DNA of 64,000 nucleotides from Aliiroseovarius sp. F20344 (GTDB lineage Bacteria > Pseudomonadota > Alphaproteobacteria > Rhodobacterales > Rhodobacteraceae). The stretch lies in assembly GCF_023016155.1 (NCBI RefSeq), contig NZ_JALKBG010000006.1, forward strand, positions 248,001 to 312,000. Reading direction: 5' to 3'. Below the pieces are notes generated by a model. That model ran no database searches. It saw only the letters and a program-made list of their open reading frames with translations, and had not been told where the DNA came from. This document shows, piece by piece, positions 1-64,000 of the stretch; the stretch's first letter is position 1, and every line of letters starts with the position of its first letter. The position numbers and the translations under genes are program-made.

Positions 1-211
1 GCACAAGCCACCAGCGCGCAGTTGACGCCACAAGGTTCTCACCCTGCGGAAATAGGATGTTCACCTGTTGCGTTGGTTTGACATTATAACCCGTTGCTGC
101 CGGTGGGGCGTCACTTGCAATCACGACAGAGCGGGATGGATAGACAAACCCTTCGATAATGGCCGCCATTTGGGCTTGCGTCATGTCGCCTGCGATCAAT
201 CGTCCACACAT
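1..211 (-). CDS. yedK: SOS response-associated peptidase / HMCES (YedK), N-terminal part
   Basis: This partial gene runs off the left edge. The first 70 residues begin M-C-G-R, placing the catalytic Cys at position 2, which is exposed when the initiator Met is removed. Further on come YNVKPTQ (family YNxAPTQ, carrying the conserved Asn) and STARWWLV (family ARWGLIP). HMCES/YedK proteins form a thiazolidine cross-link with abasic sites in single-stranded DNA and shield them from cleavage. The start is the ATG at 209-211, because the family requires Cys directly after Met. The gene lies downstream of azoR on the same strand, separated by a terminator-like hairpin, so it is probably a separate transcription unit. 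The C-terminal half, with the remaining active-site residues, is outside the window. Confidence 0.85.
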   Translation of the reverse strand, partial: MCGRLIAGDMTQAQMAAIIEGFVYPSRSVVIASDAPPAATGYNVKPTQQVNILFPQGENLVASTARWWLV

Positions 212-268
212 AGGGCAACATTGCCTTCAATCCTTAAGGCTGTCCATGCCGGAGCGATGGTGTGGTGC

Positions 269-289
269 CGGGGGCGGGTTGCGCCCCCG
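269..289 (-). terminator. Hairpin downstream of azoR
   Basis: An 8-bp perfect GC-rich stem (CGGGGGCG with CGCCCCCG, 5-nt loop) lies 10 bases past the azoR stop. There is no clear U-tract on the minus strand, so it may be a weak terminator or an RNA-stabilising hairpin. Confidence 0.45.
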
Positions 290-298
290 ACCTGCTAT

Positions 299-859
299 TT
301 ACGCAGCCAATGCCTGGATCGAGCGTTCGGCTTCGACCAATCCTTCTTCACCCGCGGCCCCGATGAAGGACACGTCTGTAAGGCCCATGAAGCCAAGGAC
401 ATGTGTCAGATAGGGGGATGCGAACTCGTAATCTGCACCAACAGGTGTTCCGCCGGATGCGCTGACCACAATCACGCGCTTGCCTTCCAACAGCCCAACC
501 GGTCCGTTTTCAGTGTAGTGGAACGTCACACCCACCCGTGCAAGCTGATCGATCCATGCTTTCAGCGTGGAAGGGATCGAGAAGTTGTAGACGGGCATTG
601 AGATGACGACCAGGTCCGCGGCCTGAACCTCGGCCACAATGTCGTCCGACACGGCAAGCGCTGCTTTGTCGGCGTCGCTGCGGGCTTCTGGTGGGGTGAA
701 GGTTGCGCGGCTGAAGCCCGCGTCAATGTGCGGAATGCCGTTGCTAAGGTCGCGCGTGGTGATGGTGGCACCAACGTGCTGGGCCACAACATCGTCTGCC
801 AGTTTACGCGAAATCGAATCTTCAGAGCGGGTTGAGCTGTCAACGCGAAGGATATGCAT
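299..859 (-). CDS. azoR: FMN-dependent NADH-azoreductase
   Basis: A 186-residue flavodoxin-like quinone reductase of the AzoR family, which uses NADH and FMN to reduce quinones and azo compounds in the cytoplasm. Visible family segments are MHILRVDSS at the N-terminus, PVYNFSIPSTLKAWID (FMN-binding loop), the GVTFHYTENGPVGLL segment and VSASGG. An upstream in-frame ATG at 926-928 would add 23 residues. I chose the ATG at 857-859 because AGGAG sits at normal spacing before it and the protein then begins at the conserved strand. It is divergent from a LysR regulator at 987, whose probable binding sites lie in the shared intergenic region. LysR-controlled induction by quinones or electrophiles is likely by analogy. 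Confidence 0.9.
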   Translation of the reverse strand: MHILRVDSSTRSEDSISRKLADDVVAQHVGATITTRDLSNGIPHIDAGFSRATFTPPEARSDADKAALAVSDDIVAEVQAADLVVISMPVYNFSIPSTLKAWIDQLARVGVTFHYTENGPVGLLEGKRVIVVSASGGTPVGADYEFASPYLTHVLGFMGLTDVSFIGAAGEEGLVEAERSIQALAA

Positions 860-938
860 GATGTGATCTCCTGTTTTCGGATCGTTTGATGTTGAGGGGA
901 ATGTGATACCTTGCATTTTTAAACGCAATCTGGGTTAA

Positions 939-972
939 TCAACAGATAGTGTTGAAATATGCACAGATAGTG
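939..972. promoter_or_regulatory. Putative LysR operator between azoR and lysR
   Basis: Two overlapping symmetries are visible. One is an inverted repeat, TCAACA-GATAG-TGTTGA (939-955). The other is a direct repeat of ACAGATAGTG at 942-951 and 963-972, offset by exactly 21 bp (two helical turns). This is the usual geometry of LysR-type recognition and activation sites in a divergent regulator/target promoter. Confidence 0.6.
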
Positions 973-986
973 GATGAGGGACTCAA

Positions 987-1880
987 TTGGATCATTGGGA
1001 TGAGATTCGGACGGCATTCCATGTTGCGCGCGCTGGCACTGTAAGCGGTGCTGCCGACAGTTTGGGCATCCACCATGCAACCGTGATCCGGCACATAGAT
1101 ACATTGGAGGCGCGGATGGGGGTGAAACTGTTTCAACGCCATGCCCGCGGGTATACCCCAACCGAAGCAGGGACGGATCTGGCCCGGATTGCGGCAACGA
1201 CGGAAGAGCAATTCATCCAGCTGGGTACGCGTTTGAAGGGGCAGGGGGAAGATGTCTCGGGCGAAGTGGTTGTCACTGCACTTGCTTCGTTTTCGCCGCG
1301 GTTGACGCCGGTATTGGCCGCGTTCCAGCATGCAAATCCCAACACGGTGATCCGGTTGCGCACAGGATTGCGCCTTCTGCGCCTTGAGTATGGCGAGGCG
1401 CATGTCGCGGTACGTGCAGGCAGCGCGCCGCAAGAACCCGATAATGTCGCGCAGCGGTTCTTGAACATGGAGCTTGGGCTATACGTGTCGCCGCTTTATG
1501 TAGAGAGATACGGGATGCCGAGCGAGCAAACCCTGGATCAACATCACTTTATCGGCGGCGACGATGCGACGTCGCGCGCACCTTTCATTCGTTGGATGAA
1601 TGACAATGTGGATGAAGAAAACATCACATTCCGTGTGACGGATGATGTTTCGTTACAGCAAGCATTGCTGGCAGGTGCGGGTGTCGGGTTTGCTGTGCGT
1701 GGTCAGCATCCAGAAATGTTGGAAGTCATGCCGCCATTGCCAGAATGGCGATCAGAGTTCTGGTTGGTCACCCATGTTGATCTTCACAGATCAGCCAAGG
1801 TTCAGGCGGTGCTGCGTTGTCTGAAAGATGCGGCTAAAGTCTGGGCGGCTTCGGATCCCGCGATTTCATTGCCGGATTAA
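987..1880 (+). CDS. LysR-family transcriptional regulator
   Basis: A 297-residue LysR-type regulator. The N-terminal winged helix-turn-helix covers residues 1-60 (FHVARAGTVSGAADSLGIHHATVIRHI, then LEARMGVKLFQR and TPTEAG), followed by a periplasmic-binding-protein-like effector domain. The start is a TTG at 987 with GAGGG about 7 bases upstream; no ATG in the frame would keep the whole HTH. It is divergent from azoR, with symmetric sites between them, so it probably regulates azoR in response to a quinone or electrophile; that ligand is a guess. Its stop overlaps the stop of the convergent ArsR gene by a few bases. Confidence 0.88.
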   Translation: MDHWDEIRTAFHVARAGTVSGAADSLGIHHATVIRHIDTLEARMGVKLFQRHARGYTPTEAGTDLARIAATTEEQFIQLGTRLKGQGEDVSGEVVVTALASFSPRLTPVLAAFQHANPNTVIRLRTGLRLLRLEYGEAHVAVRAGSAPQEPDNVAQRFLNMELGLYVSPLYVERYGMPSEQTLDQHHFIGGDDATSRAPFIRWMNDNVDEENITFRVTDDVSLQQALLAGAGVGFAVRGQHPEMLEVMPPLPEWRSEFWLVTHVDLHRSAKVQAVLRCLKDAAKVWAASDPAISLPD

Positions 1881-2209
1881 TTGGGGTCTTCGCGCAGCTC
1901 TTCTTCCAGAAATCGCTCGAACGCGTCCAGATTGACGGGCTCGAACTGCCCAAAACCCTGCATCCAGACCGAGGCTTCACGCAAAGCGCTTGGGTCAAGT
2001 TTGCACCACTTCACCCGCCCACGCTTTTCCTGCGTGATCAACCCGGCGCGGGTCAGGATCGTCAGGTGTTTGGAGATCGCGGCCAACGACATCTCGAACG
2101 GTTCAGCCACATCGGTGACCGCCATGTCATCTTCCAAAAGCATGGTCAGAATAGCGCGCCGTGTGGGGTCGGACAGTGCAGCAAAAACAAGATCAAGACG
2201 GTTTTCCAT
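1877..2209 (-). CDS. ArsR-family transcriptional regulator
   Basis: A 110-residue winged-helix repressor. LDLVFAALSDPTRRAILTML is the classic ArsR opening, SLAAISKHLTILTRAGLI is the recognition helix region and RGRVKWCKLDP the wing. No CxC metal-binding motif is present in the recognition helix, so it belongs to the non-metal branch often linked to SRPBCC/AHSA1 proteins; no such partner lies beside it here. I chose the ATG at 2207-2209 over one 19 codons upstream because it begins the conserved domain. A CAACC/GGTTG-type inverted repeat 32 bp upstream suggests autorepression. It is convergent with and overlaps the LysR gene by 4 bp. Confidence 0.85.
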   Translation of the reverse strand: MENRLDLVFAALSDPTRRAILTMLLEDDMAVTDVAEPFEMSLAAISKHLTILTRAGLITQEKRGRVKWCKLDPSALREASVWMQGFGQFEPVNLDAFERFLEEELREDPN

Positions 2210-2241
2210 GTTCAAGGGCCTAGGCGGGCACGCGCCAATCG

Positions 2242-2257
2242 TCAACCAATCGGTTGA
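2242..2257. promoter_or_regulatory. Putative ArsR operator
   Basis: Inverted repeat TCAACC-AATC-GGTTGA lies 32 bp upstream of the arsR ATG. The CAAC/GTTG arms match the style of sites used by ArsR-family repressors of this branch. Confidence 0.55.
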
Positions 2258-2438
2258 ATAACGCAAAACCTGTGGAATCCACCGCTAGGCGGCACTTGTT
2301 GGTAGTGGCGGAATTCCCGCTCTCTTAAAAATAATTAAATAACAATGAGTTACACCTCGCACTGTTGGCGCTAAACTGCGTTGACTCACAGCCCGTCACC
2401 CCTTAGCAACTGCGATAACCGTCACCGGAGGATTTTGC

Positions 2439-2789
2439 GTGTCCAACACTCCCGATCCCGAGCGCTTAAAAGAGCTCGATAGCCGCATCAAAGCGGCGAA
2501 GGGGGAAGAGGACGAGCAGAAGACCGGAGATGAGGCCTACAACCAGGCATCCTTTGCTTGGCAGATGGTCATAGAGCTTACAGTCGGTTTAATCATCGGC
2601 TTCGGCATCGGATACGGGCTGGACAGTCTTTTTGGGACCAAGCCGATCTTTATGGTGCTGTTTATATTGTTGGGTTTCGCGGCCGGTATGAAAGTCATGC
2701 TTGGAACCGCGGCTCAGATGCAGAAGAGAGCGACAGAAGCGCAAGACGCGCAGTCCGTCGCGCAAGAAGAGGAAGAGACACGTGGCTGA
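2439..2789 (+). CDS. atpI: ATP synthase accessory protein AtpI
   Basis: A 116-residue small membrane protein that heads the F0 operon. After a charged N-terminus ([13 protein letters not shown]) come two hydrophobic segments at about residues 40-65 and 70-90, with [15 protein letters not shown] between them, as in AtpI. AtpI assists assembly of the c-ring and sometimes Mg2+ uptake; it is not a stoichiometric subunit. The start is GTG at 2439, with a strong GGAGGA at 2427-2432. The 3' end overlaps the start of atpB by 8 bases, so the two are translationally coupled. The 230-bp region upstream is shared with the divergent arsR. Confidence 0.9.
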
Positions 2790-3621
2790 ACAGAACGCAA
2801 AGCAGGGCGCTGGTCCGATCATCAAAATTGCATTCTTCGCCGTGTTGGCACTGGTTCTGCTGTCGGGCGTCTTGTTTGCCCCCGCGCATCCAGGTCTGGC
2901 CATCCACCCGATGGACCAGTTCGAGATCAAGCCGCTTTTCGGCGCGGATCACTTGGGCACCTTCACTCCGACCAACCAAACACTTTGGATGGTTCTGGCG
3001 ATTGTAGGCATCGTCCTGATGCTGGTTGTTGGCTCGCGCGGCCGTGCAATCGTGCCGACACGCGGGCAGTCGGTTGCCGAAATGGCTTACGGCTTTGTCT
3101 ACAAGATGGTTGAAGATGTTGCTGGCAAAGACGCCGTGAAATACTTCCCCGGCATCATGACCCTGTTCATGTTCATCCTGTTCGCCAACTTCTTGGGCCT
3201 GATCCCGACATCCTTCACCGCCACCAGCCACATCGCTGTGACTGCCGTGTTGGCGATGATCGTGTTCGTCTTTGTCACTGTGCTGGGTTTTGTGAAGAAC
3301 GGCGTGGGTTTCTTGGGCCTTTTCTGGGTTTCGTCCGCACCGCTCGCGCTGCGTCCGATCCTTGCTGTAATCGAACTGATCTCGTACTTCGTGCGCCCGG
3401 TTAGCCACTCCATTCGTTTGGCCGGTAACGTGATGGCTGGACACGCGGTGATCAAAGTATTCGCTGGCTTTGCTGCCGCCCTGGGCGTGTTCAGCTTCCT
3501 GCCAATCCTGGCCATCTCGGCCGTCTACGCACTGGAAGTGCTCGTAGCCTTCATTCAGGCTTACGTGTTCACCATCCTGACCTGCGTATATCTGAAAGAC
3601 GCTCTGCATCCGTCGCACTAA
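2782..3621 (+). CDS. atpB: F0F1 ATP synthase subunit a
   Basis: A 279-residue proton-channel subunit of F0 in the inner membrane. Features visible are a hydrophobic segment near residues 14-34, the [12 protein letters not shown] segment, several transmembrane helices, and the essential Arg in [19 protein letters not shown], which faces the c-ring carboxylate. The start was set at GTG 2782 with AAGAGGAAGAG upstream. The frame is open further 5' within atpI, but that extension is very basic and unlike the family. The gene overlaps atpI by 8 bases and is followed 60 bp later by atpE. Confidence 0.95.
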
Positions 3622-3681
3622 GACGGTTGCAGCCCGCTAACCAATCCTAATTCAAGCATTCCAACGTAAGGAGAAATCACA

Positions 3682-3918
3682 ATGGAAGGCAATATCGCTC
3701 AAATGGGTCAATTCATCGGTGCAGGTCTGGCAGCTATCGGTTCGGGTGCCGCCGCTATCGGTGTGGGCCACGTTGCTGGTAACTTCCTGGCCGGTGCTCT
3801 GCGCAACCCGTCGGCAGCTGCCGCTCAGACCGCGACCCTGTTCATCGGTATCGCATTTGCAGAAGCCCTGGGCATCTTCTCGTTCCTGGTCGCTCTGCTG
3901 CTGATGTTTGCTGTCTAA
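3682..3918 (+). CDS. atpE: F0F1 ATP synthase subunit c
   Basis: A 78-residue two-helix proteolipid that forms the rotor ring. Helix 1 is rich in Gly and Ala ([17 protein letters not shown]), the polar loop is RNPS at residues 41-44, and the ion-binding carboxylate is Glu61 in [10 protein letters not shown]. The Gln/Ser residues of Na+-type c-subunits are missing, consistent with a proton-coupled enzyme. An AAGGAG Shine-Dalgarno precedes the ATG. It is the third gene of the F0 operon. Confidence 0.97.
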
Positions 3919-3994
3919 GACCTGAACCATCCTTACGACGGGGTGGATCACCCGTGATCCGCCCTATCTAATCCGGTTCCAGAGGACTTAAGAC

Positions 3995-4534
3995 ATGGCA
4001 AGTAACACACATAGCACAGAAGCAGCACACGGTGGCGCAGAAGCCGCTGGCATGCCGCAACTGGATTTCTCGACCTTCGGGAACCAGATCTTCTGGCTCG
4101 TGGTGACGCTGGTCGTGATCTACTTTGTCCTGACCAAGATCGCACTGCCCCGTATTGAGGCTGTGCTGTCCGAACGTCAGGGCACGATCACAAACGATCT
4201 GGCTGCTGCCGAAGAGCTGAAGCAGAAGGCCGTCGAGGCTGAAGAGGCTTATAATAAGGCCCTGGCGGACGCCCGAGTTGAAGCGAACAAAATTGTCGCT
4301 GAAGCACGTGCGGACATTCAGGCCGATCTTGATGCAGCTGCTGCTAAAGCAGATGCCGAGATTGCCGCAAAGGCTGCCGAAAGCGAAGCCGCGATCTCTG
4401 AGATCCGCGCCGGCGCTGTAGACAGTGTTAAGGCAGTGTCCAAGGATGTCGCGAAAGAGATCCTCGGCTCAATGGGCTACAAAGCTGACGCCAAATCGGT
4501 GACAGCGGCGGTAACCTCGCGGATGAAAGGGTGA
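3995..4534 (+). CDS. atpX: F0F1 ATP synthase subunit b' (second b-type subunit)
   Basis: A 179-residue peripheral-stalk subunit. A single hydrophobic segment (about residues 30-48: [18 protein letters not shown]) is followed by [18 protein letters not shown] and a long Ala/Glu/Lys-rich coiled coil. Photosynthetic bacteria and related alphaproteobacteria have two different b-type subunits forming a heterodimeric stalk. This one lacks a signal-like N-terminus and comes first, which is the b' position. The last bases overlap a GTG that could start atpF, but the ATG 6 bases past the stop is the better start for that gene. Confidence 0.92.
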
Positions 4535-4539
4535 AGACA

Positions 4540-5100
4540 ATGAAGAAAATTGCACTTCTCCCCGTAGTTCTGGCTGCCACACCAGCATTTGCTGCTGGTG
4601 ATGCGGGTTGGACTGATCTGGCGAACACCAACATGGTCGTTACGCTGGCATTCCTTCTGTTCGTGACCTTCTTGGGGTACATGGGCGTGCACAAAATGTT
4701 GGGCGGTCAGCTCGACAAACGGGCCGAGGGCATCAAGTCGGAACTCGACGAAGCCCGTGCCCTGCGTGAAGAGGCCCAGACCATTCTGGCGTCCTATGAG
4801 CGTAAGCAGAAAGAAGTGGCTGATCAGGCAGAGCGCATCGTTGCGCATGCCAAAGAAGAAGCCGCCAACGCTGCTGCTCAGGCAAAAGAAGATCTGAAAG
4901 CTTCGATTGCACGCCGTCTGGCTGCTGCCGAAGACCAAATCGCATCGGCAGAAGCTGCCGCTGTGAAGGAGGTTCGCGACAGCGCAGTTCAAGTCGCAGT
5001 GGGCGCTGCCCGCGATATGATCGCCAAACAGATGACCGCAACCGACGGCAACAAGCTGATCGAGGAAGCCATCAAGGACGTGGAAGCCAAGCTGCACTAA
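4540..5100 (+). CDS. atpF: F0F1 ATP synthase subunit b
   Basis: A 186-residue stalk subunit. The N-terminus (MKKIALLPVVLAATPAFAAG) looks like a cleavable signal peptide, as in other Rhodobacterales b subunits. It is followed by the membrane segment TNMVVTLAFLLFVTFLGY and a coiled coil starting LDKRAEGIKSELDEARALREEA. I preferred ATG 4540 to GTG 4531, because AAAGGG lies 9-10 bases before the ATG. It is the last gene of the F0 operon and is followed by a strong terminator. The F1 genes are not in this window, as expected for split atp operons. Confidence 0.93.
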   Translation: MKKIALLPVVLAATPAFAAGDAGWTDLANTNMVVTLAFLLFVTFLGYMGVHKMLGGQLDKRAEGIKSELDEARALREEAQTILASYERKQKEVADQAERIVAHAKEEAANAAAQAKEDLKASIARRLAAAEDQIASAEAAAVKEVRDSAVQVAVGAARDMIAKQMTATDGNKLIEEAIKDVEAKLH

Positions 5101-5127
5101 GCTGGCCTTCCTCAGAAGAAATTAAGA

Positions 5128-5154
5128 AACCCGGCTCATTGGCCGGGTTTTTTG
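5128..5154 (+). terminator. Rho-independent terminator of the F0 operon
   Basis: A perfect 8-bp stem (AACCCGGC/GCCGGGTT) with a 6-nt loop is followed by a T-rich run, 28 bases past the atpF stop. Confidence 0.9.
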
Positions 5155-5190
5155 TTTTTGAGAAATGGGCAGGCTTGAACTAAAGCCGAA

Positions 5191-5946
5191 CTACCGGCGT
5201 TTCTCGTAATCCAGCCTTTGGCGCGCGACTTCCTCGTTCCGCTCTGTTCGACGCAAATCAGCGTAAGCCTGCACCACATAGTCCATGTGCGCTTCGATGG
5301 CGGCGCGGGCAGCCTTGGGATCGCGGGCCTGCAAGGCGTCGTTGATGGCCCGGTGCTGTTCTAACAGGTCCATACGGGTGTTGGTGATCTGAATGACCAC
5401 CTTGCGACTGTAGAGCACCCCTTGCTTTAGGAGGTCGTACATGGCGCGCATCATATGAACCATCAGCACATTATGGCTGGCTTCGATGATCGCCATGTGG
5501 AAATCGCTGTCGAGATCTGCGCCGTGACCCTCCGGGGCTTGTTCCATCTTCAAAAAGATCTCGTTGATCACTTCAAGATCCGTGTCTGACCCGAATTGTG
5601 CGGCCCGTTCGGCGGCCAGCCCCTCCATGTCACGTCTGAAGGTGATGTAGTCATAGACTGCTTCGTCATGGCGGCCGATGAGTTTGACAAGAGCAGGTGA
5701 AAATGAGCTGTCCAGATCTTCCGAAATGAAAATACCAGCACCCGCACGGCGCGACAAAAGCTTAGCCTCTTCCAGCTCAGCCAATGCGTCGCGCAAAGAG
5801 GGGCGTGATACGCCCAGGCGATCTGCAAGATCACGTTCTGCAGGCAAGCGCTCTCCGGGGCGCAGAATGCCTCGCAGGATCAAAAGCTCAATTTGTTCGA
5901 CCACTGAATTTGAAAGCTTGTTTGCGGTGATTTTTTGGAAGGGCAT
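5191..5946 (-). CDS. GntR-family (FadR subfamily) transcriptional regulator
   Basis: A 251-residue regulator. The N-terminal winged helix covers about residues 8-75 (QIELLILRGILRPGERLPAERDLADRLGVSRPSLRDAL). The C-terminal FCD ligand domain has the metal-binding pattern D..H (SDFHMAIIEASHN), a second His near EQHRAI and HMDYV. PdhR, LldR and GlcC belong to this subfamily and respond to organic acids such as pyruvate, lactate or glycolate. No metabolic target is adjacent, so the ligand is unknown. It is convergent with the atp operon. A dyad-symmetric site just upstream of its own start suggests autoregulation. Confidence 0.85.
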   Translation of the reverse strand: MPFQKITANKLSNSVVEQIELLILRGILRPGERLPAERDLADRLGVSRPSLRDALAELEEAKLLSRRAGAGIFISEDLDSSFSPALVKLIGRHDEAVYDYITFRRDMEGLAAERAAQFGSDTDLEVINEIFLKMEQAPEGHGADLDSDFHMAIIEASHNVLMVHMMRAMYDLLKQGVLYSRKVVIQITNTRMDLLEQHRAINDALQARDPKAARAAIEAHMDYVVQAYADLRRTERNEEVARQRLDYEKRR

Positions 5947-5962
5947 GAAAGACTCTTTGAAT

Positions 5963-5981
5963 TGGTCAGATTACATGACCA
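5963..5981. promoter_or_regulatory. Putative GntR/FadR-family operator
   Basis: A perfect inverted repeat TGGTCA-N7-TGACCA lies 17 bp upstream of the regulator ATG. TGGT/ACCA half-sites are typical of the FadR/PdhR/LldR group, though the spacer here is longer than in their classic sites. Confidence 0.6.
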
Positions 5982-6000
5982 CATCCGAGCGTGACCCTCA

Positions 6001-6035
6001 AACAAAAAAGAGGCCGGGCAATCTGCCCAGCCTCT
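6001..6035 (-). terminator. Rho-independent terminator of the OmpA-like gene
   Basis: Read on the minus strand, a 12-bp nearly perfect stem (AGAGGC.GGGCA with its complement) is followed by a TTTTTTG run, 33 bases after the ompA-like stop. Confidence 0.85.
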
Positions 6036-6067
6036 GGCGTAGTCCATATTTGCCTTCCCAAATGGGA

Positions 6068-6724
6068 TTATGCGGTTGTCGGTCGGATAACAATTTCGAC
6101 CCTGCGGTTTTGTTGACGCCCTGCGGCGTTCAAGTTCGATGCGACAGGGCGGTGTTCCCCGTGCCCAACGGTTACAACGCGAGAGCTTGAAACGCCGTTG
6201 GCGAACAGAACAGACGCGACCGAGGCCGCGCGGTTGCGCGACAAAGACAGGTTGTAATCCGCACTGCCAGTATTGTCTGTGTGCCCCTGAACCTCCACGA
6301 CCGAGTTCGGATATTGCATCAAATTACGTGCAAGCGCGGCAAGGTCGCCGCGCAAGGCCGGACTGATCTGGCTGCTGTCAGTCGCAAACAGAATGTCTTG
6401 TGGCATCGTGACAATCAGCTCGCTGCCCGTGTTCACGATCTTCACGTCGTCATTGTCGATCGCTTGGCGAAGGTCGCCTGCCTGCTTGTCCAACTGCTGT
6501 CCGATGGCGCCGCCCAGAACTCCGCCAATTACAGCGCCGACTGCTGCCTTTCCAAGCTTGCCGTCGCCCTTACGCGTCGCGCCTAAAAGGCCACCGGCAA
6601 TCGCGCCGATCGCAGCGCCGTTTTGCGTGCGCGGTCCCATGTTCGCTTGCGTTGGCGATGTGCAGGCACTGGTGGCCAGTCCGGCAATCAGGCCGAATGA
6701 GAGAATCACATGTCTTGGGTGCAT
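6068..6724 (-). CDS. OmpA-family outer-membrane lipoprotein with glycine zipper
   Basis: A 218-residue protein. The N-terminal signal peptide ends at a lipobox-like LATSAC (Cys20), predicting a lipid anchor. Residues 35-80 form a Gly/Ala-rich glycine-zipper region (AIGAIAGGLLGA, VGAVIGGVLGGAIGQQLD). The C-terminal OmpA domain (ILFATDSSQISP through VEVQGHTDNTGS to NLSLSRNRAASV) binds peptidoglycan. The layout matches YiaD-type envelope lipoproteins. The ATG at 6722-6724 has GAGGA upstream; the frame remains open further 5' into the ada-like gene, but that part is an overlap shadow. It is flanked by terminators on both sides, so it is monocistronic. Confidence 0.9.
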   Translation of the reverse strand: MHPRHVILSFGLIAGLATSACTSPTQANMGPRTQNGAAIGAIAGGLLGATRKGDGKLGKAAVGAVIGGVLGGAIGQQLDKQAGDLRQAIDNDDVKIVNTGSELIVTMPQDILFATDSSQISPALRGDLAALARNLMQYPNSVVEVQGHTDNTGSADYNLSLSRNRAASVASVLFANGVSSSRVVTVGHGEHRPVASNLNAAGRQQNRRVEIVIRPTTA

Positions 6725-6760
6725 TTTGCTGTCCTCAATTTGGTTTCTTGCTTTCCATAC

Positions 6761-6794
6761 AGAAAAGGGCCCTGTTATCGAATAACAAGGCCCT
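6761..6794 (-). terminator. Terminator downstream of the AraC-MGMT gene
   Basis: On the minus strand, a long stem (AGGGCC.TGTTAT against its complement, 3-nt loop) with one mismatch is followed by TTTTC. It lies about 30 bases past the stop of the gene at 6826. Confidence 0.85.
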
Positions 6795-6825
6795 GCTATG
6801 GGGAAACATGCGCGAAAACTGACGC

Positions 6826-7686
6826 TTAGCTGATCTCCGCCTGTTCCAGCTCCGCGCTTTCCCATGCCAGTAAGGCGCGTTTCACCGGCAAGCCCCAGTG
6901 GTATCCACCAAGTGCGCCGGACTTCCGAAGGGCGCGATGGCACGGGATTAGCCAGCTGATCGGATTGCGTCCGACCGCGGTCCCCACGGCGCGTACTGCA
7001 CGCGGCTGTCCGATCTTCTCGGCAATCTGCCCATAGGTGGTGACGTGCCCCGAGGGGATGGACAGCAGCGCTTCCCACACCTTGATCTGTAATGGCGACC
7101 CAATCAGGTGGAGAGGCGTTTTATCAGCCTGCGTCGACTTCGGATCATAGGCCGCAAGAACCCAGTCGCGAAGCCTGTCTAGGCTTTCGACATAGGTGGC
7201 ATTGGGCCAGCGCGAAATCAGGTCCTGGAATGCAACATCTGGTCCGGTTTCTTCAGCAAACCCAATGCCGCAGATGCCCCGGTCTGTACCCATGACCAGC
7301 GATTTGCCAAACGGGCTGTCAAACCAGCCCCAATAGATTATCAGACCTTCGCCTTTCTTGGCGTATTCACCGGGGCTCATCGCTTCCCAACGTAGGAATA
7401 AATCATGCAGACGGCCCTGCCCTGACAGGCCCACCGATTGCGCTGTCTCCAATGTGGAAAATCGCTCGGCCAGCAGTATCTTCGCGTGACCCAACGTCAG
7501 AAACTGTTGATAACGTTTCGGAGAAACCCCCACCCAGCGCGAGAACACCCGCTGAAAATGCGCAGGCGACATATCCATTTTTGCGGCCAATGCGTCGAGC
7601 GCCAAGGGCTCGCCTCCACTTGCATCAATCTCATCAATCGCACGGCGGATTACGTTGTAATGGTAGCTGTCTTCAGAGCGGGTCAT
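6826..7686 (-). CDS. AraC-type HTH / methylated-DNA-protein-cysteine methyltransferase
   Basis: A 286-residue two-domain protein. Residues about 10-110 are an AraC-type double HTH (ALAAKMDMSPAHFQRVFSRWVGVSPKRYQQ). Residues about 115-280 are an O6-alkylguanine-DNA alkyltransferase with the acceptor motif PCHR (Cys249), preceded by SPLQIKVWEALLSIPSGHVTTYG and RAVGTAVGRNP. Compared with E. coli Ada, the N-terminal zinc/methylphosphotriester domain is missing, so the methyl-phosphate-triggered switch is absent. The protein therefore may be a repair enzyme whose HTH acts differently. It is divergent from nth (base-excision repair), so the two share a DNA-repair neighbourhood. Confidence 0.92.
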   Translation of the reverse strand: MTRSEDSYHYNVIRRAIDEIDASGGEPLALDALAAKMDMSPAHFQRVFSRWVGVSPKRYQQFLTLGHAKILLAERFSTLETAQSVGLSGQGRLHDLFLRWEAMSPGEYAKKGEGLIIYWGWFDSPFGKSLVMGTDRGICGIGFAEETGPDVAFQDLISRWPNATYVESLDRLRDWVLAAYDPKSTQADKTPLHLIGSPLQIKVWEALLSIPSGHVTTYGQIAEKIGQPRAVRAVGTAVGRNPISWLIPCHRALRKSGALGGYHWGLPVKRALLAWESAELEQAEIS

Positions 7687-7791
7687 GTTGGCCTCGTGTG
7701 TTGCGTGATCAGAGTGCCGCGATTTTCCAATCTATGCGACCCGGAAATTGCGCATTGCACGCGGCTCGCGTATGACGATCTGCGGAAACGG

Positions 7792-8445
7792 ATGGATGCG
7801 ATGGCAAAACAACTCGGATATCACCAAATCCGCGAGATCTTTGAGCGCTTCAAGGAACAAGAAGCAGAACCCAAAGGCGAGCTGGAACATGTGAATGTAT
7901 ACACGCTGGTGGTCGCCGTGGCGCTGTCCGCGCAGGCAACAGATGTCGGCGTGAACAAGGCGACACGGGCGTTGTTCCAGGTGGTGGACACACCGCAGAA
8001 GATGCTGGATCTGGGGCTTGAGGGTTTAACCGAGCACATCAAAACCATTGGGCTCTTTCGTCAGAAGGCGAAAAACGTGATGAAGCTGAGTCAGATCCTG
8101 GTGGATGAATATGGTGGCGAGGTCCCAAATTCCCGCGCGGCGCTTCAATCGCTACCGGGTGTCGGGCGCAAAACGGCAAACGTGGTTCTGAACATGTGGT
8201 GGGGCGTTCCCGCACAGGCGGTTGATACCCACATCTATCGCGTCGGAAACCGAACGGGTATCGCAGTTGGCAAAAACGTTGATGCAGTCGAACGTGCGAT
8301 TGAAGACAACATTCCCGCAGACTTTCAACAACATGCCCACCACTGGCTGATCCTGCACGGGCGTTACACTTGCAAAGCGCGCAAACCAATGTGCGGAAAC
8401 TGCATCATTCGGGACCTGTGTCCCTATGAGGAAAAGAACTTATGA
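7792..8445 (+). CDS. nth: Endonuclease III (base-excision DNA glycosylase/AP lyase)
   Basis: A 217-residue enzyme that removes oxidised pyrimidines and cleaves at abasic sites. The helix-hairpin-helix is LPGVGRKTANVV with catalytic Lys127; the catalytic Asp145 is in AVDTHIYRV. The [4Fe-4S] cluster Cys residues are 194, 201, 204 and 210 (C-X6-C-X2-C-X5-C). I chose the ATG at 7792 (GGAAACGG upstream); a second in-frame ATG at 7801 gives 214 residues and is also possible. The open frame upstream runs into the divergent gene and is not credible. Its stop overlaps the start of the PfkB kinase gene (ATGA), so the two are translationally coupled. Confidence 0.95.
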   Translation: MDAMAKQLGYHQIREIFERFKEQEAEPKGELEHVNVYTLVVAVALSAQATDVGVNKATRALFQVVDTPQKMLDLGLEGLTEHIKTIGLFRQKAKNVMKLSQILVDEYGGEVPNSRAALQSLPGVGRKTANVVLNMWWGVPAQAVDTHIYRVGNRTGIAVGKNVDAVERAIEDNIPADFQQHAHHWLILHGRYTCKARKPMCGNCIIRDLCPYEEKNL

Positions 8446-9434
8446 CGAAAAAGTACAAAGTTGTCGGGATCGGCAACGCCGTTGTGGATGTCATCACCAC
8501 GGCGGATGATAGCTTTCTAGAGCTGATGGGCATCGAAAAAGGCATCATGCAACTGGTCGAACGGGACCGGGCCGAGGTGCTTTACGCCGCGATGCATGAT
8601 CGCAAACAAGCTGCAGGTGGCTCTGTCGCCAATACGCTGGCAGGGATCGGCAATCTGGGCCTGACCACAGGGTTTGTCGGTCGTGTGCATGATGATGCGT
8701 TGGGGCATTTCTATGCAGATGCGATGGAAATGGACGGCACCCGTTTCGTGAACCCGCCGGTGCCAGGGGGGGAGCTGCCAACCTCGCGCTCGATGATTTT
8801 TGTATCTCCTGATGGTGAGCGGTCGATGAACACGTATTTGGGTATCTCAGCTGAGCTGGGCCCAGAAGATGTTGACAGGGATGTCGCTGCCGACGCCGAG
8901 ATTGTGTTCCTTGAAGGCTATCTGTTCGACAAGGACAAAGGCAAAGAGGCGTTCATCGCCATGGCCCGCGCTTGTCGCGCGGCTGGCGGTAAGGCAGGAA
9001 TCGCTATTTCCGACCCGTTCTGCGTGGAACGTCACCGCACCGATTTCCTGATGTTGATCGAGCACGAGCTGGACTATGTGATCGGCAATGAAGAAGAGCT
9101 GAAAGCCCTGTTCCGAACAGACGATCTGGACGAGGCCATGACGAAAACCGCAGCAATCTGCCCGCTGGTTGCCTGCACCCGCTCGGGCGATGGCGTTTCG
9201 ATTTTATCAGGTGGGGAACGCATCGACGTGCCCGTGGAACGGATCACGCCTGTCGACGCGACAGGGGCAGGCGACGGTTTTGCCGCCGGCTTCCTTTACG
9301 GGTTGGCCACCGGGGCCGATCTGAGGCTGTGCGGCGAAATGGGCTGCACCGTGGCCGGAGAAGTCATCCGCCACATGGGGCCGCGGGCGGATCGCAATCT
9401 ACCTGCGCTGTTTCGTGAGAAGGGTTTGATCTAA
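8442..9434 (+). CDS. Adenosine kinase, PfkB family
   Basis: A 330-residue PfkB-type sugar/nucleoside kinase, best matching bacterial adenosine kinases that convert adenosine to AMP. VVGIGNAVVDVI opens the fold, AGGSVANTLAGIGNLG is the PfkB signature 1 region and VDATGAGDGFAAGFLYG is signature 2 with the catalytic base Asp278. The start overlaps the nth stop as ATGA. The pairing of nth with this kinase recurs in Rhodobacterales as far as I recall. Another PfkB substrate (ribose, for instance) cannot be excluded from sequence alone. Confidence 0.85.
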   Translation: MTKKYKVVGIGNAVVDVITTADDSFLELMGIEKGIMQLVERDRAEVLYAAMHDRKQAAGGSVANTLAGIGNLGLTTGFVGRVHDDALGHFYADAMEMDGTRFVNPPVPGGELPTSRSMIFVSPDGERSMNTYLGISAELGPEDVDRDVAADAEIVFLEGYLFDKDKGKEAFIAMARACRAAGGKAGIAISDPFCVERHRTDFLMLIEHELDYVIGNEEELKALFRTDDLDEAMTKTAAICPLVACTRSGDGVSILSGGERIDVPVERITPVDATGAGDGFAAGFLYGLATGADLRLCGEMGCTVAGEVIRHMGPRADRNLPALFREKGLI

Positions 9435-9457
9435 AAAGAATTTACCGTTCAGTACTA

Positions 9458-9488
9458 AGAAAGCCCGGCGCAACGCACCGGGCTTTCT
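9458..9488. terminator. Bidirectional terminator
   Basis: A stem of about 11 bp (GAAAGCCCGG/CCGGGCTTTC core, loop near GCAACGCA) lies between the convergent kinase and OsmC genes, with A-rich and T-rich flanks usable on both strands. Confidence 0.88.
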
Positions 9489-9490
9489 AC

Positions 9491-9907
9491 TTACTCAGTA
9501 TCGACAACCTTAAAATCATGCGTAACAGTGGCGGACGCCGCCATCATCGCTGAGGCGGAGCAGTATTTGTCCACCGACAGTGAAATCGCGCGTTCGACCT
9601 TGGCGTCGCTGATACCGCGTCCTTTCACAATGAAGTGCAGGTGGATTTTGGTGAACACTTTTGGGTCTGTTTCTGCGCGCTCTGCGTCCACTTCGACCTC
9701 GACATCCTCAATCCGTTGGCGCCCTTTCTCAAGGATCGACACAACGTCATAGGCCGAACAGCCCGCCGTTCCAATCAGCAAAAGCTCCATGGGGCTGGGG
9801 CCGGGAGTGCCCGCGCCGTCATGGCCAGTGCCCAGAACAATGCTGTGCCCGGTTCCCGAGGTGCCGACAAAAGTACGGGCTTCCGCCCATTTTACGCGCG
9901 CTTTCAT
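9491..9907 (-). CDS. OsmC-family peroxidase-like protein
   Basis: A 138-residue OsmC/Ohr fold protein of the YhfA-like branch. The two redox Cys are Cys50 (GTAGCSAYD) and Cys116 (VDKYCSAS), with PSPMELLLIG before the first and a C-terminal ATVTHDF strand. OsmC proteins reduce organic hydroperoxides using a Cys pair; the YhfA branch is less well characterised. It is convergent with the adenosine kinase gene and shares its terminator. The sulfotransferase gene at 9934 runs in the same direction upstream, with a 26-base gap. Confidence 0.88.
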   Translation of the reverse strand: MKARVKWAEARTFVGTSGTGHSIVLGTGHDGAGTPGPSPMELLLIGTAGCSAYDVVSILEKGRQRIEDVEVEVDAERAETDPKVFTKIHLHFIVKGRGISDAKVERAISLSVDKYCSASAMMAASATVTHDFKVVDTE

Positions 9908-9933
9908 GTGGTGTCCTTCGCAGTCTTAAGGGA

Positions 9934-10752
9934 TCAGTCACCCAGCTTGGCGTGGATCTCGTCCAGATCGATCTCGCCGATGGGCATCTTGTTTCCAGGA
10001 TTCTCGAAGTCGTATTTAAACAGCTCGAAGTCCTTCTTGAAGATCTCATAAACAAGATGCATCGAAAGATCGTCGAAATAGTCCTCGACCGGGTGCGCAC
10101 GTTTCGGGCCGTGACCTTCGCTTTCGTTAAAGCGCGGGATTTCGGCCAGATCTACTGAATGCGGTGTTTCAATCGCGTCGAGCACTGACTGCATTCCATC
10201 GTTAAATTTTTCGGTCCAGAAGATGTTGTCATAACGACCGCCATTCACGATGAAGGTCGAAACGTGACCAGACATGGCCGACCAGTGAATGTCCGGATCC
10301 ATCGGTTTGCGCCAGCGGATGGTATCGCGAGCAAACAGAAGAAAGCGGCGGAAACTTTCGACCTGATCAAACTCGAATCCCGTTTCAGGGTCGCCAACCT
10401 CAATCCCGTATTTCTGTATGAGCAGCGGCACCAAGTTGCCGCGATAGCGCCGGCCGTTGCGTTGGATGCCGCAGATTTTATCAAAGAAGCTGGATAGGAT
10501 ACGGGTGTAGGGGTTGCGCACGCAGGTAAAGGCATAGCTTTTGTGATTGCGCACATTCTCTTCGATTTTTGGCTGCGATTGGTCCTGAGACCATTTGTGC
10601 ATACGGTCTTTGCTGTCGTGAATATCACCATCAAAGAACTCACCATGATCCGAATAGAACATGATCTGACCGATGGTCGAACACGCGCATTTCGGAACGA
10701 CGCGATACACTACGCTTTCGCTTTCGGTCATCCAGGTGCCAGGAAACCCCAT
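9934..10752 (-). CDS. Sulfotransferase family 2 (carbohydrate-type) protein
   Basis: A 272-residue cytoplasmic protein with the PAPS-binding signature of carbohydrate sulfotransferases. The 5'-phosphosulfate loop is VPKCACSTI (residues 19-27) and the 3'-phosphate segment is CVRNPYTRILSSFFDK, with Arg79 and Ser87. Such enzymes move sulfate from PAPS to a hydroxyl on a glycan. No signal peptide is visible. It is divergent from a GT14-type glycosyltransferase 151 bp away, so a joint role in making a sulfated surface glycan is a reasonable inference. The PAPS supply could come from the Sat-CysC protein at 54155. The acceptor is unknown. Confidence 0.82.
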   Translation of the reverse strand: MGFPGTWMTESESVVYRVVPKCACSTIGQIMFYSDHGEFFDGDIHDSKDRMHKWSQDQSQPKIEENVRNHKSYAFTCVRNPYTRILSSFFDKICGIQRNGRRYRGNLVPLLIQKYGIEVGDPETGFEFDQVESFRRFLLFARDTIRWRKPMDPDIHWSAMSGHVSTFIVNGGRYDNIFWTEKFNDGMQSVLDAIETPHSVDLAEIPRFNESEGHGPKRAHPVEDYFDDLSMHLVYEIFKKDFELFKYDFENPGNKMPIGEIDLDEIHAKLGD

Positions 10753-10839
10753 AATATACCTCGTCTTCTAATCATTACGTCAGGGCATTAGGCCCCGTTT
10801 GTGTACAGATTGATGAAAAAAGTAAAGAATCTCTGTTTA

Positions 10840-10855
10840 TTGAACATAAGTTCAA
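10840..10855. promoter_or_regulatory. Inverted repeat in the sulfotransferase/GT14 divergent promoter
   Basis: TTGAAC-ATAA-GTTCAA, with perfect 6-bp arms, lies 48 bp upstream of the glycosyltransferase start and 87 bp upstream of the sulfotransferase start, in an otherwise AT-rich 151-bp region. It is a candidate operator for joint control; the regulator is unknown. Confidence 0.4.
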
Positions 10856-10903
10856 GCTATTTATGACAGGAATTCGACAGCTCTAAAGGTCTCAGATCGT
10901 TAC

Positions 10904-12481
10904 ATGGCAAAAATCGCCTTCATCCTGTTATGCCACAAAGACCCCGAGGCGATTATCTCGCAGGCAAAGCAGCTTACGGCTGCGGGCGATTACATGTCGA
11001 TTCACTTTGACGCCCGAGCCAAGCCAGCAGATTTCCAGCGCATTCAAGATGCCCTGAAAGACAATCCGAATGTGACCTTTGCAAAGCGTCGCATCAAGTG
11101 CGGGTGGGGGGAATGGTCACTTGTTCAGGCTTCGTTGAATGCCGTTGAAGCCGCGCTTGAGGCATTCCCACGCGCCACGCATTTCTACATGCTGTCTGGC
11201 GATTGCATGGCGATCAAATCGGCTGAATACGCCCACGACTTGCTGGATCGCGAAGACGTGGACTATATCGAAAGCTTTGATTTCTTCGAAAGTGATTGGA
11301 TTAAAACAGGGTTTAAAGAAGAGCGCCTGATTTATCGCTACTTCGTAAACGAGCGGAAACACAAAAAGCTGTTTTACGCATTGATTAAGCTGCAAAAAAA
11401 ATTCGGGATCACCCGCGAAGTGCCAAGCGACATACAAGTCATGATTGGCAGCCAATGGTGGTGCTTGCGTCGTCGAACTGTAGAATCGGTTATGAGATTC
11501 TGCCGCAAACGCAAAGACGTCATGCGGTTCTTTCGCACCACGTGGATTCCTGACGAGACCTTCTTCCAGACCATTGTGCGCCATCTGGTGCCGGACAATG
11601 AAATCAGAACCAGTACGCTGACGTTTTTGATGTTCACAGATTACGGAATGCCGGTGACATTCTACAATGATCACTACGATCTTTTGTTAAGTCAGGATTT
11701 CCTGTTTGCCCGAAAAATCAGCCCCGAAGCGACCGAACTGAAACGCCGTTTGGGTGATCTTTACGCGGCCGAAGGGATCGATTTTCAGATCTCGGATGAG
11801 GGTCGCAGCCTGTTTCGCTTTCTAACCAGTCGGGGGCGCAACGGCTTGCGGTTTGCTCCACGCTTCTGGGAGGCAGAATCAAGTCTTGGACGCGAACGGG
11901 AATTGTTGATCGTCGTGGCCAAAAAGTGGCACGTCGCGAAACGGTTGATTCGCAAAATCAAAGAGGTCACAGGGATCGAGACCATCGAATACCTGTTTGA
12001 CGAAGACAGCTGTCCCATGCCCGATTTGGGCGGTATTCAGACCCAAATGGGCAAACGCGCCCGGCATCGACGTGCGCTTATGCGCATGCTTTTCGAGTAT
12101 TACGAGACAGATCGATTGGTGATCTGCATGGATCCGAAGAATATGGAGATGTTTCAGGATTTTTTTGCAGACCGGGCAACCACACGGTTGCTTGAGATCG
12201 AAAGCATCTTCACGGATGAATACCTTGCTGGGCATGCCATTCGGGTTGGCCTTGCGGGTGAAAACACACCTGAGCAGTCGATGGAGCGCCTTCTGCCCAC
12301 CATCCGCGCGGATGTTGCGCATGAAAGCGACCAGATCCGAGATGCCGGGTTTGACCACTACTATCGCATCAGCGAAGGGCGCGAGCCGCAGGAAAACGCC
12401 AGTGCGCTTTCGCAGTTCTTGTCTATCTCGCATGAACAAGCCCAAGAGATCGCCGAGACAGATCACCTGTTTGAAGATTGA
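10904..12481 (+). CDS. Beta-1,6-N-acetylglucosaminyltransferase-like glycosyltransferase (GT14 / Branch family)
   Basis: A 525-residue protein. Residues 1 to about 260 resemble the Branch/core-2 GnT fold: KIAFILLCHKDPEAI, then SIHFDARAKP, then WGEWSLVQASLNAVEAAL, HFYMLSGDCMAIKS and GSQWWCLRR, in the order seen in GT14 enzymes. The remaining 260 residues are a Rhodobacterales-type domain of unknown function without transmembrane segments. The family transfers GlcNAc (or xylose) to glycans. The start has weak Shine-Dalgarno support. It is divergent from a sulfotransferase, suggesting joint modification of an exo- or lipopolysaccharide. It is followed 18 bases later by a HIT protein gene, possibly cotranscribed. 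Confidence 0.8.
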   Translation: MAKIAFILLCHKDPEAIISQAKQLTAAGDYMSIHFDARAKPADFQRIQDALKDNPNVTFAKRRIKCGWGEWSLVQASLNAVEAALEAFPRATHFYMLSGDCMAIKSAEYAHDLLDREDVDYIESFDFFESDWIKTGFKEERLIYRYFVNERKHKKLFYALIKLQKKFGITREVPSDIQVMIGSQWWCLRRRTVESVMRFCRKRKDVMRFFRTTWIPDETFFQTIVRHLVPDNEIRTSTLTFLMFTDYGMPVTFYNDHYDLLLSQDFLFARKISPEATELKRRLGDLYAAEGIDFQISDEGRSLFRFLTSRGRNGLRFAPRFWEAESSLGRERELLIVVAKKWHVAKRLIRKIKEVTGIETIEYLFDEDSCPMPDLGGIQTQMGKRARHRRALMRMLFEYYETDRLVICMDPKNMEMFQDFFADRATTRLLEIESIFTDEYLAGHAIRVGLAGENTPEQSMERLLPTIRADVAHESDQIRDAGFDHYYRISEGREPQENASALSQFLSISHEQAQEIAETDHLFED

Positions 12482-12499
12482 AGCCGAACGGAGGACACC

Positions 12500-12883
12500 A
12501 TGCCCTACAGTTACGACGACCAGAATATCTTTGCCAAAATCCTGCGTGGTGAGATTCCGAATGACACGGTTTACGAAGATGACCACGCCTTGGCGTTTCG
12601 TGACATTCAACCCCAGACACCTGATCATGTGCTTGTCATCCCCAAAGGGCCTTACGTGACCTTTGATCATTTGGCGACCGAAGGCTCGGACGATGAAATC
12701 GTTGGGTTTACGCGCGCTATTGGGAAAGTCTGTGACATGCTGGGTGTAGATCCCGGCAGTGACGGGGCAGGGTATCGCATGATCTCGAACGCAGGAGAGC
12801 ACGGCGTGCAAGAGGTGCCCCATCTACACGTTCATATTCTGGCGGGCCGTCCCATCGGGCGCATGATTGCCCGCGAAGCATGA
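12500..12883 (+). CDS. HIT-family nucleotide-binding protein (HinT-like)
   Basis: A 127-residue histidine-triad protein. The catalytic motif HLHVHILAG has His residues 108, 110 and 112; the N-terminal NIFAKILRGEIP and HVLVIPKGPYVTF segments are typical of HinT. These enzymes hydrolyse AMP-linked phosphoramidates and acyl-adenylates in the cytoplasm. GGAGGA precedes the ATG. It lies 18 bases past the glycosyltransferase gene. Confidence 0.92.
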   Translation: MPYSYDDQNIFAKILRGEIPNDTVYEDDHALAFRDIQPQTPDHVLVIPKGPYVTFDHLATEGSDDEIVGFTRAIGKVCDMLGVDPGSDGAGYRMISNAGEHGVQEVPHLHVHILAGRPIGRMIAREA

Positions 12884-12953
12884 TGTTTCGCTCTTGCAGG
12901 GGAAGCCCTGCGAGACGTAAAATGAAGTGACAAATTAGACAGAGGTGTCCCCA

Positions 12954-13142
12954 ATGACCCAGACCCCGCCTGAAACCAAGATTGTTGATACCTACAAGGT
13001 CGCCTGTGACGGCGGTGAAGGCGCACTTGGTCATCCACGTGTCTACCTTCAGATCCCAAACGAACATGGTTGGGTGGAATGCCCCTATTGTGACTGCAAG
13101 TTTGTTCACAAGGATCATGTGGATGAGGATAAAGCAGCCTAA
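12954..13142 (+). CDS. Zinc-finger (CHCC) protein, NDUFS6-like
   Basis: A 62-residue protein made almost only of a zf-CHCC domain, with ligands Cys18, His27, Cys43 and Cys46 (the segments are GHPRVYLQI and WVECPYCDCKF). The same domain is the core of the mitochondrial complex I accessory subunit NDUFS6, so a link to respiratory complex I assembly is plausible in alphaproteobacteria. The ATG at 12954 has AGAGG 8 bases upstream; an earlier GTG at 12945 would overlap that Shine-Dalgarno. It is followed by a clear terminator. Confidence 0.85.
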   Translation: MTQTPPETKIVDTYKVACDGGEGALGHPRVYLQIPNEHGWVECPYCDCKFVHKDHVDEDKAA

Positions 13143-13167
13143 CGGCTGTTTGAACTTCACCAAATTC

Positions 13168-13198
13168 AGGCCGCGGGCTGGTGCCTCGCGGCCTTTTG
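13168..13198 (+). terminator. Rho-independent terminator after the CHCC protein
   Basis: Perfect 8-bp stem AGGCCGCG/CGCGGCCT with an 11-nt loop, followed by TTTTG, in the gap before polA. Confidence 0.8.
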
Positions 13199-13236
13199 AG
13201 TCTTAACTGGTTTCAGGCGCGTCAGGGAGAGTTCCA

Positions 13237-16029
13237 ATGAGCTTTGGTAAAGGTTGTCATCTGCATCTGGTCGACGGGTCGGCTTTCATCTTTCGTGCCT
13301 ATCATGCGCTGCCGCCGTTGACGCGCAAATCCGACGGGTTACCCATCGGGGCCGTGGCAGGGTTTTGCAACATGCTGTTCAAATTCATCGAAGACAACGC
13401 AGGCGCCGATGCCCCCACCCACGTGGCCGTGATATTTGACCATTCCGGCAAGACCTTCCGCAGTGACATCTACCCTGAATATAAAGCCAACCGCCCGCCT
13501 GCGCCCGAAGACCTGCGCCCGCAATTCCCGCTAACGCGAGACGCCACACGCGCCTTCAACATCGCCTGTATCGAAGTCGAAGGGTTCGAGGCCGACGACA
13601 TCATTGCCACCCTCGCGCGACAGGCGAACGAGGCGGGCGGGCGTGTCACCATCCTGTCGTCAGACAAAGACCTGATGCAACTTGTTGGCGGCGGCGTCGA
13701 GATGCTCGATCCGATGAAGAACAAACGCATTGGGGTCGAGGGGGTGGAAGAAAAATTCGGCGTTGGCCCCAACCGCGTGGTCGATGTGCAGGCGCTGGCG
13801 GGTGACAGCGTCGACAACGTCCCCGGCGCGCCCGGCATTGGGATCAAGACCGCTGCGCTTTTGATAAACGAATTCGGTGATCTCGACACGCTTTTGGAAC
13901 GCGCCGAGGAAATCAAACAGCCCAAGCGCCGTCAGACTCTGATCGAACAAGCCGACCTGATCCGCATTAGCCGCGAGTTGGTGAAACTGGACGACCAGAT
14001 GGATTTGGACGTTGTGTTCGAGGATCTTGAGTTGAAGGATCCCGAGCCTGATACCTTGTTGAAATTCCTTGCCGAAATGGAGTTCCGTACGCTCACCAAC
14101 CGCGTGGCAGGAAAGTTGGGTATGGAAGCGCCCGAGATCGCACAGCCGGAAGGCGCAGACAAGCCCGCGACCGCCGAGATGCCTGCCATCGACCCAGAGA
14201 ATTACGAGTGGGTCAAAGACACGGACGCGCTGGGCACATGGATCGACCGGGCCTATGCCCGCGGTTATGTGGCCTTCGATACTGAAACCACCGGGCTCAA
14301 CGAAATGCTGGTCGATTTGGTCGGGATCTCGCTGGCTGTCGATGCCGGAGAAGCCTGCTATATCCCACTGACCCACAAGACCAGTCAGGCCGATGACCTC
14401 TTTGGCGGGTCAGATTTGGCCGAAGGTCAATTGCCGCTGGATCAGGTGATTGCTGCGCTGAAGCCGATGCTCGAGGACCCTGCGATCCTGAAAATCGGTC
14501 AGAACATGAAATACGACGCCAAGATTTTGGCGCGCTACGGGGTTGATGTTGCGCCGATTGATGACACGATGCTGATGTCCTATGCGCAGAATGCAGGCCT
14601 GCATAATCACGGCATGGACAAACTGTCGGAAATATACCTGTCGCACACACCAATATCGATTAAATCGCTGTTGGGTACCGGTAAATCCGCGATCACTTTT
14701 GACCGGGTTCCGCTTGAGGAAGCTGTGAAATATGCGGCCGAAGATGCGGATATCACTCTTCGATTGTGGCAAATCCTTAAACCGCGCCTGCACAGCGAAC
14801 AAGTAACCCGCGTCTATGAGCGGTTGGAGCGACCGCTCGTGCCAGTTTTGGCACAGATGGAGATGACGGGCATCAAGGTCGATCGCGAAGTGCTGTCGCG
14901 CATGTCCAATGCCTTCGCGCAGAAAATGGCAGGATATGAAGCCGAGCTGCACGAGATCGCAGGCCGCGATTTCAACGTACAATCCCCCGCGCAGGTGGGC
15001 GAAATCCTCTTTGGTGAAATGGAGCTGCCCGGCGGCAAGAAAACCAAAACCGGTCAATGGTCCACACCCGCCGACGTTCTTGAAGACCTCGCCGCGGAGC
15101 ATGATTTTGCCGCGCGGGTGCTGGACTATCGTCAGCTGCAAAAGCTGAAATCGACTTACACGGACGCGTTGCAAGATCACATTCATCCGGAAACCGGGCG
15201 CGTACATACGTCTTACCTGCAATCCGGCGCCAACACGGGCCGGATGGCGTCAAAAGACCCCAATCTGCAAAACATCCCGGTTAGGTCCGAAGAAGGCCGC
15301 CGCATCCGCGAGGCATTTGTCGCCCCTGAAGGCACAAAGCTCATCAGCCTCGACTACAGTCAGATCGAGCTGCGCATTCTGGCCCATGTGGCGGGGATCG
15401 ACGCGCTGAAACAGGCATTCCGGGACGGCCAAGACATCCACGCCATGACCGCGTCTGAAATGTTCGACGTGCCCATGGAAGACATGACACCCGACATTCG
15501 CCGACAGGCAAAGGCGATCAATTTCGGCGTGATCTATGGCATCTCGGGCTTTGGCCTCGCCCGCAACTTGCGCATTCCACGATCCGAGGCGCAAGGCTTT
15601 ATCGACCGATACTTCGAACGCTTCCCCGGCATCCGGAAATACATGGATGACACGATCGAATTTGCCAAAGAACACAAACGGGTTGAGACCCTGTTTGGCC
15701 GCCGCATCCACACGCCTGAGATCGGCGCGAAAGGACCGCAAGCAGGCTTTGCCAAACGCGCCGCCATCAACGCACCCATTCAGGGCACTGCCGCCGACAT
15801 CATTCGCCGCGCCATGATCCGTATGCCGGACGCCATTGCCAAACTGCCCGCGAAGATGCTGTTGCAGGTACATGACGAATTGATCTTCGAGGTGGAAGAT
15901 GGTGCCATTGACGAGGTGATCGAAGTTGTGCGCAGGGTGATGGAAGGCGCAGCCGAACCCGCGATCAAACTCGACGTGCCGCTTGTGGTTGATGCGGGCG
16001 TCGGCATGAATTGGGCCGAGGCGCACTAA
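13237..16029 (+). CDS. polA: DNA polymerase I
   Basis: A 930-residue three-domain enzyme for Okazaki fragment maturation and repair. The 5'-3' exonuclease domain (residues 1 to about 290) contains FDHSGKTFR, GFEADDIIAT and GDSVDNVPGAPGIGIKTAA. The 3'-5' proofreading domain is intact, with Asp348 and Glu350 in FDTETTGL, then GQNMKYDAKIL and YAAEDADIT. The polymerase domain has motif A DYSQIELRILAH (Asp706), motif B with RRQAKAINFGVIYGIS, and motif C VHDELIFEV (Asp880). The length is normal for the family. It has its own promoter region after a terminator and is convergent with the WYL regulator; the small gap contains a GCCCG-AAA-CGGGC hairpin at 16062-16074. Confidence 0.98.
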   Translation: MSFGKGCHLHLVDGSAFIFRAYHALPPLTRKSDGLPIGAVAGFCNMLFKFIEDNAGADAPTHVAVIFDHSGKTFRSDIYPEYKANRPPAPEDLRPQFPLTRDATRAFNIACIEVEGFEADDIIATLARQANEAGGRVTILSSDKDLMQLVGGGVEMLDPMKNKRIGVEGVEEKFGVGPNRVVDVQALAGDSVDNVPGAPGIGIKTAALLINEFGDLDTLLERAEEIKQPKRRQTLIEQADLIRISRELVKLDDQMDLDVVFEDLELKDPEPDTLLKFLAEMEFRTLTNRVAGKLGMEAPEIAQPEGADKPATAEMPAIDPENYEWVKDTDALGTWIDRAYARGYVAFDTETTGLNEMLVDLVGISLAVDAGEACYIPLTHKTSQADDLFGGSDLAEGQLPLDQVIAALKPMLEDPAILKIGQNMKYDAKILARYGVDVAPIDDTMLMSYAQNAGLHNHGMDKLSEIYLSHTPISIKSLLGTGKSAITFDRVPLEEAVKYAAEDADITLRLWQILKPRLHSEQVTRVYERLERPLVPVLAQMEMTGIKVDREVLSRMSNAFAQKMAGYEAELHEIAGRDFNVQSPAQVGEILFGEMELPGGKKTKTGQWSTPADVLEDLAAEHDFAARVLDYRQLQKLKSTYTDALQDHIHPETGRVHTSYLQSGANTGRMASKDPNLQNIPVRSEEGRRIREAFVAPEGTKLISLDYSQIELRILAHVAGIDALKQAFRDGQDIHAMTASEMFDVPMEDMTPDIRRQAKAINFGVIYGISGFGLARNLRIPRSEAQGFIDRYFERFPGIRKYMDDTIEFAKEHKRVETLFGRRIHTPEIGAKGPQAGFAKRAAINAPIQGTAADIIRRAMIRMPDAIAKLPAKMLLQVHDELIFEVEDGAIDEVIEVVRRVMEGAAEPAIKLDVPLVVDAGVGMNWAEAH

Positions 16030-16089
16030 CCCTTTTTCTTGTCTTTAGTATCACGGGGTGAGCCCGAAACGGGCGAGCAGCAGCGCCCC

Positions 16090-16788
16090 TCAGCTCTTCG
16101 GGTCAATCCCGCATTCAGCCATCTGGGCGTAAAGCGCAGGAAGGGATTTGTCGCGTTCTTCGCGAAACCTATCCCCAGTGGTAAAGCCTTCGATCCGGTC
16201 AACACGGAACATGCGAAAATCTTCGCGCAGTTCGCACCAACTGACCACGCACCAGCCGTTACGCCACAGCCAAAGCGCTAAGGGGCGAATGGTGCGTGTA
16301 GATTTCGCGGCGTGCTCATCGGCATAAGTCAGGGCCAGTCGAACACGGGCATCTATTGCTTCTTCGATCTGATCAATGAAATGACGATCTCGTTCTGACG
16401 GCATCAGGCTGGGGCCTGCGTGGATTTCGACCCGTTCGGCCTGCGCTTGTAGGGCCTCTGGCAAGACCGCGCGGATCTTCACCAACGCTTCGCGGGCCGA
16501 GGCCGCCATGGCCGCGCCGCCCATGCGCTCCAAAAGATGCGTGCCTGCGATCACCGCCATAACCTCTTCTCGGGTGAACATCAGGGGTGGCATATCGTAT
16601 CCCGCGCGCATGACATAGCCCACGCCAGCCTCGCCTTCGATTGGCACGCCCGATCCGATCAGGTCAGCGACATCGCGATAGATGGTGCGTTCGCTGACCT
16701 CGAGTGTTTCGGCAAGATTGCGCGCCGTAACCAACCGCCCACCCCGAAGGTGTTGCACGATCTGGAACAGGCGGTCGGCACGGCGCAT
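16090..16788 (-). CDS. WYL-domain (YafY-type) transcriptional regulator
   Basis: A 232-residue protein. It has an N-terminal DeoR/HTH_11 helix-turn-helix (RADRLFQIVQHLRGGRLVTARNLAETLEVSERTIYRDV) and a C-terminal WYL domain (RIRPLALWLWRNGWCVVSWCELREDFRMFRVDRI region). WYL regulators sense nucleic acids or small ligands. It follows the VOC gene on the same strand with a 3-base gap, so it is transcribed with it. Four CTGACA/TGTCAG half-sites upstream of the VOC gene are the likely operator, giving a self-regulated two-gene unit. Confidence 0.88.
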   Translation of the reverse strand: MRRADRLFQIVQHLRGGRLVTARNLAETLEVSERTIYRDVADLIGSGVPIEGEAGVGYVMRAGYDMPPLMFTREEVMAVIAGTHLLERMGGAAMAASAREALVKIRAVLPEALQAQAERVEIHAGPSLMPSERDRHFIDQIEEAIDARVRLALTYADEHAAKSTRTIRPLALWLWRNGWCVVSWCELREDFRMFRVDRIEGFTTGDRFREERDKSLPALYAQMAECGIDPKS

Positions 16789-16791
16789 GGA

Positions 16792-17160
16792 TCAGACTTT
16801 CGGCTCAAACAGGCCCAGCGAATTCCCGTCTGGGTCAATCGCATAGGAAAAACGGCCCGGCGGGATTTCAATCGGATCCCCCAAAATTGTGCCCCCGGCG
16901 GATTTGCAGCGCTCCACCGCATTTTCCAGCTTGTCGGGCACGATGATGTGAACGGTCGATCCGCCTCCATTTGCACCCGGCGTGCCGGGATAGATGTGGC
17001 CGCCAGCCGTATCCATATCACCCCCGAGCCATGCTATTGGATTGGGGCCAGTGTTGTCGATCTTCATGTCCCATTGGAACACTTCATTGTAAAATGCGAT
17101 GGCTTTATCCATGTCTTTTACGGCAATTTCAGTCCAGCAAACTTTGGGTTGGGTCGTCAT
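16792..17160 (-). CDS. VOC-superfamily (glyoxalase-like) protein
   Basis: A 122-residue single VOC module: KVCWTEIAVKDMDKAIAFYNEVF opens the first beta-alpha-beta unit, and GRFSYAIDPDGNSLGLFEP closes the second, with Glu and Asp residues where the metal sits in related proteins. The substrate cannot be read from sequence; relatives include glyoxalases, antibiotic-resistance proteins and proteins of unknown function. The ATG at 17158-17160 has AAGGAG directly upstream and replaces an earlier ATG 6 codons back. It is the first gene of a two-gene unit with the WYL regulator. Confidence 0.85.
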   Translation of the reverse strand: MTTQPKVCWTEIAVKDMDKAIAFYNEVFQWDMKIDNTGPNPIAWLGGDMDTAGGHIYPGTPGANGGGSTVHIIVPDKLENAVERCKSAGGTILGDPIEIPPGRFSYAIDPDGNSLGLFEPKV

Positions 17161-17194
17161 TTTGAACTCCTTTATCAATGTTGATGACCCTTTA

Positions 17195-17237
17195 CTGACA
17201 TACCCCTCCTGACAGCATAGTGTCAGGAGACTGTCAG
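17195..17237. promoter_or_regulatory. Nested palindromic operator array for the VOC-WYL unit
   Basis: Four half-sites in symmetrical order: CTGACA at 17195-17200 and 17209-17214, then TGTCAG at 17221-17226 and 17232-17237. The inner pair extends to a perfect 9-bp inverted repeat CTCCTGACA/TGTCAGGAG around a 6-bp spacer (17206-17229). It is 35-77 bp upstream of the VOC start, and the last half-site touches the stop codon of the gene at 17234. Confidence 0.65.
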
Positions 17238-17992
17238 TCGAACCCCCTTATCCAATCCAGACCGTCTTCGGTTCGCCCGGCGGGATGATATTCGCCACTT
17301 ACCCAGCCCTCATATCCGTCTTGATCCAGCTGTTTAAACCAGGTGGGGTAGTCAAAGACGCCCGCGATTGGTTCGTGCCGGTCGGGCAGGCCCCCCACCT
17401 GAATGTGACGCACTACGTGTTTGACCTGCTCCCAAGTGCCCGGCATGTCCCCGGTGATCTTGTGGGCATGATAGGCGTCGAATTGCAGTCCCACATTCGG
17501 GGCATCCACCTGGGCGATGATATCCAACGCAAGATCATAGTCGGACAGGAAATAGCCCGGCATGTCACCGCGGTTGATCGGTTCGATCGTCAGGCTTTGC
17601 GACGGGGCATGGGCCGCGGCCCATTTCAGGTTTTCGACAAAGGTTGCAAGGGCATCTGCGCCTTGGGCAACACCTGCCATGATGTGGATGTGGGTAGCGC
17701 GGAAAGCTTGAGCGAACCGCAGAGTGCGCTTGAAATCGTGCTGAAATCGTGATTGCCCGCCGGGAATGGCCGAGAACCCGCGATCCCCACCCGCCCAATT
17801 GGGGGGCGGGCAGTTGATCAGCACCATTTCCAACCCATAAGCGGTAAGCCGCCGCTGAACTTCGCGCGCTGCATCGTCGTAAGGAAAGAGAACCTCGACT
17901 GCAGAAAATCCAGCCTCAGAGGCAGCCTCGAAACGGTCCAGAAAGGGCAGCTCCGTAAAGAGAAGAGTTAAGTTGGCGGCAAATCTGGGCAT
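17234..17992 (-). CDS. hyi: Hydroxypyruvate isomerase-like TIM-barrel protein
   Basis: A 252-residue AP-endonuclease-2-type TIM barrel of the Hyi/OtnI group. The N-terminal ANLTLLFTELPFLDRFEAASEAGFSAVEVLFPYD is characteristic. Metal-binding residues are expected in LTIEPINRGDMPGYFL (Glu), GLQFDAYH (Asp, His), HIQVGG and GEYHPAG (Glu, His). Hyi interconverts hydroxypyruvate and tartronate semialdehyde; OtnI acts on 2-oxo-tetronate. No glyoxylate or tetronate gene lies beside it, so the specific reaction is uncertain. It is divergent from the lipoprotein gene at 18102. Its stop overlaps the operator array of the next unit. Confidence 0.8.
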   Translation of the reverse strand: MPRFAANLTLLFTELPFLDRFEAASEAGFSAVEVLFPYDDAAREVQRRLTAYGLEMVLINCPPPNWAGGDRGFSAIPGGQSRFQHDFKRTLRFAQAFRATHIHIMAGVAQGADALATFVENLKWAAAHAPSQSLTIEPINRGDMPGYFLSDYDLALDIIAQVDAPNVGLQFDAYHAHKITGDMPGTWEQVKHVVRHIQVGGLPDRHEPIAGVFDYPTWFKQLDQDGYEGWVSGEYHPAGRTEDGLDWIRGFD

Positions 17993-18101
17993 GAGATCGC
18001 TTTCGGTTCCTTGCGGGCCTGCATCACATAGTGCGGCGGTGGCGGCGCTTGACGCTAGGCGAAGGTCCTGTAGGCTTCAAGTGATTTTGAAGAGGTTTTC
18101 C

Positions 18102-18569
18102 ATGCGTTTGTTTTCTGCCCTTTCTGCCTGCCTTGCGGTCGTTGCCCTAACGGCGTGCCAATCCAGTCAGGGCAAAGCCAGCGCAGGTGGCGGGGCCAGT
18201 TTCTGTGATCATCTGATCGGCTGGCAAGCGATCGAAGGGGACGAGGATACAAAACGCGCGGTCACCCGGCCCGAGATGTGCTCGCTCAGCAATTCAGCCG
18301 CCATTTGGTTCAAATCCAAGCAGGTCCATTCCAACTTGCGTAGCCGTGAGTACTGGTTGCTTGTTCCGCCCAACGATCCGCATTTGCAGAATGGGGCGCT
18401 TAGCGGATGGGACTTGCAGGTGCGTCCTTTCAGTTACGCGCATGAATTCTTCATTGTCCGAAACGAAGATGCGCGTTTGAAACCAGCCCTGGCCCGCGCG
18501 GATTGCCCGCGCAAGGCCGTTGGGATTGAAGGTGTTAAAGGCGGAAAACGCTACTGTCTGGCCAATTAA
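18102..18569 (+). CDS. Putative lipoprotein
   Basis: A 155-residue protein with a signal peptide and lipobox VALTACQSS (Cys near residue 19). The mature part contains four further Cys (SFCDHL, PEMCSLS, ADCPRK, RYCLAN), which could form two periplasmic disulfides. I do not recognise a catalytic domain. The ATG at 18102 has AGAGG upstream; the frame is open earlier, but that part lacks a signal sequence. It is convergent with choV with only 20 bases between them. Confidence 0.75.
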   Translation: MRLFSALSACLAVVALTACQSSQGKASAGGGASFCDHLIGWQAIEGDEDTKRAVTRPEMCSLSNSAAIWFKSKQVHSNLRSREYWLLVPPNDPHLQNGALSGWDLQVRPFSYAHEFFIVRNEDARLKPALARADCPRKAVGIEGVKGGKRYCLAN

Positions 18570-18589
18570 TCTATGCGTCCCTGAACGAA

Positions 18590-19648
18590 TTAATTCCCGC
18601 TGCGCGGATCCAGCAATCGAGACATAACATCATCAGCCGTGATGCGACCAACCGACTGCCCGGCCTCTATGACGTTGATTTCGTCCTGACCAGCCAACGC
18701 TTTCATCACCACATCCACTCGGTCTGTGACGTCGACAGTTGTTGTCGAGGCAGAGCTTCCAGTCGTCATGACATCGCGCGCGGTCAGAACACCCAGTGGG
18801 TTCATATGGGCCACGAAGTCTGCAACGTAGTCGTTCACCGGATTGGTGAAGATGTCGCGCGGGGTGCCGCATTGCACGATGCGCCCGCCCTCCATAATCG
18901 CGATGCGGTCGCCCAGTTTGAACGCCTCGTCCAAATCGTGGCTCACGAAGATGATGGTGCGTTTCAGCGCGGTCTGTAGCTCAAGCAATTCATCCTGAAG
19001 GCGGGCGCGAATAAGCGGGTCGAGGGCCGAAAAGGGCTCGTCCATCAAAAGGATCGGGGCTTCGGTCACGAAGGCACGGGCAAGGCCCACGCGTTGCTGC
19101 ATGCCACCAGATAGCTCCCCCACTTTACGGTCGGCCCAGTCCGCCAAACCAACAAGCTCAAGCTGCGCATCAACGCGCGACTTTCTGTCAGCGGTTGAGA
19201 TGCCGTCCAGCTCCAGCCCCAACCCGACATTCTGACTGACAGTGCGCCAAGGCAGCAGGCCAAATTGCTGAAATACCATGGCCACACGGCGGGCGCGAAT
19301 GCGGCGAAGGGTAGCTTTGTCGGCATTGGTGACATCGACAAGGACATTCCCATCGCAGACATGCGCAGCACCACGGACAACAGGGTTCAGCCCATTTACG
19401 GCTCGCAGAAGCGTGGATTTGCCGGAACCCGACAGCCCCATAAGGACAAGAATCTCACCCTCTTGCACGGTCAGAGAGCAGTCGTGAACGCCCAGCACCT
19501 GACCCGTGGCTTCCTGCACCTCAGATCGGGACTTGCCTTCGTCCATCAAGGGTAGCGCTTTCTGAGGGTGCTCTCCGAATACGATGGACACGTTGTCGAA
19601 TTTGACTGCGACGCCTGCGGTTTCGGCGGGATTGGTTGTGATGGTCAT
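18590..19648 (-). CDS. choV: Choline/betaine ABC transporter ATP-binding protein
   Basis: A 352-residue ATPase of the ProV/ChoV/OpuAA group. It has a family-specific N-terminal extension (VSIVFGEHPQKALPLMDEGKSR), Walker A GLSGSGKST (residues 71-79), signature LSGGMQQRVGLAR and Walker B ILLMDEPFSALD. A C-terminal CBS-like tail (LTARDVMTTG to GRITADDVMSRLL) resembles the osmosensory/regulatory module of OpuA-type ATPases. The ATG at 19646-19648 begins 1 base after the choW stop. It is the last gene of choX-choW-choV. Confidence 0.93.
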   Translation of the reverse strand: MTITTNPAETAGVAVKFDNVSIVFGEHPQKALPLMDEGKSRSEVQEATGQVLGVHDCSLTVQEGEILVLMGLSGSGKSTLLRAVNGLNPVVRGAAHVCDGNVLVDVTNADKATLRRIRARRVAMVFQQFGLLPWRTVSQNVGLGLELDGISTADRKSRVDAQLELVGLADWADRKVGELSGGMQQRVGLARAFVTEAPILLMDEPFSALDPLIRARLQDELLELQTALKRTIIFVSHDLDEAFKLGDRIAIMEGGRIVQCGTPRDIFTNPVNDYVADFVAHMNPLGVLTARDVMTTGSSASTTTVDVTDRVDVVMKALAGQDEINVIEAGQSVGRITADDVMSRLLDPRSGN

Positions 19649-19649
19649 A

Positions 19650-20480
19650 TCAGCGCTCCACGCGAAGAATGCGGTCAAGCATGATGGCAACGACCACGAT
19701 GATAAATCCGCTTTCAAAGCCAAGCGCAGTGTTCACTTGGTTCAGGGCGCGCACAACAGGTACGCCCAGACCATCAGCCCCGACCAGAGCGGCGATGACC
19801 ACCATCGACAGCGACAACATAATCGTTTGGTTCAGGCCTGCCATGATCTGGGGTAGGGCATAGGGAAGCTCGACTTTCCACAGGATCTGGCGTGGCGTGG
19901 CACCGAAAGCTTGGGCCGCCTCTAAAAGGGCGGGCGGGGTCGAACTGACACCCAGATGGGTCAGGCGAATTGGTGCGGGCAGAACGAAGATCACAGTCGC
20001 GATGAGACCGGGCACCATGCCGATGCCAAAGAAGACGATGGCCGGGATCAGGTAGACGAACGTGGGAAGCGTTTGCATCAGGTCAAGGATCGGACGCATG
20101 GCCTTAAACAAGCGTGGCCGGTGGGCTGCCGCGATGCCAATGGGCGTGCCCACAAGCATACACACCACACAGGCTGACAGGACAAGTGTCAGGCTTTCAG
20201 TGGTTTCTTCCCAGTAGTCTTGGTTCAGAATGAATAGAAATCCCAATGCCACAAGCAGACAGGTTTTCCAATTGCGCTGCAAAAGCCATGTGATGCCAAC
20301 GAAAACAGCGGTGGTGAACAGTGGGTGAGGCGTCTGCAAAACCCACAGGATCGCGTCAATCAACCCCTCCATCAGCCAAGCAAGCCAATCAAAGAACGGC
20401 TCGCCGGTTTCCTGAAGCCAGTCGAACAGCTTCTTCGCCGTCTTGCCGACCGGGATTTTCGTTTCTGTCAGCCATTCCAT
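19650..20480 (-). CDS. choW: Choline ABC transporter permease
   Basis: A 276-residue inner-membrane permease of the ProW/ChoW type. The N-terminal region (LFDWLQETGEPFFDWLAWLMEGLIDAI) and a set of six or more hydrophobic segments are followed by the coupling EAA-type loop LLEAAQAFGATPRQILWKVELPYALPQIM. It lies 80 bp after choX with a terminator-like hairpin between them, and its stop is 1 base before choV. Confidence 0.93.
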   Translation of the reverse strand: MEWLTETKIPVGKTAKKLFDWLQETGEPFFDWLAWLMEGLIDAILWVLQTPHPLFTTAVFVGITWLLQRNWKTCLLVALGFLFILNQDYWEETTESLTLVLSACVVCMLVGTPIGIAAAHRPRLFKAMRPILDLMQTLPTFVYLIPAIVFFGIGMVPGLIATVIFVLPAPIRLTHLGVSSTPPALLEAAQAFGATPRQILWKVELPYALPQIMAGLNQTIMLSLSMVVIAALVGADGLGVPVVRALNQVNTALGFESGFIIVVVAIMLDRILRVER

Positions 20481-20516
20481 GCTGCGCCCTTTCCGCTTGG
20501 AGGGGGATCAAGAAAA

Positions 20517-20543
20517 AACGCGCCGGGGTGGGCCCGACGCGTT
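20517..20543 (-). terminator. Partial terminator/attenuator between choX and choW
   Basis: On the minus strand an imperfect stem (AACGCG..CGGG against CCCG.CGCGTT, one mismatch) is followed by a T run. It lies inside the operon, so it probably lowers expression of choW-choV relative to the binding protein. Confidence 0.6.
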
Positions 20544-20559
20544 CGTTTTGCGTGTGGGA

Positions 20560-21492
20560 TCAGAGACCCAGCGCACCTTTCACGGCGGCCACTGCGTCGC
20601 CACCATCCATGGTGGTTACGCCATCAAGCCAAGCCATGAATGCATCCGGGTTGGCTTTCAGCCACGCCTTTGCTGCATCCTCGGGGTCTTCGCCATCGTT
20701 CAAGATTGCGCCCATGATCTCGTTTTCCATAGCAAGCGAGAAGGTCAGGTTTTGCAGCAGTTTACCAGTGTTGGCGCAGTCAGCGACATAGCCCGCGCGG
20801 GTGTTGGTATCGACCACGGCACCGCCCAGATTTGGACCGAAGAAATCGTCGCCACCGGTCAGGTAGGACATCTCGAAATTGGCGTTCATCGGGTGAGGTT
20901 CCCAGCCAAGGAAAACAATCGGCTCGTCTTTTTTGTCTGCACGGGCGACTTGGGCCAGCATGCCTTGCTCCGAGCTTTCGGCCACTTCGAAGCCTTCAAG
21001 GCCAAACGAGTTGCCATCGATCATCGACTGGATCAGACGGTTGCCGTCATTGCCCGGTTCGATGCCGTAGATTTTGCCTTCCAGCGCATCCGCGTGGGCT
21101 GCAATGTCGGCGAAGTCTTTGATGCCCAGATCGCTTGCAGCTTTGTTCACGGCCAGCGTGTACTTAGCGCCTTCAAGGTTGGTGCGCACGGTGTCAACGG
21201 TGCCAGCTTCGCGGTAGGGGGCAATGTCGGCCTCCATCGTGGGCATCCAGTTTCCAAGGAATACGTCCACGTCACCTTCGGCCAGCGAAGTGTAGGTTAC
21301 GGGCACCGAGAGCACCTTAATGTCGGTCTCATAGCCAAGGGCCTCAAGGACAACGGTTGTGGCAGCGGTGGTCGCGGTGATGTCGGTCCAGCCAACATCC
21401 GAGAATGTGACTTTGTGGCAGTGACCATCAGCGAAAGCAGTCGAAGCAGCGGCCGAAAGGGCCAGTGCAGACAAAGTGGTTTTGAGGTTCAT
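20560..21492 (-). CDS. choX: Choline-binding periplasmic protein
   Basis: A 310-residue substrate-binding protein with a signal peptide (cleavage likely after AFA, near residue 21). Family segments are FSDVGWTDITATTAATTVVLEALGY, VFLGNWMPTMEADIAPY, GIEPGNDGNRLIQSMID and FLGWEPHPMNANFEM. The Trp and Tyr residues in these segments match the aromatic box that holds quaternary amines. The ATG at 21490-21492 has GGGAG upstream. It is the first gene of choXWV, divergent from betI, so both units can be controlled by BetI from the shared region. Confidence 0.94.
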   Translation of the reverse strand: MNLKTTLSALALSAAASTAFADGHCHKVTFSDVGWTDITATTAATTVVLEALGYETDIKVLSVPVTYTSLAEGDVDVFLGNWMPTMEADIAPYREAGTVDTVRTNLEGAKYTLAVNKAASDLGIKDFADIAAHADALEGKIYGIEPGNDGNRLIQSMIDGNSFGLEGFEVAESSEQGMLAQVARADKKDEPIVFLGWEPHPMNANFEMSYLTGGDDFFGPNLGGAVVDTNTRAGYVADCANTGKLLQNLTFSLAMENEIMGAILNDGEDPEDAAKAWLKANPDAFMAWLDGVTTMDGGDAVAAVKGALGL

Positions 21493-21627
21493 ATCGTAGC
21501 TCCCTGTTATTTGGTGCGGTTCCAAAATCTGGTGATCCGCGACAAACGGACCAATCTGTTCAACCCTAACCCAGCCTGAGAGAAGGGGGAACCGGCATTC
21601 ATTGGGAACGGACGGTGCTTTTTATTG

Positions 21628-21641
21628 ATTGACGAGTCAAT
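21628..21641. promoter_or_regulatory. Putative BetI operator
   Basis: ATTGAC-GA-GTCAAT, a perfect palindrome, lies between choX and betI, 48 bp upstream of the betI start and in an AT-rich promoter-like stretch. ATTGA/TCAAT arms recall known BetI boxes. Confidence 0.6.
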
Positions 21642-21688
21642 TAAAAAAACGCAACGCTGTGCAAATCATGTGATGAAGAGGGGATGAA

Positions 21689-22270
21689 ATGCCCAAACTT
21701 GGAATGGAACCCATCCGTAAGGGTGCGCTTGTAGAAGCCACGATCCACGAGATTGGGCGTGCGGGCAGTTTGGATGTGACGGTCACCCAAATCGCCAAGC
21801 GGGCAGGGGTTTCCAGCGCCTTGGCACATCACTACTTCGGCGGCAAAGATCAGATTTTTCTGGCGGCCATGCGCCACATCCTTTCGGTCTACGGTGCGCA
21901 GGTACGCGCTGCTGTCATGGGGGCAAAAGACCCTCGGGATCGAGTCGAGGCGATCATTCGCGCCAATTTCGAAGCCGGTAACTTTCGCCCGGAAGTCATC
22001 AGCGCCTGGCTGAATTTTTATGTTCTATCTCAAAGCAATGACGGCGCGCGTCGCCTTCTGCGCGTGTATCAGCACCGGCTGCATTCCAACCTTGTATACG
22101 GGTTGCGCCCACTTGTCGGAGAGGCCGCGCATGACGTAGCGGATACGATCGCGTCCATGATCGACGGTCTCTATATCCGGCATGCGCTCCGCGAAGAAAC
22201 TCCCAGCGGCACCCGCGCGTGTGAGCGTGTGCTGAGCTGTCTTGATATCATTTTGGAGACCTACGCATGA
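21689..22270 (+). CDS. betI: Transcriptional repressor BetI
   Basis: A 193-residue TetR-family regulator. The N-terminal HTH is QIAKRAGVSSALAHHYFGGKDQIFLAAMRH, and the C-terminal ligand domain carries the family's conserved WLNFYVLSQSN and RLHSNLVYGLRPL segments. BetI represses betaine synthesis genes and releases DNA when choline is present. It overlaps betC by 4 bases (ATGA) and is divergent from choX. Confidence 0.94.
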   Translation: MPKLGMEPIRKGALVEATIHEIGRAGSLDVTVTQIAKRAGVSSALAHHYFGGKDQIFLAAMRHILSVYGAQVRAAVMGAKDPRDRVEAIIRANFEAGNFRPEVISAWLNFYVLSQSNDGARRLLRVYQHRLHSNLVYGLRPLVGEAAHDVADTIASMIDGLYIRHALREETPSGTRACERVLSCLDIILETYA

Positions 22271-23775
22271 ACTCCCCAAATATCCTGATCATCATGGTGG
22301 ATCAGCTGAATGGTACGCTTTTTCCGGATGGTCCCGCGGATTGGCTGCACGCGCCGAATTTGAAGAAACTGGCCGAACGTTCGGTCCGGTTCCAAAACGC
22401 CTATACCGCCAGCCCGCTTTGCGCGCCGGGGCGGGCAAGCTTTATGTCGGGTCTGTTGCCGCGCCGCACCAAGGTTTATGACAACGCGGCTGAATTCGCC
22501 TCGGACATTCCAACTTATGCCCATCACTTGCGCCGCGCAGGCTACCAAACGGCATTGTCAGGTAAGATGCATTTCGTTGGTCCCGACCAAATGCACGGGT
22601 TCGAGGAACGCCTGACCACCGACATCTATCCCGCCGATTTCGGCTGGACGCCAGACTACCGCAAGCCCGGCGAGCGGATCGACTGGTGGTATCACAATAT
22701 GGGGTCCGTGACCGGGGCAGGGGTCGCCGAGATCTCGAACCAGATGGAGTATGATGACGAGGTTGCATATAACGCCTGTGCCAAGCTTTATGACCTCGCC
22801 CGTGGCCATGACGATCGCCCTTGGTGTCTAACGGTCAGCTTCACCCACCCGCATGATCCTTACGTGGCGCGTCGCAAGTACTGGGACCTTTACGAGGACT
22901 GCGAGCATCTTCTGCCGGACGTGCCCGCGATGGACTATGACGACCACGACCCGCACGCACAGCGGATTTTTGACGCAAATGACTGGCGCAATTTCGACAT
23001 TACAGAAGAAGACATCCGCAAATCACGCCGCGCCTATTTTGCCAATATCTCCTACCTCGACGATAAGGTGGGCGAGTTGCTGGACGTCATGGAACGCACG
23101 CGGCAGGAGGCCATAATCTTCTTTGTTTCAGACCATGGCGACATGCTGGGCGAGCGCGGGTTGTGGTTCAAAATGAACTTCTATGAAGGCTCTGCGCGGG
23201 TGCCCTTGATGGTGTCCGCACCGGGGCTCGAGCCTGGCTTAGTTGAGGCGCCAGTCTCGACGCTCGACGTGACACCGACTCTGGCCGATTTGGCGGGTAT
23301 TTCGTTGGACGAAGTGAAGCCGTGGGTGGACGGTGAAAGCCTTGTTGGGTTGGCGATAGGTGAAGAACGCACCAACCCTGTGGCGATTGAATATGCTGCC
23401 GAGGCGTCTTACGCGCCGCTGGTGTCGCTGCGCTATGGTAAGTGGAAATACAATCGATGTGCGTTGGATCCAGATCAGCTGTTTGATTTGCAGGCTGACC
23501 CGCATGAGTTGGTGAACCTTGCCACTGATCCAGCCCATGAAGGCACGCTGAATTCGCTGCGCGCGAAGTCGGAAGCCCGTTGGGATCTGGACGCCTACGA
23601 TGCAGAGGTGCGCGAAAGTCAGGCGCGTCGCTGGGTGGTATACGAGGCGCTTCGAAATGGTGCCTACTTCCCATGGGACTATCAGCCTTTGCAGAAGGCG
23701 TCCGAGCGCTACATGCGCAATCACATGAACCTCGACAATCTTGAAGAAGGGCAGCGTTTCCCACGTGGGGAATAA
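22267..23775 (+). CDS. betC: Choline-sulfatase
   Basis: A 502-residue type I sulfatase that splits choline-O-sulfate into choline and sulfate. The formylglycine motif is CAPGR with Cys52, in [14 protein letters not shown]. Metal ligands are in [11 protein letters not shown] (Asp12) and [12 protein letters not shown]. The C-terminal [16 protein letters not shown] region is typical of BetC. Activity requires conversion of Cys52 by a formylglycine-generating enzyme, which is not in this window. The start overlaps the betI stop as ATGA. Confidence 0.95.
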
Positions 23776-23795
23776 GCGCTCTCGCGGACGGTAAA

Positions 23796-25451
23796 ATGCA
23801 AGCGGAATACGTAATTATTGGGGCAGGCAGCGCGGGTTGTGCGATGGCCTATCGGCTGGCTGAAGCGGGCAAACGGGTTCTGGTGATCGAACATGGCGGC
23901 ACCGATGCCGGCCCATTTATCCAGATGCCCGCGGCTCTGAGCTACCCTATGAATATGGGGATGTATGACTGGGGCTTCCAGACCGAGCCCGAGCCGCATC
24001 TGGACAACCGCACGCTGGTTACGCCGCGCGGCAAGGTGGTTGGTGGCTCCAGTTCGATCAACGGGATGGTCTATGTGCGTGGGCATGCCAAGGACTTTGA
24101 TCACTGGGCAGAACAAGGTGCCGATGGCTGGTCTTATGCGGATGTGCTGCCGTATTTCAAACGACAGGAAAGCTGGCACGACAGCGGGCATGGTGGAGAT
24201 GCGGATTGGCGGGGCAAGGACGGCCCGCTGCACGTAACCCGTGGTCCGCGTAAGAACCCTTTGTTCCACGCCTTTGTCGAGGCCGGGAAGCAGGCCGGAT
24301 ATGAGGTGACGGACGACTATAACGGTCAGAAGCAAGAAGGCTTCGGCCCGATGGAACAGACGGTCTGGAAAGGGCGGCGCTGGTCAGCGGCCAACGCCTA
24401 TATTCGTCCTGCACTGGAACGTGAGAATTGCGAACTCATCCGCGCCTTCGCCCGCAAAATCGTCATCGAAGACGGTCGTGCCGTGGGCGTCGAAGTGGAA
24501 CGCGGCGGCAAGATCGAAGTGATCCGCGCCGAGGCCGAGGTGATCATCGCGGCTAGCTCGATCAACTCGCCGAAGCTTCTGATGCTGTCGGGGATCGGTC
24601 CAGCGGCGCACCTGAACGAACACGGGATCGAGGTCGTCGCCGACCGCCCTGGCGTCGGGCAGAACCTGCAGGACCACCTTGAGGTTTATATGCAATACGC
24701 CTCGAAACAGCCGATCACGCTCTATAGGTACTGGAACCTAATCTGGAAGGGCATTTTGGGTGCGCAGTGGCTATTCACCAAAACAGGTCTTGGCGCGTCG
24801 AACCAGTTTGAAAGTGCAGCCTTCATCCGCTCGAAAACGGGCGTCGAATACCCGGACATCCAGTATCACTTCCTGCCGATTGCCGTGCGTTATGACGGGC
24901 AAGCAGCGGCAGAAGGTCACGGTTTTCAGGCCCATACCGGGCCGATGCGGTCGCCGTCGCGCGGGGAAATCACGCTGAAATCGGCGGACCCTAAAGTGGC
25001 ACCGCGCATCTTCTTCAACTACATGTCGACCGAGCAGGATTGGGAAGACTTCCGTACCTGTATCCGCCTGACGCGCGAGATCTTCTCGCAGCCCGCGTTC
25101 GAGCCTTTCGTGAAGTTCGAGATCCAACCGGGCAACGCGCTACAAACGGATGACGAGATCGACAGCTTCATCCGTGAACACGCTGAAAGCGCCTATCACC
25201 CGTGTGGCACATGCCGGATGGGGCGCGCTGATGATCCGATGGCGGTGGTTGATCCTGATCTTCGCGTGATTGGCGTGGATGGGCTGCGATTGGCGGACAG
25301 TTCTGTGTTTCCGCGCATCACCAACGGCAATCTCAATGGTCCGTCTATCATGGTGGGCGAGAAAGCCTCGGATCATATTCTGGGACGTCGCTTGCCCGCA
25401 GCAAACGACGCACCCTGGATACATCCGGATTGGCAGAATTCGCAACGCTAA
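23796..25451 (+). CDS. betA: Choline dehydrogenase
   Basis: A 551-residue GMC flavoprotein that oxidises choline to betaine aldehyde. The FAD-binding motif is [19 protein letters not shown] at residues 4-22, GMC signature 1 lies in [18 protein letters not shown] and signature 2 in [15 protein letters not shown]. The active-site His468 is in [12 protein letters not shown], and [23 protein letters not shown] closes the fold. It follows betC by 20 bases. No betaine aldehyde dehydrogenase (betB) follows, although betB is commonly part of this operon. Confidence 0.95.
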
Positions 25452-25536
25452 TGGGTGTTTATTGATCCCTGTCAAAGCGGGAAGGCAGCACGACGCGCAA
25501 ACTCCCAACAACTGTTAAGAAAAGGAGAACACGCGA

Positions 25537-25776
25537 ATGTCACATACCCCACATGAGCTGCACGAAGAATTCCCCGAGTTCGCTGAGAAAATGAGCGATC
25601 TGAAGCAATCTGACGCACATTTCTCGAAGCTGGCGGACGAATACCACGAAGTGAATCGTGCGATTCACCGGGCTGAGACTAATCTGGAGCCAACAGATCA
25701 GTTCAACGAGGAAGATATGCGCAAGAAACGCGCGGCCTTGAAGGATGAGATTTATCAGATGTTGTCAGCATCCTGA
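25537..25776 (+). CDS. YdcH-like DUF465 small coiled-coil protein
   Basis: A 79-residue protein of the YdcH/SlyX-like DUF465 family: FPEFAEKMSDLKQSDAHFSKLADEYHEVNRAIHRAE, then MRKKRAALKDEIYQML. It is two charged helices likely to pair as a coiled coil. The function is unknown. AAGGAG precedes the ATG. It stands 85 bp after betA and is followed by a strong terminator. A second DUF465 protein lies at 52103. Confidence 0.88.
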   Translation: MSHTPHELHEEFPEFAEKMSDLKQSDAHFSKLADEYHEVNRAIHRAETNLEPTDQFNEEDMRKKRAALKDEIYQMLSAS

Positions 25777-25797
25777 GTGCTGACAAGCTGAAAACTA

Positions 25798-25823
25798 AAA
25801 GGCCGGGCATTGCCCGGCCTTTC
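25798..25823. terminator. Bidirectional terminator
   Basis: A perfect stem AAAGGCCGGGCA/TGCCCGGCCTTT with a minimal loop, with T-rich flanks on both strands, separates the convergent DUF465 and hydrolase genes. Confidence 0.92.
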
Positions 25824-25826
25824 ATT

Positions 25827-26657
25827 TTACTTACCATGAATGGCTTGAAGCCATTCTCGAAGAGGAGTGAGTACATTTTGCTGCCAAATCGATGTGTGAC
25901 CAGCATGTTTACGCGCCGCTAGAATCTTGTTCTTGGCTGGCGACATCTCATACAGCTTTTGGCCCATTCGAAACGGAACCGTGCTGTCTTTCTCTCCATG
26001 CATGATAAAGGTCGGCGCTTTCACGCTTTGGATCGCTCGTTTTGATGGCCACAGATCTGTCCGGCTTGCAAACATCGGTAGCAGGAGAGGGTTCTTTGCA
26101 GCGGTCAGATCGACCAGAGATGTATAGGGCGCTTGAAGAATGATTGCAGATGGTGGGCGTGCGCGTCCTGGCTTGCCTGCAGCAATTGCAAGCGCCACCC
26201 CGGTTCCAAGGCTCTCCCCCATCAGAATAATCTGCTTGCTGCCAGTCATCTTCGGAATGTCTGTGTAAAGCTGGTTTGCCAACCCTTGGATTGAATTGCG
26301 ACTGGGCTGGCCTTTGCTGCCTGCCATGCCGGGGTAAGCCATCGCTACCACGCCATAGCCACGGTTGAGGAACCAGCGGAACTTGTGTCCGCGCGTGTAA
26401 AGATTACCACCTGAGCCTGGCAAATACATAACGGTTGGTTTGCCTTTCTTTGGCTTACCAACCCAAAGGACGAGGCCCTTGTAAATAACCTCTTGCAGGC
26501 GTTCATCTGACTTATGGGGATTACGACGCTTCTCGCTGAATTGGTAAAAAGTGCGTCGCTCCATCTGAGTTGCAAAGCTCTCGGCACGTACGGGGGTGGG
26601 CCCCGATGCTGTTACGAAAGCCAATGCAAGCAGGATGGGTAGGAAAAACTTGTTCAT
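25827..26657 (-). CDS. Exported alpha/beta hydrolase
   Basis: A 276-residue protein with a signal peptide (MNKFFLPILLALAFVTASG, cleavage near VRA). The alpha/beta-hydrolase core has the oxyanion region MYLPGSGGN, the nucleophile elbow GESLG with Ser149, Asp in MHGEKDSTVPF and His in KHAGHTSIW. It resembles BEM46/DUF818-type hydrolases. The substrate is unknown. The start overlaps the pccR stop as ATGA, so it is translated as the second gene of pccR's transcription unit, which hints at esterase or thioesterase work in acid metabolism; that is inference. Confidence 0.85.
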   Translation of the reverse strand: MNKFFLPILLALAFVTASGPTPVRAESFATQMERRTFYQFSEKRRNPHKSDERLQEVIYKGLVLWVGKPKKGKPTVMYLPGSGGNLYTRGHKFRWFLNRGYGVVAMAYPGMAGSKGQPSRNSIQGLANQLYTDIPKMTGSKQIILMGESLGTGVALAIAAGKPGRARPPSAIILQAPYTSLVDLTAAKNPLLLPMFASRTDLWPSKRAIQSVKAPTFIMHGEKDSTVPFRMGQKLYEMSPAKNKILAARKHAGHTSIWQQNVLTPLREWLQAIHGK

Positions 26658-28057
26658 CTTGAGATCTCGTAAGGAAGTGTTCCGCGCGAATATGGGTCCA
26701 CTTGCAGCTTACGTTCAAGGGGGGGAACCGACCGTTGATGGCATAACTGGCGTTCACAGATTCTGCACGAGATCCCGATGGGTTCAAAGGCTGCATCATT
26801 CGACACATCAAAATCGTCTGCGTATACCAGCTCTCCAGCATGTTTAACTTCGCAGCCCAGCCCGATCGCATAGCGGCGAACCGGAGCATCAAAACTGCCC
26901 CCTGACTTGGTTACATTTCGCGCCAAACAGAAGTACCGCACCCCGTCGGGCGTCTGCGCCAACTGACGCAAGAAACGTCCAGGAGTTTCAAAGGCTTGGT
27001 GAACATTCCACAAGGGGCAAGCGCCGCCAAATCTGGCAAACTGAAGACGTGTTGCGGAGTGTCGTTTGGTGATAGTTCCTGCCTGATCCACGCGGACAAA
27101 AAAGAACGGGATGCCTTTTGCACCGGGACGTTGAAGAGTGGACAGCCTGTGGGCGATTTGTTCGATCGATGCACCGAAGCGATCAGCCAATCGTTCTAGG
27201 TCATGACGGGTCTCATGCGCGGCGGCAAGAAACTGCTCATAGGGCAAGATGGCAGCGCCCGCGAAATAGTTTGCAAGTCCCAGTTTTGCGATCGCTCTGG
27301 CCTCGTCGGTTTGAAACCTTGCAAAATCCAATGTCGCTTCTAGCAGAGCGTCCTGCGTCAGCAATGCGACCTGCATGAGAAGTTGAAACTCTTGCGTTGC
27401 ACGAGGTGGGCGGGTCGAGAGAGTCAGAACGCGACTATCAACATCGTAGCTCCGAACTTTCTCGGCATCGGCGCGTTTAAGGGTGATGCCTCGTTCATTC
27501 AGCACGGCCTCAGCCATCGCCGCCTGACCTAAACCACGCGACTTCCCGGTTTGTGCAAAATGTTCTGCCGCGCGATCCACGGCATCGATGTAGTTGTCGC
27601 AATAGTGAAAGAAGTCGCGAACCTCTTCCCAAGGGCTGGCTTGGCTTGGGTTTTCATCATTGCCGATGTTTTGGTCCATCGAGGCAAGTCGTTCATGTCC
27701 AAGCCTGTATGCGCGATGCAGTTCTAGCAATGCGTGGGCCAGTGCGGGTGCGTTAGATGCCGCAAGCCGCAGATCCGCCAAAGGTGGAACGTCGGAAAAC
27801 ACTGGGTCTGCAAATGCTTCACGCATGTCAGTCACCAACCGTTCAGCGTCACCCGTAGACAATTCAGCCACGTCAAAGCCAAACTCCTGGGCCAGTGCCA
27901 ACACCACACCAGTTGAAACCGGTCGGTTGTTGTTTTCCATTTGGTTGAGGTAGGGAAGACTGACGCCCAGTTTTTCGGCAAAGGCTTTCTGGGTCAGATT
28001 TAGGCGTGTGCGGATTTCCCGAAGTTTCACACCCGCATAGAGTTTCTGGGTGGCCAT
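26654..28057 (-). CDS. pccR: Short-chain fatty acyl-CoA regulator PccR (XRE / ScfR family)
   Basis: A 467-residue protein. It has an N-terminal XRE helix-turn-helix (VKLREIRTRLNLTQKAFAEKLGVSLPYLNQMENNNRP), a central IrrE-like metallopeptidase-type region and a C-terminal DUF2083-type domain with Cys-rich segments (GISCRICERQLCHQR). Proteins of this layout are the ScfR regulators; in Rhodobacter sphaeroides, PccR controls propionyl-CoA carboxylase. Being divergent from pccB supports that role. The IrrE-like HExxH is degenerate here (AAHETRHDL). The ATG at 28055-28057 has AGGAAA upstream. TTTGCA boxes lie between the two genes. Confidence 0.92.
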   Translation of the reverse strand: MATQKLYAGVKLREIRTRLNLTQKAFAEKLGVSLPYLNQMENNNRPVSTGVVLALAQEFGFDVAELSTGDAERLVTDMREAFADPVFSDVPPLADLRLAASNAPALAHALLELHRAYRLGHERLASMDQNIGNDENPSQASPWEEVRDFFHYCDNYIDAVDRAAEHFAQTGKSRGLGQAAMAEAVLNERGITLKRADAEKVRSYDVDSRVLTLSTRPPRATQEFQLLMQVALLTQDALLEATLDFARFQTDEARAIAKLGLANYFAGAAILPYEQFLAAAHETRHDLERLADRFGASIEQIAHRLSTLQRPGAKGIPFFFVRVDQAGTITKRHSATRLQFARFGGACPLWNVHQAFETPGRFLRQLAQTPDGVRYFCLARNVTKSGGSFDAPVRRYAIGLGCEVKHAGELVYADDFDVSNDAAFEPIGISCRICERQLCHQRSVPPLERKLQVDPYSRGTLPYEISR

Positions 28058-28079
28058 AGCAGTTTCCTGAGTTCGCATA

Positions 28080-28119
28080 TTTGCAATTTGCATTAGCATA
28101 CTTGCATTTAATTTGCAAA
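28080..28119. promoter_or_regulatory. PccR-type binding boxes upstream of pccB
   Basis: Four TTGCA cores occur at 28081, 28088, 28102 and 28113; the last is the full palindrome TTTGCAAA (28112-28119). As I recall, the described PccR site is a pair of TTTGCAAA boxes with a short spacer. The first box of the best pair here (28101) is degenerate, and the spacer would be 3 bases. Confidence 0.7.
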
Positions 28120-28189
28120 TTCGCCCCTTTTTGCTTCCCGCCGTCCTTCAGTCCGGTTAGTTTGCTGCGAAATCAAGGAGTGCCGCCAA

Positions 28190-29722
28190 ATGAAAGATAT
28201 TCTCCAAGAACTTGAAAGCCGCCGCGAGAAAGCCCGCTTTGGGGGCGGTCAGCGTCGGATCGACAGTCAGCATAAGAAGGGCAAACTAACGGCCCGCGAA
28301 CGCGTTGAGCTTCTGCTTGACGAGGACTCGTTTGAAGAGTTCGACATGTTCAAAACTCACCGCTGCACCGAGTTCGGCATGGAAGCCGACAAGCCCGCAG
28401 GTGACGGTGTCATCACTGGTTGGGGGACGATCAACGGCCGTATGGTCTATGTGTTCTCGCAGGACTTTACCGTCTTCGGTGGCTCGCTGTCGGAAACCCA
28501 CGCTGAAAAGATCTGCAAGATCATGGATATGGCGATGCAGAACGGCGCGCCCGTGATCGGCATCAACGATTCGGGTGGTGCGCGTATTCAGGAAGGTGTT
28601 GCCTCGCTTGCTGGTTACGCCGAAGTGTTCCAGCGCAACATCATGGCCTCGGGCGTGGTGCCGCAGATCTCGGTGATCATGGGCCCGTGTGCTGGTGGTG
28701 CAGTGTATTCGCCTGCCATGACCGACTTCATCTTCATGGTGAAAGACAGCTCGTACATGTTCGTCACCGGTCCCGACGTTGTGAAAACCGTGACCAACGA
28801 AGTGGTCACTGCCGAGGAGCTTGGCGGCGCCTCGACTCACACCAAGAAGTCTTCGGTCGCTGATGGTGCCTTCGAAAACGACGTGGAAGCCTTGTCGGAA
28901 GTGCGCCGTCTGGTCGACTTCCTGCCGCTCAACAACCGCGACAAAGCTCCGGTGCGACCGTTCTTCGACGATCCGGCGCGTGTGGATGACAGCCTGGACA
29001 CGCTGATCCCGGACAACCCAAACTCGCCCTATGACATGAAAGAGCTGATCACCAAGCTCGGCGACGAAGGTGACTTTTTCGAGATTCAGGAAGACTACGC
29101 CAAGAACATCATCACCGGTTACATCCGCCTCGAAGGGCAGACCGTGGGTGTTGTTGCGAACCAGCCGATGGTGCTGGCAGGGTGCTTGGACATCGACAGT
29201 TCGCGCAAGGCAGCCCGCTTTGTTCGCTTCTGCGATGCGTTTGAAATTCCGATCCTGACGCTGGTTGACGTGCCGGGCTTCTTGCCGGGCACCAGCCAAG
29301 AATATGGCGGTGTCATCAAGCACGGCGCGAAACTGCTGTTTGCGTATGGTGAAGCCACTGTGCCGAAGGTGACGCTGATCACGCGTAAAGCCTATGGCGG
29401 TGCCTATGACGTTATGGCGTCCAAGCACCTGCGCGGTGACTTCAACTATGCTTGGCCGACTGCGGAAATCGCTGTGATGGGCGCCAAGGGTGCAACCGAG
29501 ATTCTGTACCGCTCTGAGTTGGACGATCCCGAAAAAATCGCACAGCGCACGCAGGATTATGAAGACCGCTTTGCCAACCCGTTTGTGGCGGCAGAACGGG
29601 GCTTCATTGACGAAGTCATCCAGCCGCGTTCATCGCGTCTTCGCATCAGCCGTGCCTTTGCTTCGCTGCGCGGCAAGAAGATCCAGAACCCATGGAAAAA
29701 GCACGATAATATTCCGCTGTGA
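28190..29722 (+). CDS. pccB: Propionyl-CoA carboxylase beta (carboxyltransferase) subunit
   Basis: A 510-residue biotin-dependent carboxyltransferase that moves carboxyl from biotin to propionyl-CoA, giving methylmalonyl-CoA. The N-domain contains [29 protein letters not shown] and the oxyanion loop [13 protein letters not shown]. The C-domain contains [25 protein letters not shown] and [14 protein letters not shown]. It pairs with PccA (31239) as an alpha6beta6 enzyme. CAAGGAG precedes the ATG. Expression is probably under PccR from the divergent promoter. Confidence 0.97.
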
Positions 29723-29724
29723 TA

Positions 29725-30189
29725 ATGGGTCGCACGGTGGGATATCAGGGCCTTCATGGCCTGATTGGGGTGGCGGTTTGCGCTGCCATCCTGATCCCCA
29801 TAGTTCCAAGTTCCGGCATTTCAAAGGATGTGGGCTGGGATCCTGAGTATGAAATCGAGGTTCCGTCTGGTCAGGAGATCACGTTCCTTGAGATTATCCG
29901 GGGCGAGGACAGCGCGGTCGGAACAGCGATCCGCTATCGCTTTCTGGCGCCAGCCATTGGTCGGCCACATCAGATGGTCGAGTTTTCTCAAGCCGAAGAG
30001 GACATGTCGGTGATTTGCCAAGACTACATATTGCCGCGGATTGACGAGGTTTCTGATGAGCTGCCGGACCAGATAATCGTTGTTCTGTCGGACCGACCCG
30101 TGGAGCACGGTGTCATGGCCCCAGAGGCCACGCAGTTTTTCGAAGCCTATCGTCCTGTTGACGGTGAGTGCGTTTGGGAGGGTTTCTAA
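29725..30189 (+). CDS. DUF6497-type protein of unknown function
   Basis: A 154-residue protein with a hydrophobic segment at about residues 9-27 (LHGLIGVAVCAAILIPIVP), so it is either anchored or exported. The mature part has FSQAEEDMSVICQDYILPRI, IIVVLSDRPVEHGVMAPEATQFFEAYR and a C-terminal ECVWEGF, matching my memory of DUF6497 from Rhodobacterales. The function is unknown. The start is ambiguous: a GTG at 29719 overlaps the pccB stop, and the ATG at 29725 is 2 bases after it; neither has a strong Shine-Dalgarno, suggesting translational coupling to pccB. Confidence 0.75.
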   Translation: MGRTVGYQGLHGLIGVAVCAAILIPIVPSSGISKDVGWDPEYEIEVPSGQEITFLEIIRGEDSAVGTAIRYRFLAPAIGRPHQMVEFSQAEEDMSVICQDYILPRIDEVSDELPDQIIVVLSDRPVEHGVMAPEATQFFEAYRPVDGECVWEGF

Positions 30190-30554
30190 TGGCACTGCCA
30201 TATATGTTGAAACACAAAGGTTTTCCGGGACGCCTTCCGGGCACGGATTACCAATTCACAATCCGCCGTCCCAGCAAGACCGGCGCGACCAAGCTTAGTG
30301 CTCGTGAACGCTATGCGGATCGCAAGCCGGCTGATCGGCGCGCGGATACGGGCTTTATGAGAGCATTGTGGGAGTATTTCGGCGATCAACCTTTCGAACG
30401 CGGCAATCTGGATGCCGGTCGCCTGTCATGGCTGTTCGAACGCGAGGTTATTGCTGCACAGGATCCCTTCGACGCCGAAGACTATGAAGCTTTGTTGGTG
30501 ATTGACGAAGCGCGTGCGCGTGCTGCGTTCCCGGATGCATTTGAGGAACAATAG
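30189..30554 (+). CDS. Hypothetical protein in the pcc cluster
   Basis: A 121-residue soluble protein (MALPYMLKHKGFPGRLPGTDY to the C-terminal AFPDAFEEQ), rich in Arg and acidic residues, with no signal peptide or transmembrane segment. I recognise no domain. Its ATG shares one base with the previous stop (TAATG), so it is coupled to the DUF6497 gene and belongs to the pccB unit. Confidence 0.7.
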   Translation: MALPYMLKHKGFPGRLPGTDYQFTIRRPSKTGATKLSARERYADRKPADRRADTGFMRALWEYFGDQPFERGNLDAGRLSWLFEREVIAAQDPFDAEDYEALLVIDEARARAAFPDAFEEQ

Positions 30555-30888
30555 GCATGATTTCGCCCGCATTGGACACGAACTGGCAAAAAACAGCCCA
30601 ACGACGCATCGCACGCCCGACCGGGGCTTGCGAACGCGTTGTTTCGTGTCAACATGCCAATCATGCAGGGAACACATCCCCGTTCTCTGCAATGGTTTGT
30701 CGAAACCATTACCCTTCCCCTTCTTCTACCCGGTTCAGTGCTTTAGCGTCTGAACCGGGCCTTTTTTCGCGCATAAGTAGGTGCTTGAGCCGCGCGCCAA
30801 GCCGCGGATCGCGAAAAAAAATCTTTGGGGTTTCCCGTTATCAGGGCACAATGACTGCAAGAATAAACTCTGAAAGAGGCAGTCAAAA
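30555..30888. other. Intergenic stretch of 334 bases between the pccB and pccA units
   Basis: The region has no convincing gene. A frame stays open through it from 30557, but it reads across a terminator and has no domain or ribosome-binding site. It holds a perfect short hairpin AATGGTTT-GTCG-AAACCATT at 30691-30710 and a strong terminator at 30729-30766. The part before the terminator could be a 3'-UTR or a small RNA; the part after it (30767-30888) presumably carries the promoter of the small lipoprotein gene at 30889. Confidence 0.6.
30729..30766 (+). terminator. Rho-independent terminator of the pccB unit
   Basis: A 10-bp perfect stem CCCGGTTCAG/CTGAACCGGG with an 11-nt loop, followed by CCTTTTTT. 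Confidence 0.92.
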
Positions 30889-31095
30889 ATGCAGTTCACA
30901 AGAATTCTTGCAGGGTCCGTCGCCCTTATTTTGCTGGCCGGGTGCCAGTGGAACGACCTTCAGCGCGCTGGGGTCGGCGCAGCCACGGGTGCTGTCGTCG
31001 CAAAAGCGGCAAGCGGCAACCTTCTTGCCGGGGCGGTCATCGGCGCAGGCGCGGGTGCGCTTTGCGATGACGTCGGTGTCGGCATCTGCAACTGA
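30889..31095 (+). CDS. Small glycine-rich lipoprotein
   Basis: A 68-residue protein with a signal peptide and lipobox LLAGC (Cys19). The mature part is a Gly/Ala-rich stretch (AGVGAATGAVVAKAASGNLLAGAVIGAGAGALC) like glycine-zipper envelope lipoproteins. Two Cys near the C-terminus (LCDDVGVGICN) could form a disulfide. It is monocistronic, with a terminator on each side, between pccB and pccA. The function is unknown. Confidence 0.8.
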   Translation: MQFTRILAGSVALILLAGCQWNDLQRAGVGAATGAVVAKAASGNLLAGAVIGAGAGALCDDVGVGICN

Positions 31096-31143
31096 TTTGA
31101 AAACATCCGGTTTCGTCTCAGACGAAGCCACTGAACACAATCG

Positions 31144-31177
31144 GCCTGCCGTGACCTTTGTGTCCGGCGGGCTTTTC
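31144..31177 (+). terminator. Rho-independent terminator before pccA
   Basis: A stem GCCTGCCG/CGGCGGGC (8 bp, one T-G wobble, 13-nt loop) is followed by TTTTCT, about 50 bases after the small lipoprotein. Confidence 0.8.
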
Positions 31178-31238
31178 TATGCCAATGCGCGTGGTGGTTC
31201 TGCCTACCGCGCCCTCACATGAACCGAAAGGACAGGAC

Positions 31239-33284
31239 ATGTTCAAAAAGATCCTGATTGCAAACCGAGGCGAGATCGCCTGCCGCGTGATCAAGACCGC
31301 TCGTAAAATGGGCATCAAAACGGTTGCCATCTATTCGGATGCTGACCGCAACGCGCTTCATGTGAAAATGGCGGACGAAGCTGTGCATATTGGGCCGCCC
31401 CCTGCGAACCAATCTTACATCGTCATCGAAAACGTGATGAAGGCGATCAAGGAAACGGGCGCCGAAGCCGTTCACCCCGGTTATGGCTTCCTGTCGGAAA
31501 ACTCGAAATTTGCTGAGGCACTTGAAGCTGCCGGCGTTGCCTTCATTGGACCGCCCAAAGGCGCGATTGAAGCGATGGGGGACAAGATCACCTCGAAAAA
31601 GATTGCACAGGACGCCAACGTGTCGACCGTGCCGGGCTATATGGGCCTGATCGAGGATGCGGATGAGGCCGTAAAAATCTCGAACGAGATCGGCTACCCG
31701 GTCATGATTAAAGCGTCGGCAGGTGGTGGCGGTAAAGGCATGCGGATCGCGTGGAATGACGAAGAAGCCCGTGAAGGTTTCCAGTCTTCCAAGAACGAAG
31801 CGGCAAACAGCTTTGGGGACGACCGTATCTTCATCGAGAAGTTCGTGACCCAACCTCGTCACATCGAAATTCAAGTTCTGTGTGACAGCCATGGCAACGG
31901 CATTTACCTGGGTGAACGCGAGTGCTCGATCCAGCGGCGGAACCAGAAAGTTGTGGAAGAAGCCCCATCGCCCTTCCTTGACGAAGCCACCCGCAAAGCT
32001 ATGGGTGAACAATCCGTCGCTTTGGCACAAGCTGTGGACTACGCTTCGGCTGGTACTGTGGAATTCATTGTCGACGGCGATCGCAACTTCTATTTCCTCG
32101 AAATGAACACCCGTTTGCAAGTGGAACACCCTGTGACCGAGCTGATCACCGGCGTTGACCTTGTTGAACAGATGATCCGTGTGGCAGCTGGTGAAAAGCT
32201 TGAAATGTCGCAAGACGACGTGAAGCTGACCGGCTGGGCGATTGAGAACCGTGTTTATGCGGAAGATCCCTATCGCAACTTCCTGCCTTCGATTGGCCGT
32301 TTGACCCGCTATCGTCCCCCTGCAGAAGTGGCCGCTGGTCCGATGTTGGAGAATGGGAAATGGGCGGACAAAGCATCGAAAGGCGGCACAGCTGTACGCA
32401 ACGACACTGGCGTTTTCGAGGGCGGCGAAATCTCGATGTATTACGACCCGATGATTGCCAAGCTCTGCACATGGGCACCGACCCGTGACGACGCAGTCGA
32501 AGCCATGCGCAACGCGCTGGACGGGTTCGAGCTGGAAGGCATCGGTCACAACCTGCCTTTCGTCAGCGCCGTCATGGATCACCCGGTCTTCATGAAAGGC
32601 GAGATGACAACCGCCTTCATTGAAGAACAATATCCCGAAGGGTTTGAAGGGGTTGAGCTGGGCAAAGACGCGCTGAAACGCATCGCTGCCGCGGCGGCTG
32701 CCATGTACCGCGTGGCCGAAATTCGTCGCACGCGCATCTCGGGCCGCATGGACAACCACGAACGCAAAGTCGGCAAACATTGGAGTGTTGCACTTCAGGG
32801 CGAAGAGTTTGCTGTGAAGATCAAGGCCGACAAGAAAGGCTCGACTATAAAGTTCGAAGATGGGTCGAAAATGCGTGTGACCTCCGACTGGACACCGGGT
32901 GACAGCCTTGCCACGCTGAAGCTGGATGGTGAGCCCTTGGTTCTGAAGGTTGAAAAGATCACCTCGGGCTTCCGCATGCGTTCGCGCGGTGCGGATCTGA
33001 AGGTGCATGTGCGCACGCCGCGTCAGGCCGAGCTTGCCCGACTGATGCCGGAAAAACTACCACCGGACACCTCGAAAATGCTGCTGTGCCCGATGCCGGG
33101 TCTTGTGGTGAAAGTCGATGTTGACGTCGGTCAGGAAGTACAAGAAGGCCAAGCACTTTGCACCATCGAGGCGATGAAGATGGAAAACATCTTGCGCGCC
33201 GAGAAAAAGGGTGTTGTCTCCAAAATCAATGCAGGTGCAGGCGATAGCCTTGCCGTTGATGAAGTGATTATGGAGTTCGAATAA
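31239..33284 (+). CDS. pccA: Propionyl-CoA carboxylase alpha subunit (biotin carboxylase + biotin carrier)
   Basis: A 681-residue subunit. Biotin carboxylase spans residues 1 to about 450: FKKILIANRGEIACRVI, the ATP-grasp glycine loop KASAGGGGKGMRI, and EMNTRLQVEHPVTE. The biotin-transfer domain that contacts PccB follows, and the C-terminal biotinyl domain carries EAMKM with the biotinylated Lys647. I chose ATG 31239 (AAAGGACAGG upstream); an earlier ATG lies inside the preceding terminator and is not credible. It is only 1 base from the next gene, a membrane protein, and operates with pccB and the mutase at 35410. Confidence 0.97.
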   Translation: MFKKILIANRGEIACRVIKTARKMGIKTVAIYSDADRNALHVKMADEAVHIGPPPANQSYIVIENVMKAIKETGAEAVHPGYGFLSENSKFAEALEAAGVAFIGPPKGAIEAMGDKITSKKIAQDANVSTVPGYMGLIEDADEAVKISNEIGYPVMIKASAGGGGKGMRIAWNDEEAREGFQSSKNEAANSFGDDRIFIEKFVTQPRHIEIQVLCDSHGNGIYLGERECSIQRRNQKVVEEAPSPFLDEATRKAMGEQSVALAQAVDYASAGTVEFIVDGDRNFYFLEMNTRLQVEHPVTELITGVDLVEQMIRVAAGEKLEMSQDDVKLTGWAIENRVYAEDPYRNFLPSIGRLTRYRPPAEVAAGPMLENGKWADKASKGGTAVRNDTGVFEGGEISMYYDPMIAKLCTWAPTRDDAVEAMRNALDGFELEGIGHNLPFVSAVMDHPVFMKGEMTTAFIEEQYPEGFEGVELGKDALKRIAAAAAAMYRVAEIRRTRISGRMDNHERKVGKHWSVALQGEEFAVKIKADKKGSTIKFEDGSKMRVTSDWTPGDSLATLKLDGEPLVLKVEKITSGFRMRSRGADLKVHVRTPRQAELARLMPEKLPPDTSKMLLCPMPGLVVKVDVDVGQEVQEGQALCTIEAMKMENILRAEKKGVVSKINAGAGDSLAVDEVIMEFE

Positions 33285-33285
33285 A

Positions 33286-34839
33286 ATGACTGATGCCACC
33301 ACTTTGCCCCGGAATTCTGGGCAGCTGACACTTGTTTCGGTGATTGTTGGCGTGGTGGCTTTCGTACTTTATCAAGGCGTGTCCCTGATCCGAGCGGGTG
33401 TTTTCGAATACCCGCTCGATGATGTTTACATTCACCTTGCCGTGGCAGAACAAATTGCTGCAGGTGGATACGGGGTGAATCCAGGTGAATACACCTCGGC
33501 CGCGTCATCGCCCATCTATCCCCTGTTACTGACCCCCTTTGCTGGGACGGCTGCACAAGCCTGGTTGCCGCTTTTCTGGAACAGTTTGGCACTGGTGCTG
33601 GCATGTGTGCTTTGGGCGCGTATCGTGGTGCAAACTGGTGCGTCACGCGCCTGGATGCTGACTTTTGCTGCTCTTGGTCCACTCGCGTTTAATTTCGCCG
33701 GTGCTGCGATGGTGGGGATGGAGCACGGGCTGCATATTTTGGCCAGCCTTGCCGTTTTGCGCGGGTTACAAATTCAAATGGATGAAAGCCGTATCAGTTG
33801 GCTTTTGATCGCTGGGATGGTGCTGGGACCGGTGGTTCGGTTTGAAGGGCTCGCGGTCACCGGGGGGGGAGCGCTAGCGCTGTTGATGATGGGGCGCTGG
33901 GCAATCGGAACCGGGCTTTTTGCAGCGGCAACCGTTCTGGTGGCAGGCTTCATGTGGTTCCTAACATCGCTTGGGCTTGAACCGTTACCAAACTCGGTCA
34001 TGGCGAAACTGTCTGGCAGTGGAAGTGAACGCTTTTCACTCGTTGATTTGCCAATCAAGGTTTTGGTCCAACTTTTCTCACACAAAGCAGTCGTGTTGTT
34101 GATTGCCTTGCTCTGCGCGCTCGTGTTGTTGGTGCGGCCCAGTACAGATGGACCCTGGCGCAAAGCGCTTCTTACAAGCGCGCTTTTTACCGGCTTCGGC
34201 CACCTTCTATTGGGACAATTCGGGTGGCTTGAGCGCTACGAACTCTATGCGATGACATTTGTTCTAGGCTCAATAATGTTGGTCGTTTTGAAAGATGAAA
34301 CCCTGTTCACGCTGCGCCTTCTATTGTTGGCGGGCTTCGGGTTTTTGGGGGCTAGCTACGGGCAAAGCTTGCTAATTTTCGGAACAAACGGTCCAAACGC
34401 GATCCACTCGCAACACGGCAACATGGGGCGCTTTGTGAAAGAGGTGTACCAAAAGCCGGTCGCCGTGAACGATTTGGGCTTTGTGGCTTGGGCAAACCCC
34501 AATCAAGTGCTCGATCTGTGGGGCTTGGCCTCTTACGACGCGCTTAGAATCCGATTGGATGATCCCTATCCAGGTTGGGCCGCCGACCTTGTGGGCGAAG
34601 CCGGTGTTGAGCTTGCTATCGTATATGATCGCTGGATCGACGAAGGGATCGGCGACGCTTGGGTAAAGGTGGGCACGCTGACCTTTACAGGAGGTCGCGC
34701 TTTCCTAGGTGGATATGACGTGAGCTTCTACGCTACCAAACCAGAAGCGGCAGCCGACCTTCGCCGCCAGCTTACCAGCTTTATTCCAGACGTGCAGGGT
34801 AAAGCCGTTCTCACCGTTATAGATGAGGGTGAAGGATGA
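33286..34839 (+). CDS. Polytopic membrane protein, GT-C glycosyltransferase-like
   Basis: A 517-residue protein with an N-terminal hydrophobic segment and about ten predicted membrane segments to residue 365, followed by a 150-residue soluble tail. After the first helix comes EYPLDDVYIHLAVAEQIAAGGYG, then VNPGEYTSAASSPIYPLLL. This DD motif plus NPGE/SSP pattern resembles lipid-linked-sugar glycosyltransferases of the GT-C fold (ArnT, AftB and similar). The tail has a conserved-looking VAVNDLGFVAWANPNQVLDLWGL. Its link to propionate metabolism is obscure, though it begins 1 base after pccA and its stop overlaps the next lipoprotein gene as ATGA. Confidence 0.7.
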   Translation: MTDATTLPRNSGQLTLVSVIVGVVAFVLYQGVSLIRAGVFEYPLDDVYIHLAVAEQIAAGGYGVNPGEYTSAASSPIYPLLLTPFAGTAAQAWLPLFWNSLALVLACVLWARIVVQTGASRAWMLTFAALGPLAFNFAGAAMVGMEHGLHILASLAVLRGLQIQMDESRISWLLIAGMVLGPVVRFEGLAVTGGGALALLMMGRWAIGTGLFAAATVLVAGFMWFLTSLGLEPLPNSVMAKLSGSGSERFSLVDLPIKVLVQLFSHKAVVLLIALLCALVLLVRPSTDGPWRKALLTSALFTGFGHLLLGQFGWLERYELYAMTFVLGSIMLVVLKDETLFTLRLLLLAGFGFLGASYGQSLLIFGTNGPNAIHSQHGNMGRFVKEVYQKPVAVNDLGFVAWANPNQVLDLWGLASYDALRIRLDDPYPGWAADLVGEAGVELAIVYDRWIDEGIGDAWVKVGTLTFTGGRAFLGGYDVSFYATKPEAAADLRRQLTSFIPDVQGKAVLTVIDEGEG

Positions 34840-35351
34840 GCTTTGTGCGCCGCATTCCCCTCATCGCAGCGACCAGCGTGTCGCTCCTGTCGGGATGCAA
34901 TCTGCATAGGGAAACCGCCCTTCGTGCGGCGCTTGAGCAATACTTTACGCTAGGCGACACTTTGTCCTTTCAAAGCCGGCTGACATGTACCGCCGCGGTG
35001 TTTCGTGCGGCCCAGAATGATGTGATGGGCGATATGCCGTTGGCCGGAAGCAGTGTACAGGCACAGAATCTGTTTCGCGACGCGGGCAAAGCTGCCGTTC
35101 GCGCGGCCGATAAGACGCCGCATGAGCTGACCGACGAGATGCTGACGACCGAGGATGGCGCCTTTGGCCGTCAGGCATTGGCCGCCGCTGCACTGGTCGG
35201 GAAATGCCTGTCGGAAACAGACAGTCAGGACTTTCATCGTGCCCTCACCCGCCCCGGGGCGGTGTTGGCATATGACATGGATGTCGGGGGGGTTATGATC
35301 CTCGATCCCGTTGAACGAAAACTCTTTTTTGCCGCCGGAGATCCTCTGTGA
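34836..35351 (+). CDS. Putative lipoprotein in the pccA-mutase operon
   Basis: A 171-residue protein with a signal peptide and lipobox LLSGC (Cys21). The mature protein ([37 protein letters not shown]) has no domain I recognise. Its start overlaps the stop of the GT-C-like gene (ATGA), so it is coupled to it, and it is followed 58 bases later by the mutase gene. Confidence 0.75.
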
Positions 35352-35409
35352 CCCGCGGTCCGGAACCAGCCAGCGCCCATGGGCGCGCCAAGACGAAAAG
35401 GACGACAAG

Positions 35410-37536
35410 ATGAGCGACACAAAGAACTGGAAGGAACTGGCCGAGAAGGAACTTCGTGGCCGTGCCTTGGATGATCTGACGTGGAACACGCTGGAAGGCA
35501 TTGACGTGAAACCGCTTTACACGGCTGACGACACGGCGGACTTGGACCATATGGGCACGTTGCCCGGCTTTGGCCCCTTCACCCGTGGCGTGAAGGCGAC
35601 CATGTATGCGGGCCGCCCGTGGACCATTCGTCAATATGCTGGCTTCTCGACCGCGGAAGAATCGAACGCATTCTATCGCCGCAATCTGGCCGCCGGTCAG
35701 CAGGGTGTGTCGGTTGCGTTCGATTTGGCTACGCACCGTGGGTATGACTCGGATCACCCTCGCGTTGTCGGCGACGTTGGTAAGGCAGGTGTGGCCATCG
35801 ACAGCGTCGAGGACATGAAGATCCTGTTCGACGGCATTCCGCTGGACAAGGTTTCGGTCTCGATGACCATGAACGGCGCGGTTATTCCGATCCTCGCCAA
35901 CTTCATCGTGGCAGGCGAAGAGCAGGGCCACGATAAATCGCTGCTGGCAGGCACGATTCAGAACGACATTCTGAAAGAGTTCATGGTGCGCAACACCTAT
36001 ATCTATCCGCCCGAACCGTCGATGAAGATCATCTCGGACATCATCGAGTACACATCGAACGAGATGCCGAAGTTTAACTCGATCTCGATTTCCGGTTATC
36101 ACATGCAGGAAGCGGGCGCGAACCTGGTGCAAGAGCTTGCCTATACGCTGGCGGATGGTCGTGAATATGTACGCGCGGCGATCGAGGCGGGCATGGATGT
36201 GGACAAATTCGCAGGCCGCCTGAGCTTCTTCTTCGCCATCGGCATGAACTTCTTCATGGAGGCGGCGAAACTGCGCGCTGCCCGTACTCTGTGGCACCGC
36301 GTGATGACGGATTTTGGCGCGAAGTCTGAGCGTTCAAAAATGCTGCGCACTCACTGCCAGACCTCGGGCGTGTCGCTGCAGGAACAAGACCCTTATAACA
36401 ACGTGATCCGCACGGCTTATGAAGCCATGTCTGCGGCGCTGGGCGGGACGCAGTCGCTGCACACCAACGCGCTTGACGAAGCGATTGCGCTGCCTACCGA
36501 TTTCTCGGCCCGTATCGCGCGCAACACCCAGATCATCTTGCAGGAAGAAACCGGCGTGACTAACGTGGTCGATCCGCTGGCGGGTTCTTACTATGTGGAA
36601 AGCTTGACTGACGAGCTGATCAACAAAGCTTGGGAGTTGATGGAAGAGGTCGAAAGCATGGGCGGGATGACCAAGGCTGTGGCCTCAGGTATGCCCAAGC
36701 TGCGGATCGAGGAATCCGCCGCCAAGCGTCAAGCTATGATCGACAAAGGTGACGAGGTCATCGTTGGCGTGAACAAGTATAAGCTGGCCGAAGAAGACCA
36801 AATCGACATTCTTGACGTGGACAACATGGCCGTGCGCGACAGCCAGATTGCCCGCCTTGAAAACATCCGCGCAACCCGCGATGCAGCCGCTTGTGAAGCC
36901 GCCTTGGCTGAACTGACGCGCCGCGCCAAGGAAGGTGGCAACCTTCTGGAAGCCGCTGTCGAAGCTGCCCGCGCCCGCGCATCCGTAGGAGAGATTTCAA
37001 TGGCTATGGAAGATGAGTTCGGCCGCCACCGTGCCGAAGTTAAGACGCTGGCTGGTGTCTATGGCGCGGCCTATGAAGGCGACGAAGGTTTTGCCGCCAT
37101 TCAGAAATCCGTCGAAGACTTCGCAGACGCCGAAGGCCGCCGTCCGCGTATGCTCGTGGTAAAGATGGGGCAGGACGGTCACGACCGTGGTGCCAAGGTC
37201 ATCGCGACTGCCTTTGCCGACATCGGTTTTGACGTGGACGTAGGCCCGCTGTTCCAGACCCCGGATGAAGCCGCTCAGGACGCCATCGACAATGACGTGC
37301 ATATCGTGGGCATCTCCTCGCAGGCTGCTGGTCACAAGACGCTGGCCCCGCAACTGGTGCAGGCTTTGAAAGAGCAGGGCGCCGAGGATATCATCGTGAT
37401 CTGTGGCGGCGTAATCCCGCAGCAGGACTATGACTTCCTGTATGAAAATGGCGTGAAAGCCATCTTTGGTCCGGGCACAAACATCCCCGAGGCAGCACAG
37501 GATATCCTGAAACTGGTACGCGAAGCCCGCGGGTAG
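35410..37536 (+). CDS. Methylmalonyl-CoA mutase
   Basis: A 708-residue B12 enzyme converting (R)-methylmalonyl-CoA to succinyl-CoA. The catalytic TIM barrel has [28 protein letters not shown] and [18 protein letters not shown], and the C-terminal cobalamin domain carries DGHDRG with the axial ligand His591, followed by [23 protein letters not shown]. Catalytic and cobalamin domains are in one chain, as in single-subunit enzymes (scpA/bhbA/mcmA naming varies). The ATG at 35410 has AAAAGGACGAC upstream; the frame is open for 33 codons earlier, into the lipoprotein gene. The epimerase and adenosyltransferase are not in this window. Confidence 0.96.
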
Positions 37537-37602
37537 TACCAAAAACACTTGCGGCTGGCGGCGTTTCCCGCCAGCTTTCTCTCAGACCATTGGGGGAATG
37601 AA

Positions 37603-38217
37603 ATGGCCTTGGGAGAGATCGATCATCTTGTGGTGTCCTCCGCGACCCTTTCAGAAGGTGTCGCGTACATCGAGGACCTGCTTGGGGTGTCCATGTCGGT
37701 GGGAGGAGACCATCCGCTCATGGGCACCCACAATGCCCTTCTGTCCCTTGGACCAGCCACCTATCTTGAAGTGATTGCGGTCAATCCCGACGCTGATGCG
37801 CCCGATCATGCGCGGTGGTTCGATCTGGACTACTTCACCGGTCCCGCACGGCTGACCAACTGGGCGCTACGGGTGCCAGATCTGCATCAAGCGCTGCAAC
37901 GATCGCCCGACGGGTCTGGGGATGAATTGCACTTGTCGCGCGGGGATTTACGTTGGGACATGGCCGTGCCCACAGACGGGCGGTTGCCGTTTTCAGGCTG
38001 TGCACCTGGGCTGCTTAGTTGGTATGGTGACATGCCCGCGCCGCGTTTGCCCGATCACGGACTGCGACTGGCCGCGCTTGAGATCACCCATCCCGAGGCC
38101 GAGGCGCTTGCGGTCGCATTGCATCCGCTGGTCGAAGACAAACGCATCTCACTTCACTCTGGAACTGCTGGCTTATCCGCATGGATCGACACACCAGGCG
38201 GATTGGTGAAGTTGTGA
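37603..38217 (+). CDS. Glyoxalase-like (VOC superfamily) protein
   Basis: A 204-residue protein. It begins GEIDHLVVSSATLSEGVAYIEDLLGVSM and continues LSLGPATYLEVIAVNPDADAP, as in Glyoxalase_3-type VOC proteins. The enzyme that could epimerise methylmalonyl-CoA is a VOC protein too, but this protein has a different, longer layout, so I do not assign that role. The ATG at 37603 follows GGGGGAATGAA. Its stop overlaps the GTG of the acetyltransferase gene (GTGA). Confidence 0.78.
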   Translation: MALGEIDHLVVSSATLSEGVAYIEDLLGVSMSVGGDHPLMGTHNALLSLGPATYLEVIAVNPDADAPDHARWFDLDYFTGPARLTNWALRVPDLHQALQRSPDGSGDELHLSRGDLRWDMAVPTDGRLPFSGCAPGLLSWYGDMPAPRLPDHGLRLAALEITHPEAEALAVALHPLVEDKRISLHSGTAGLSAWIDTPGGLVKL

Positions 38218-38690
38218 GAATTCGCGCGGCAACTGTTGCAGATGCAGCAGCAATTTTGGAGCTTTGGAACCTTGCCATCCTTGAAACGCTGATCACTTTT
38301 AATTCGGTCGCAAAAACTCTTGAAGATGTCACCCAAATGATCGCCACGGTAAAAGCCGTGCTTGTTGCCGAGGAAAATGGAGATGTCCTGGGTTATGCCA
38401 GCCTTGATCAGTTTCGCACCGGCGCTGGCTATACCCATACCGCTGAGCACGCGATCATGTTGGCCCCCAAAGCACGCGGGAAAGGTTTCGGACGTGCCTT
38501 AATGCAGGCGCTGGAAACCGAGGCGCGCGTGTTGGAGTTTCATTCAATGATTGCAGGGGTTTCGGCCTCGAACCCAATGGGGGAGCCGTTTCACAAAGCC
38601 GTTGGATTCAAAACTGTCGGCGTGATCCCTGAAGCTGGTCGAAAGTTTGACCAATGGCATGACCTTATCCTGATGCAGAAAACCCTGTGA
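38214..38690 (+). CDS. GNAT-family N-acetyltransferase (Pat/phosphinothricin-type)
   Basis: A 158-residue acetyltransferase. Residues VRIRAATVADAAAILELWN begin the fold, the acetyl-CoA loop is PKARGKGFGRALMQAL, and MIAGVSASNPMGEPFHKAVGFKTVGVIPEAGRKFDQWHDLILMQK matches the phosphinothricin/amino-acid acetyltransferase group. The GTG start at 38214 overlaps the previous stop. An earlier ATG would be inside the preceding gene. The substrate is unknown. Confidence 0.85.
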   Translation: MRIRAATVADAAAILELWNLAILETLITFNSVAKTLEDVTQMIATVKAVLVAEENGDVLGYASLDQFRTGAGYTHTAEHAIMLAPKARGKGFGRALMQALETEARVLEFHSMIAGVSASNPMGEPFHKAVGFKTVGVIPEAGRKFDQWHDLILMQKTL

Positions 38691-38721
38691 CCCGCTGGCG
38701 AAAGCCGCTAACACTGCACCT

Positions 38722-39402
38722 ATGTCGATCTGGTCCCGTATCTCAGATGCGCTATCTGCGCTTGCCAAAGGTGAAACCCTTTCAGATGTGTTTTCGCATC
38801 TTCGCACGCCGCCTGAACGTTCGGCTGGTTTCGCAATTGCTGTGATTGCGCTGGGCGCGAAAATGGCGAAGGCGGACGGGCTTGTTACTCGGGACGAGGT
38901 GTCTGCTTTTCGCGAGGTCTTCACCATTCCGAAGTCCGAGGAAAAGAACGCAGCACGTCTGTTTAATCTGGCCCGCACCGATGTGGCTGGATTTGAGCTT
39001 TATGCCCAACGGGTTGCGGCAATGTTTGGTCCAGATGACCCGGCGCTGTGCGACCTGATGGAGGGGCTCTTCCACATTGCGCTTGCAGATGGAACGTTCC
39101 ACCCGGCCGAAAACGCATACCTGGAAGAGGTGTCGCGCATATTCGGCATGGACGCCATACGCTTTTCTGCGCTGCGTTCGCGTATGGTCCCGGATGACCA
39201 TCCCGACCCCTATCAGGTGTTGGGCGTTTCGCGAGATACATCGCTTGAGGATATCCGCAAAGTTTGGCGTCGCGAGGTGCGCGAAAGCCACCCGGACCGT
39301 ATGATCGCGCGCGGTGTGCCTGAAGAGGCACTGAAACTGGCCGAAAAGCGCCTGATTGCCGTCAATCGCGCTTGGGAAGAGATCAGCGAAGGTCACAGTT
39401 GA
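38722..39402 (+). CDS. TerB-domain plus C-terminal J-domain co-chaperone (DjlA-like)
   Basis: A 226-residue protein. Residues 30-140 form a TerB-like helical domain (AGFAIAVIALGAKMAKADGLVTRDEV, LFHIALADGTFHPAENAYLEEVSRIFG). The C-terminal J-domain is DPYQVLGVSRDTSLEDIRKVWRREVRESHPDRM with the DnaK-activating HPD. Unlike DjlA, there is no N-terminal membrane segment, so it is likely cytoplasmic. The stop shares one base with the start of the next gene (TGATG), so translation is coupled. Confidence 0.88.
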   Translation: MSIWSRISDALSALAKGETLSDVFSHLRTPPERSAGFAIAVIALGAKMAKADGLVTRDEVSAFREVFTIPKSEEKNAARLFNLARTDVAGFELYAQRVAAMFGPDDPALCDLMEGLFHIALADGTFHPAENAYLEEVSRIFGMDAIRFSALRSRMVPDDHPDPYQVLGVSRDTSLEDIRKVWRREVRESHPDRMIARGVPEEALKLAEKRLIAVNRAWEEISEGHS

Positions 39403-40427
39403 TGCGTATTGCGACCTATAACGTCGAATGGTTCAATAACCTTTTTGACGATGCTGGCGACCCCATTATCGATAACGGTTGGTCTGGGCGTCAGGACGTG
39501 ACACGGGCTGCCCAGTTCAAAGCGGTGGGTAAGGTTTTCACGGAACTCGATGCGGATGTGGTGATGATCATTGAAGCTCCGGATGAGAACCGCAGGCGCT
39601 CGACTGTTCCGGCCTTGGAGCGTTTCGCCGACTATTTCAGGTTGCGTGCGCGCAAAGCCATGATTGGTTTCGCCAATGACACTCAACAGGAAATCGCGCT
39701 GTTGTATGATCCCGATATCGTAAGTGCGCGGCATGATCCTTTGGGGGCAGAAGGGGTGGAAGACGCTCTTGCAGCGCCGCGTTTCGATACGAGTTTCCAG
39801 CTTGATCTGGATACGGATGCGACACCTGAAGCGGTTGTGTTTTCAAAACCTCCGTTAGAAATCGAAATGACCCACCGCCAAAGTGGCAAGTATCTGCGTT
39901 TGATCGGCGTACACGCGAAATCAAAAGCGCCGCATGGTGCACGCGGCGCGGCCGAGGTGATGCGTGTGGCCATCGAAAACCGGCGCAAGCAGATGGCGCA
40001 GTGTATCTGGCTTCGTCGTCGCGTGGATGAACATCTGAGCGTCGGTGATCCGCTGATCGTTTTGGGTGATTTCAACGATGGTCCAGGATTGGATGAGTAC
40101 GAAAAGCTGTTTGGCCGTTCTGGCGTCGAGATTGTGATGGGCGAAGGGGATGTCCCCTGCATGTACGACCCACATGCGCGGATGGCTTTGACGCATCGCA
40201 CCAGCGCCCGCCCTACAACTTCGAGGTTCTATATCGCCAAGGAAAGGCGATATCTGCAAGCGCTTCTGGACTATGTCATGGTGTCGCCTGACCTTTTAGA
40301 GGCCAAGCCGACATGGCGCATCTGGCACCCATTTGACGACCCGGAATGCTATCAGGATGTTCCAATGCGTGAGGCGCTATTAACCGCGTCTGACCACTTC
40401 CCGGTTTCAATTGACCTGAAAATCTGA
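39402..40427 (+). CDS. Endonuclease/exonuclease/phosphatase (EEP) family protein
   Basis: A 341-residue DNase I-like fold protein. MRIATYNVEWFNNLF holds the first Asn, IIEAPDENRR the metal-binding Glu, LGDFNDGPGLDEY the catalytic Asp/Asn pair, and TASDHFPVSIDL the closing Asp-His. No signal peptide is seen. Substrates of this superfamily range from DNA to phospholipids. It begins at the stop of the J-domain gene (TGATG overlap). A second, differently diverged EEP gene is at 52989. Confidence 0.85.
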   Translation: MRIATYNVEWFNNLFDDAGDPIIDNGWSGRQDVTRAAQFKAVGKVFTELDADVVMIIEAPDENRRRSTVPALERFADYFRLRARKAMIGFANDTQQEIALLYDPDIVSARHDPLGAEGVEDALAAPRFDTSFQLDLDTDATPEAVVFSKPPLEIEMTHRQSGKYLRLIGVHAKSKAPHGARGAAEVMRVAIENRRKQMAQCIWLRRRVDEHLSVGDPLIVLGDFNDGPGLDEYEKLFGRSGVEIVMGEGDVPCMYDPHARMALTHRTSARPTTSRFYIAKERRYLQALLDYVMVSPDLLEAKPTWRIWHPFDDPECYQDVPMREALLTASDHFPVSIDLKI

Positions 40428-40463
40428 CCTTCACATTTGGTCAAGACCACCTACATTTAGGGT

Positions 40464-40796
40464 ATGAAACAGATTGCAAAAACATCCGTTTTGGCAGCGC
40501 TAGTTGCTGTCGGCATGACACATGGCGTTGCAGCGCAAGACGCGACGCCGCCGGAAAACCCCGAGCTGACTGAAGGGGCCGAGCTGTTGAACCGCGGGTT
40601 CCAGCTTTTGCTCGAAGGCTTGGCGAACGAGATTGAACCAATGGCGGACGAATGGTCCGAAGGATGGGCCAAACTGGTCGAGAAATTTGGCGACATGCAG
40701 GTTTATCATCCACCTGAAGTCCTGCCCAACGGGGATATCATTATTCGCCGCCGCGAGCCGCTTGATCCGCCTGAACCGGGTGAAACGGATATCTGA
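40464..40796 (+). CDS. Small exported protein of unknown function
   Basis: A 110-residue protein with a signal peptide (cleavage after VAA, near residue 25) and a mature part with amphipathic helices (GFQLLLEGLANEIEPMADEWSEGWAKLVEKFG), then a Pro-rich tail (PPEVLPNGDIIIRRREPLDPPEPGE). No known domain is recognised. It is 36 bases after the EEP gene, and convergent with ppx. Confidence 0.72.
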   Translation: MKQIAKTSVLAALVAVGMTHGVAAQDATPPENPELTEGAELLNRGFQLLLEGLANEIEPMADEWSEGWAKLVEKFGDMQVYHPPEVLPNGDIIIRRREPLDPPEPGETDI

Positions 40797-40842
40797 ACAC
40801 CGCGCTTTGTGTTTGTGAATGCGTCTTGGCTTCGTACAAAGC

Positions 40843-42393
40843 TTAGCTGGCTTTGCGCGTCTTCTTCACAATCGGTGTGGCGTCAAGTGCCTCGGCCAAT
40901 GTCTGGAACCGGGCTTCGGCGACCTCTCCGAATAGCCCTTCAGCTTCTTTCTTAAGGACGAGAACCAGTTCACGTTTCTTCGGAAACCAGCGCAGTTCTC
41001 CCATCTTGGTCGGATCCACGACCGAGAACATGGCCCCGAACCGCATAGCCTTGCCCAAAACCTCGGCACGAGCTTGCATTTTGTCCGGTACGATGTCGAA
41101 AAGTGGCTCGAACCGCGATCCATCGCGGCTGTTTTTGTACCGGTGCAGCAGGGCCAGCCCAAGGAACACACGTTGCTCATGGGTCAGCCCGCCCAGATTG
41201 GCACGGGTGGCGTTGTCAAAGCAGACTTCGTGACGGTAGTCCGGGTGCGCGCGCCAGCTGACGTCATGCAGCAGGCAGGCGGCACGGATGATGCGCTGAT
41301 CCTCGTGCTTCATGGACTTGTAAAGCGGTGTCAGAAAGCGAAACAGCGCCTTGCCAAAGCCGGGATTGCGCGCGTCCTTCTTTTCCGCGTGATAGCAGGC
41401 TTCGATCAATGGATCGCGTTTGCGTAACCTGTCCGGCATTTGTTCATACAACAGCCCCTCGCGGATACCGTAGGAACTTACGGCGATCTCCTTCGGGCGG
41501 AAGACGCGCATCAGGCGTTTCAGAACCTGCGCGGCAATTGGCACCAGCGCCATACGCGCGGCAGAGGTGCCTGTGCGCTGGCGAATGTCATCCAAATCAA
41601 CCTCTTCAATCCATTTCAGAGTTTTGGAAAGCGATTTCGGGGACATGCGGTATTCATGAAGAACGGTCAGAGGATAGCCGCGTCGCTCCATATCAAGCCG
41701 TGCGATGGCACGCCAAGATCCGCCCACAAGGAACAGGCGTTTGTGATCCGTCCCCATCTGGTCCGCTAGCTGGTCAACGACGCGGGCAATCTCGGCTTTC
41801 AGCTCTTTTTTGCCGCCGGGAACAGCGGCCAGTTTCAACGGGCCCAGCGTCGAGGTAACGCGCTTGCCAACCTCGCCATCGCTGATGTGGGCAAGCTCAA
41901 GGGATGACCCGCCAATGTCACACATCAGTCCTTGGGCCTCGGGCCAGCCAAGCAGCACACCTTGCGCTGACAGGCGGGCTTCCTCTTCGCCATCAATGAC
42001 GTAAAGCTCTAGCCCGGTTTCTTTCAGGACTTCTTGTCGAAACTCTGGACCATCATCCGCGTCGCGTACGGCAGCAGTTGCTACGGCTGAGAGGGGGGCA
42101 AGGTCCATTCCTTCGGCAAGTCGTTGGAAGCGTTTGATGGCGGAAAGGGCGCGTGCGCGTCCTTCTGGATGAAGTCGACCGGTCTCGGACAGGCCACGTC
42201 CCAAGCCACACAGGATTTTTTCGTTGAAGAAATATGCGGGTGAGCGCGCAGCACCATCAAACACCACAAGCCTGACAGAGTTCGAGCCGACATCGACAAC
42301 GCCAACGCGGCTTAAAGCACGTGCGGAAGGATCATCAAAGAGCGGTCGGCCAAACGGGCCCCAGTCGTCCCCGGTGTCACCACGTCCGTCCAT
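40843..42393 (-). CDS. ppx: Exopolyphosphatase (Ppx/GppA family)
   Basis: A 516-residue hydrolase that shortens polyphosphate (or splits pppGpp). The phosphate-binding start VGVVDVGSNSVRLVVFDG, AVATAAVRDADDGPEF, and the DIGGSSLELAH loop define the ASKHA domains. The C-terminal helical part is HD-like (ACLLHDVSWRAHPDY). The ATG at 42391-42393 has AGGGGG upstream; an ATG 6 codons earlier is weaker. It is cotranscribed after ppk, so both enzymes for making and degrading polyphosphate come from one unit. Confidence 0.92.
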   Translation of the reverse strand: MDGRGDTGDDWGPFGRPLFDDPSARALSRVGVVDVGSNSVRLVVFDGAARSPAYFFNEKILCGLGRGLSETGRLHPEGRARALSAIKRFQRLAEGMDLAPLSAVATAAVRDADDGPEFRQEVLKETGLELYVIDGEEEARLSAQGVLLGWPEAQGLMCDIGGSSLELAHISDGEVGKRVTSTLGPLKLAAVPGGKKELKAEIARVVDQLADQMGTDHKRLFLVGGSWRAIARLDMERRGYPLTVLHEYRMSPKSLSKTLKWIEEVDLDDIRQRTGTSAARMALVPIAAQVLKRLMRVFRPKEIAVSSYGIREGLLYEQMPDRLRKRDPLIEACYHAEKKDARNPGFGKALFRFLTPLYKSMKHEDQRIIRAACLLHDVSWRAHPDYRHEVCFDNATRANLGGLTHEQRVFLGLALLHRYKNSRDGSRFEPLFDIVPDKMQARAEVLGKAMRFGAMFSVVDPTKMGELRWFPKKRELVLVLKKEAEGLFGEVAEARFQTLAEALDATPIVKKTRKAS

Positions 42394-42443
42394 AGAATCC
42401 CCCTGAATCACTAAAATCAGTTTAGCGGCGCGTCAGACATTAC

Positions 42444-44642
42444 TCAATCTTGTGAATGTGTTAGTTCAGGTACGTCAGATGCCCCGGCAGAGCCACGTCC
42501 AGACAGAGACGGGTTTTCCATGAAAAACCTGTGGCAGTTGAACGGGCGTTCAATGCGATCAAGGTCTGCGCGGGCAAACTTGCCATCCGCGCCCATCACC
42601 CAGCTTTGGGCAACATCGGCAAGATTGGCGGCCATGATCTGACTGACGATCTGTGCTTTCACCGTGGCATTCTTGATTTCCACAAGCGTTTCAACACGGC
42701 GGTTCAAGTTGCGCCCCATCCAGTCCGCAGACGATATGTAGACCCGCGCTTTTTTCGACGGAAGGCCATGCCCATTTCCAAAACAAACGATGCGCGAGTG
42801 TTCAAGGAACCGACCCACGATGGATTTCACGCGGATGTTCTCGGACAGGCCCTTGATGCCGGGGCGCAGGCCGCAAATGCCCCGCACCACAAGGCTGATC
42901 TTCACGCCTGCCTGCGAGGCTTCGTAAAGCGCGTCTATGACGTCAGGTTCGACCAGCGAGTTCATTTTAGCCCAGATCTGTGCAGGCTTTCCGGCCTTTG
43001 CATGGTCAGCTTCAGCTTTGATGCGTTTGATCAGGGTCGACTTCAGGTCCAGCGGAGAGATCGCAAGATTTTCAAGGCTTTGCGGCTCCGCATAGCCCGA
43101 CAGGTAGTTGAAAACCCGCGTGGCATCACGCCCAAGTGCGGTATCGCAGGTGAACAGGCTGAGGTCCGTATAGATCCTCGCGGTAATCGGGTGATAGTTG
43201 CCGGTGCCATAATGCGTATAGGTGACCAGCTCGTCCCCTTCGCGGCGCACGACGGTCGATATCTTAGCGTGTGTTTTGTAGTTGATGAAACCATAGGTGA
43301 CATGTGCGCCCGCGCGTTCCAACCGACGGGATTGGCGAATGTTCGCGGCCTCATCAAAGCGGGCTTTCAGTTCAACCAGAGCCGTGACGGATTTGCCGTC
43401 TTCAGCGGCTTCACACAGGGCCTTCACGATTGGGCTGTCATGTGAGGTGCGATAAAGTGTTTGCTTGATCGCCACTACATTTGGATCTCGGGCAGCCTGA
43501 TGCAGGAAACGCACCACCATGTCGAAGGTTTCGTACGGGTGATGCAGCAACATGTCCTTTTGACGGATCGCCGCAAACATGTCGCCTTCATGGTCTTGCA
43601 CACGTTCCGGTACGCGTGGGGTGAAGCTGGGCCAAAGAAGATCAGGACGGTCTTTCAGCACCATTTCGCCCAAATCCGCCATGCCGATCATGCCATCCAC
43701 CTCAACGATCTCGTGGTCCGAGATGCGCAGCTCGCGCTTGATCATTGATAACAATATCGATGGCGCGTCCGATGTGATTTTAAGGCGTACAACTTCACCG
43801 CGGCGGCGGCGTTTCAGCGCGGTTTCAAACTCGCGCACCAGATCTTCGGCTTCATCTTCAACTTCAAGATCGCTGTCACGCAGAATACGGAAAGCACAAT
43901 GCCCTTTTTCCACGTAGCCGGGGAAGAGCGAGCCAAGATGCTCCAACAGCAAGTCTTCCAGTGGCAAGAACCGGACCTGCCCATCTTCGGCGGGCAAGAC
44001 AACAAAGCGGTCAATCTGTTGCGGGATCGGCAGCAAAGCTTTCAGCTTTTGCTTATCTTTCGCGCGTTCCAACTGAAGCGCCAGCGAAAAGCCTGTGTTT
44101 GGAATGAACGGGAAGGGGTGGGCAGGGTCGATGGCAAGCGGGGACAGGACCGGGAACACCTGCGACAGAAATACCTGATCCAGATGGGCGCGGTCCGCAT
44201 CGTTCAGGTCTTCACGGCGGGCAATGATAATCCCGGTCTCGCGCATTTCGCGCGACAAGGTATCAAACACGGTTTGTTGGCGCGCCATCAGCGCGCGGGC
44301 GTCCGCGTCAATCAGCTTTAACTGTGCAGTTGGGCTAAGGCCATCTGCTGCAGGGGTGGACACACCTTCGCGCACAAGCTCGCGCAGGCCCGCGACACGC
44401 ACGGTATAGAATTCGTCCAGATTGGTGGCTGAAATTGACAGAAAACGCAGACGCTCCAGCAGTGGCACACGTTTGTTTTCAGCTTCTTCCAGCACCCGCC
44501 AGTTGAACCCCAGCCAGCTGAGTTCCCTGTTAAAGAAGCGCTTTGAACCTGCGTAGTCTTCCTCGGGCAGCGTTGTCGCGGCCGGGAAATCAGCACTGAG
44601 GAAATCAACAAGAGGTATTTCTGGTGTATTGGACGTATTCAT
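42444..44642 (-). CDS. ppk: Polyphosphate kinase 1
   Basis: A 732-residue enzyme that builds polyphosphate from ATP. The N-terminal [20 protein letters not shown] is the family signature. The phosphorylated His458 lies in [14 protein letters not shown] and the second essential His477 in [11 protein letters not shown], spaced as in E. coli. The length is normal. It follows hdaA by about 40 bases and precedes ppx by 50 bases. Confidence 0.97.
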
Positions 44643-44683
44643 GACGGCACTCTATCGTCGGAAAGTGTGACGGGAAGGTGACG

Positions 44684-45367
44684 TTATGCCCCGTTTTCAG
44701 GGGGTTTGTCCAGAACACGCGCAGCCAACGTGCGGGTCAATGCGCGGCCTTCGGACAGGGCAGCTTGATCAAGGACTGAAACCAGTTGCGCAGCTTCCGC
44801 CAAAGAACGCTCCATTCGGGGTAGAAGATAGTCGATCAGGTTGGCGGGAACGGTCATCTGACGGTCGTGAAACAACTTCACCAAAACCGCTGACAACAGC
44901 ATGTCGTCGGGTGGGTCAAGCTTTACAAGCGTTGTGCCTTCCATGCGGCTTTTCAAATCCGGTAGGGACAACCCCCAACGCGACGGCGCTGAGCCGGCGG
45001 TGATCAGCAGCGATCCCCCTTCAGCAAGAACCAGATTGTGCAGATGAAACAAAGCACTCTCTGCCTCGGCACTGCCTGCAATCTGATCGGCATCTTCCAC
45101 GGCAACGGACCGACCCGCGAGATCCTCGATCTTGGTTTGGGGCAGGGCGCTTGCAGGAAGAATCCGTGCGCCGGACATGCCCGCCCAGACATGGGCTAGA
45201 TGGGTTTTTCCGGTGCCTGTGTCTCCGGCCAAAACCAGCTTGCGATTGGGCCAGTCTTCCCAGCCTTCAATCGTGGCCATGGCATTGGCATTTGAAGAGG
45301 TCACCAGAAAGTCGTCCAGCCCCTGCGCGGGGTGCGCGGGCAAGTCAAAGGTCAGTTGTTGGGCCAT
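44684..45367 (-). CDS. hdaA: DnaA-related replication regulator HdaA
   Basis: A 227-residue protein homologous to DnaA domain III that, with the beta clamp, promotes ATP hydrolysis on DnaA. The N-terminal QQLTFDLP resembles the clamp-binding motif; Walker A is GDTGTGKTH (residues 48-56) and sensor-like residues follow in LPDLKSRMEGTTLVKLDPPDD. Walker B-like SVAVEDADQI is present. The start shares bases with the stop of the upstream permease gene (TAATG). The gene is followed by ppk, an order seen in other alphaproteobacteria. Confidence 0.92.
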   Translation of the reverse strand: MAQQLTFDLPAHPAQGLDDFLVTSSNANAMATIEGWEDWPNRKLVLAGDTGTGKTHLAHVWAGMSGARILPASALPQTKIEDLAGRSVAVEDADQIAGSAEAESALFHLHNLVLAEGGSLLITAGSAPSRWGLSLPDLKSRMEGTTLVKLDPPDDMLLSAVLVKLFHDRQMTVPANLIDYLLPRMERSLAEAAQLVSVLDQAALSEGRALTRTLAARVLDKPPENGA

Positions 45368-46455
45368 TAGTCCGCGATGTCCTCGTCCAACACGGCTTGC
45401 TGACCTGTTATCCCTTGGTACAGGCGACCTGCTTGGTATCGAGTGATAAAGAAGCGCGTGACCACACCGATGGCGGCGGCAACCGGAACGGCAACAAGCA
45501 TCCCCACAAAGCCGAACAAAGACCCGAAGACGGACAATGCAAACATTAACCAGACAGGGTGTAGGCCGACCGAACTTCCCACCAGTTTCGGGGTAAGGAT
45601 GTTGCCTTCAAGGAACTGCCCCAGCATGAAAATTGCGGCCACTGCGCCAAGGCTCCACCATTCGCCCCAGAACTGAAACAGTCCCAGTCCGATGGCAAGT
45701 GCACCCCCTACAAGGGCTCCGACATATGGGATGAAGGTGATCAGCCCTGCAATGAACCCAACGACCAGGCCGAACTGCAAACCGACCAGCATCAAGGCAA
45801 CGGCGTAGTAGGTTCCCAAAACGATGCAAACAGATCCCTGTCCGCGAATGAAACTGGCCAATGTACGATCGATATCGCTGGCGATATGCCGGATGGCGGG
45901 GCGATGATCCAAGGGCAATAAGCCGTCGACCTTCTCAACCATGCGGTCCCAATCCAAAAGCATATAGAAGGCCACAACCGGCGTGACCACCAGAAGGATG
46001 ACCATGTTGATGACACTCATGGCTGAACTTAGAAGCGTGCCGACCAGCTCGCCGCCACGCTCTTGGATTTTTTGTCCAAGGCTTTCCAAAGACTGCCGAA
46101 GGGTGGAGCTTTCGTCCATCAGCGACGGAAACCGTTCCGTCAGGAACATCTGCAATTCGCGCAGCAAATCCGGTGCCGCATTTGCCAATGCAATGGCTTG
46201 GGACACCAAGGTTGGAACAACCAAAAGGAAGCCCAAGATCACCACAAGAACAGCCAGCAACGAGATGACAACCGTGGCCGCTACCCGTGAAAACCCTGCC
46301 TTTTCAAGCCGGTCGGCGACAGGGTCAAGGAAATAGGCAATGGCGCCGCCCAAAATGAAGGGCATGATCACATCACCCAAAAACCAAAGGGCAAGAGCCA
46401 GAATGGCAATGACTATCGACCAATACTTGGCCTGCGTCTGAACGGGAAGCGGCAT
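45367..46455 (-). CDS. AI-2E/PerM-family membrane permease
   Basis: A 362-residue protein with about eight hydrophobic segments: paired N-terminal helices (YWSIVIAILALALWFLGDVIMPFILGGAIAYFL), a soluble middle (residues about 90-150, LREL to QESLGQKI) and a C-terminal bundle containing FIPYVGALVGGALAIGLG and GNILTPKLVGSSVGLHPVWLMFA. Family members include AI-2 exporters and Na+/H+ antiporters; the substrate is unknown. It heads the unit permease-hdaA-ppk-ppx. Confidence 0.9.
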   Translation of the reverse strand: MPLPVQTQAKYWSIVIAILALALWFLGDVIMPFILGGAIAYFLDPVADRLEKAGFSRVAATVVISLLAVLVVILGFLLVVPTLVSQAIALANAAPDLLRELQMFLTERFPSLMDESSTLRQSLESLGQKIQERGGELVGTLLSSAMSVINMVILLVVTPVVAFYMLLDWDRMVEKVDGLLPLDHRPAIRHIASDIDRTLASFIRGQGSVCIVLGTYYAVALMLVGLQFGLVVGFIAGLITFIPYVGALVGGALAIGLGLFQFWGEWWSLGAVAAIFMLGQFLEGNILTPKLVGSSVGLHPVWLMFALSVFGSLFGFVGMLVAVPVAAAIGVVTRFFITRYQAGRLYQGITGQQAVLDEDIAD

Positions 46456-46599
46456 GGTGGCTCCGAAAAATGAACTTACTTCTATGTCGCCTAAGCTAAA
46501 GTGTATTTCAAGGGCGGGGCGATTGCTGGTGTGAACGACCTTCGGCAGGTTGTTGCTCTAACTTCGTTTTCTTGCTTGCACTTATGCCCCAAATTGCGG

Positions 46600-46613
46600 T
46601 CAACCTAGGTTGA
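46600..46613. promoter_or_regulatory. Perfect 14-bp palindrome upstream of a small lipoprotein gene
   Basis: TCAACCTAGGTTGA, with full dyad symmetry, lies 20 bp upstream of the ATG at 46634. The half-sites TCAACC/GGTTGA also occur in the arsR operator (2242-2257), where the spacing is 2 bp larger. It could be an operator or a small leader hairpin. Confidence 0.4.
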
Positions 46614-46633
46614 TGTTCCTGAAAGGACGACTG

Positions 46634-46825
46634 ATGAAAAAGACTGCTTTTGCCGCAATTGCGATGTCGCTGGTTCTTTCTGCCTGTGAAGGGCATCAAT
46701 ACGAACCGAGAAAGTCTGGTGTAAGTGTGTCGGGCGAATCTGGGTTCGGGGTGAGATACGAAGATGGCACCATTGCACCGCATACTGAAACCAAAGTGAC
46801 GGTCAGTTTAGGTGGTTCGATCTAG
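46634..46825 (+). CDS. Small lipoprotein
   Basis: A 63-residue protein with a signal peptide and lipobox LVLSAC (Cys18). The mature peptide (EGHQYEPRKSGVSVSGESGFGVRYEDGTIAPHTETKVTVSLGGSI) looks beta-rich. The start is at ATG 46634, with AAAGGACGA upstream; an earlier in-frame ATG lacks a signal-like beginning. It is convergent with the FAD oxidoreductase. No known family is recognised. Confidence 0.75.
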   Translation: MKKTAFAAIAMSLVLSACEGHQYEPRKSGVSVSGESGFGVRYEDGTIAPHTETKVTVSLGGSI

Positions 46826-46835
46826 GTGTTTGGGC

Positions 46836-48200
46836 CTAGTCAATGCGAACACCTTGTCGTTTTAGCTCCGTCTGAACGGCAACCAAGCTGACATTTTTCA
46901 GTACCACACCTTGTTTGACTGACAACGCAGCGGCGATGCCCGCGCCTTGTCCGGCGACAGCGCAGCACGCCATGTTGCGTGTGGCGGCGTGAGCAATCTT
47001 ATCTCCGCCAATTGCGCGGCCAGTGACCAACAGTCCTTCGACCCCTTTTGGCAACATTGCGCGATAAGGCACCTGCATGTAACGACCTGTCGTAGGCAGG
47101 ATCAGAACGCCATAGCCATCGATGAATTCTGGATAAATGCCGATTGTGTCCTCGAACCGTCCCTGCGCACGTACATCGGCTTCTGTCATGTTGTATAGGG
47201 CATCAATCTTGCGCGTGTCACGAATGCCGATGGTCATGCCGAAATTACGAAGCCGCGCCCCTTCGCAGCCCGGCGTATAGGCCCGCAGAGCATCAATAGC
47301 GAGCATGGCTTGCTTGCGCCCCTCAATCTCGCCTTTCGTCATGCTGTCAGGGTCAGTCCCGTCGATTCCGGCCAAGTGGACAAGGTTCATATAGGTCATC
47401 TCGCCGCTGTCATGCACAGCGCCCCATGTGCCGCCGATGGTGTTCAGGTGCGGAGGGATCAGCCCGTCACGGATCGCGGCCTCGAATGGTTTGCCAAGAA
47501 AAGGAGAGAACATGGCGTCTTCTTTGCCGTCTGTTTCCACCTGCCATTCACCAGAAGACCAGTCCGCATAGGTCTGGGGATCCGCGCGCACGCCCGCCAT
47601 GAAGCGCTGTTTGTCCACGCCCGCGATGTGGAACATAACGGATGCCGCCTGCATCTCTTCCACTGGGGTTTTGACACAAGGTGCGCCCATCATATGGGCG
47701 ATATCAGCGTCGCCAGTCGCGTCGATCACGCGCTTGGCTAGGATCGCCTCGCGCCCTGCTTTGCTTTCGACAATCACGCCTGTAATGGCGTTTCCTTCGG
47801 TGATTGGAGCCACGAATGTCCGGTGAAGCATCGGGTGAATGCCTGCCTCTTCCACCAGCCGGTCGGCGACCAGTTTGAATCCTTCGCTGTCCAGCTCATA
47901 ACTCAATGATTGGCTTTCGGGGACAGCTGCGCCCATTGCCTTGGCACGGTCTTCGAACTCACGCCCGATCCCGCCAGCCTCTACGGTGTCTTCATGGCGA
48001 TACCATGCGAAACCTTCGACCCCAACGGTCGTAATGTTGCCGCCGAAACAACCGAACCGATCCAGCAATGTGACCGCGACGCCTGCGCGGGCGGCAGCAA
48101 GCGCGGCGGCCAAACCACCTGGCCCCGATCCGACCACCAGCACATCGGTGCGGTGGATCACGGGGGTCAAACGGGCGGGCTCCATTATGGTGTCGGTCAT
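46836..48200 (-). CDS. FAD-dependent oxidoreductase
   Basis: A 454-residue flavoprotein. The dinucleotide-binding motif is DVLVVGSGPGGLAAALAAARAGVAVTLLDRF (residues about 19-49), with GCFGGNITTVGVEGF after it, and TGRAIGGDKIAHAATRNMACCAVAGQGAGIAAALS closes the FAD domain. This arrangement is that of the FAD_oxidored family (PF12831), whose substrates are mostly unknown. The ATG at 48198-48200 has AAAGGAG upstream. It is divergent from proS. Confidence 0.85.
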   Translation of the reverse strand: MTDTIMEPARLTPVIHRTDVLVVGSGPGGLAAALAAARAGVAVTLLDRFGCFGGNITTVGVEGFAWYRHEDTVEAGGIGREFEDRAKAMGAAVPESQSLSYELDSEGFKLVADRLVEEAGIHPMLHRTFVAPITEGNAITGVIVESKAGREAILAKRVIDATGDADIAHMMGAPCVKTPVEEMQAASVMFHIAGVDKQRFMAGVRADPQTYADWSSGEWQVETDGKEDAMFSPFLGKPFEAAIRDGLIPPHLNTIGGTWGAVHDSGEMTYMNLVHLAGIDGTDPDSMTKGEIEGRKQAMLAIDALRAYTPGCEGARLRNFGMTIGIRDTRKIDALYNMTEADVRAQGRFEDTIGIYPEFIDGYGVLILPTTGRYMQVPYRAMLPKGVEGLLVTGRAIGGDKIAHAATRNMACCAVAGQGAGIAAALSVKQGVVLKNVSLVAVQTELKRQGVRID

Positions 48201-48360
48201 TTGGCACTCCTTTGACGACGAAGAGTGCAGGGCGTCGCAGGGATTGCCAAGCAAGTTTGCGACTTTGTGCGGTCGTATTCGAACATGTGGCATTGGGCGA
48301 TTGCCCCGGCCCGCACGATGGCGTAGACCGCTTGAGATGAATGAATGAACAGAGGTCGAT

Positions 48361-49713
48361 ATGCGCCTGTCCCGCTATTTCCTGCCCGTGCTGAAAGAAA
48401 CCCCGGCTGACGCCCAAATCGTCAGCCATCGCTACATGCTACGCGCTGGCATGATCAAACAGCAAGCTGCCGGGATTTATACTTGGTTGCCACTGGGCTT
48501 CAAAGTCCTGCGCAAGATCGAAAACATCGTTCACGAAGAACAAATTCGCGCAGGCCATGTTCCCATGCAGATGGCGACGATCCAGCCTGCGGACCTGTGG
48601 CGTGAAAGCGGCCGCTACGACGACTATGGCGAGGAAATGCTGCGCATTGAGGACCGCCATGGGCGCGATATGCTCTACGGTCCCACCAACGAAGAAGTCA
48701 TCACCGACGTCTTCCGGGCCCATGTGAACAGCTACAAAGATTTGCCACTGACACTGTATCAAATCCAGTGGAAATTCCGCGACGAAATCCGCCCGCGTTT
48801 TGGTGTGATGCGGGGCCGTGAGTTTTATATGAAGGATGGCTACAACTTCGACCTGACCAAAGAAGACGCGCTGCACGCCTATAACCGCCATCTGGTCAGC
48901 TACCTACGCACTTACGAGCGTATGGGCCTGCAAGCGATCCCGATGCGAGCCGATAGTGGTCCGATTGGTGGCGATGACACCCATGAGTTCCTTGTGCTGG
49001 CCGAAACAGGCGAGAGCGAAGTGTTCTATGACAGCGCCGTCACTGATCTGACTTTTGGCGACCGCGATATCGACTATGATGACGTGGGGCAGTGTCAGGG
49101 CGTGATGGAGGAGTTCACCTCGAAATACGCGCGTACGGACGAAACCCACGACGAAGCAATCTTCAACGAAATCCCCGAGGAACGCCGTCGCGTCGCCCGC
49201 GGGATTGAGGTTGGCCAGATCTTCTATTTTGGTACCAAGTATTCCGAAAGCATGGGCGCGAAAGTGGTCGATAAGGATCAGAACCACGTGCCAGTACATA
49301 TGGGATCGCACGGCATTGGCGTAAGCCGCCTTCTGGGCGCAATCATCGAAGCCAGCCATGACGATAAGGGCATCATCTGGCCCGAGGGCGTGACCCCGTT
49401 CCATGTGGGTATCGTGAACCTGAAACAGGGTGACGATGAGGCTGACGCGGCCTGCGACGCGCTTTACAAAGAGCTGACCAAAGCAGGGCTAGAGCCGCTT
49501 TATGATGACCGTAAAGAACGTGCCGGCGGGAAGTTTGCCACCATGGATCTGATCGGCCTGCCGTGGCGGATCACCGTTGGCCCGCGCGGTCTTAAAAACG
49601 GAGTGGTTGAGCTGACCTGCCGCCGCACCGGTGAAAGCGAAGAGCTGTCGCCAGAGGCCGCAATCGCCAAAGTCGTCAAGATTTACGAACCGCACCACGT
49701 TCGCGGAATTTAA
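48361..49713 (+). CDS. proS: Prolyl-tRNA synthetase (short form)
   Basis: A 450-residue class II synthetase that charges tRNA-Pro. Motif 1 ([37 protein letters not shown] region), motif 2 ([26 protein letters not shown]) and motif 3 ([14 protein letters not shown]) are clear. It lacks the roughly 180-residue editing insertion of E. coli ProS, which is normal for alphaproteobacteria. The C-terminal anticodon-binding domain is complete. A terminator follows it. Confidence 0.97.
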
Positions 49714-49732
49714 TCCACTTTAGTTTCGTTAG

Positions 49733-49765
49733 AACGGCGCACTTTGATGTGCGCCGTTTATCATT
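49733..49765 (+). terminator. Rho-independent terminator of proS
   Basis: Perfect 10-bp stem AACGGCGCAC/GTGCGCCGTT with a 6-nt loop, followed by a moderate T-rich tail, 19 bases after the proS stop. Confidence 0.82.
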
Positions 49766-49853
49766 TGTGGTGACACAATCTGTCCGCTCCCCTTGACCTA
49801 AGCTCGGTGCTTTGGGAATCTTGTGACAAAAGAATTCAAAGGCGGTGAGGCAG

Positions 49854-50345
49854 ATGATCAAAACACTCGCAATGATTGGGGGGATTGCAGGCGCGGTGGC
49901 GCTGAGCCAGTTTCCTGAGTTTTCCCAGCAATATATGCAGCGCCTGTCTGGCGCACGGACCGAGCTCAAAGTGGTCACGGCCGGTTTTGATCTGACAGCG
50001 AAGGCTGCCGGGTTCACACGTGAAGAAGCCTTGGCGAAAATGGGGGGGTCGGAGTTTCAAAACGATCTGCGTGACCAAATGCAGGGCAGTTTTGACCGGT
50101 ACGACCGGCTGGACGCGTCCTACGTGGCTCTTAAAGGGACTGAGCCGTTGATGCGTCTAACAAAGCTCTGGCATTTCCGCGACACGGATTTGGTCCAGCG
50201 CACGTGGGACGAATACCGCCCCGCGATGCCGGTCACGGCTGATGGGCTTCTTTGCGCCGGGATCGGTTATCTTGGCGGGTGGTTGATTGTATCACTGTTA
50301 CTCGGTGCATTTCTGCGGCCGTTCCGAAGAACTGCCCGGCCCTGA
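49854..50345 (+). CDS. DUF2937-family membrane protein
   Basis: A 163-residue protein. An N-terminal hydrophobic segment (TLAMIGGIAGAVALSQFPEFSQQYMQRLSGA) and a C-terminal one (LCAGIGYLGGWLIVSLLLGAFL) flank a soluble middle of about 100 residues. The SQFPEFSQQYMQRLSGA segment matches DUF2937 as I recall it. The function is unknown. ATG 49854 was chosen over GTG 49845. Confidence 0.82.
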   Translation: MIKTLAMIGGIAGAVALSQFPEFSQQYMQRLSGARTELKVVTAGFDLTAKAAGFTREEALAKMGGSEFQNDLRDQMQGSFDRYDRLDASYVALKGTEPLMRLTKLWHFRDTDLVQRTWDEYRPAMPVTADGLLCAGIGYLGGWLIVSLLLGAFLRPFRRTARP

Positions 50346-50468
50346 GCAAGGCCAGGCTACAGACCTTATATCTAAACGACAGTTCCCCGCGTGAAATTCA
50401 ATTGGATTGCAATTGTGAAATCGCTCGCGAAACTAATGCTGGCGGTGCTGTTAAGATGTTCGAATTCT

Positions 50469-51545
50469 TCAGGATTGGCGAGGCGTGATCCGGTTCACAT
50501 GACCCATCTTACGACCGGGTTTCACCTCGGCCTTTCCGTATAGGTGCAGCGAAGCATTGCCTTCGCGGGCGATCTCGGGCACGCGATCCATATCGTTGCC
50601 AATCAAGTTTTCCATGACCACGTCTGCAAAACGCGATCCATCCCCAAGCGGCCATCCGGCCACGGCGCGGATATGCTGTTCAAACTGATCAATGGTACAG
50701 CCTTGTTGGGTCCAGTGGCCGGAATTGTGCACTCGCGGGGCAATCTCGTTCACGATCAGACCCTGAGGCGTGACGAAAAGCTCGACCCCCATGACACCGA
50801 CATAATCCAGCGCGTTCAGGATGTTGGCCGCCAGAAGCACCGCATCCATGCGCTGCGAGGCTGTCAGGTTTGCTGGCACTTTTGTGGTGTCCAGAATGCC
50901 ATCTTTGTGGACGTTTTCGCCGGGATCAAAGCAGGCAACATCGCCGCCAATACCACGCGCAGCAATCACGCTGACCTCATGAGAGAAGTCCACAAACCCT
51001 TCCAGCACGGAAGGCGCGCCTTGCATGTCGACAAAAGCCGCGTCTGCATCTGCGTCAGTTTTCAGCCGCGCCTGGCCCTTACCGTCATAGCCAAAGCGGC
51101 GGGTTTTCAGGATTGAAGGCGTGCCGATTTCAGCAACAGCAGCGGCCATATCCTCGGCGTTTTCCACATTCGCATAAGGGGCGACCTTCAGGCCCAGTCC
51201 CGATAGGAAGTTCTTTTCCGTCAACCGATCCTGACTAACCCGCAATGCCTCGCGGCCCGGACGTATCGGCTTATGGGCTTCAAGAACGTCCAGCGCTTCG
51301 GTTGGGATGTTTTCAAATTCGTAGGTGATCACGTCGACCGAAGCGGCGAATGCCTCGAGCGCAGCTACGTCATCATAGCCTGCCGTGGTCACACGATCTG
51401 CGACCTGACCGGCAGGAGGGTTCGCGCCCGGTTCAAAAATATGCGTTTTAAAGCCCAGACGGGAGGCTGCGACCGACAGCATGCGGCCCAGCTGGCCACC
51501 GCCAAGAATACCGATGGTGGCGCCAGTAGACAGCATATCAGTCAT
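50469..51545 (-). CDS. purK: N5-carboxyaminoimidazole ribonucleotide synthase
   Basis: A 358-residue ATP-grasp enzyme converting AIR, bicarbonate and ATP to N5-CAIR in purine synthesis. [22 protein letters not shown] opens the N-domain, [11 protein letters not shown] is the ATP-binding loop and [27 protein letters not shown] the metal-binding segment. It starts at ATG 51543-51545 inside the last codons of purE (8-base overlap), with GGATGA upstream; an ATG 9 bases later is possible. It is coupled to purE, which uses its product. Confidence 0.96.
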
Positions 51546-52026
51546 CGCTTGGTTCATCCGGGATCGAGGCCGACAGCGCGTCGCGCCACGCGTCCAAACG
51601 GGTTGCAAGGTCAGCATCCGTCACTGCCAGTATGCCCGCGGCCATCAGGCCCGCATTGGCAGCACCTGCTGCGCCAATCGCCATCGTGGCAACCGGAAAG
51701 CCTTTCGGCATCTGCACAATGGAATAGAGGCTATCAACACCAGACAGGGCACGTGTCTGTACCGGAACGCCAACGACGGGAATGCGGGTTTTCGACGCCA
51801 TCATGCCGGGCAGGTGTGCCGCTCCGCCAGCGCCTGCGATAATCACATGTAATCCGCGATCAGCGGCGGTCTTGCCGTATTCCCACAAACGGTCTGGGGT
51901 GCGGTGCGCGGATACGATATTGGTCTCATAGGCGATGCCCAATTCGTCCAAAATGGTGGCGGCTTCCTTCATCGTGGGCCAATCCGATTGGCTGCCCATA
52001 ATGATCCCGACTTTCACATCCGTCAT
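51538..52026 (-). CDS. purE: N5-carboxyaminoimidazole ribonucleotide mutase
   Basis: A 162-residue class I PurE converting N5-CAIR to CAIR. Motifs are [13 protein letters not shown] (catalytic Ser and Asp), [13 protein letters not shown] (catalytic His) and [12 protein letters not shown]. It is translated just before purK with an 8-base overlap. The length is normal. Confidence 0.97.
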
Positions 52027-52102
52027 GTGTCCCTCGCATCCCTAGCGTCAGTTGGCGCTTCCATACAGGCTATACGCCCCCTGATGCAATGCTGCGCTGC
52101 AA

Positions 52103-52321
52103 TCAGGCAATAATATCGGGGGTTAATTGGTCTTCGATCCGGGAAATCTTGTCTTTGAGCGCAAGTTTTTGCTTTTTCAGTCGCCGCAGACGCAACTGAT
52201 CCGCACGGCCACTTTCTTCAAGGGCGTGAATAGCTTGGTCCAGATCGCGATGTTCGGCGCGGAAGACCTCGAGCTCCACACGGAGCACATCGTCGGTCTT
52301 CATTTCTTTGGCATTGCTCAT
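52103..52321 (-). CDS. DUF465 (YdcH-like) small coiled-coil protein
   Basis: A 72-residue protein with a classic DUF465 core: LRVELEVFRAEHRDLDQAIHALEESGRADQLRLRRLKKQKLALKDKISRIED. The start is uncertain: I chose ATG 52321, but an ATG 12 codons earlier (52357) keeps the same domain. It lies upstream of purE on the same strand with a 76-base gap. The function is unknown. A paralogue-like protein is at 25537. Confidence 0.85.
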   Translation of the reverse strand: MSNAKEMKTDDVLRVELEVFRAEHRDLDQAIHALEESGRADQLRLRRLKKQKLALKDKISRIEDQLTPDIIA

Positions 52322-52483
52322 TTTCGAGTCGTTCTCGTTGAGTGGTTGCCCAACCATAACGTCAGACGGTCATTATCGCCAAGCAAAAGCCGCCTTGCAA
52401 CTGACTGGTTCGGCTCCCATATTCTTGGGGAGGTCGCCTTTTTAGGGGCCGATTAAACGTGTCGCTTATTCAAGGACGTGTCG

Positions 52484-52897
52484 ATGACAAAGATGAGCTT
52501 GGGAACGCATCCCTTTTTGCTGGGGTTTGAACAGCTGGAACGCATGGTCGAACAGGCCGCGAAATCTGGCAAAGATGGCTATCCTCCCTTTAATATCGAA
52601 CAGGTCTCTGACCGGGCCTATCGGATCACATTGGCCGTGGCCGGGTTCGCGGATGAGGACCTGTCGATCACGGTAGAGAACGCCAAACTGGTGATCCGTG
52701 GCGCGCAGAACGACAATGCTGAAGGGCGTGTGTTCCTTCACCGTGGCATCGCAGCGCGTCAGTTTATGAAAAGCTTTGTGCTGGCCGACGGGGTTGAGGT
52801 GTCTGGTGCGAAAACCGAAAACGGTCTTTTGCACATTGACCTGGAACGCGCGGAACCTGAAACGGTGGTTCAGACCATCACAATCAACAAGCAATAA
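52484..52897 (+). CDS. Hsp20-family small heat-shock protein
   Basis: A 137-residue IbpA-type chaperone. The N-terminal segment (SLGTHPFLLGFEQLERMV) and YPPFNIEQVSDRAYRITLAVAGFADEDLSITVENAKLVIRGAQ open the alpha-crystallin domain, which ends with HRGIAARQFMKSFVLADGVEVSGAKTENGLLHIDL. ATG 52484 has AAGGAC upstream; a GTG at 52478 would fall too close to it. It is divergent from the DUF465 gene. Confidence 0.92.
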   Translation: MTKMSLGTHPFLLGFEQLERMVEQAAKSGKDGYPPFNIEQVSDRAYRITLAVAGFADEDLSITVENAKLVIRGAQNDNAEGRVFLHRGIAARQFMKSFVLADGVEVSGAKTENGLLHIDLERAEPETVVQTITINKQ

Positions 52898-52988
52898 TCC
52901 CCGCACCCGTAGGGCATTCCGGGGATTTCACCGGATTTGGGAAGAATCGTGCTATTCTTGCTGAAGTTGTTTTCAGGAGGAATTTGTC

Positions 52989-54095
52989 ATGGCCCGTGCG
53001 AATATGCGTGATCTGAGTTTTGCGACGATCAATCTTTTCAATCTGCAAGTCCCCGGTGGGATCACCTATTCCAATCGTCCGCATATCGAAGATGATGCCG
53101 AGGGCCGCGCTTACTATCAGCGCAAAATCAAGTGGACTGCCGCGCGCCTGAAAGAGGTCGATGCCGAAATCATCGCCTTTCAGGAGCTCTGGTCCGTTCT
53201 GGCCCTGCGCGAATGCTTTGCCGAGGCCGGATTAACCAATGACTATGATCTCGTGGCGCGGGATGCGCCGGGCCGAGGGCGGCCTCAAGTCGCTTTGGCG
53301 GTGCGTAAAGATCGACACGGGGGCTCTCAGCTAGCGCAAGGTGGCTGGCATGCTGACTTTCCTCCGCAGTTCAGGTTCGACAAGGTGCGCGAAACTGCCG
53401 GCGCCGAGGAAGAGATCACCATTACCATCAACAAATTCTCGCGGCCTTTGCTGATCGCCAAGATCCAGCCAGAAGGGGACAGTCCGACGCCACCAGAAGT
53501 GACCGTCGTTGTGGCCCACCTGAAATCAAAGGGTCCGGCGCGCGTGTCCTTTGCTCAGCCGCAGCCGGTCATTCTGCAACACCACGCCAAACACGCGAAA
53601 TCGACGTTGGCCCATATGCGCCGCGTGATGGAGGCCGGCGCGCTTCGCGTGCTTCTGGACGGCTGGATGAAATCCGAGGACGAAAACGACATTTCGCCGA
53701 CCATCGTGATGGGCGATCTGAACGACGACACGATGTCCGTGACAAACGAGCTGATTTCCGACCAGCCGACCTATCGCGTGGTGCAGAAAAGCCGGGCGGG
53801 GCTGACGTCAGACAAGGGGCTGTACTCGGTGGAACGCCTGCAACAATACCGATCCATGCGGCATGTCTATTACACCCATGTCTATAAGCATAAGCGCGAG
53901 AGCCTTGATCATATTCTGGTCAGTGAAGAGTTTTACGACCACTCCCGCAAACGCCTGTGGTCCTTCCGCGAGATGGAAGTGATCAACGATCACCTGAACC
54001 GCGAAAGCTTCGAAGAGGAGCTGGGTGCGTCAGACCACGGGATCGTCAAAGCCTATTTCGACTGGAACCCGATGCCGGATGGGCTAAGCAGCTGA
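52989..54095 (+). CDS. Endonuclease/exonuclease/phosphatase (EEP) family protein
   Basis: A 368-residue DNase I-like fold protein. Motifs are SFATINLFNLQVPG (first Asn), IIAFQELWS (metal-binding Glu), VVVAHLKSKGP, IVMGDLNDD (catalytic Asp/Asn), ESLDHILVSEEFYD and GASDHGIVKAYFDW. It lacks a signal peptide. The strand order is that of sphingomyelinase/nuclease-type EEP proteins; the substrate is not predictable. AGGAGG lies 7 bases before the ATG. It ends at a strong terminator shared with the sulfate-activation gene. Confidence 0.87.
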   Translation: MARANMRDLSFATINLFNLQVPGGITYSNRPHIEDDAEGRAYYQRKIKWTAARLKEVDAEIIAFQELWSVLALRECFAEAGLTNDYDLVARDAPGRGRPQVALAVRKDRHGGSQLAQGGWHADFPPQFRFDKVRETAGAEEEITITINKFSRPLLIAKIQPEGDSPTPPEVTVVVAHLKSKGPARVSFAQPQPVILQHHAKHAKSTLAHMRRVMEAGALRVLLDGWMKSEDENDISPTIVMGDLNDDTMSVTNELISDQPTYRVVQKSRAGLTSDKGLYSVERLQQYRSMRHVYYTHVYKHKRESLDHILVSEEFYDHSRKRLWSFREMEVINDHLNRESFEEELGASDHGIVKAYFDWNPMPDGLSS

Positions 54096-54107
54096 CGCGT
54101 GGCTAAC

Positions 54108-54139
54108 AAAAAAGCCCGGCGCAGTGGCCGGGCTTTTCG
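54108..54139. terminator. Bidirectional terminator
   Basis: A perfect stem AAAAGCCCGGC/GCCGGGCTTTT with a 6-nt loop, with A/T runs on both sides, between convergent genes. Confidence 0.93.
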
Positions 54140-54154
54140 TTAGATCAGGTCAGA

Positions 54155-56230
54155 TCAGGCTTTTACCAGACCCATGCTTTCCAGTTTCAGCAGAACTTGG
54201 TGGGCGCAGTTGTCGACGTCCACGTTCTCGGTCTCGACCGACAGTTCCGGGTTCGCAGGGACGTCATAGGGGTCCGAGATGCCGGTGAACTCTTTGATCT
54301 TGCCTTCGCGGGCCAGTTTATACAGGCCCTTGCGGTCGCGGCGTTCGCATTCCTCGATCGAGGTGGCGACGTGGACTTCAACGAATGCACCGAAGGCTTC
54401 GATGTCTTCTCGCACCGCACGACGCGTGGTTGCATAAGGCGCGATGGGAGCACAGATCGCGATACCACCGTTCTTGGTGATCTCGGAGGCCACATAGCCG
54501 ATACGACGGATGTTCAGGTCGCGGTGCTCTTTCGAGAAGCCAAGCTCGCTCGACAGATTTTTACGTACGATGTCACCATCCAACAGCGTCACGGGGCGAC
54601 CGCCCTGTTCCATCAGCTTCACCATCAGCGCGTTGGCGATGGTCGACTTGCCTGAACCCGAGAAGCCGGTGAAGAACACGGTGAAGCCTTGCTTGGCGCG
54701 CGGCGGTTTGGTGCGGCGCAGTTCCTTGACCACTTCGGGGAACGAGAACCACTCGGGGATCTCAAGGCCCTCGGCCAGACGACGACGCAGCTCGGTGCCC
54801 GAAATGTTCAGTATGGTGATGTCATCTTTGTCCTTAATTTCGTCGATCGCCTCATACTGAGCGCGTTCCTGAACCCAAACCATGTGCTTGAAGTCGACCA
54901 TTTCACAGCCGATTTCCGATTGGTTCGCCCGGTACAGTTCTTGCGCGTCATAGGGGCCATAGAAATCTTCACCAGCCGAGTTCTTGCCGGGGCCTGCGTG
55001 GTCGCGGCCCACGATGAAGTGGGTGCAGCCGTGGTTGGCGCGGATCAGGCCGTGCCACACAGCTTCACGCGGACCAGCCATACGCATGGCAAGGTTCAAT
55101 AGCGACATGGTGGTGGTCGATGCCGGGTATTTGTCCAGAACGGCCTCGTAGCAGCGCACGCGGGTGAAGTGGTCTACATCGCCCGGCTTGGTCATGCCGA
55201 CAACCGGGTGGATCAGCAGGTTGGCCTGAGCTTCTTTCGCGGCGCGGAAGGTCAGTTCCTGGTGCGCACGGTGCAGCGGGTTGCGGGTTTGGAAGGCCAC
55301 AATCTTGCGCCAGCCCAACTTGCGGAAATAGGCGCGCAGCTCGTTCGGGGTGTCGCGACGACCGCGGAAATCATAGTGGACAGGCTGCTGGATGCCGACA
55401 ACCGGACCACCCAGATAGATCTTGCCGGCTTGGTTGTGCAGATAGTTGACAGCAGGGTGCGCATCATCATCCGCACCGAATACCTTCTCGGCCTCGCGGG
55501 CCTTATTCGGTTCCCAGCGGTCGGTGACTGTCATGGTCGCCAGAATGACACCTTCCTGATCGCGCAGGGCAATGTCCTGTCCTAGTTCGATCGACTGGGC
55601 AAAGTCTTCGGACACATCCAGCGTGATCGGCATCGGCCACAGTTGGCCGTCAGCCAAACGCATGTTTTCCACGACGCCGTTGTAGTCTTCTTCGCTCAGG
55701 AAGCCTTTCAGCGGGTTAAAGCCGCCATTCATCAGAAGCTCAAGGTCGCAGATCTGGCGCGGGGTCAGATCATGGCTGGTCAGATCAGCCGCTTCGACTT
55801 TCAGCTTCAGCGCGCTTTCGTGGCTGACATAAAGCTCGGGAATAGGAGCAAGATTGTTTTCCATAAGATTGGTCCTGTGTTTAAGCGGAACCAGGCCGCT
55901 GGTTGTACCGGTTAGTTCCGCGTGCAATGCGTCATATTCTGCAAGCTTGCGGTTCAAAAAAATGTCTGTGAGCCGCACCTTTTCCGAAGCACCGCGTGCG
56001 GTCAGCGAATATGCAAACCGCTGACGTTTGTCCGGGCCGCTGCGTTCGCTGATCGTGATCAGCCCAGCATCGACTGCGGTACGCAGAAGCGCATTTAGCC
56101 GACCCAGTGACGTTCCAATCGCCGTGGCGATCGCGCGTTGCGATGCTTCCGGCGCCGTATCCAGCTGGCGCAGAAGACGGAAGAGCTGATCTTCCTCGTC
56201 CGGATTGGGTTTTGTCACGGGTGACGACAT
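54155..56230 (-). CDS. Winged-helix (MarR-EPS-like) - ATP sulfurylase - APS kinase fusion
   Basis: A 691-residue open frame. Residues about 10-95 form a winged helix-turn-helix (FRLLRQLDTAPEASQRAIATAIGTSLGRLNALLRTAVDAGLI). RLTDIFLNRKLAEYDALHAEL follows, a hallmark of the EPS-associated MarR-type regulators. Residues 123 to about 510 are ATP sulfurylase (QTRNPLHRAH at 314-323, GRDHAGPG). Residues about 515-691 are APS kinase with P-loop GFSGSGKST (522-530). Sulfurylase makes APS and the kinase makes PAPS, the sulfate donor. Sat-CysC proteins normally begin near residue 123, at ATG 55864, which has its own Shine-Dalgarno. No stop separates the HTH part, so it is either a true fusion or a two-product gene. 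A palindrome lies directly upstream. Confidence 0.88.
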   Translation of the reverse strand: MSSPVTKPNPDEEDQLFRLLRQLDTAPEASQRAIATAIGTSLGRLNALLRTAVDAGLITISERSGPDKRQRFAYSLTARGASEKVRLTDIFLNRKLAEYDALHAELTGTTSGLVPLKHRTNLMENNLAPIPELYVSHESALKLKVEAADLTSHDLTPRQICDLELLMNGGFNPLKGFLSEEDYNGVVENMRLADGQLWPMPITLDVSEDFAQSIELGQDIALRDQEGVILATMTVTDRWEPNKAREAEKVFGADDDAHPAVNYLHNQAGKIYLGGPVVGIQQPVHYDFRGRRDTPNELRAYFRKLGWRKIVAFQTRNPLHRAHQELTFRAAKEAQANLLIHPVVGMTKPGDVDHFTRVRCYEAVLDKYPASTTTMSLLNLAMRMAGPREAVWHGLIRANHGCTHFIVGRDHAGPGKNSAGEDFYGPYDAQELYRANQSEIGCEMVDFKHMVWVQERAQYEAIDEIKDKDDITILNISGTELRRRLAEGLEIPEWFSFPEVVKELRRTKPPRAKQGFTVFFTGFSGSGKSTIANALMVKLMEQGGRPVTLLDGDIVRKNLSSELGFSKEHRDLNIRRIGYVASEITKNGGIAICAPIAPYATTRRAVREDIEAFGAFVEVHVATSIEECERRDRKGLYKLAREGKIKEFTGISDPYDVPANPELSVETENVDVDNCAHQVLLKLESMGLVKA
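55862..55876 (-). promoter_or_regulatory. Internal ribosome-binding site and start for free Sat-CysC
   Basis: Within the fusion frame, AGGA (55873-55876 on the minus strand) lies 8 bases before an in-frame ATG (55862-55864). Translation from here gives a 569-residue protein (MENNLAPIPELYVSHE), the usual length for Rhodobacterales Sat-CysC enzymes. Confidence 0.6.
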
Positions 56231-56246
56231 AACTGGCGACTCAATG

Positions 56247-56266
56247 TGTGTTCACGCGTGAACGCA
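56247..56266. promoter_or_regulatory. Palindromic operator upstream of the HTH-Sat-CysC gene
   Basis: The 14-bp core GTTCACGCGTGAAC (56250-56263) is a perfect palindrome. It extends to 20 bp with a single mismatched pair and ends 16 bp upstream of the start codon. The position suits repression by the gene's own HTH domain. Confidence 0.65.
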
Positions 56267-56350
56267 TTGCATGGTTTTCTGCGCACGCAAAGTGTTTTTT
56301 GCGGGGAAAACGCGAAAATCTAGGACGTGGCCTGCTGGCAACGCCGGAGA

Positions 56351-56803
56351 CTAGGGTGTTTGTGCGGGAAAGGGCTGGGGTGTGCCTGCTTGTTCCAGCG
56401 TAGCCAAGGTGTCAGTGAAAACAACAAGGTGAGTGAGATCTGGACGTGAGCGAGAGGAATAAAGCATCCCCTGCGCGCCTGAAGTGCGCGCTGCATCTGA
56501 AAGCTCCCATGTGGACGGGATCTGCCCACATGCCCGTTCATCTTGCCAAACAACGGATGCCGTGGTTTGCCCACGCAGATCGGTCACGCGTTCTAGCGCC
56601 ACTGTCAACGGCACGATATGGCGCGGGGCATCACGATCCCCCAAATACCGCTTGATCGCTACGCCGCAGCCTTCCGGCGTCAACGAAGTATAGATCGCAA
56701 ATTGACCTGAATGATGAAACCGCCCTTCAGGCCATCGCACAGGCAAAAGCGCATCCTGGTCGGTGAAGACCAAACGATGCGCAATGCCTGTGAAAGAGAT
56801 CAT
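56351..56803 (-). CDS. RES-domain-like protein
   Basis: A 150-residue protein that resembles RES domains (ADP-ribosyltransferase fold; NAD+ phosphorylase toxins such as MbcT). The matching elements are an Arg near the N-terminus (GIAHRLVF), the segment EGRFHHSGQFAIYTSLTPEGCGVAIKRYL, and the C-terminal Ser-containing AQGMLYSSRSRPDLTHLVVF. Toxin members have an adjacent Xre/MbcA-type antitoxin, but none is next to this gene. Its ATG overlaps the trxB stop (ATGA), so it is expressed with thioredoxin reductase. The match is from memory of the family pattern and needs a profile search. Confidence 0.62.
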   Translation of the reverse strand: MISFTGIAHRLVFTDQDALLPVRWPEGRFHHSGQFAIYTSLTPEGCGVAIKRYLGDRDAPRHIVPLTVALERVTDLRGQTTASVVWQDERACGQIPSTWELSDAARTSGAQGMLYSSRSRPDLTHLVVFTDTLATLEQAGTPQPFPAQTP

Positions 56804-57741
56804 TCTTGTTCCGACAAGAAGTGCTCGGCTTCCAGTGCGGCCATGCAGCCCATCCCGGCTGAAGTCACGGCTTGGCGGTATTTATGGTCCGTCAGGTCAC
56901 CAGCGGCAAATACGCCGGGGACCGAGGTGGCAGTCGAGTCCGGTTTGGTCACAACATAGCCGCCCATATGAGTTTCCAGCGTATCCTTCACCAACTCATT
57001 GGCTGGGGCGTGGCCGATGGCGATGAAAACACCTTTGGCCGGGATCTCGGTGATCTCGCCGGTTTCAACATGTTTTGCACGCACGCCGGTGACGCCCAGC
57101 GGATTTTCGTCGCCAACGACCTCTTCCAGCGTGTGATCCCAAAGGGGAACGATCTTTTCGTTCTTCATCAAGCGGTCGATCAGGATCTTTTCGGCGCGCA
57201 GCGTGTCGCGGCGGTGGATCAAGGTCACTTTCGACGCGAACTTGGTCAGGAACAGTGCCTCTTCCACAGCGGTGTTGCCGCCGCCGACAACAACGATTTC
57301 CTCGCCACGATAGAAGAACCCGTCACAGGTTGCGCAGGCGGAAACGCCGAAACCTTTGAACTTCTCTTCGCTTTCCAGCCCCAGCCACTTGGCACGTGCG
57401 CCGGTGGCCAGAATAACGGCATCGGCAGTATAGACCGTGCCACTGTCACCTTTGGCGGTGAAGGGGCGTTTCGAAATGTCCAGATCCACGATCAGGTCGC
57501 CAATCACCTCGGTGCCCATCGCGCGTGCGTGCTCTTCCATCTTCATCATCAGCTCGGGGCCTTGGATGTCGATGAAGGAAGGATAGTTCTCAACTTCGGT
57601 CGTGGTGGTCAGTTGTCCACCAGGCTCCATCCCCTGCACAAGGATCGGTTCCAGCATGGCGCGCGCGGCGTAGACGCCAGCGGTATAACCGGCGGGGCCT
57701 GAGCCGATGATCAGGACATTGGTGTGACGAGTCTCGGACAT
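56800..57741 (-). CDS. trxB: Thioredoxin-disulfide reductase
   Basis: A 313-residue FAD enzyme that reduces thioredoxin with NADPH. FAD motif VLIIGSGPAGYTAGVYAAR is at residues 9-27, the redox pair is Cys136/Cys139 in SACATCDGFF, NADPH motif VVVGGGNTAVEEALFL follows, and GVFAAGDLTDHKYRQAVTSAGMGCMAALEA ends the FAD domain. The ATG at 57739-57741 has AAGGA upstream; earlier in-frame ATGs lie in the promoter. It is divergent from lrp and overlaps a RES-domain gene downstream. Confidence 0.97.
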   Translation of the reverse strand: MSETRHTNVLIIGSGPAGYTAGVYAARAMLEPILVQGMEPGGQLTTTTEVENYPSFIDIQGPELMMKMEEHARAMGTEVIGDLIVDLDISKRPFTAKGDSGTVYTADAVILATGARAKWLGLESEEKFKGFGVSACATCDGFFYRGEEIVVVGGGNTAVEEALFLTKFASKVTLIHRRDTLRAEKILIDRLMKNEKIVPLWDHTLEEVVGDENPLGVTGVRAKHVETGEITEIPAKGVFIAIGHAPANELVKDTLETHMGGYVVTKPDSTATSVPGVFAAGDLTDHKYRQAVTSAGMGCMAALEAEHFLSEQE

Positions 57742-57869
57742 GGAGTTTTCCTTGAGCATTCTAGTTTCGTGTCGCATATAAGCGTGCCGAGCCTGTAATG
57801 AAAGGCCATTGCGGGTCGGATGCAAGCCAATCTTGCAACCGCACGGACCGCACCCTCCAAGAAATGATG

Positions 57870-57927
57870 TTGCGCCAGTGTGAAAGATTGTTGCGCAATC
57901 CTTCATGTGGATGTAATCTCTGCGCAA
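57870..57927. promoter_or_regulatory. Repeated TTGCGC boxes upstream of lrp
   Basis: TGCGC cores at 57871, 57892 and 57921, the middle one inside the palindrome TTGCGCAA. Offsets are 21 and 29 bp, so the first two lie on the same helix face. They sit between trxB and lrp and could be Lrp autoregulatory sites. Confidence 0.45.
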
Positions 57928-57985
57928 TTTCCGATCGGAAGCCGCCATGTGGCGCGCCACCGGATACTCATCAGAAGGCAGCTCA

Positions 57986-58486
57986 ATGTCCGCAAGTAAA
58001 CTTGATCCAATCGACCGTATGATTCTGGCCGAACTTCAGGCCGACGGTCGTATGACCAACGTGGAACTCGCAAAACGCGTTGGGATATCCGCGCCGCCCT
58101 GTCTGCGTCGCGTACGCACGCTGGAAGAGCATGGGTTGATCCGGGGTTACCACGCGGATGTAGACGCGCGCGCGCTGGGCTTTGAAGTGCAAGTTTTCGC
58201 GATGGTGGGTCTTGTCAGTCAGGCCGAGATTGACCTGTCTGCGTTTGAGGCACAGTGCCGCGATTGGCCGCTGGTTCGCGAATGCCACATGCTGAACGGC
58301 GAGGTGGATTTCATTCTGAAATGTGTTGCGCCGGATCTGTCGACCTTCCAAAGTTTCCTGACGGAAGAATTGACTGCGGCCGAGAATGTGGCGTCGGTGA
58401 AAACCTCGCTGGTTATTCGCGGGGCAAAGGATGAACCAGGCGTGCCGTTTGACGTGCTGGAAGCGCGGATGGAAGACACCCCATAA
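57986..58486 (+). CDS. Lrp/AsnC-family transcriptional regulator
   Basis: A 166-residue regulator with an N-terminal HTH (LDPIDRMILAELQADGRMTNVELAKRVGISAPPCLRRVRTLEEHGLI) and a C-terminal RAM effector domain (GFEVQVFAMVGLVSQAEID to FQSFLTEELTAAENVASVKTSLVI). This size and HTH match leucine-responsive Lrp proteins. The ATG at 57986 has AGAAGG upstream. It is divergent from trxB, and repeated boxes upstream suggest autoregulation. Confidence 0.92.
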   Translation: MSASKLDPIDRMILAELQADGRMTNVELAKRVGISAPPCLRRVRTLEEHGLIRGYHADVDARALGFEVQVFAMVGLVSQAEIDLSAFEAQCRDWPLVRECHMLNGEVDFILKCVAPDLSTFQSFLTEELTAAENVASVKTSLVIRGAKDEPGVPFDVLEARMEDTP

Positions 58487-58511
58487 GGGGTTCGGTTCCA
58501 TCGACACTCTG

Positions 58512-58547
58512 AATGCCGACCACATCGTTGGCGGCATTTTTGTTTGC
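58512..58547 (+). terminator. Terminator of lrp
   Basis: Stem AATGCCG/CGGCATT with a 13-nt loop, followed by TTTTTGTTTG, between lrp and the convergent pgeF. Confidence 0.75.
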
Positions 58548-58552
58548 TTGGC

Positions 58553-59311
58553 CTAAAGACGGATGGCTGAGATCAATCGCCCGTAATCCGGCTCGTTCTT
58601 ATGGCAGGTGCGACGATAGGAATAGAAACGATCCGGATCGGAATAGGTACAGTGGCCTGTCCATTCAGCATGCCCGATACCTGCGGCTAGAAGCCTATGC
58701 AGGCCAAAAGCGGGCAGGTCAAACATGGCGCGGTCGCCGTTGCCATCGGTGAAGAAGCGGTCATAGCTCTTGTCATGGCCTGTGAACTCTTCGCGAAACT
58801 CGGGGCCGACTTCGTAGGCACTGGGGCTAATGGTCGGGCCGATGACAGCGGTGATACTTGCACGTTTCGCGCCAAGCGCTTCCATCGCCTCCAACGTGGC
58901 TTCCAATACGCCACCAATCGCGCCTTTCCAACCGGCATGGGCCGCGCCGATAACATTGGCGTCGGGATCGGAAAACAAAACAGGTTGGCAATCAGCCGTC
59001 AGTATCGACAGCGCCAGCCCCGGTGTTGCGGTGACCACAGCATCCGCCTTGGGCTTGTCCCCATTGATGGGACCTTCTGCTGTGACTACGTCTGGCGAGT
59101 GGATTTGATACACGCCGCACAGATGGCTGGGCGCCACATCCAGCGCCTGCGCCACGCGGTCTTTGTTGATCTGCACCAGCTCGGCCTGATCTTTGCTGCC
59201 ACTGCCGCAGTTTAATCCCGCATACACGCCCGAGGACGCGCCCCCCTTTCGGGTGAAGAACCCGTGCCGGGTTGCACCAAGTGCGTCAGAAGTCAAAATC
59301 TCAAGTGCCAT
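58553..59311 (-). CDS. pgeF: Peptidoglycan editing factor / laccase-domain purine nucleoside phosphorylase
   Basis: A 252-residue YfiH-family protein: TRKGGASSGVYAGLNCGSGS, ILTADCQPVLF, GAAHAGWKGAIGGVLE and GHCTYSDPDRFYSYRR are the conserved zinc-site segments. Family members act as purine nucleoside phosphorylase/adenosine deaminase or help correct peptidoglycan precursors. The ATG at 59309-59311 overlaps the end of midA by 11 bases, so it is coupled. It is the last gene of lgt-midA-pgeF. Confidence 0.92.
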   Translation of the reverse strand: MALEILTSDALGATRHGFFTRKGGASSGVYAGLNCGSGSKDQAELVQINKDRVAQALDVAPSHLCGVYQIHSPDVVTAEGPINGDKPKADAVVTATPGLALSILTADCQPVLFSDPDANVIGAAHAGWKGAIGGVLEATLEAMEALGAKRASITAVIGPTISPSAYEVGPEFREEFTGHDKSYDRFFTDGNGDRAMFDLPAFGLHRLLAAGIGHAEWTGHCTYSDPDRFYSYRRTCHKNEPDYGRLISAIRL

Positions 59312-60395
59312 CGGAATGCGCCTGTGACCTATTGCGTTGAAGGCCGGGTAGATCGGGCGCATCGGCGCGAGTCAGTCCCAGTACTTTGAAGAGCGTCCCC
59401 ATTTCATCGGGATGCGTCAAGCGCCGGTGTGCAGCGATATGCGCGTTCAGCGCCTCACCGCTGAGCTTTCCTGCAAGGTTTTGTGCCCGCGCTATAATGC
59501 CAAGCCGTTCCAAGAACACGCCTTGCGGGGTCAAGAGATGTGGGTCGAGCTGATCGGCCGCGCTGGTGAGTGCCGCGAAGTCGACATGCGCCGTCAGGTC
59601 AGCGTTTCCGGGCGTTGAAAGCGGGGGAACAGGGGTGTGATCCTTCACGGCCTGCAATGTATCCCCGACTGATACCCAATCACCGTAGTCGATGATCAAC
59701 ACAGCCCCGCCATGTGCCGCGATGCACTGGGCTATCGTTTTCGTGATGCCCATTGCTGCAGAGCAATGTTCGACCAGATCCCCATCTTTGGTGTCAGACA
59801 GTCGGTGCGCCAAATCCTCAACGGGCATCTGTGCGGTCAGCCCCATTGTCAGCTTTCCGTCTTCAATCCCGATCTGACGCTCGCGCCAGCCGTCGCCATC
59901 CCTTTGGAATTGCCGAATTGGCAACGCATCAAAGAACTCATTTGCGACAAGGAAAAGAGGGGCATCGGGAAGGGTGCCAACACTGTCGTGATGTGTGACG
60001 TGATAGGTTGCAAGCTGTTTGGACTGTCGGTCGCGCAAAACGGGCGAGGCTTCGATCAGATGCACCTGAGCGGCGGCGTGAAATCCCGGTACGCCCTTCG
60101 TGGCGCGCAATATGTCGGCCATCAGCGTCCCGCGACCGGGCCCAAGCTCTGCCAGTGTGAACGGGGAGGGCGATCCTTGATCCATCCAAGCTTGTGCCAA
60201 GGCAAGCCCGATCATCTCACCAAACATTTGGCTGATTTCCGGTGCGGTGGTGAAATCTCCCTCAGCGCCCAACGGGTCCTTTGTGGCGTAATATCCATGC
60301 TCCGGATGGAGAAGGCACTCTGCCATATATTCCGCGATTGAGATCGGACCGGTCTTGGCGATACGGCGCGTCAGAATGTCTTCAAGCGTTGTCAT
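59301..60395 (-). CDS. SAM-dependent methyltransferase, NDUFAF7/MidA family
   Basis: A 364-residue protein of the MidA/NDUFAF7 family. The conserved ISIAEYMAECLLHPEHGYYATKDPLGAEGDFTTAPEISQMFGEMIG start is followed by the SAM-binding LAELGPGRGTLMADILR and NEFFDALPIRQF. In mitochondria, NDUFAF7 methylates an arginine of complex I subunit NDUFS2; a role in complex I assembly is likely here by homology. The start overlaps the lgt stop by 14 bases. Confidence 0.9.
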   Translation of the reverse strand: MTTLEDILTRRIAKTGPISIAEYMAECLLHPEHGYYATKDPLGAEGDFTTAPEISQMFGEMIGLALAQAWMDQGSPSPFTLAELGPGRGTLMADILRATKGVPGFHAAAQVHLIEASPVLRDRQSKQLATYHVTHHDSVGTLPDAPLFLVANEFFDALPIRQFQRDGDGWRERQIGIEDGKLTMGLTAQMPVEDLAHRLSDTKDGDLVEHCSAAMGITKTIAQCIAAHGGAVLIIDYGDWVSVGDTLQAVKDHTPVPPLSTPGNADLTAHVDFAALTSAADQLDPHLLTPQGVFLERLGIIARAQNLAGKLSGEALNAHIAAHRRLTHPDEMGTLFKVLGLTRADAPDLPGLQRNRSQAHSDGT

Positions 60396-61287
60396 GAACG
60401 GCGCGCCGGTTGGCCCAGATCAGTGTAGCAATGCCGATGGCGATCATTGGCAAGGTCAGGGTTTGGCCCATGGTGATGCCAAGGTCGCCGACCCGGATTA
60501 CATGGCCCCAAGGATTGTCTGGCGTGATGAACTGGGCGTCTGCCTGCCGGAAGAACTCGACCATGAAACGGGCTAAGCCGTATCCCAGAAAGAACAAACC
60601 TGTCAGTTTGCCGGGGTGCTTTAGCCAGCCACGTTTGAACGCCAATGTGATCATGATGATCGCTAGGATGAAACCCTCAAGCGCTGCTTCATAAAGCTGG
60701 CTTGGATGCCGTGCGCAGGCTCCAAGGGTTGCGTCCCAACCGGGACAGTCCTGAGCTGCCGCGCCGGGAAATATCACGCCCCAAGGCACAGTGGTTGGTC
60801 TGCCCCAAAGCTCGGCATTGATGAAGTTGGCGAGGCGGACAAGGCCGATGCCAATTGGCGCGGCAATAGCGACGAGATCGGCAAACTTGGCCAGCTCGAC
60901 CTTGTGACGCATGGCATAAAGCCACGTTACCAAAATGACCCCGGCGAAGCCGCCGTGAAAGGACATGCCCCCGGTCCAGATCTTTGGGATGTCACCGGGG
61001 TTGGCCATGAAATAGGCACGCTCGTAGAACATGACATAGCCAAGGCGCCCCCCGATGATGATGCCCACAATGGCCCATGTTGCATAGTCTTCAAGCTGCG
61101 CGCGTGTGATCGGGGGGTCACCAATCCAAAGCGACACCCGGCTGATGGCGCGTGCCATCACCCACCATCCAATGGCAATGCCAACAAGGTAACCCAAAGC
61201 ATACCAGCGCAGGGCAAAAGTGAAGCTGCCAATCTCGATCGAAAAGATCTCGGGCGCGATGGCGGGGAAGGGGATGGCCATAAACAT
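60382..61287 (-). CDS. lgt: Prolipoprotein diacylglyceryl transferase
   Basis: A 301-residue inner-membrane enzyme that attaches diacylglycerol to lipobox Cys. Several membrane helices are present, with the signature GLVRLANFINAELWGRPT, the HGG segment GMSFHGGFAGVILVTW and RHPSQLYEAALEG. The start at ATG 61285-61287 is the best guess; the next in-frame ATG is 2 codons later, and the open frame upstream lacks Lgt-like sequence. It heads lgt-midA-pgeF and is divergent from ubiK. It would process the many lipoproteins of this window. Confidence 0.95.
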   Translation of the reverse strand: MFMAIPFPAIAPEIFSIEIGSFTFALRWYALGYLVGIAIGWWVMARAISRVSLWIGDPPITRAQLEDYATWAIVGIIIGGRLGYVMFYERAYFMANPGDIPKIWTGGMSFHGGFAGVILVTWLYAMRHKVELAKFADLVAIAAPIGIGLVRLANFINAELWGRPTTVPWGVIFPGAAAQDCPGWDATLGACARHPSQLYEAALEGFILAIIMITLAFKRGWLKHPGKLTGLFFLGYGLARFMVEFFRQADAQFITPDNPWGHVIRVGDLGITMGQTLTLPMIAIGIATLIWANRRAVHDNA

Positions 61288-61381
61288 ATCGCTGTGTTGA
61301 ACCTCTTCTTCGGGGCAAGTCAACCTTGTCTCTGCGCGTTCAAGCCCCCATATAGGGCTCAGTTCAAGCGAGGAGAAGCAC

Positions 61382-61624
61382 ATGCAGACGCGCAACAAGG
61401 TTTTTGACGACATTTCCCAACTGATGACCAACGCCATGGGCGTGGCGCAGGGCGCGAAGGACGAAGCCGAGACCGCGATGAAAAGCTGGATGGATCGCTG
61501 GTTGGCGGATCGTGACTTTGTCACCCGCGAAGAATTCGACGCTGTACGCGCGATGGCCCAGAAGGCCCGCGAAGAAAACGAAGCCCTGAAAGCGCGCATC
61601 GACGCGTTGGAAGCCAAGAAGTAA
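61382..61624 (+). CDS. ubiK: Ubiquinone biosynthesis accessory factor UbiK (BMFP family)
   Basis: An 80-residue protein: NKVFDDISQLMTNAMGVAQGAKDEAETAMKSWMDRWLADRDFVTREEFDAVRAMAQKARE, then ENEALKARIDALEAKK, the typical YqiC/UbiK amphipathic helix and C-terminal coiled coil. UbiK supports the ubiquinone-synthesis complex. AGGAGAA precedes the ATG. It is divergent from lgt with a 94-bp region between them. Confidence 0.88.
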   Translation: MQTRNKVFDDISQLMTNAMGVAQGAKDEAETAMKSWMDRWLADRDFVTREEFDAVRAMAQKAREENEALKARIDALEAKK

Positions 61625-61675
61625 TCTAAACTCGATTACCCTTGGAGGTCTGAGGGCGTCTTGGAACTGTTACAT

Positions 61676-61699
61676 GAGTGTATTCAAAGGGTTACACTC
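61676..61699. promoter_or_regulatory. Inverted repeat upstream of phoX
   Basis: GAGTGTA and TACACTC form perfect 7-bp arms around a 10-bp spacer. It is preceded by CTGTTACAT, which loosely resembles a Pho-box half. It may be a regulator site for phoX. Confidence 0.4.
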
Positions 61700-61703
61700 G
61701 ACA

Positions 61704-61753
61704 CCTAGGAAAACAGCAAGCGTGCAATTACGCGCGTGCTGCTTTTACCTAGG
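61704..61753 (+). promoter_or_regulatory. Leader hairpin covering the phoX Shine-Dalgarno
   Basis: The arms (CCTAGG at 61704-61709 with CCTAGG at 61748-61753, continuing inward through AAA/TTT, CAGCA/TGCTG and GCGTG/CGCGC) give about 19 base pairs with small interruptions. The 3' arm includes AGG of the AGGAGA Shine-Dalgarno (61751-61756), 8 bases before the ATG. The stem could hide the ribosome-binding site, or act as a terminator-like element. Confidence 0.5.
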
Positions 61754-61764
61754 AGACACTTCCA

Positions 61765-63327
61765 ATGAAAAAGACGCTAGCTTGCCTGTTGGCTGCCACG
61801 TCGGTGACCCCTGTTGTCGCATTTGCTGACGGCCACATTCTGAAACGCGTTGCCACAGTTCAGCTTGGTGCCGAAATCACCGGGATCTATGAAGAAGGCA
61901 ACGACCTGTTCTTCAACACACAGCATCCGGAAACAGAGCTGGGCAATCAATTTGCCAAGGCAAGCGTCGGCGTGATCTCAAACGCCAACTGGGACGCGGG
62001 CGAGCTGGCCGTGCCGACAGCAGATGCCGACAAAGCCCGCGTTATGTCTACGCTGGGCGACTACCAAATCCTGATGCAGGAAGGTGATAACGGCGTAATG
62101 GGTGTGATCAAGACCATCGGTGGCGATGAGTTGCTGACGTCGAACGACCCGGATTTCAACGGATATGTCAAAACTGGCGACAACACTGGCTTTCTGTTCA
62201 CCAACTGGGAAAACCGCCCCGGCGGGATGAGCCGCGCCGCTTTGACCCGTGCTGAAGATGGCACTTGGTCTGTGGGGGAAACCATGATGCTTGACTTCTC
62301 ATCCGTGCGTGGCACTTGGGTGAACTGCTTTGGCACGATGACCCCTTGGGCGACCCCGCTGTCATCAGAGGAGCTGTATTTTGACAACTCGGCTGACTGG
62401 AACAATCCGGGCTACAAGTATCACGAAGACCAACTGAATCTGGCCAAGTATCTGGGCGGAGAATTCCCGAACCCGTACGACTATGGCTACATCGTCGAGG
62501 TCTCGGACCCGGCTGCGTCCGCGACACCGGTTAAGCATTTCGCGATGGGGCGTTTCAGCCACGAAAATGCGGTTGTCATGCCCGATCACAAGACGGTTTA
62601 CTTGTCGGATGACGGCACAGATGTTGTGTTCTTCAAGTTTGTCGCGGACAAAGAAAACGATCTGTCGGCTGGCACGCTCTATGCTGCCAAAATGGTTCAG
62701 CAGGATGAAAGCAATGCGGCTGATGCGTCCAAAACCGGTTTTGATGTTAGCTGGATCAAGCTCGCACACGGCACCAGCGCCGAGGTTGCAGCTTGGGTGC
62801 GCGAATACGACGGCATCACGCCAGAGAACTTCGTGGAAGGCCAGAACAGCTATTTGACCGAAGGAGACATCGCCATATGGGCACAAGGCAAAGCTGCGGA
62901 CAACCGCGTGGCCTTCCTTGAAAGTCGTAAAGCAGCTGCTGCGAAAGGCGCCACTGCCGAGTTCCGTAAGATGGAAGGCGTTAACATCAACTACGAAGGC
63001 GCCAAGGACGGGTCGGTTCCGTATATGTACATGGCCATGTCGTCGATCGGCAAAGGCATGGCAGATGGTGAAGGCGACGTGCGTCTGGAAGCCAACAAAT
63101 GCGGCGTTGTCTACGAGATGAAGCTGGAAGCAGATTTCGACGTGAAGACCATGGTGCCGGTTGTGGCTGGTCATGGCTACAACAAAGACAATGCGCCGAA
63201 TGCCTGCCCGGTCGATTCCATTTCAAACCCCGACAACTTGGTGGTTCGCCGCGATGGGTCGGTTTTGATTGGCGAAGACACCGGCAAGCACGAAAACAAC
63301 GCGCTGTGGATTTGGAAGCGCGGCTAA
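61765..63327 (+). CDS. PhoX-type (DUF839) alkaline phosphatase
   Basis: A 520-residue exported protein (signal peptide MKKTLACLLAATSVTPVVAFA). The DUF839/PhoX beta-propeller elements include NCFGTMTPWATPLSSEE, DYGYIVEVSD, GRFSHENAVVMPDHKTVYLSDDGTDVVFFKFVAD and the C-terminal DNLVVRRDGSVLIGEDTGKHENNALW. PhoX enzymes are calcium/iron phosphatases exported to gain phosphate from organic esters. Some DUF839 proteins are not phosphatases, so the activity is probable rather than sure. A long leader hairpin covers its ribosome-binding site. Confidence 0.85.
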   Translation: MKKTLACLLAATSVTPVVAFADGHILKRVATVQLGAEITGIYEEGNDLFFNTQHPETELGNQFAKASVGVISNANWDAGELAVPTADADKARVMSTLGDYQILMQEGDNGVMGVIKTIGGDELLTSNDPDFNGYVKTGDNTGFLFTNWENRPGGMSRAALTRAEDGTWSVGETMMLDFSSVRGTWVNCFGTMTPWATPLSSEELYFDNSADWNNPGYKYHEDQLNLAKYLGGEFPNPYDYGYIVEVSDPAASATPVKHFAMGRFSHENAVVMPDHKTVYLSDDGTDVVFFKFVADKENDLSAGTLYAAKMVQQDESNAADASKTGFDVSWIKLAHGTSAEVAAWVREYDGITPENFVEGQNSYLTEGDIAIWAQGKAADNRVAFLESRKAAAAKGATAEFRKMEGVNINYEGAKDGSVPYMYMAMSSIGKGMADGEGDVRLEANKCGVVYEMKLEADFDVKTMVPVVAGHGYNKDNAPNACPVDSISNPDNLVVRRDGSVLIGEDTGKHENNALWIWKRG

Positions 63328-63352
63328 GCCGGGGGTGCATCTAAATATGGAC

Positions 63353-63382
63353 TGGGGCGTAGGTGACGGCGCCCCATTTTTG
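63353..63382 (+). terminator. Rho-independent terminator of phoX
   Basis: Perfect stem TGGGGCG/CGCCCCA with a 10-nt loop, then TTTTT, 25 bases after the phoX stop. Confidence 0.87.
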
Positions 63383-63397
63383 TGCGGTCTGCGGTTG

Positions 63398-64000
63398 TTA
63401 TTTCAGGATCGGGGGCCTGTTTGGGTCAGATCCGGGGATGGTTGGCGATGATTGGGCAGGAGCCTCTGGCGCAGGCAGGTCAAAGCGCAGCCCGACCGAT
63501 AGCATCTTTTGCGAAATCTCTTCCGAATCTGAAAAAAAACCTACATCAAGCTCTCCTGCATCCAGCCCCGAAAAGGTCAGCGCTTCGTTTGCGGCACCCG
63601 CCAGAGCACGTTCGGCACCTTCAGCGGGATTAATGAAGGCCAATAGATGCCCGCGCTTTCCGTCCGTATGCCGCACACCCGCCAGACACGCGCATTCGGC
63701 AAGACCCAGTGCTGACCCAAGCTTTTCTGAAAGTGCGGTCAACAGGACGTCCGGCGCTGAAGGGGGCAAGATCTCGGCGATTTGCGCTTCTACTTCATCC
63801 GGAGCGCTGCTGAGCGTTTGGGCAAGCCAGTCCATCGCCTCGGCCGGGATCAGGATCGATGACGGGGCCACGCCGAGATTGACGCCAAGTCCAATTCCGT
63901 GACCCGACAACATCCCCGCAATAACTCGGCCCGGTAGGGCGGCATAGGGGGCAGGGTTGCCAACAAACTCGGACAACCGGTCTTCGCGATCAAACACCAA
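63398..64000 (-). CDS. SseB-family protein, partial
   Basis: A gene cut by the right edge; the 200 visible residues end at PNRPPILK. The segments VFDREDRLSEFVGNPAPYAALPGRVIAGMLSGHGIGLGVNLGVAPSSILIPAEAMDWLAQTL and GFFSDSEEISQKMLSVGLRFDLP match the N- and C-terminal SseB domains known from Rhodobacterales proteins. The first codon in the window is TTG read as internal Leu, so the true start lies beyond the edge. The function is unclear; E. coli SseB enhances serine sensitivity. Confidence 0.75.
   Translation of the reverse strand: MVFDREDRLSEFVGNPAPYAALPGRVIAGMLSGHGIGLGVNLGVAPSSILIPAEAMDWLAQTLSSAPDEVEAQIAEILPPSAPDVLLTALSEKLGSALGLAECACLAGVRHTDGKRGHLLAFINPAEGAERALAGAANEALTFSGLDAGELDVGFFSDSEEISQKMLSVGLRFDLPAPEAPAQSSPTIPGSDPNRPPILK

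Follow-up and report, generated by a model that had tools for sequence, protein, structure and literature searches.

A MarR_EPS-like helix-turn-helix joined to ATP sulfurylase-APS kinase in Rhodobacteraceae: a predicted autoregulator of sulfate activation with a conserved internal start

The 64,000 nucleotide stretch of DNA from Aliiroseovarius sp. F20344 that was analyzed here (the window) carries a gene in which a winged helix-turn-helix (HTH) is joined in frame to a complete ATP sulfurylase-APS kinase (Sat-CysC). This gene probably encodes a trigger-enzyme-type autoregulator of sulfate activation, predicted to repress itself via a palindrome upstream of its start codon and to supply free enzyme from an internal start. 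Comparison with related loci supports the fusion itself, a linker of fixed length, the association of the palindrome with the fusion and the conservation of the internal start. An earlier note on this DNA had proposed either a trigger enzyme or a fused leader regulator; both options stand but not as exclusive ones, as from the comparison the one gene appears to be built for two products, the fusion and the free enzyme.

The frame of 691 codons joining an HTH to ATP sulfurylase-APS kinase was found exactly as first described (Table 1). The enzyme part is a true member of the Sat-CysC family: residues 120-690 scored 1029.6 bits against NF004040/PRK05537, above the model cut-off of 669 bits, the Pfam PUA_2, ATP-sulfurylase and APS_kinase domains were matched over nearly their full length, and the HxxH, GRDHAG and P-loop motifs, which the earlier note had listed as intact, are all present and conserved as given in Table 1. 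A terminator scan reported no terminators, the terminator-like stem seen by eye beyond the end of the gene included.

Table 1. Features of the HTH-Sat-CysC gene and its promoter region (positions in the window)
Feature	Position	Strand	Remarks
HTH-Sat-CysC fusion ORF	54155..56230	-	691 aa, ATG at 56230; same architecture in relatives
MarR_EPS-like winged HTH with long C-terminal helix	55910..56197	-	residues 12-107; TIGR04176 profile, HTH model
Linker GTTSGLVPLKHRTNL	55865..55909	-	residues 108-122; fixed length across fused loci
Putative internal ribosome-binding site AGGA	55873..55876	-	8 nt before internal ATG; imposes rare Arg codon AGG
Predicted free Sat-CysC, 569 aa	54155..55864	-	internal start ATG at 55864; NF004040 match
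ATP sulfurylase motif QTRNPLHRAH (HxxH)	55262..55291	-	residues 314-323; invariant in 31 aligned fusions
ATP sulfurylase motif GRDHAG	54992..55009	-	residues 408-413; invariant in 31 aligned fusions
APS kinase P-loop GFSGSGKST	54641..54667	-	residues 522-530; F523 alone varies among 31 aligned fusions
GC-rich stem then T-run, terminator-like	54107..54137	-	by eye
Operator-like palindrome GTTCACGCGTGAAC	56250..56263	.	19 bp before start codon; GTTCANNNNTGAAC type
CTTTGC block, -35-like	56287..56292	-	columns 0.58-0.97 conserved; promoter role inferred
TGCAATG block, -10-like	56265..56271	-	one base before operator; conserved; promoter role inferred

The resemblance of the HTH to EPS-associated MarR regulators was also borne out, but only as similarity. 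Against TIGR04176 (MarR_EPS, curated cut-off of 88 bits) residues 12-107 scored 81.6 bits within the whole protein and 86.1 bits when the first 122 residues were used, just short of membership, and no polysaccharide genes were seen by eye among the open reading frames between positions 50000 and 62000 of the window. Because the score is below the cut-off and the gene is not at an EPS locus, we refer to this HTH as MarR_EPS-like and not as a family member. A structure model of the HTH (pLDDT 84.6) contained three helices and a wing followed by a long helix at residues 78-110, and its best matches in the PDB were MarR-family regulators (E down to 4.4e-05, with moderate query TM-scores of 0.43-0.61), so that the modeled domain has the MarR-type winged-helix fold. 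The model of the full-length protein (pLDDT 48.6) gives no geometry on dimerisation or signal transfer.

The HTH was found in a frame of 694-714 aa in 18 of 21 genomes of the genus; in one further genome (G016) a contig edge interrupts the HTH locus, and the search of these 21 genomes gave no HTH match in G013 and G015. The closest named relatives by HTH are Aliiroseovarius, with identity up to 94%. In a family sample of 394 genomes, taken at about one genome per genus, any HTH match was obtained in 161 and one with 53% identity or more in about 90 (counted among the matches listed), which places a fusion-type HTH in about a quarter of the Rhodobacteraceae genera sampled. The frames around these 90 close matches are open and stop-free over 690-1059 aa, with the exceptions of G400 (601 aa) and G052 (267 aa, where the contig ends inside Sat, the two parts being joined in frame). 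Listed matches below 53% identity were mostly free-standing genes of 120-225 aa, and one more long frame (713 aa, 48% identity) was present in G316. Sat-CysC matches were obtained in 324 of the 394 family genomes. A class-wide sample gave a long HTH frame in two of 385 genomes, both of them Rhodobacteraceae, a family which is sparsely sampled there, and none of 30 matching records in a plasmid collection covered 80% of the HTH-plus-Sat query.

When fused loci were pooled, 110 distinct genes were obtained, which are kin by descent and were gathered via either HTH or Sat, and the distance from HTH to enzyme was identical in 108 of them. The constant linker, together with the long joint frames in relatives, rules out a sequencing or assembly error, a concern that had been raised with the original observation; a second such concern, that homologues would always keep HTH and enzyme as separate genes with the stop conserved, does not hold for the close HTH relatives. 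The ratio dN/dS was approximately 0.11 for the HTH (147 usable pairs), 0.14 for the linker (10 codons, 88 pairs) and 0.067 for Sat (150 pairs), where measurement covered 150 of the 158 pairs chosen by similarity and the remaining linker pairs were unusable; by this estimate purifying selection is acting on both HTH and linker.

For comparison, 34 unfused Sat-CysC genes were picked by hand from the upper listed part of the 324 matching genomes, and are therefore not a random sample. On a Sat-CysC tree the fused and unfused labels required 27 changes, where shuffled labels gave a mean of 30.6; of the 141 inner branches 79 were left open, and the starred branches force one fused/unfused change only. 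On an HTH tree, built from few columns, all 110 fused sequences were separated from 12 free-standing ones by a branch with support 89; the HTH of locus L212 sits on a very long branch in this tree. Of 80 named fused loci, 78 have trxB upstream in the same orientation, in some cases separated by a RES gene; 79 of the 80 gave a trxB match and 76 an lrp-type gene. Among the 34 unfused genes trxB was just upstream in 17, where 1.2-1.5 kb upstream was viewed. The Sat-CysC proteins of G013 and G015 are 91-92% identical, and their genes occupy the same locus, beside trxB, hsp20 and purE; these two loci contained no HTH remnant and no match to the extended palindrome pattern described below.

A palindrome of the type GTTCANNNNTGAAC is located just upstream of the start codon at 108 of the 110 fused loci, whereas a reversed control motif was found at none of the 110. 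Within 400 nt upstream of the 34 unfused Sat-CysC genes the palindrome was absent from all, even when one mismatch was allowed (Fisher p about 5e-31, for loci that are not independent). As to the two remaining fused loci, L029 lacks the exact palindrome and has two sites with one mismatch, and L062 is cut by a contig end, with the missing half apparently starting another contig. Twenty-seven different tetranucleotides were seen at the centre of the palindrome, and in 53 of the 108 sites the symmetry is perfect over 14 bp. Conservation around the site is limited to the CTTTGC block, a TGCRATG block and ACACTTTGAGTCG, with the other upstream columns mostly at 0.3-0.5, and a second copy with at most one mismatch lies 25-32 bp further up in six fused loci. 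A sigma-70 consensus scan called no promoter at the operator or the CTTTGC block. The palindrome was also observed, with no or one mismatch, within 300 bp upstream of 9 of 12 free-standing MarR_EPS genes, and was not found over this distance at the other three (L203, L204 and L210). Since HTH and palindrome are present or absent together, and the palindrome is shared by free-standing MarR_EPS genes, we conclude that it is the predicted recognition site of the fusion HTH.

The trigger enzyme of the earlier note has strong comparative support, as a prediction from sequence, in this co-occurrence (palindrome at 108/110 fused and 0/34 unfused loci; palindrome and HTH both absent from G013 and G015), and the same co-occurrence argues against a reading in which another regulator binds the palindrome and the HTH, as a tether or relic, does not bind DNA. 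Other MarR-type regulators can have similar sites, which would leave room for such a regulator, but the fusion is the only HTH match in the genome, with no second at E 1e-3, and a dN/dS of 0.11 is hard to reconcile with a domain that has lost its function. We regard this reading as improbable.

The exact palindrome occurs eight times in the genome, and just one of these sites, that of the fusion gene itself, is outside a recognisable coding frame. Four are GTTCAACGTTGAAC copies of one repeated segment, EF-Tu-like (tuf, by eye), at contig ends; these were considered as extra operators and rejected, as they sit in a repeated tuf-like coding segment. The other three lie inside frames named by eye as icd-like, LuxR-type and kpsC-like. 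An extended pattern, with at most one mismatch, matched the fusion promoter in 18 of 19 HTH-bearing genus genomes; over the 21 genus genomes it gave 16 other sites, while the reversed control gave 3. A strict flanked pattern gave 59 sites in 54 of 198 family genomes: 18 were at fusion promoters, 4 belonged to free-standing MarR_EPS genes, and the remaining 37 compare with 12 for the control. This pattern misses the fusion promoter in 19 of the 37 fused genomes of this sample. Off-target sites are therefore three- to five-fold above the reversed control, an excess which is not fully explained.

Thirty-five loci were inspected, comprising 10 fusion promoters, 3 sites at free-standing MarR_EPS genes and 22 off-target sites, the mismatched sites among them being placed by a loose pattern. 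All 22 off-target sites fell within frames of 150 aa or longer; such frames also cross several fusion promoters, however, and so say little about whether a site is coding. A recurring GGGTTCATCCATGAAC was considered as an operator and rejected, as in L238 and L255 it reads, by eye, as an ABC-transporter Walker B region. No second target recurred as a recognisable regulatory site among these 22, and the fusion gene is the only predicted target recognised in its own genome; further targets may exist.

The earlier note had suggested that the gene might couple sulfate activation to the control of genes for sulfated exopolysaccharide. This is unsupported in its own genome, where the sole non-coding exact operator match is that of the fusion. 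A fusion that binds EPS operators with the specificity of its MarR_EPS cousins would be consistent with the palindrome that these free-standing cousins often share, two of them on plasmids at polysaccharide loci, with the exact palindrome in the kpsC-like capsule gene (by eye) and with the excess of off-target sites over the control. Set against this are the coding positions of the exact matches, inside the tuf-like (four), icd-like, LuxR-type and kpsC-like frames, and the conserved neighbours of the fusion, which are trxB and lrp, and we consider a link to EPS genes to be very improbable.

Both products foreseen in the earlier note, of 691 and 569 residues, receive strong comparative support from a conserved internal start with its ribosome site, and remain predictions. 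At the position of the internal start the 110 fused loci have ATG in 96, GTG in 12, TTG in one and ACA in one (L173, which has an ATG one codon earlier), so that an NTG codon is kept in 109. The residue varies between Met, Val and Leu while the codon stays a start; of the other Val codons, only 41% are GTG. A weakly resolved tree requires nine changes in the identity of the start codon. AGGA is found eight bases before the internal start at 109 of the 110 loci, and L212, which lacks the aligned AGGA, bears GAGAGGA a little further up. The Arg codon AGG which this site imposes accounts for 0.7% of 5296 other Arg codons in the fused genes. Median duplex energies of the ribosome site were -4.0 kcal/mol for the internal start, -2.2 kcal/mol for the first start and -3.05 kcal/mol for the starts of unfused Sat genes. 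The energy of the internal site is thus only moderate, and -4 kcal/mol is also attained by 19% of the 1586 other in-frame ATGs; it is therefore conservation, and not the strength of the ribosome site, which argues for the internal start.

The internal start might instead be an unused relic of once separate genes, leaving the 691-aa protein as the sole product. The start of the predicted free enzyme does resemble that of unfused genes, as a relic would, but a relic would hardly keep NTG through changes between Met, Val and Leu at 109 of 110 loci, nor AGGA with its very rare AGG codon at 109 of 110, and we consider it unlikely.

The fusion is the one PF01747 ATP sulfurylase in the genome. Two PF01507 proteins are encoded, both CysH-type with paired-cysteine motifs, a signature which we take to be the mark of APS reductases; both were below the cut-off of the NCBIfam APS-reductase model. 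Because both are CysH-type with paired cysteines, the routes to cysteine and to PAPS probably diverge at APS, and PAPS may be mainly for sulfotransferases. One of the two PF01507 genes adjoins a UDP-sulfoquinovose-synthase-like gene (below cut-off) and a gene for a sulfotransferase-domain protein.

In the mechanism we propose, fusion subunits would pair via their HTH helices, and full-length HTH-Sat-CysC would bind the palindrome as a dimer beside the promoter-like blocks and repress, rather than activate, its own gene. The internal ribosome site and start, used in the same frame, would yield free Sat-CysC from the same mRNA, with probably most of the enzyme lacking the HTH and a minority bearing it. 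The enzyme part would modulate DNA binding through enzyme abundance, through occupancy by ATP, APS or PAPS, or through mixed dimers with free enzyme. The free enzyme would supply activity, and mixed oligomers with the fusion may bind DNA poorly.

A simpler possibility is plain dosage feedback, where repression by the HTH is constitutive and scales with the amount of fusion protein, no metabolite is sensed, and the level of repressor is tied to that of enzyme. The same palindrome evidence applies to it, and domain scans gave no ligand site outside the catalytic domains; taken alone, it leaves the fixed-linker fusion (108 of 110) unexplained, since a free repressor would suffice. We take this reading seriously without favouring it. 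As an extension of the proposed autoregulator we advance, tentatively and with some doubt, a self-titrating switch, in which a weak first start gives the repressor-enzyme and a stronger internal start the free enzyme, mixed oligomers have fewer paired HTHs, and the ratio of products together with the ligand state sets the degree of repression. If this were true it would, to our knowledge, have no precedent among trigger enzymes, either in acting on sulfate activation or in using a dual start to tune the regulator.

In its mode of action the fusion would come nearest to NadR and PutA. NadR consists of an N-terminal HTH followed by NMN adenylyltransferase and ribosylnicotinamide kinase, and like the fusion it has HTH, nucleotidylyltransferase and then P-loop kinase in one chain. 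The DNA-binding fold of PutA is a ribbon-helix-helix. We know of no internal start for NadR and of no conserved dual start for PutA. The domains of NadR are from other families than those of the fusion, and its pathway and operator differ; PutA, a proline dehydrogenase, resembles the fusion in that an enzyme carries a DNA-binding domain and serves as a regulator, and differs from it in DNA-binding fold and in chemistry. Both are placed among the trigger enzymes of E. coli in PMC8249747, which gives NadR as multi-target (as unpublished data) and PutA as of the single-target type in E. coli; for the fusion one target was recognised.

Among sequence relatives, the HTH of free-standing TIGR04176 MarR_EPS proteins is 34-42% identical to that of the fusion and the same palindrome is often upstream (9 of 12). 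These proteins differ in being free-standing, both plasmid examples viewed adjoin polysaccharide genes, and the sequence of their C-terminal helix continues where the fusions have LTGTTSG. The solved Sat-CysC relatives PDB 2gks and 3cr8 align to the enzyme part of the fusion only and have no HTH. ATP sulfurylase of Arabidopsis also has alternative translational initiation, which there serves dual localisation to plastids and cytosol, with no DNA-binding domain mentioned in the available portion of PMC4283515. No description of an HTH-Sat-CysC fusion was found in the open-access literature searched, where the phrase 'MarR family EPS-associated' led only to PMC10599003.

A self-controlling enzyme at the APS branch point, for which the operator is predicted exactly and a second product is built in, would be open to direct testing, and named relatives suited to such work include Shimia, Leisingera, Phaeobacter and Aliiroseovarius. 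With its separable HTH, fixed linker and predicted internal start, the gene would make a clean model for the passage from enzyme to regulator.

The HTH of one further MarR-type fusion, at L212, was strongly diverged, with a longer linker to the Sat-CysC portion, and this locus carried the operator-like palindrome twice in tandem together with a ribosome site of its own; L212 perhaps represents an independent fusion event. A locus typical of the Rhodobacteraceae fusion was found in JAHVJD010000004.1 under the title Nocardioides marinus, and this record is therefore probably mislabelled or contaminated. Among the 80 named loci, a RES match was observed at 9.

Features located in the window, its genome and a sampled genome
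Feature	Location	Remark
MarR-type HTH with Sat-CysC (L212)	G316:C156:1300-3456	in frame
RES-domain gene	window 56351-56803	between trxB and fusion
Second CysH gene (L231)	G000:C3, around 121538-122038	window's genome
Identical repeated segment	G000:C3:409, C4:409, C4:23923, C7:23139	palindrome-site positions

The four copies of the repeated segment, which lie close to contig ends, were identical over 408 bp to the left of the site and over 868 bp from the site rightwards. Its sequence resembles that of a tuf gene, and breaks in the assembly are probably what these copies mark.

The second CysH locus of the window's genome is possibly a sulfolipid or sulfation cluster having its own reductase. 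The CysH gene is adjoined by a UDP-sulfoquinovose-synthase-like gene, which scored 339.9 bits, under the cut-off of 575, and also by a Sulfotransfer_4 protein; an additional frame there looked by eye like a glycosyltransferase.

A Sat-CysC without HTH fusion was found on the Roseobacter denitrificans plasmid NZ_CP027408.1 (L230) close to polysaccharide export and sugar-nucleotide genes, and sulfate activation may therefore serve polysaccharide sulfation there. Two genomes of the window's own genus (G013, L223; G015, L222) lacked both the HTH and the palindrome at a Sat-CysC locus which was otherwise syntenic, and these loci provide a natural comparison pair for testing of the regulator.
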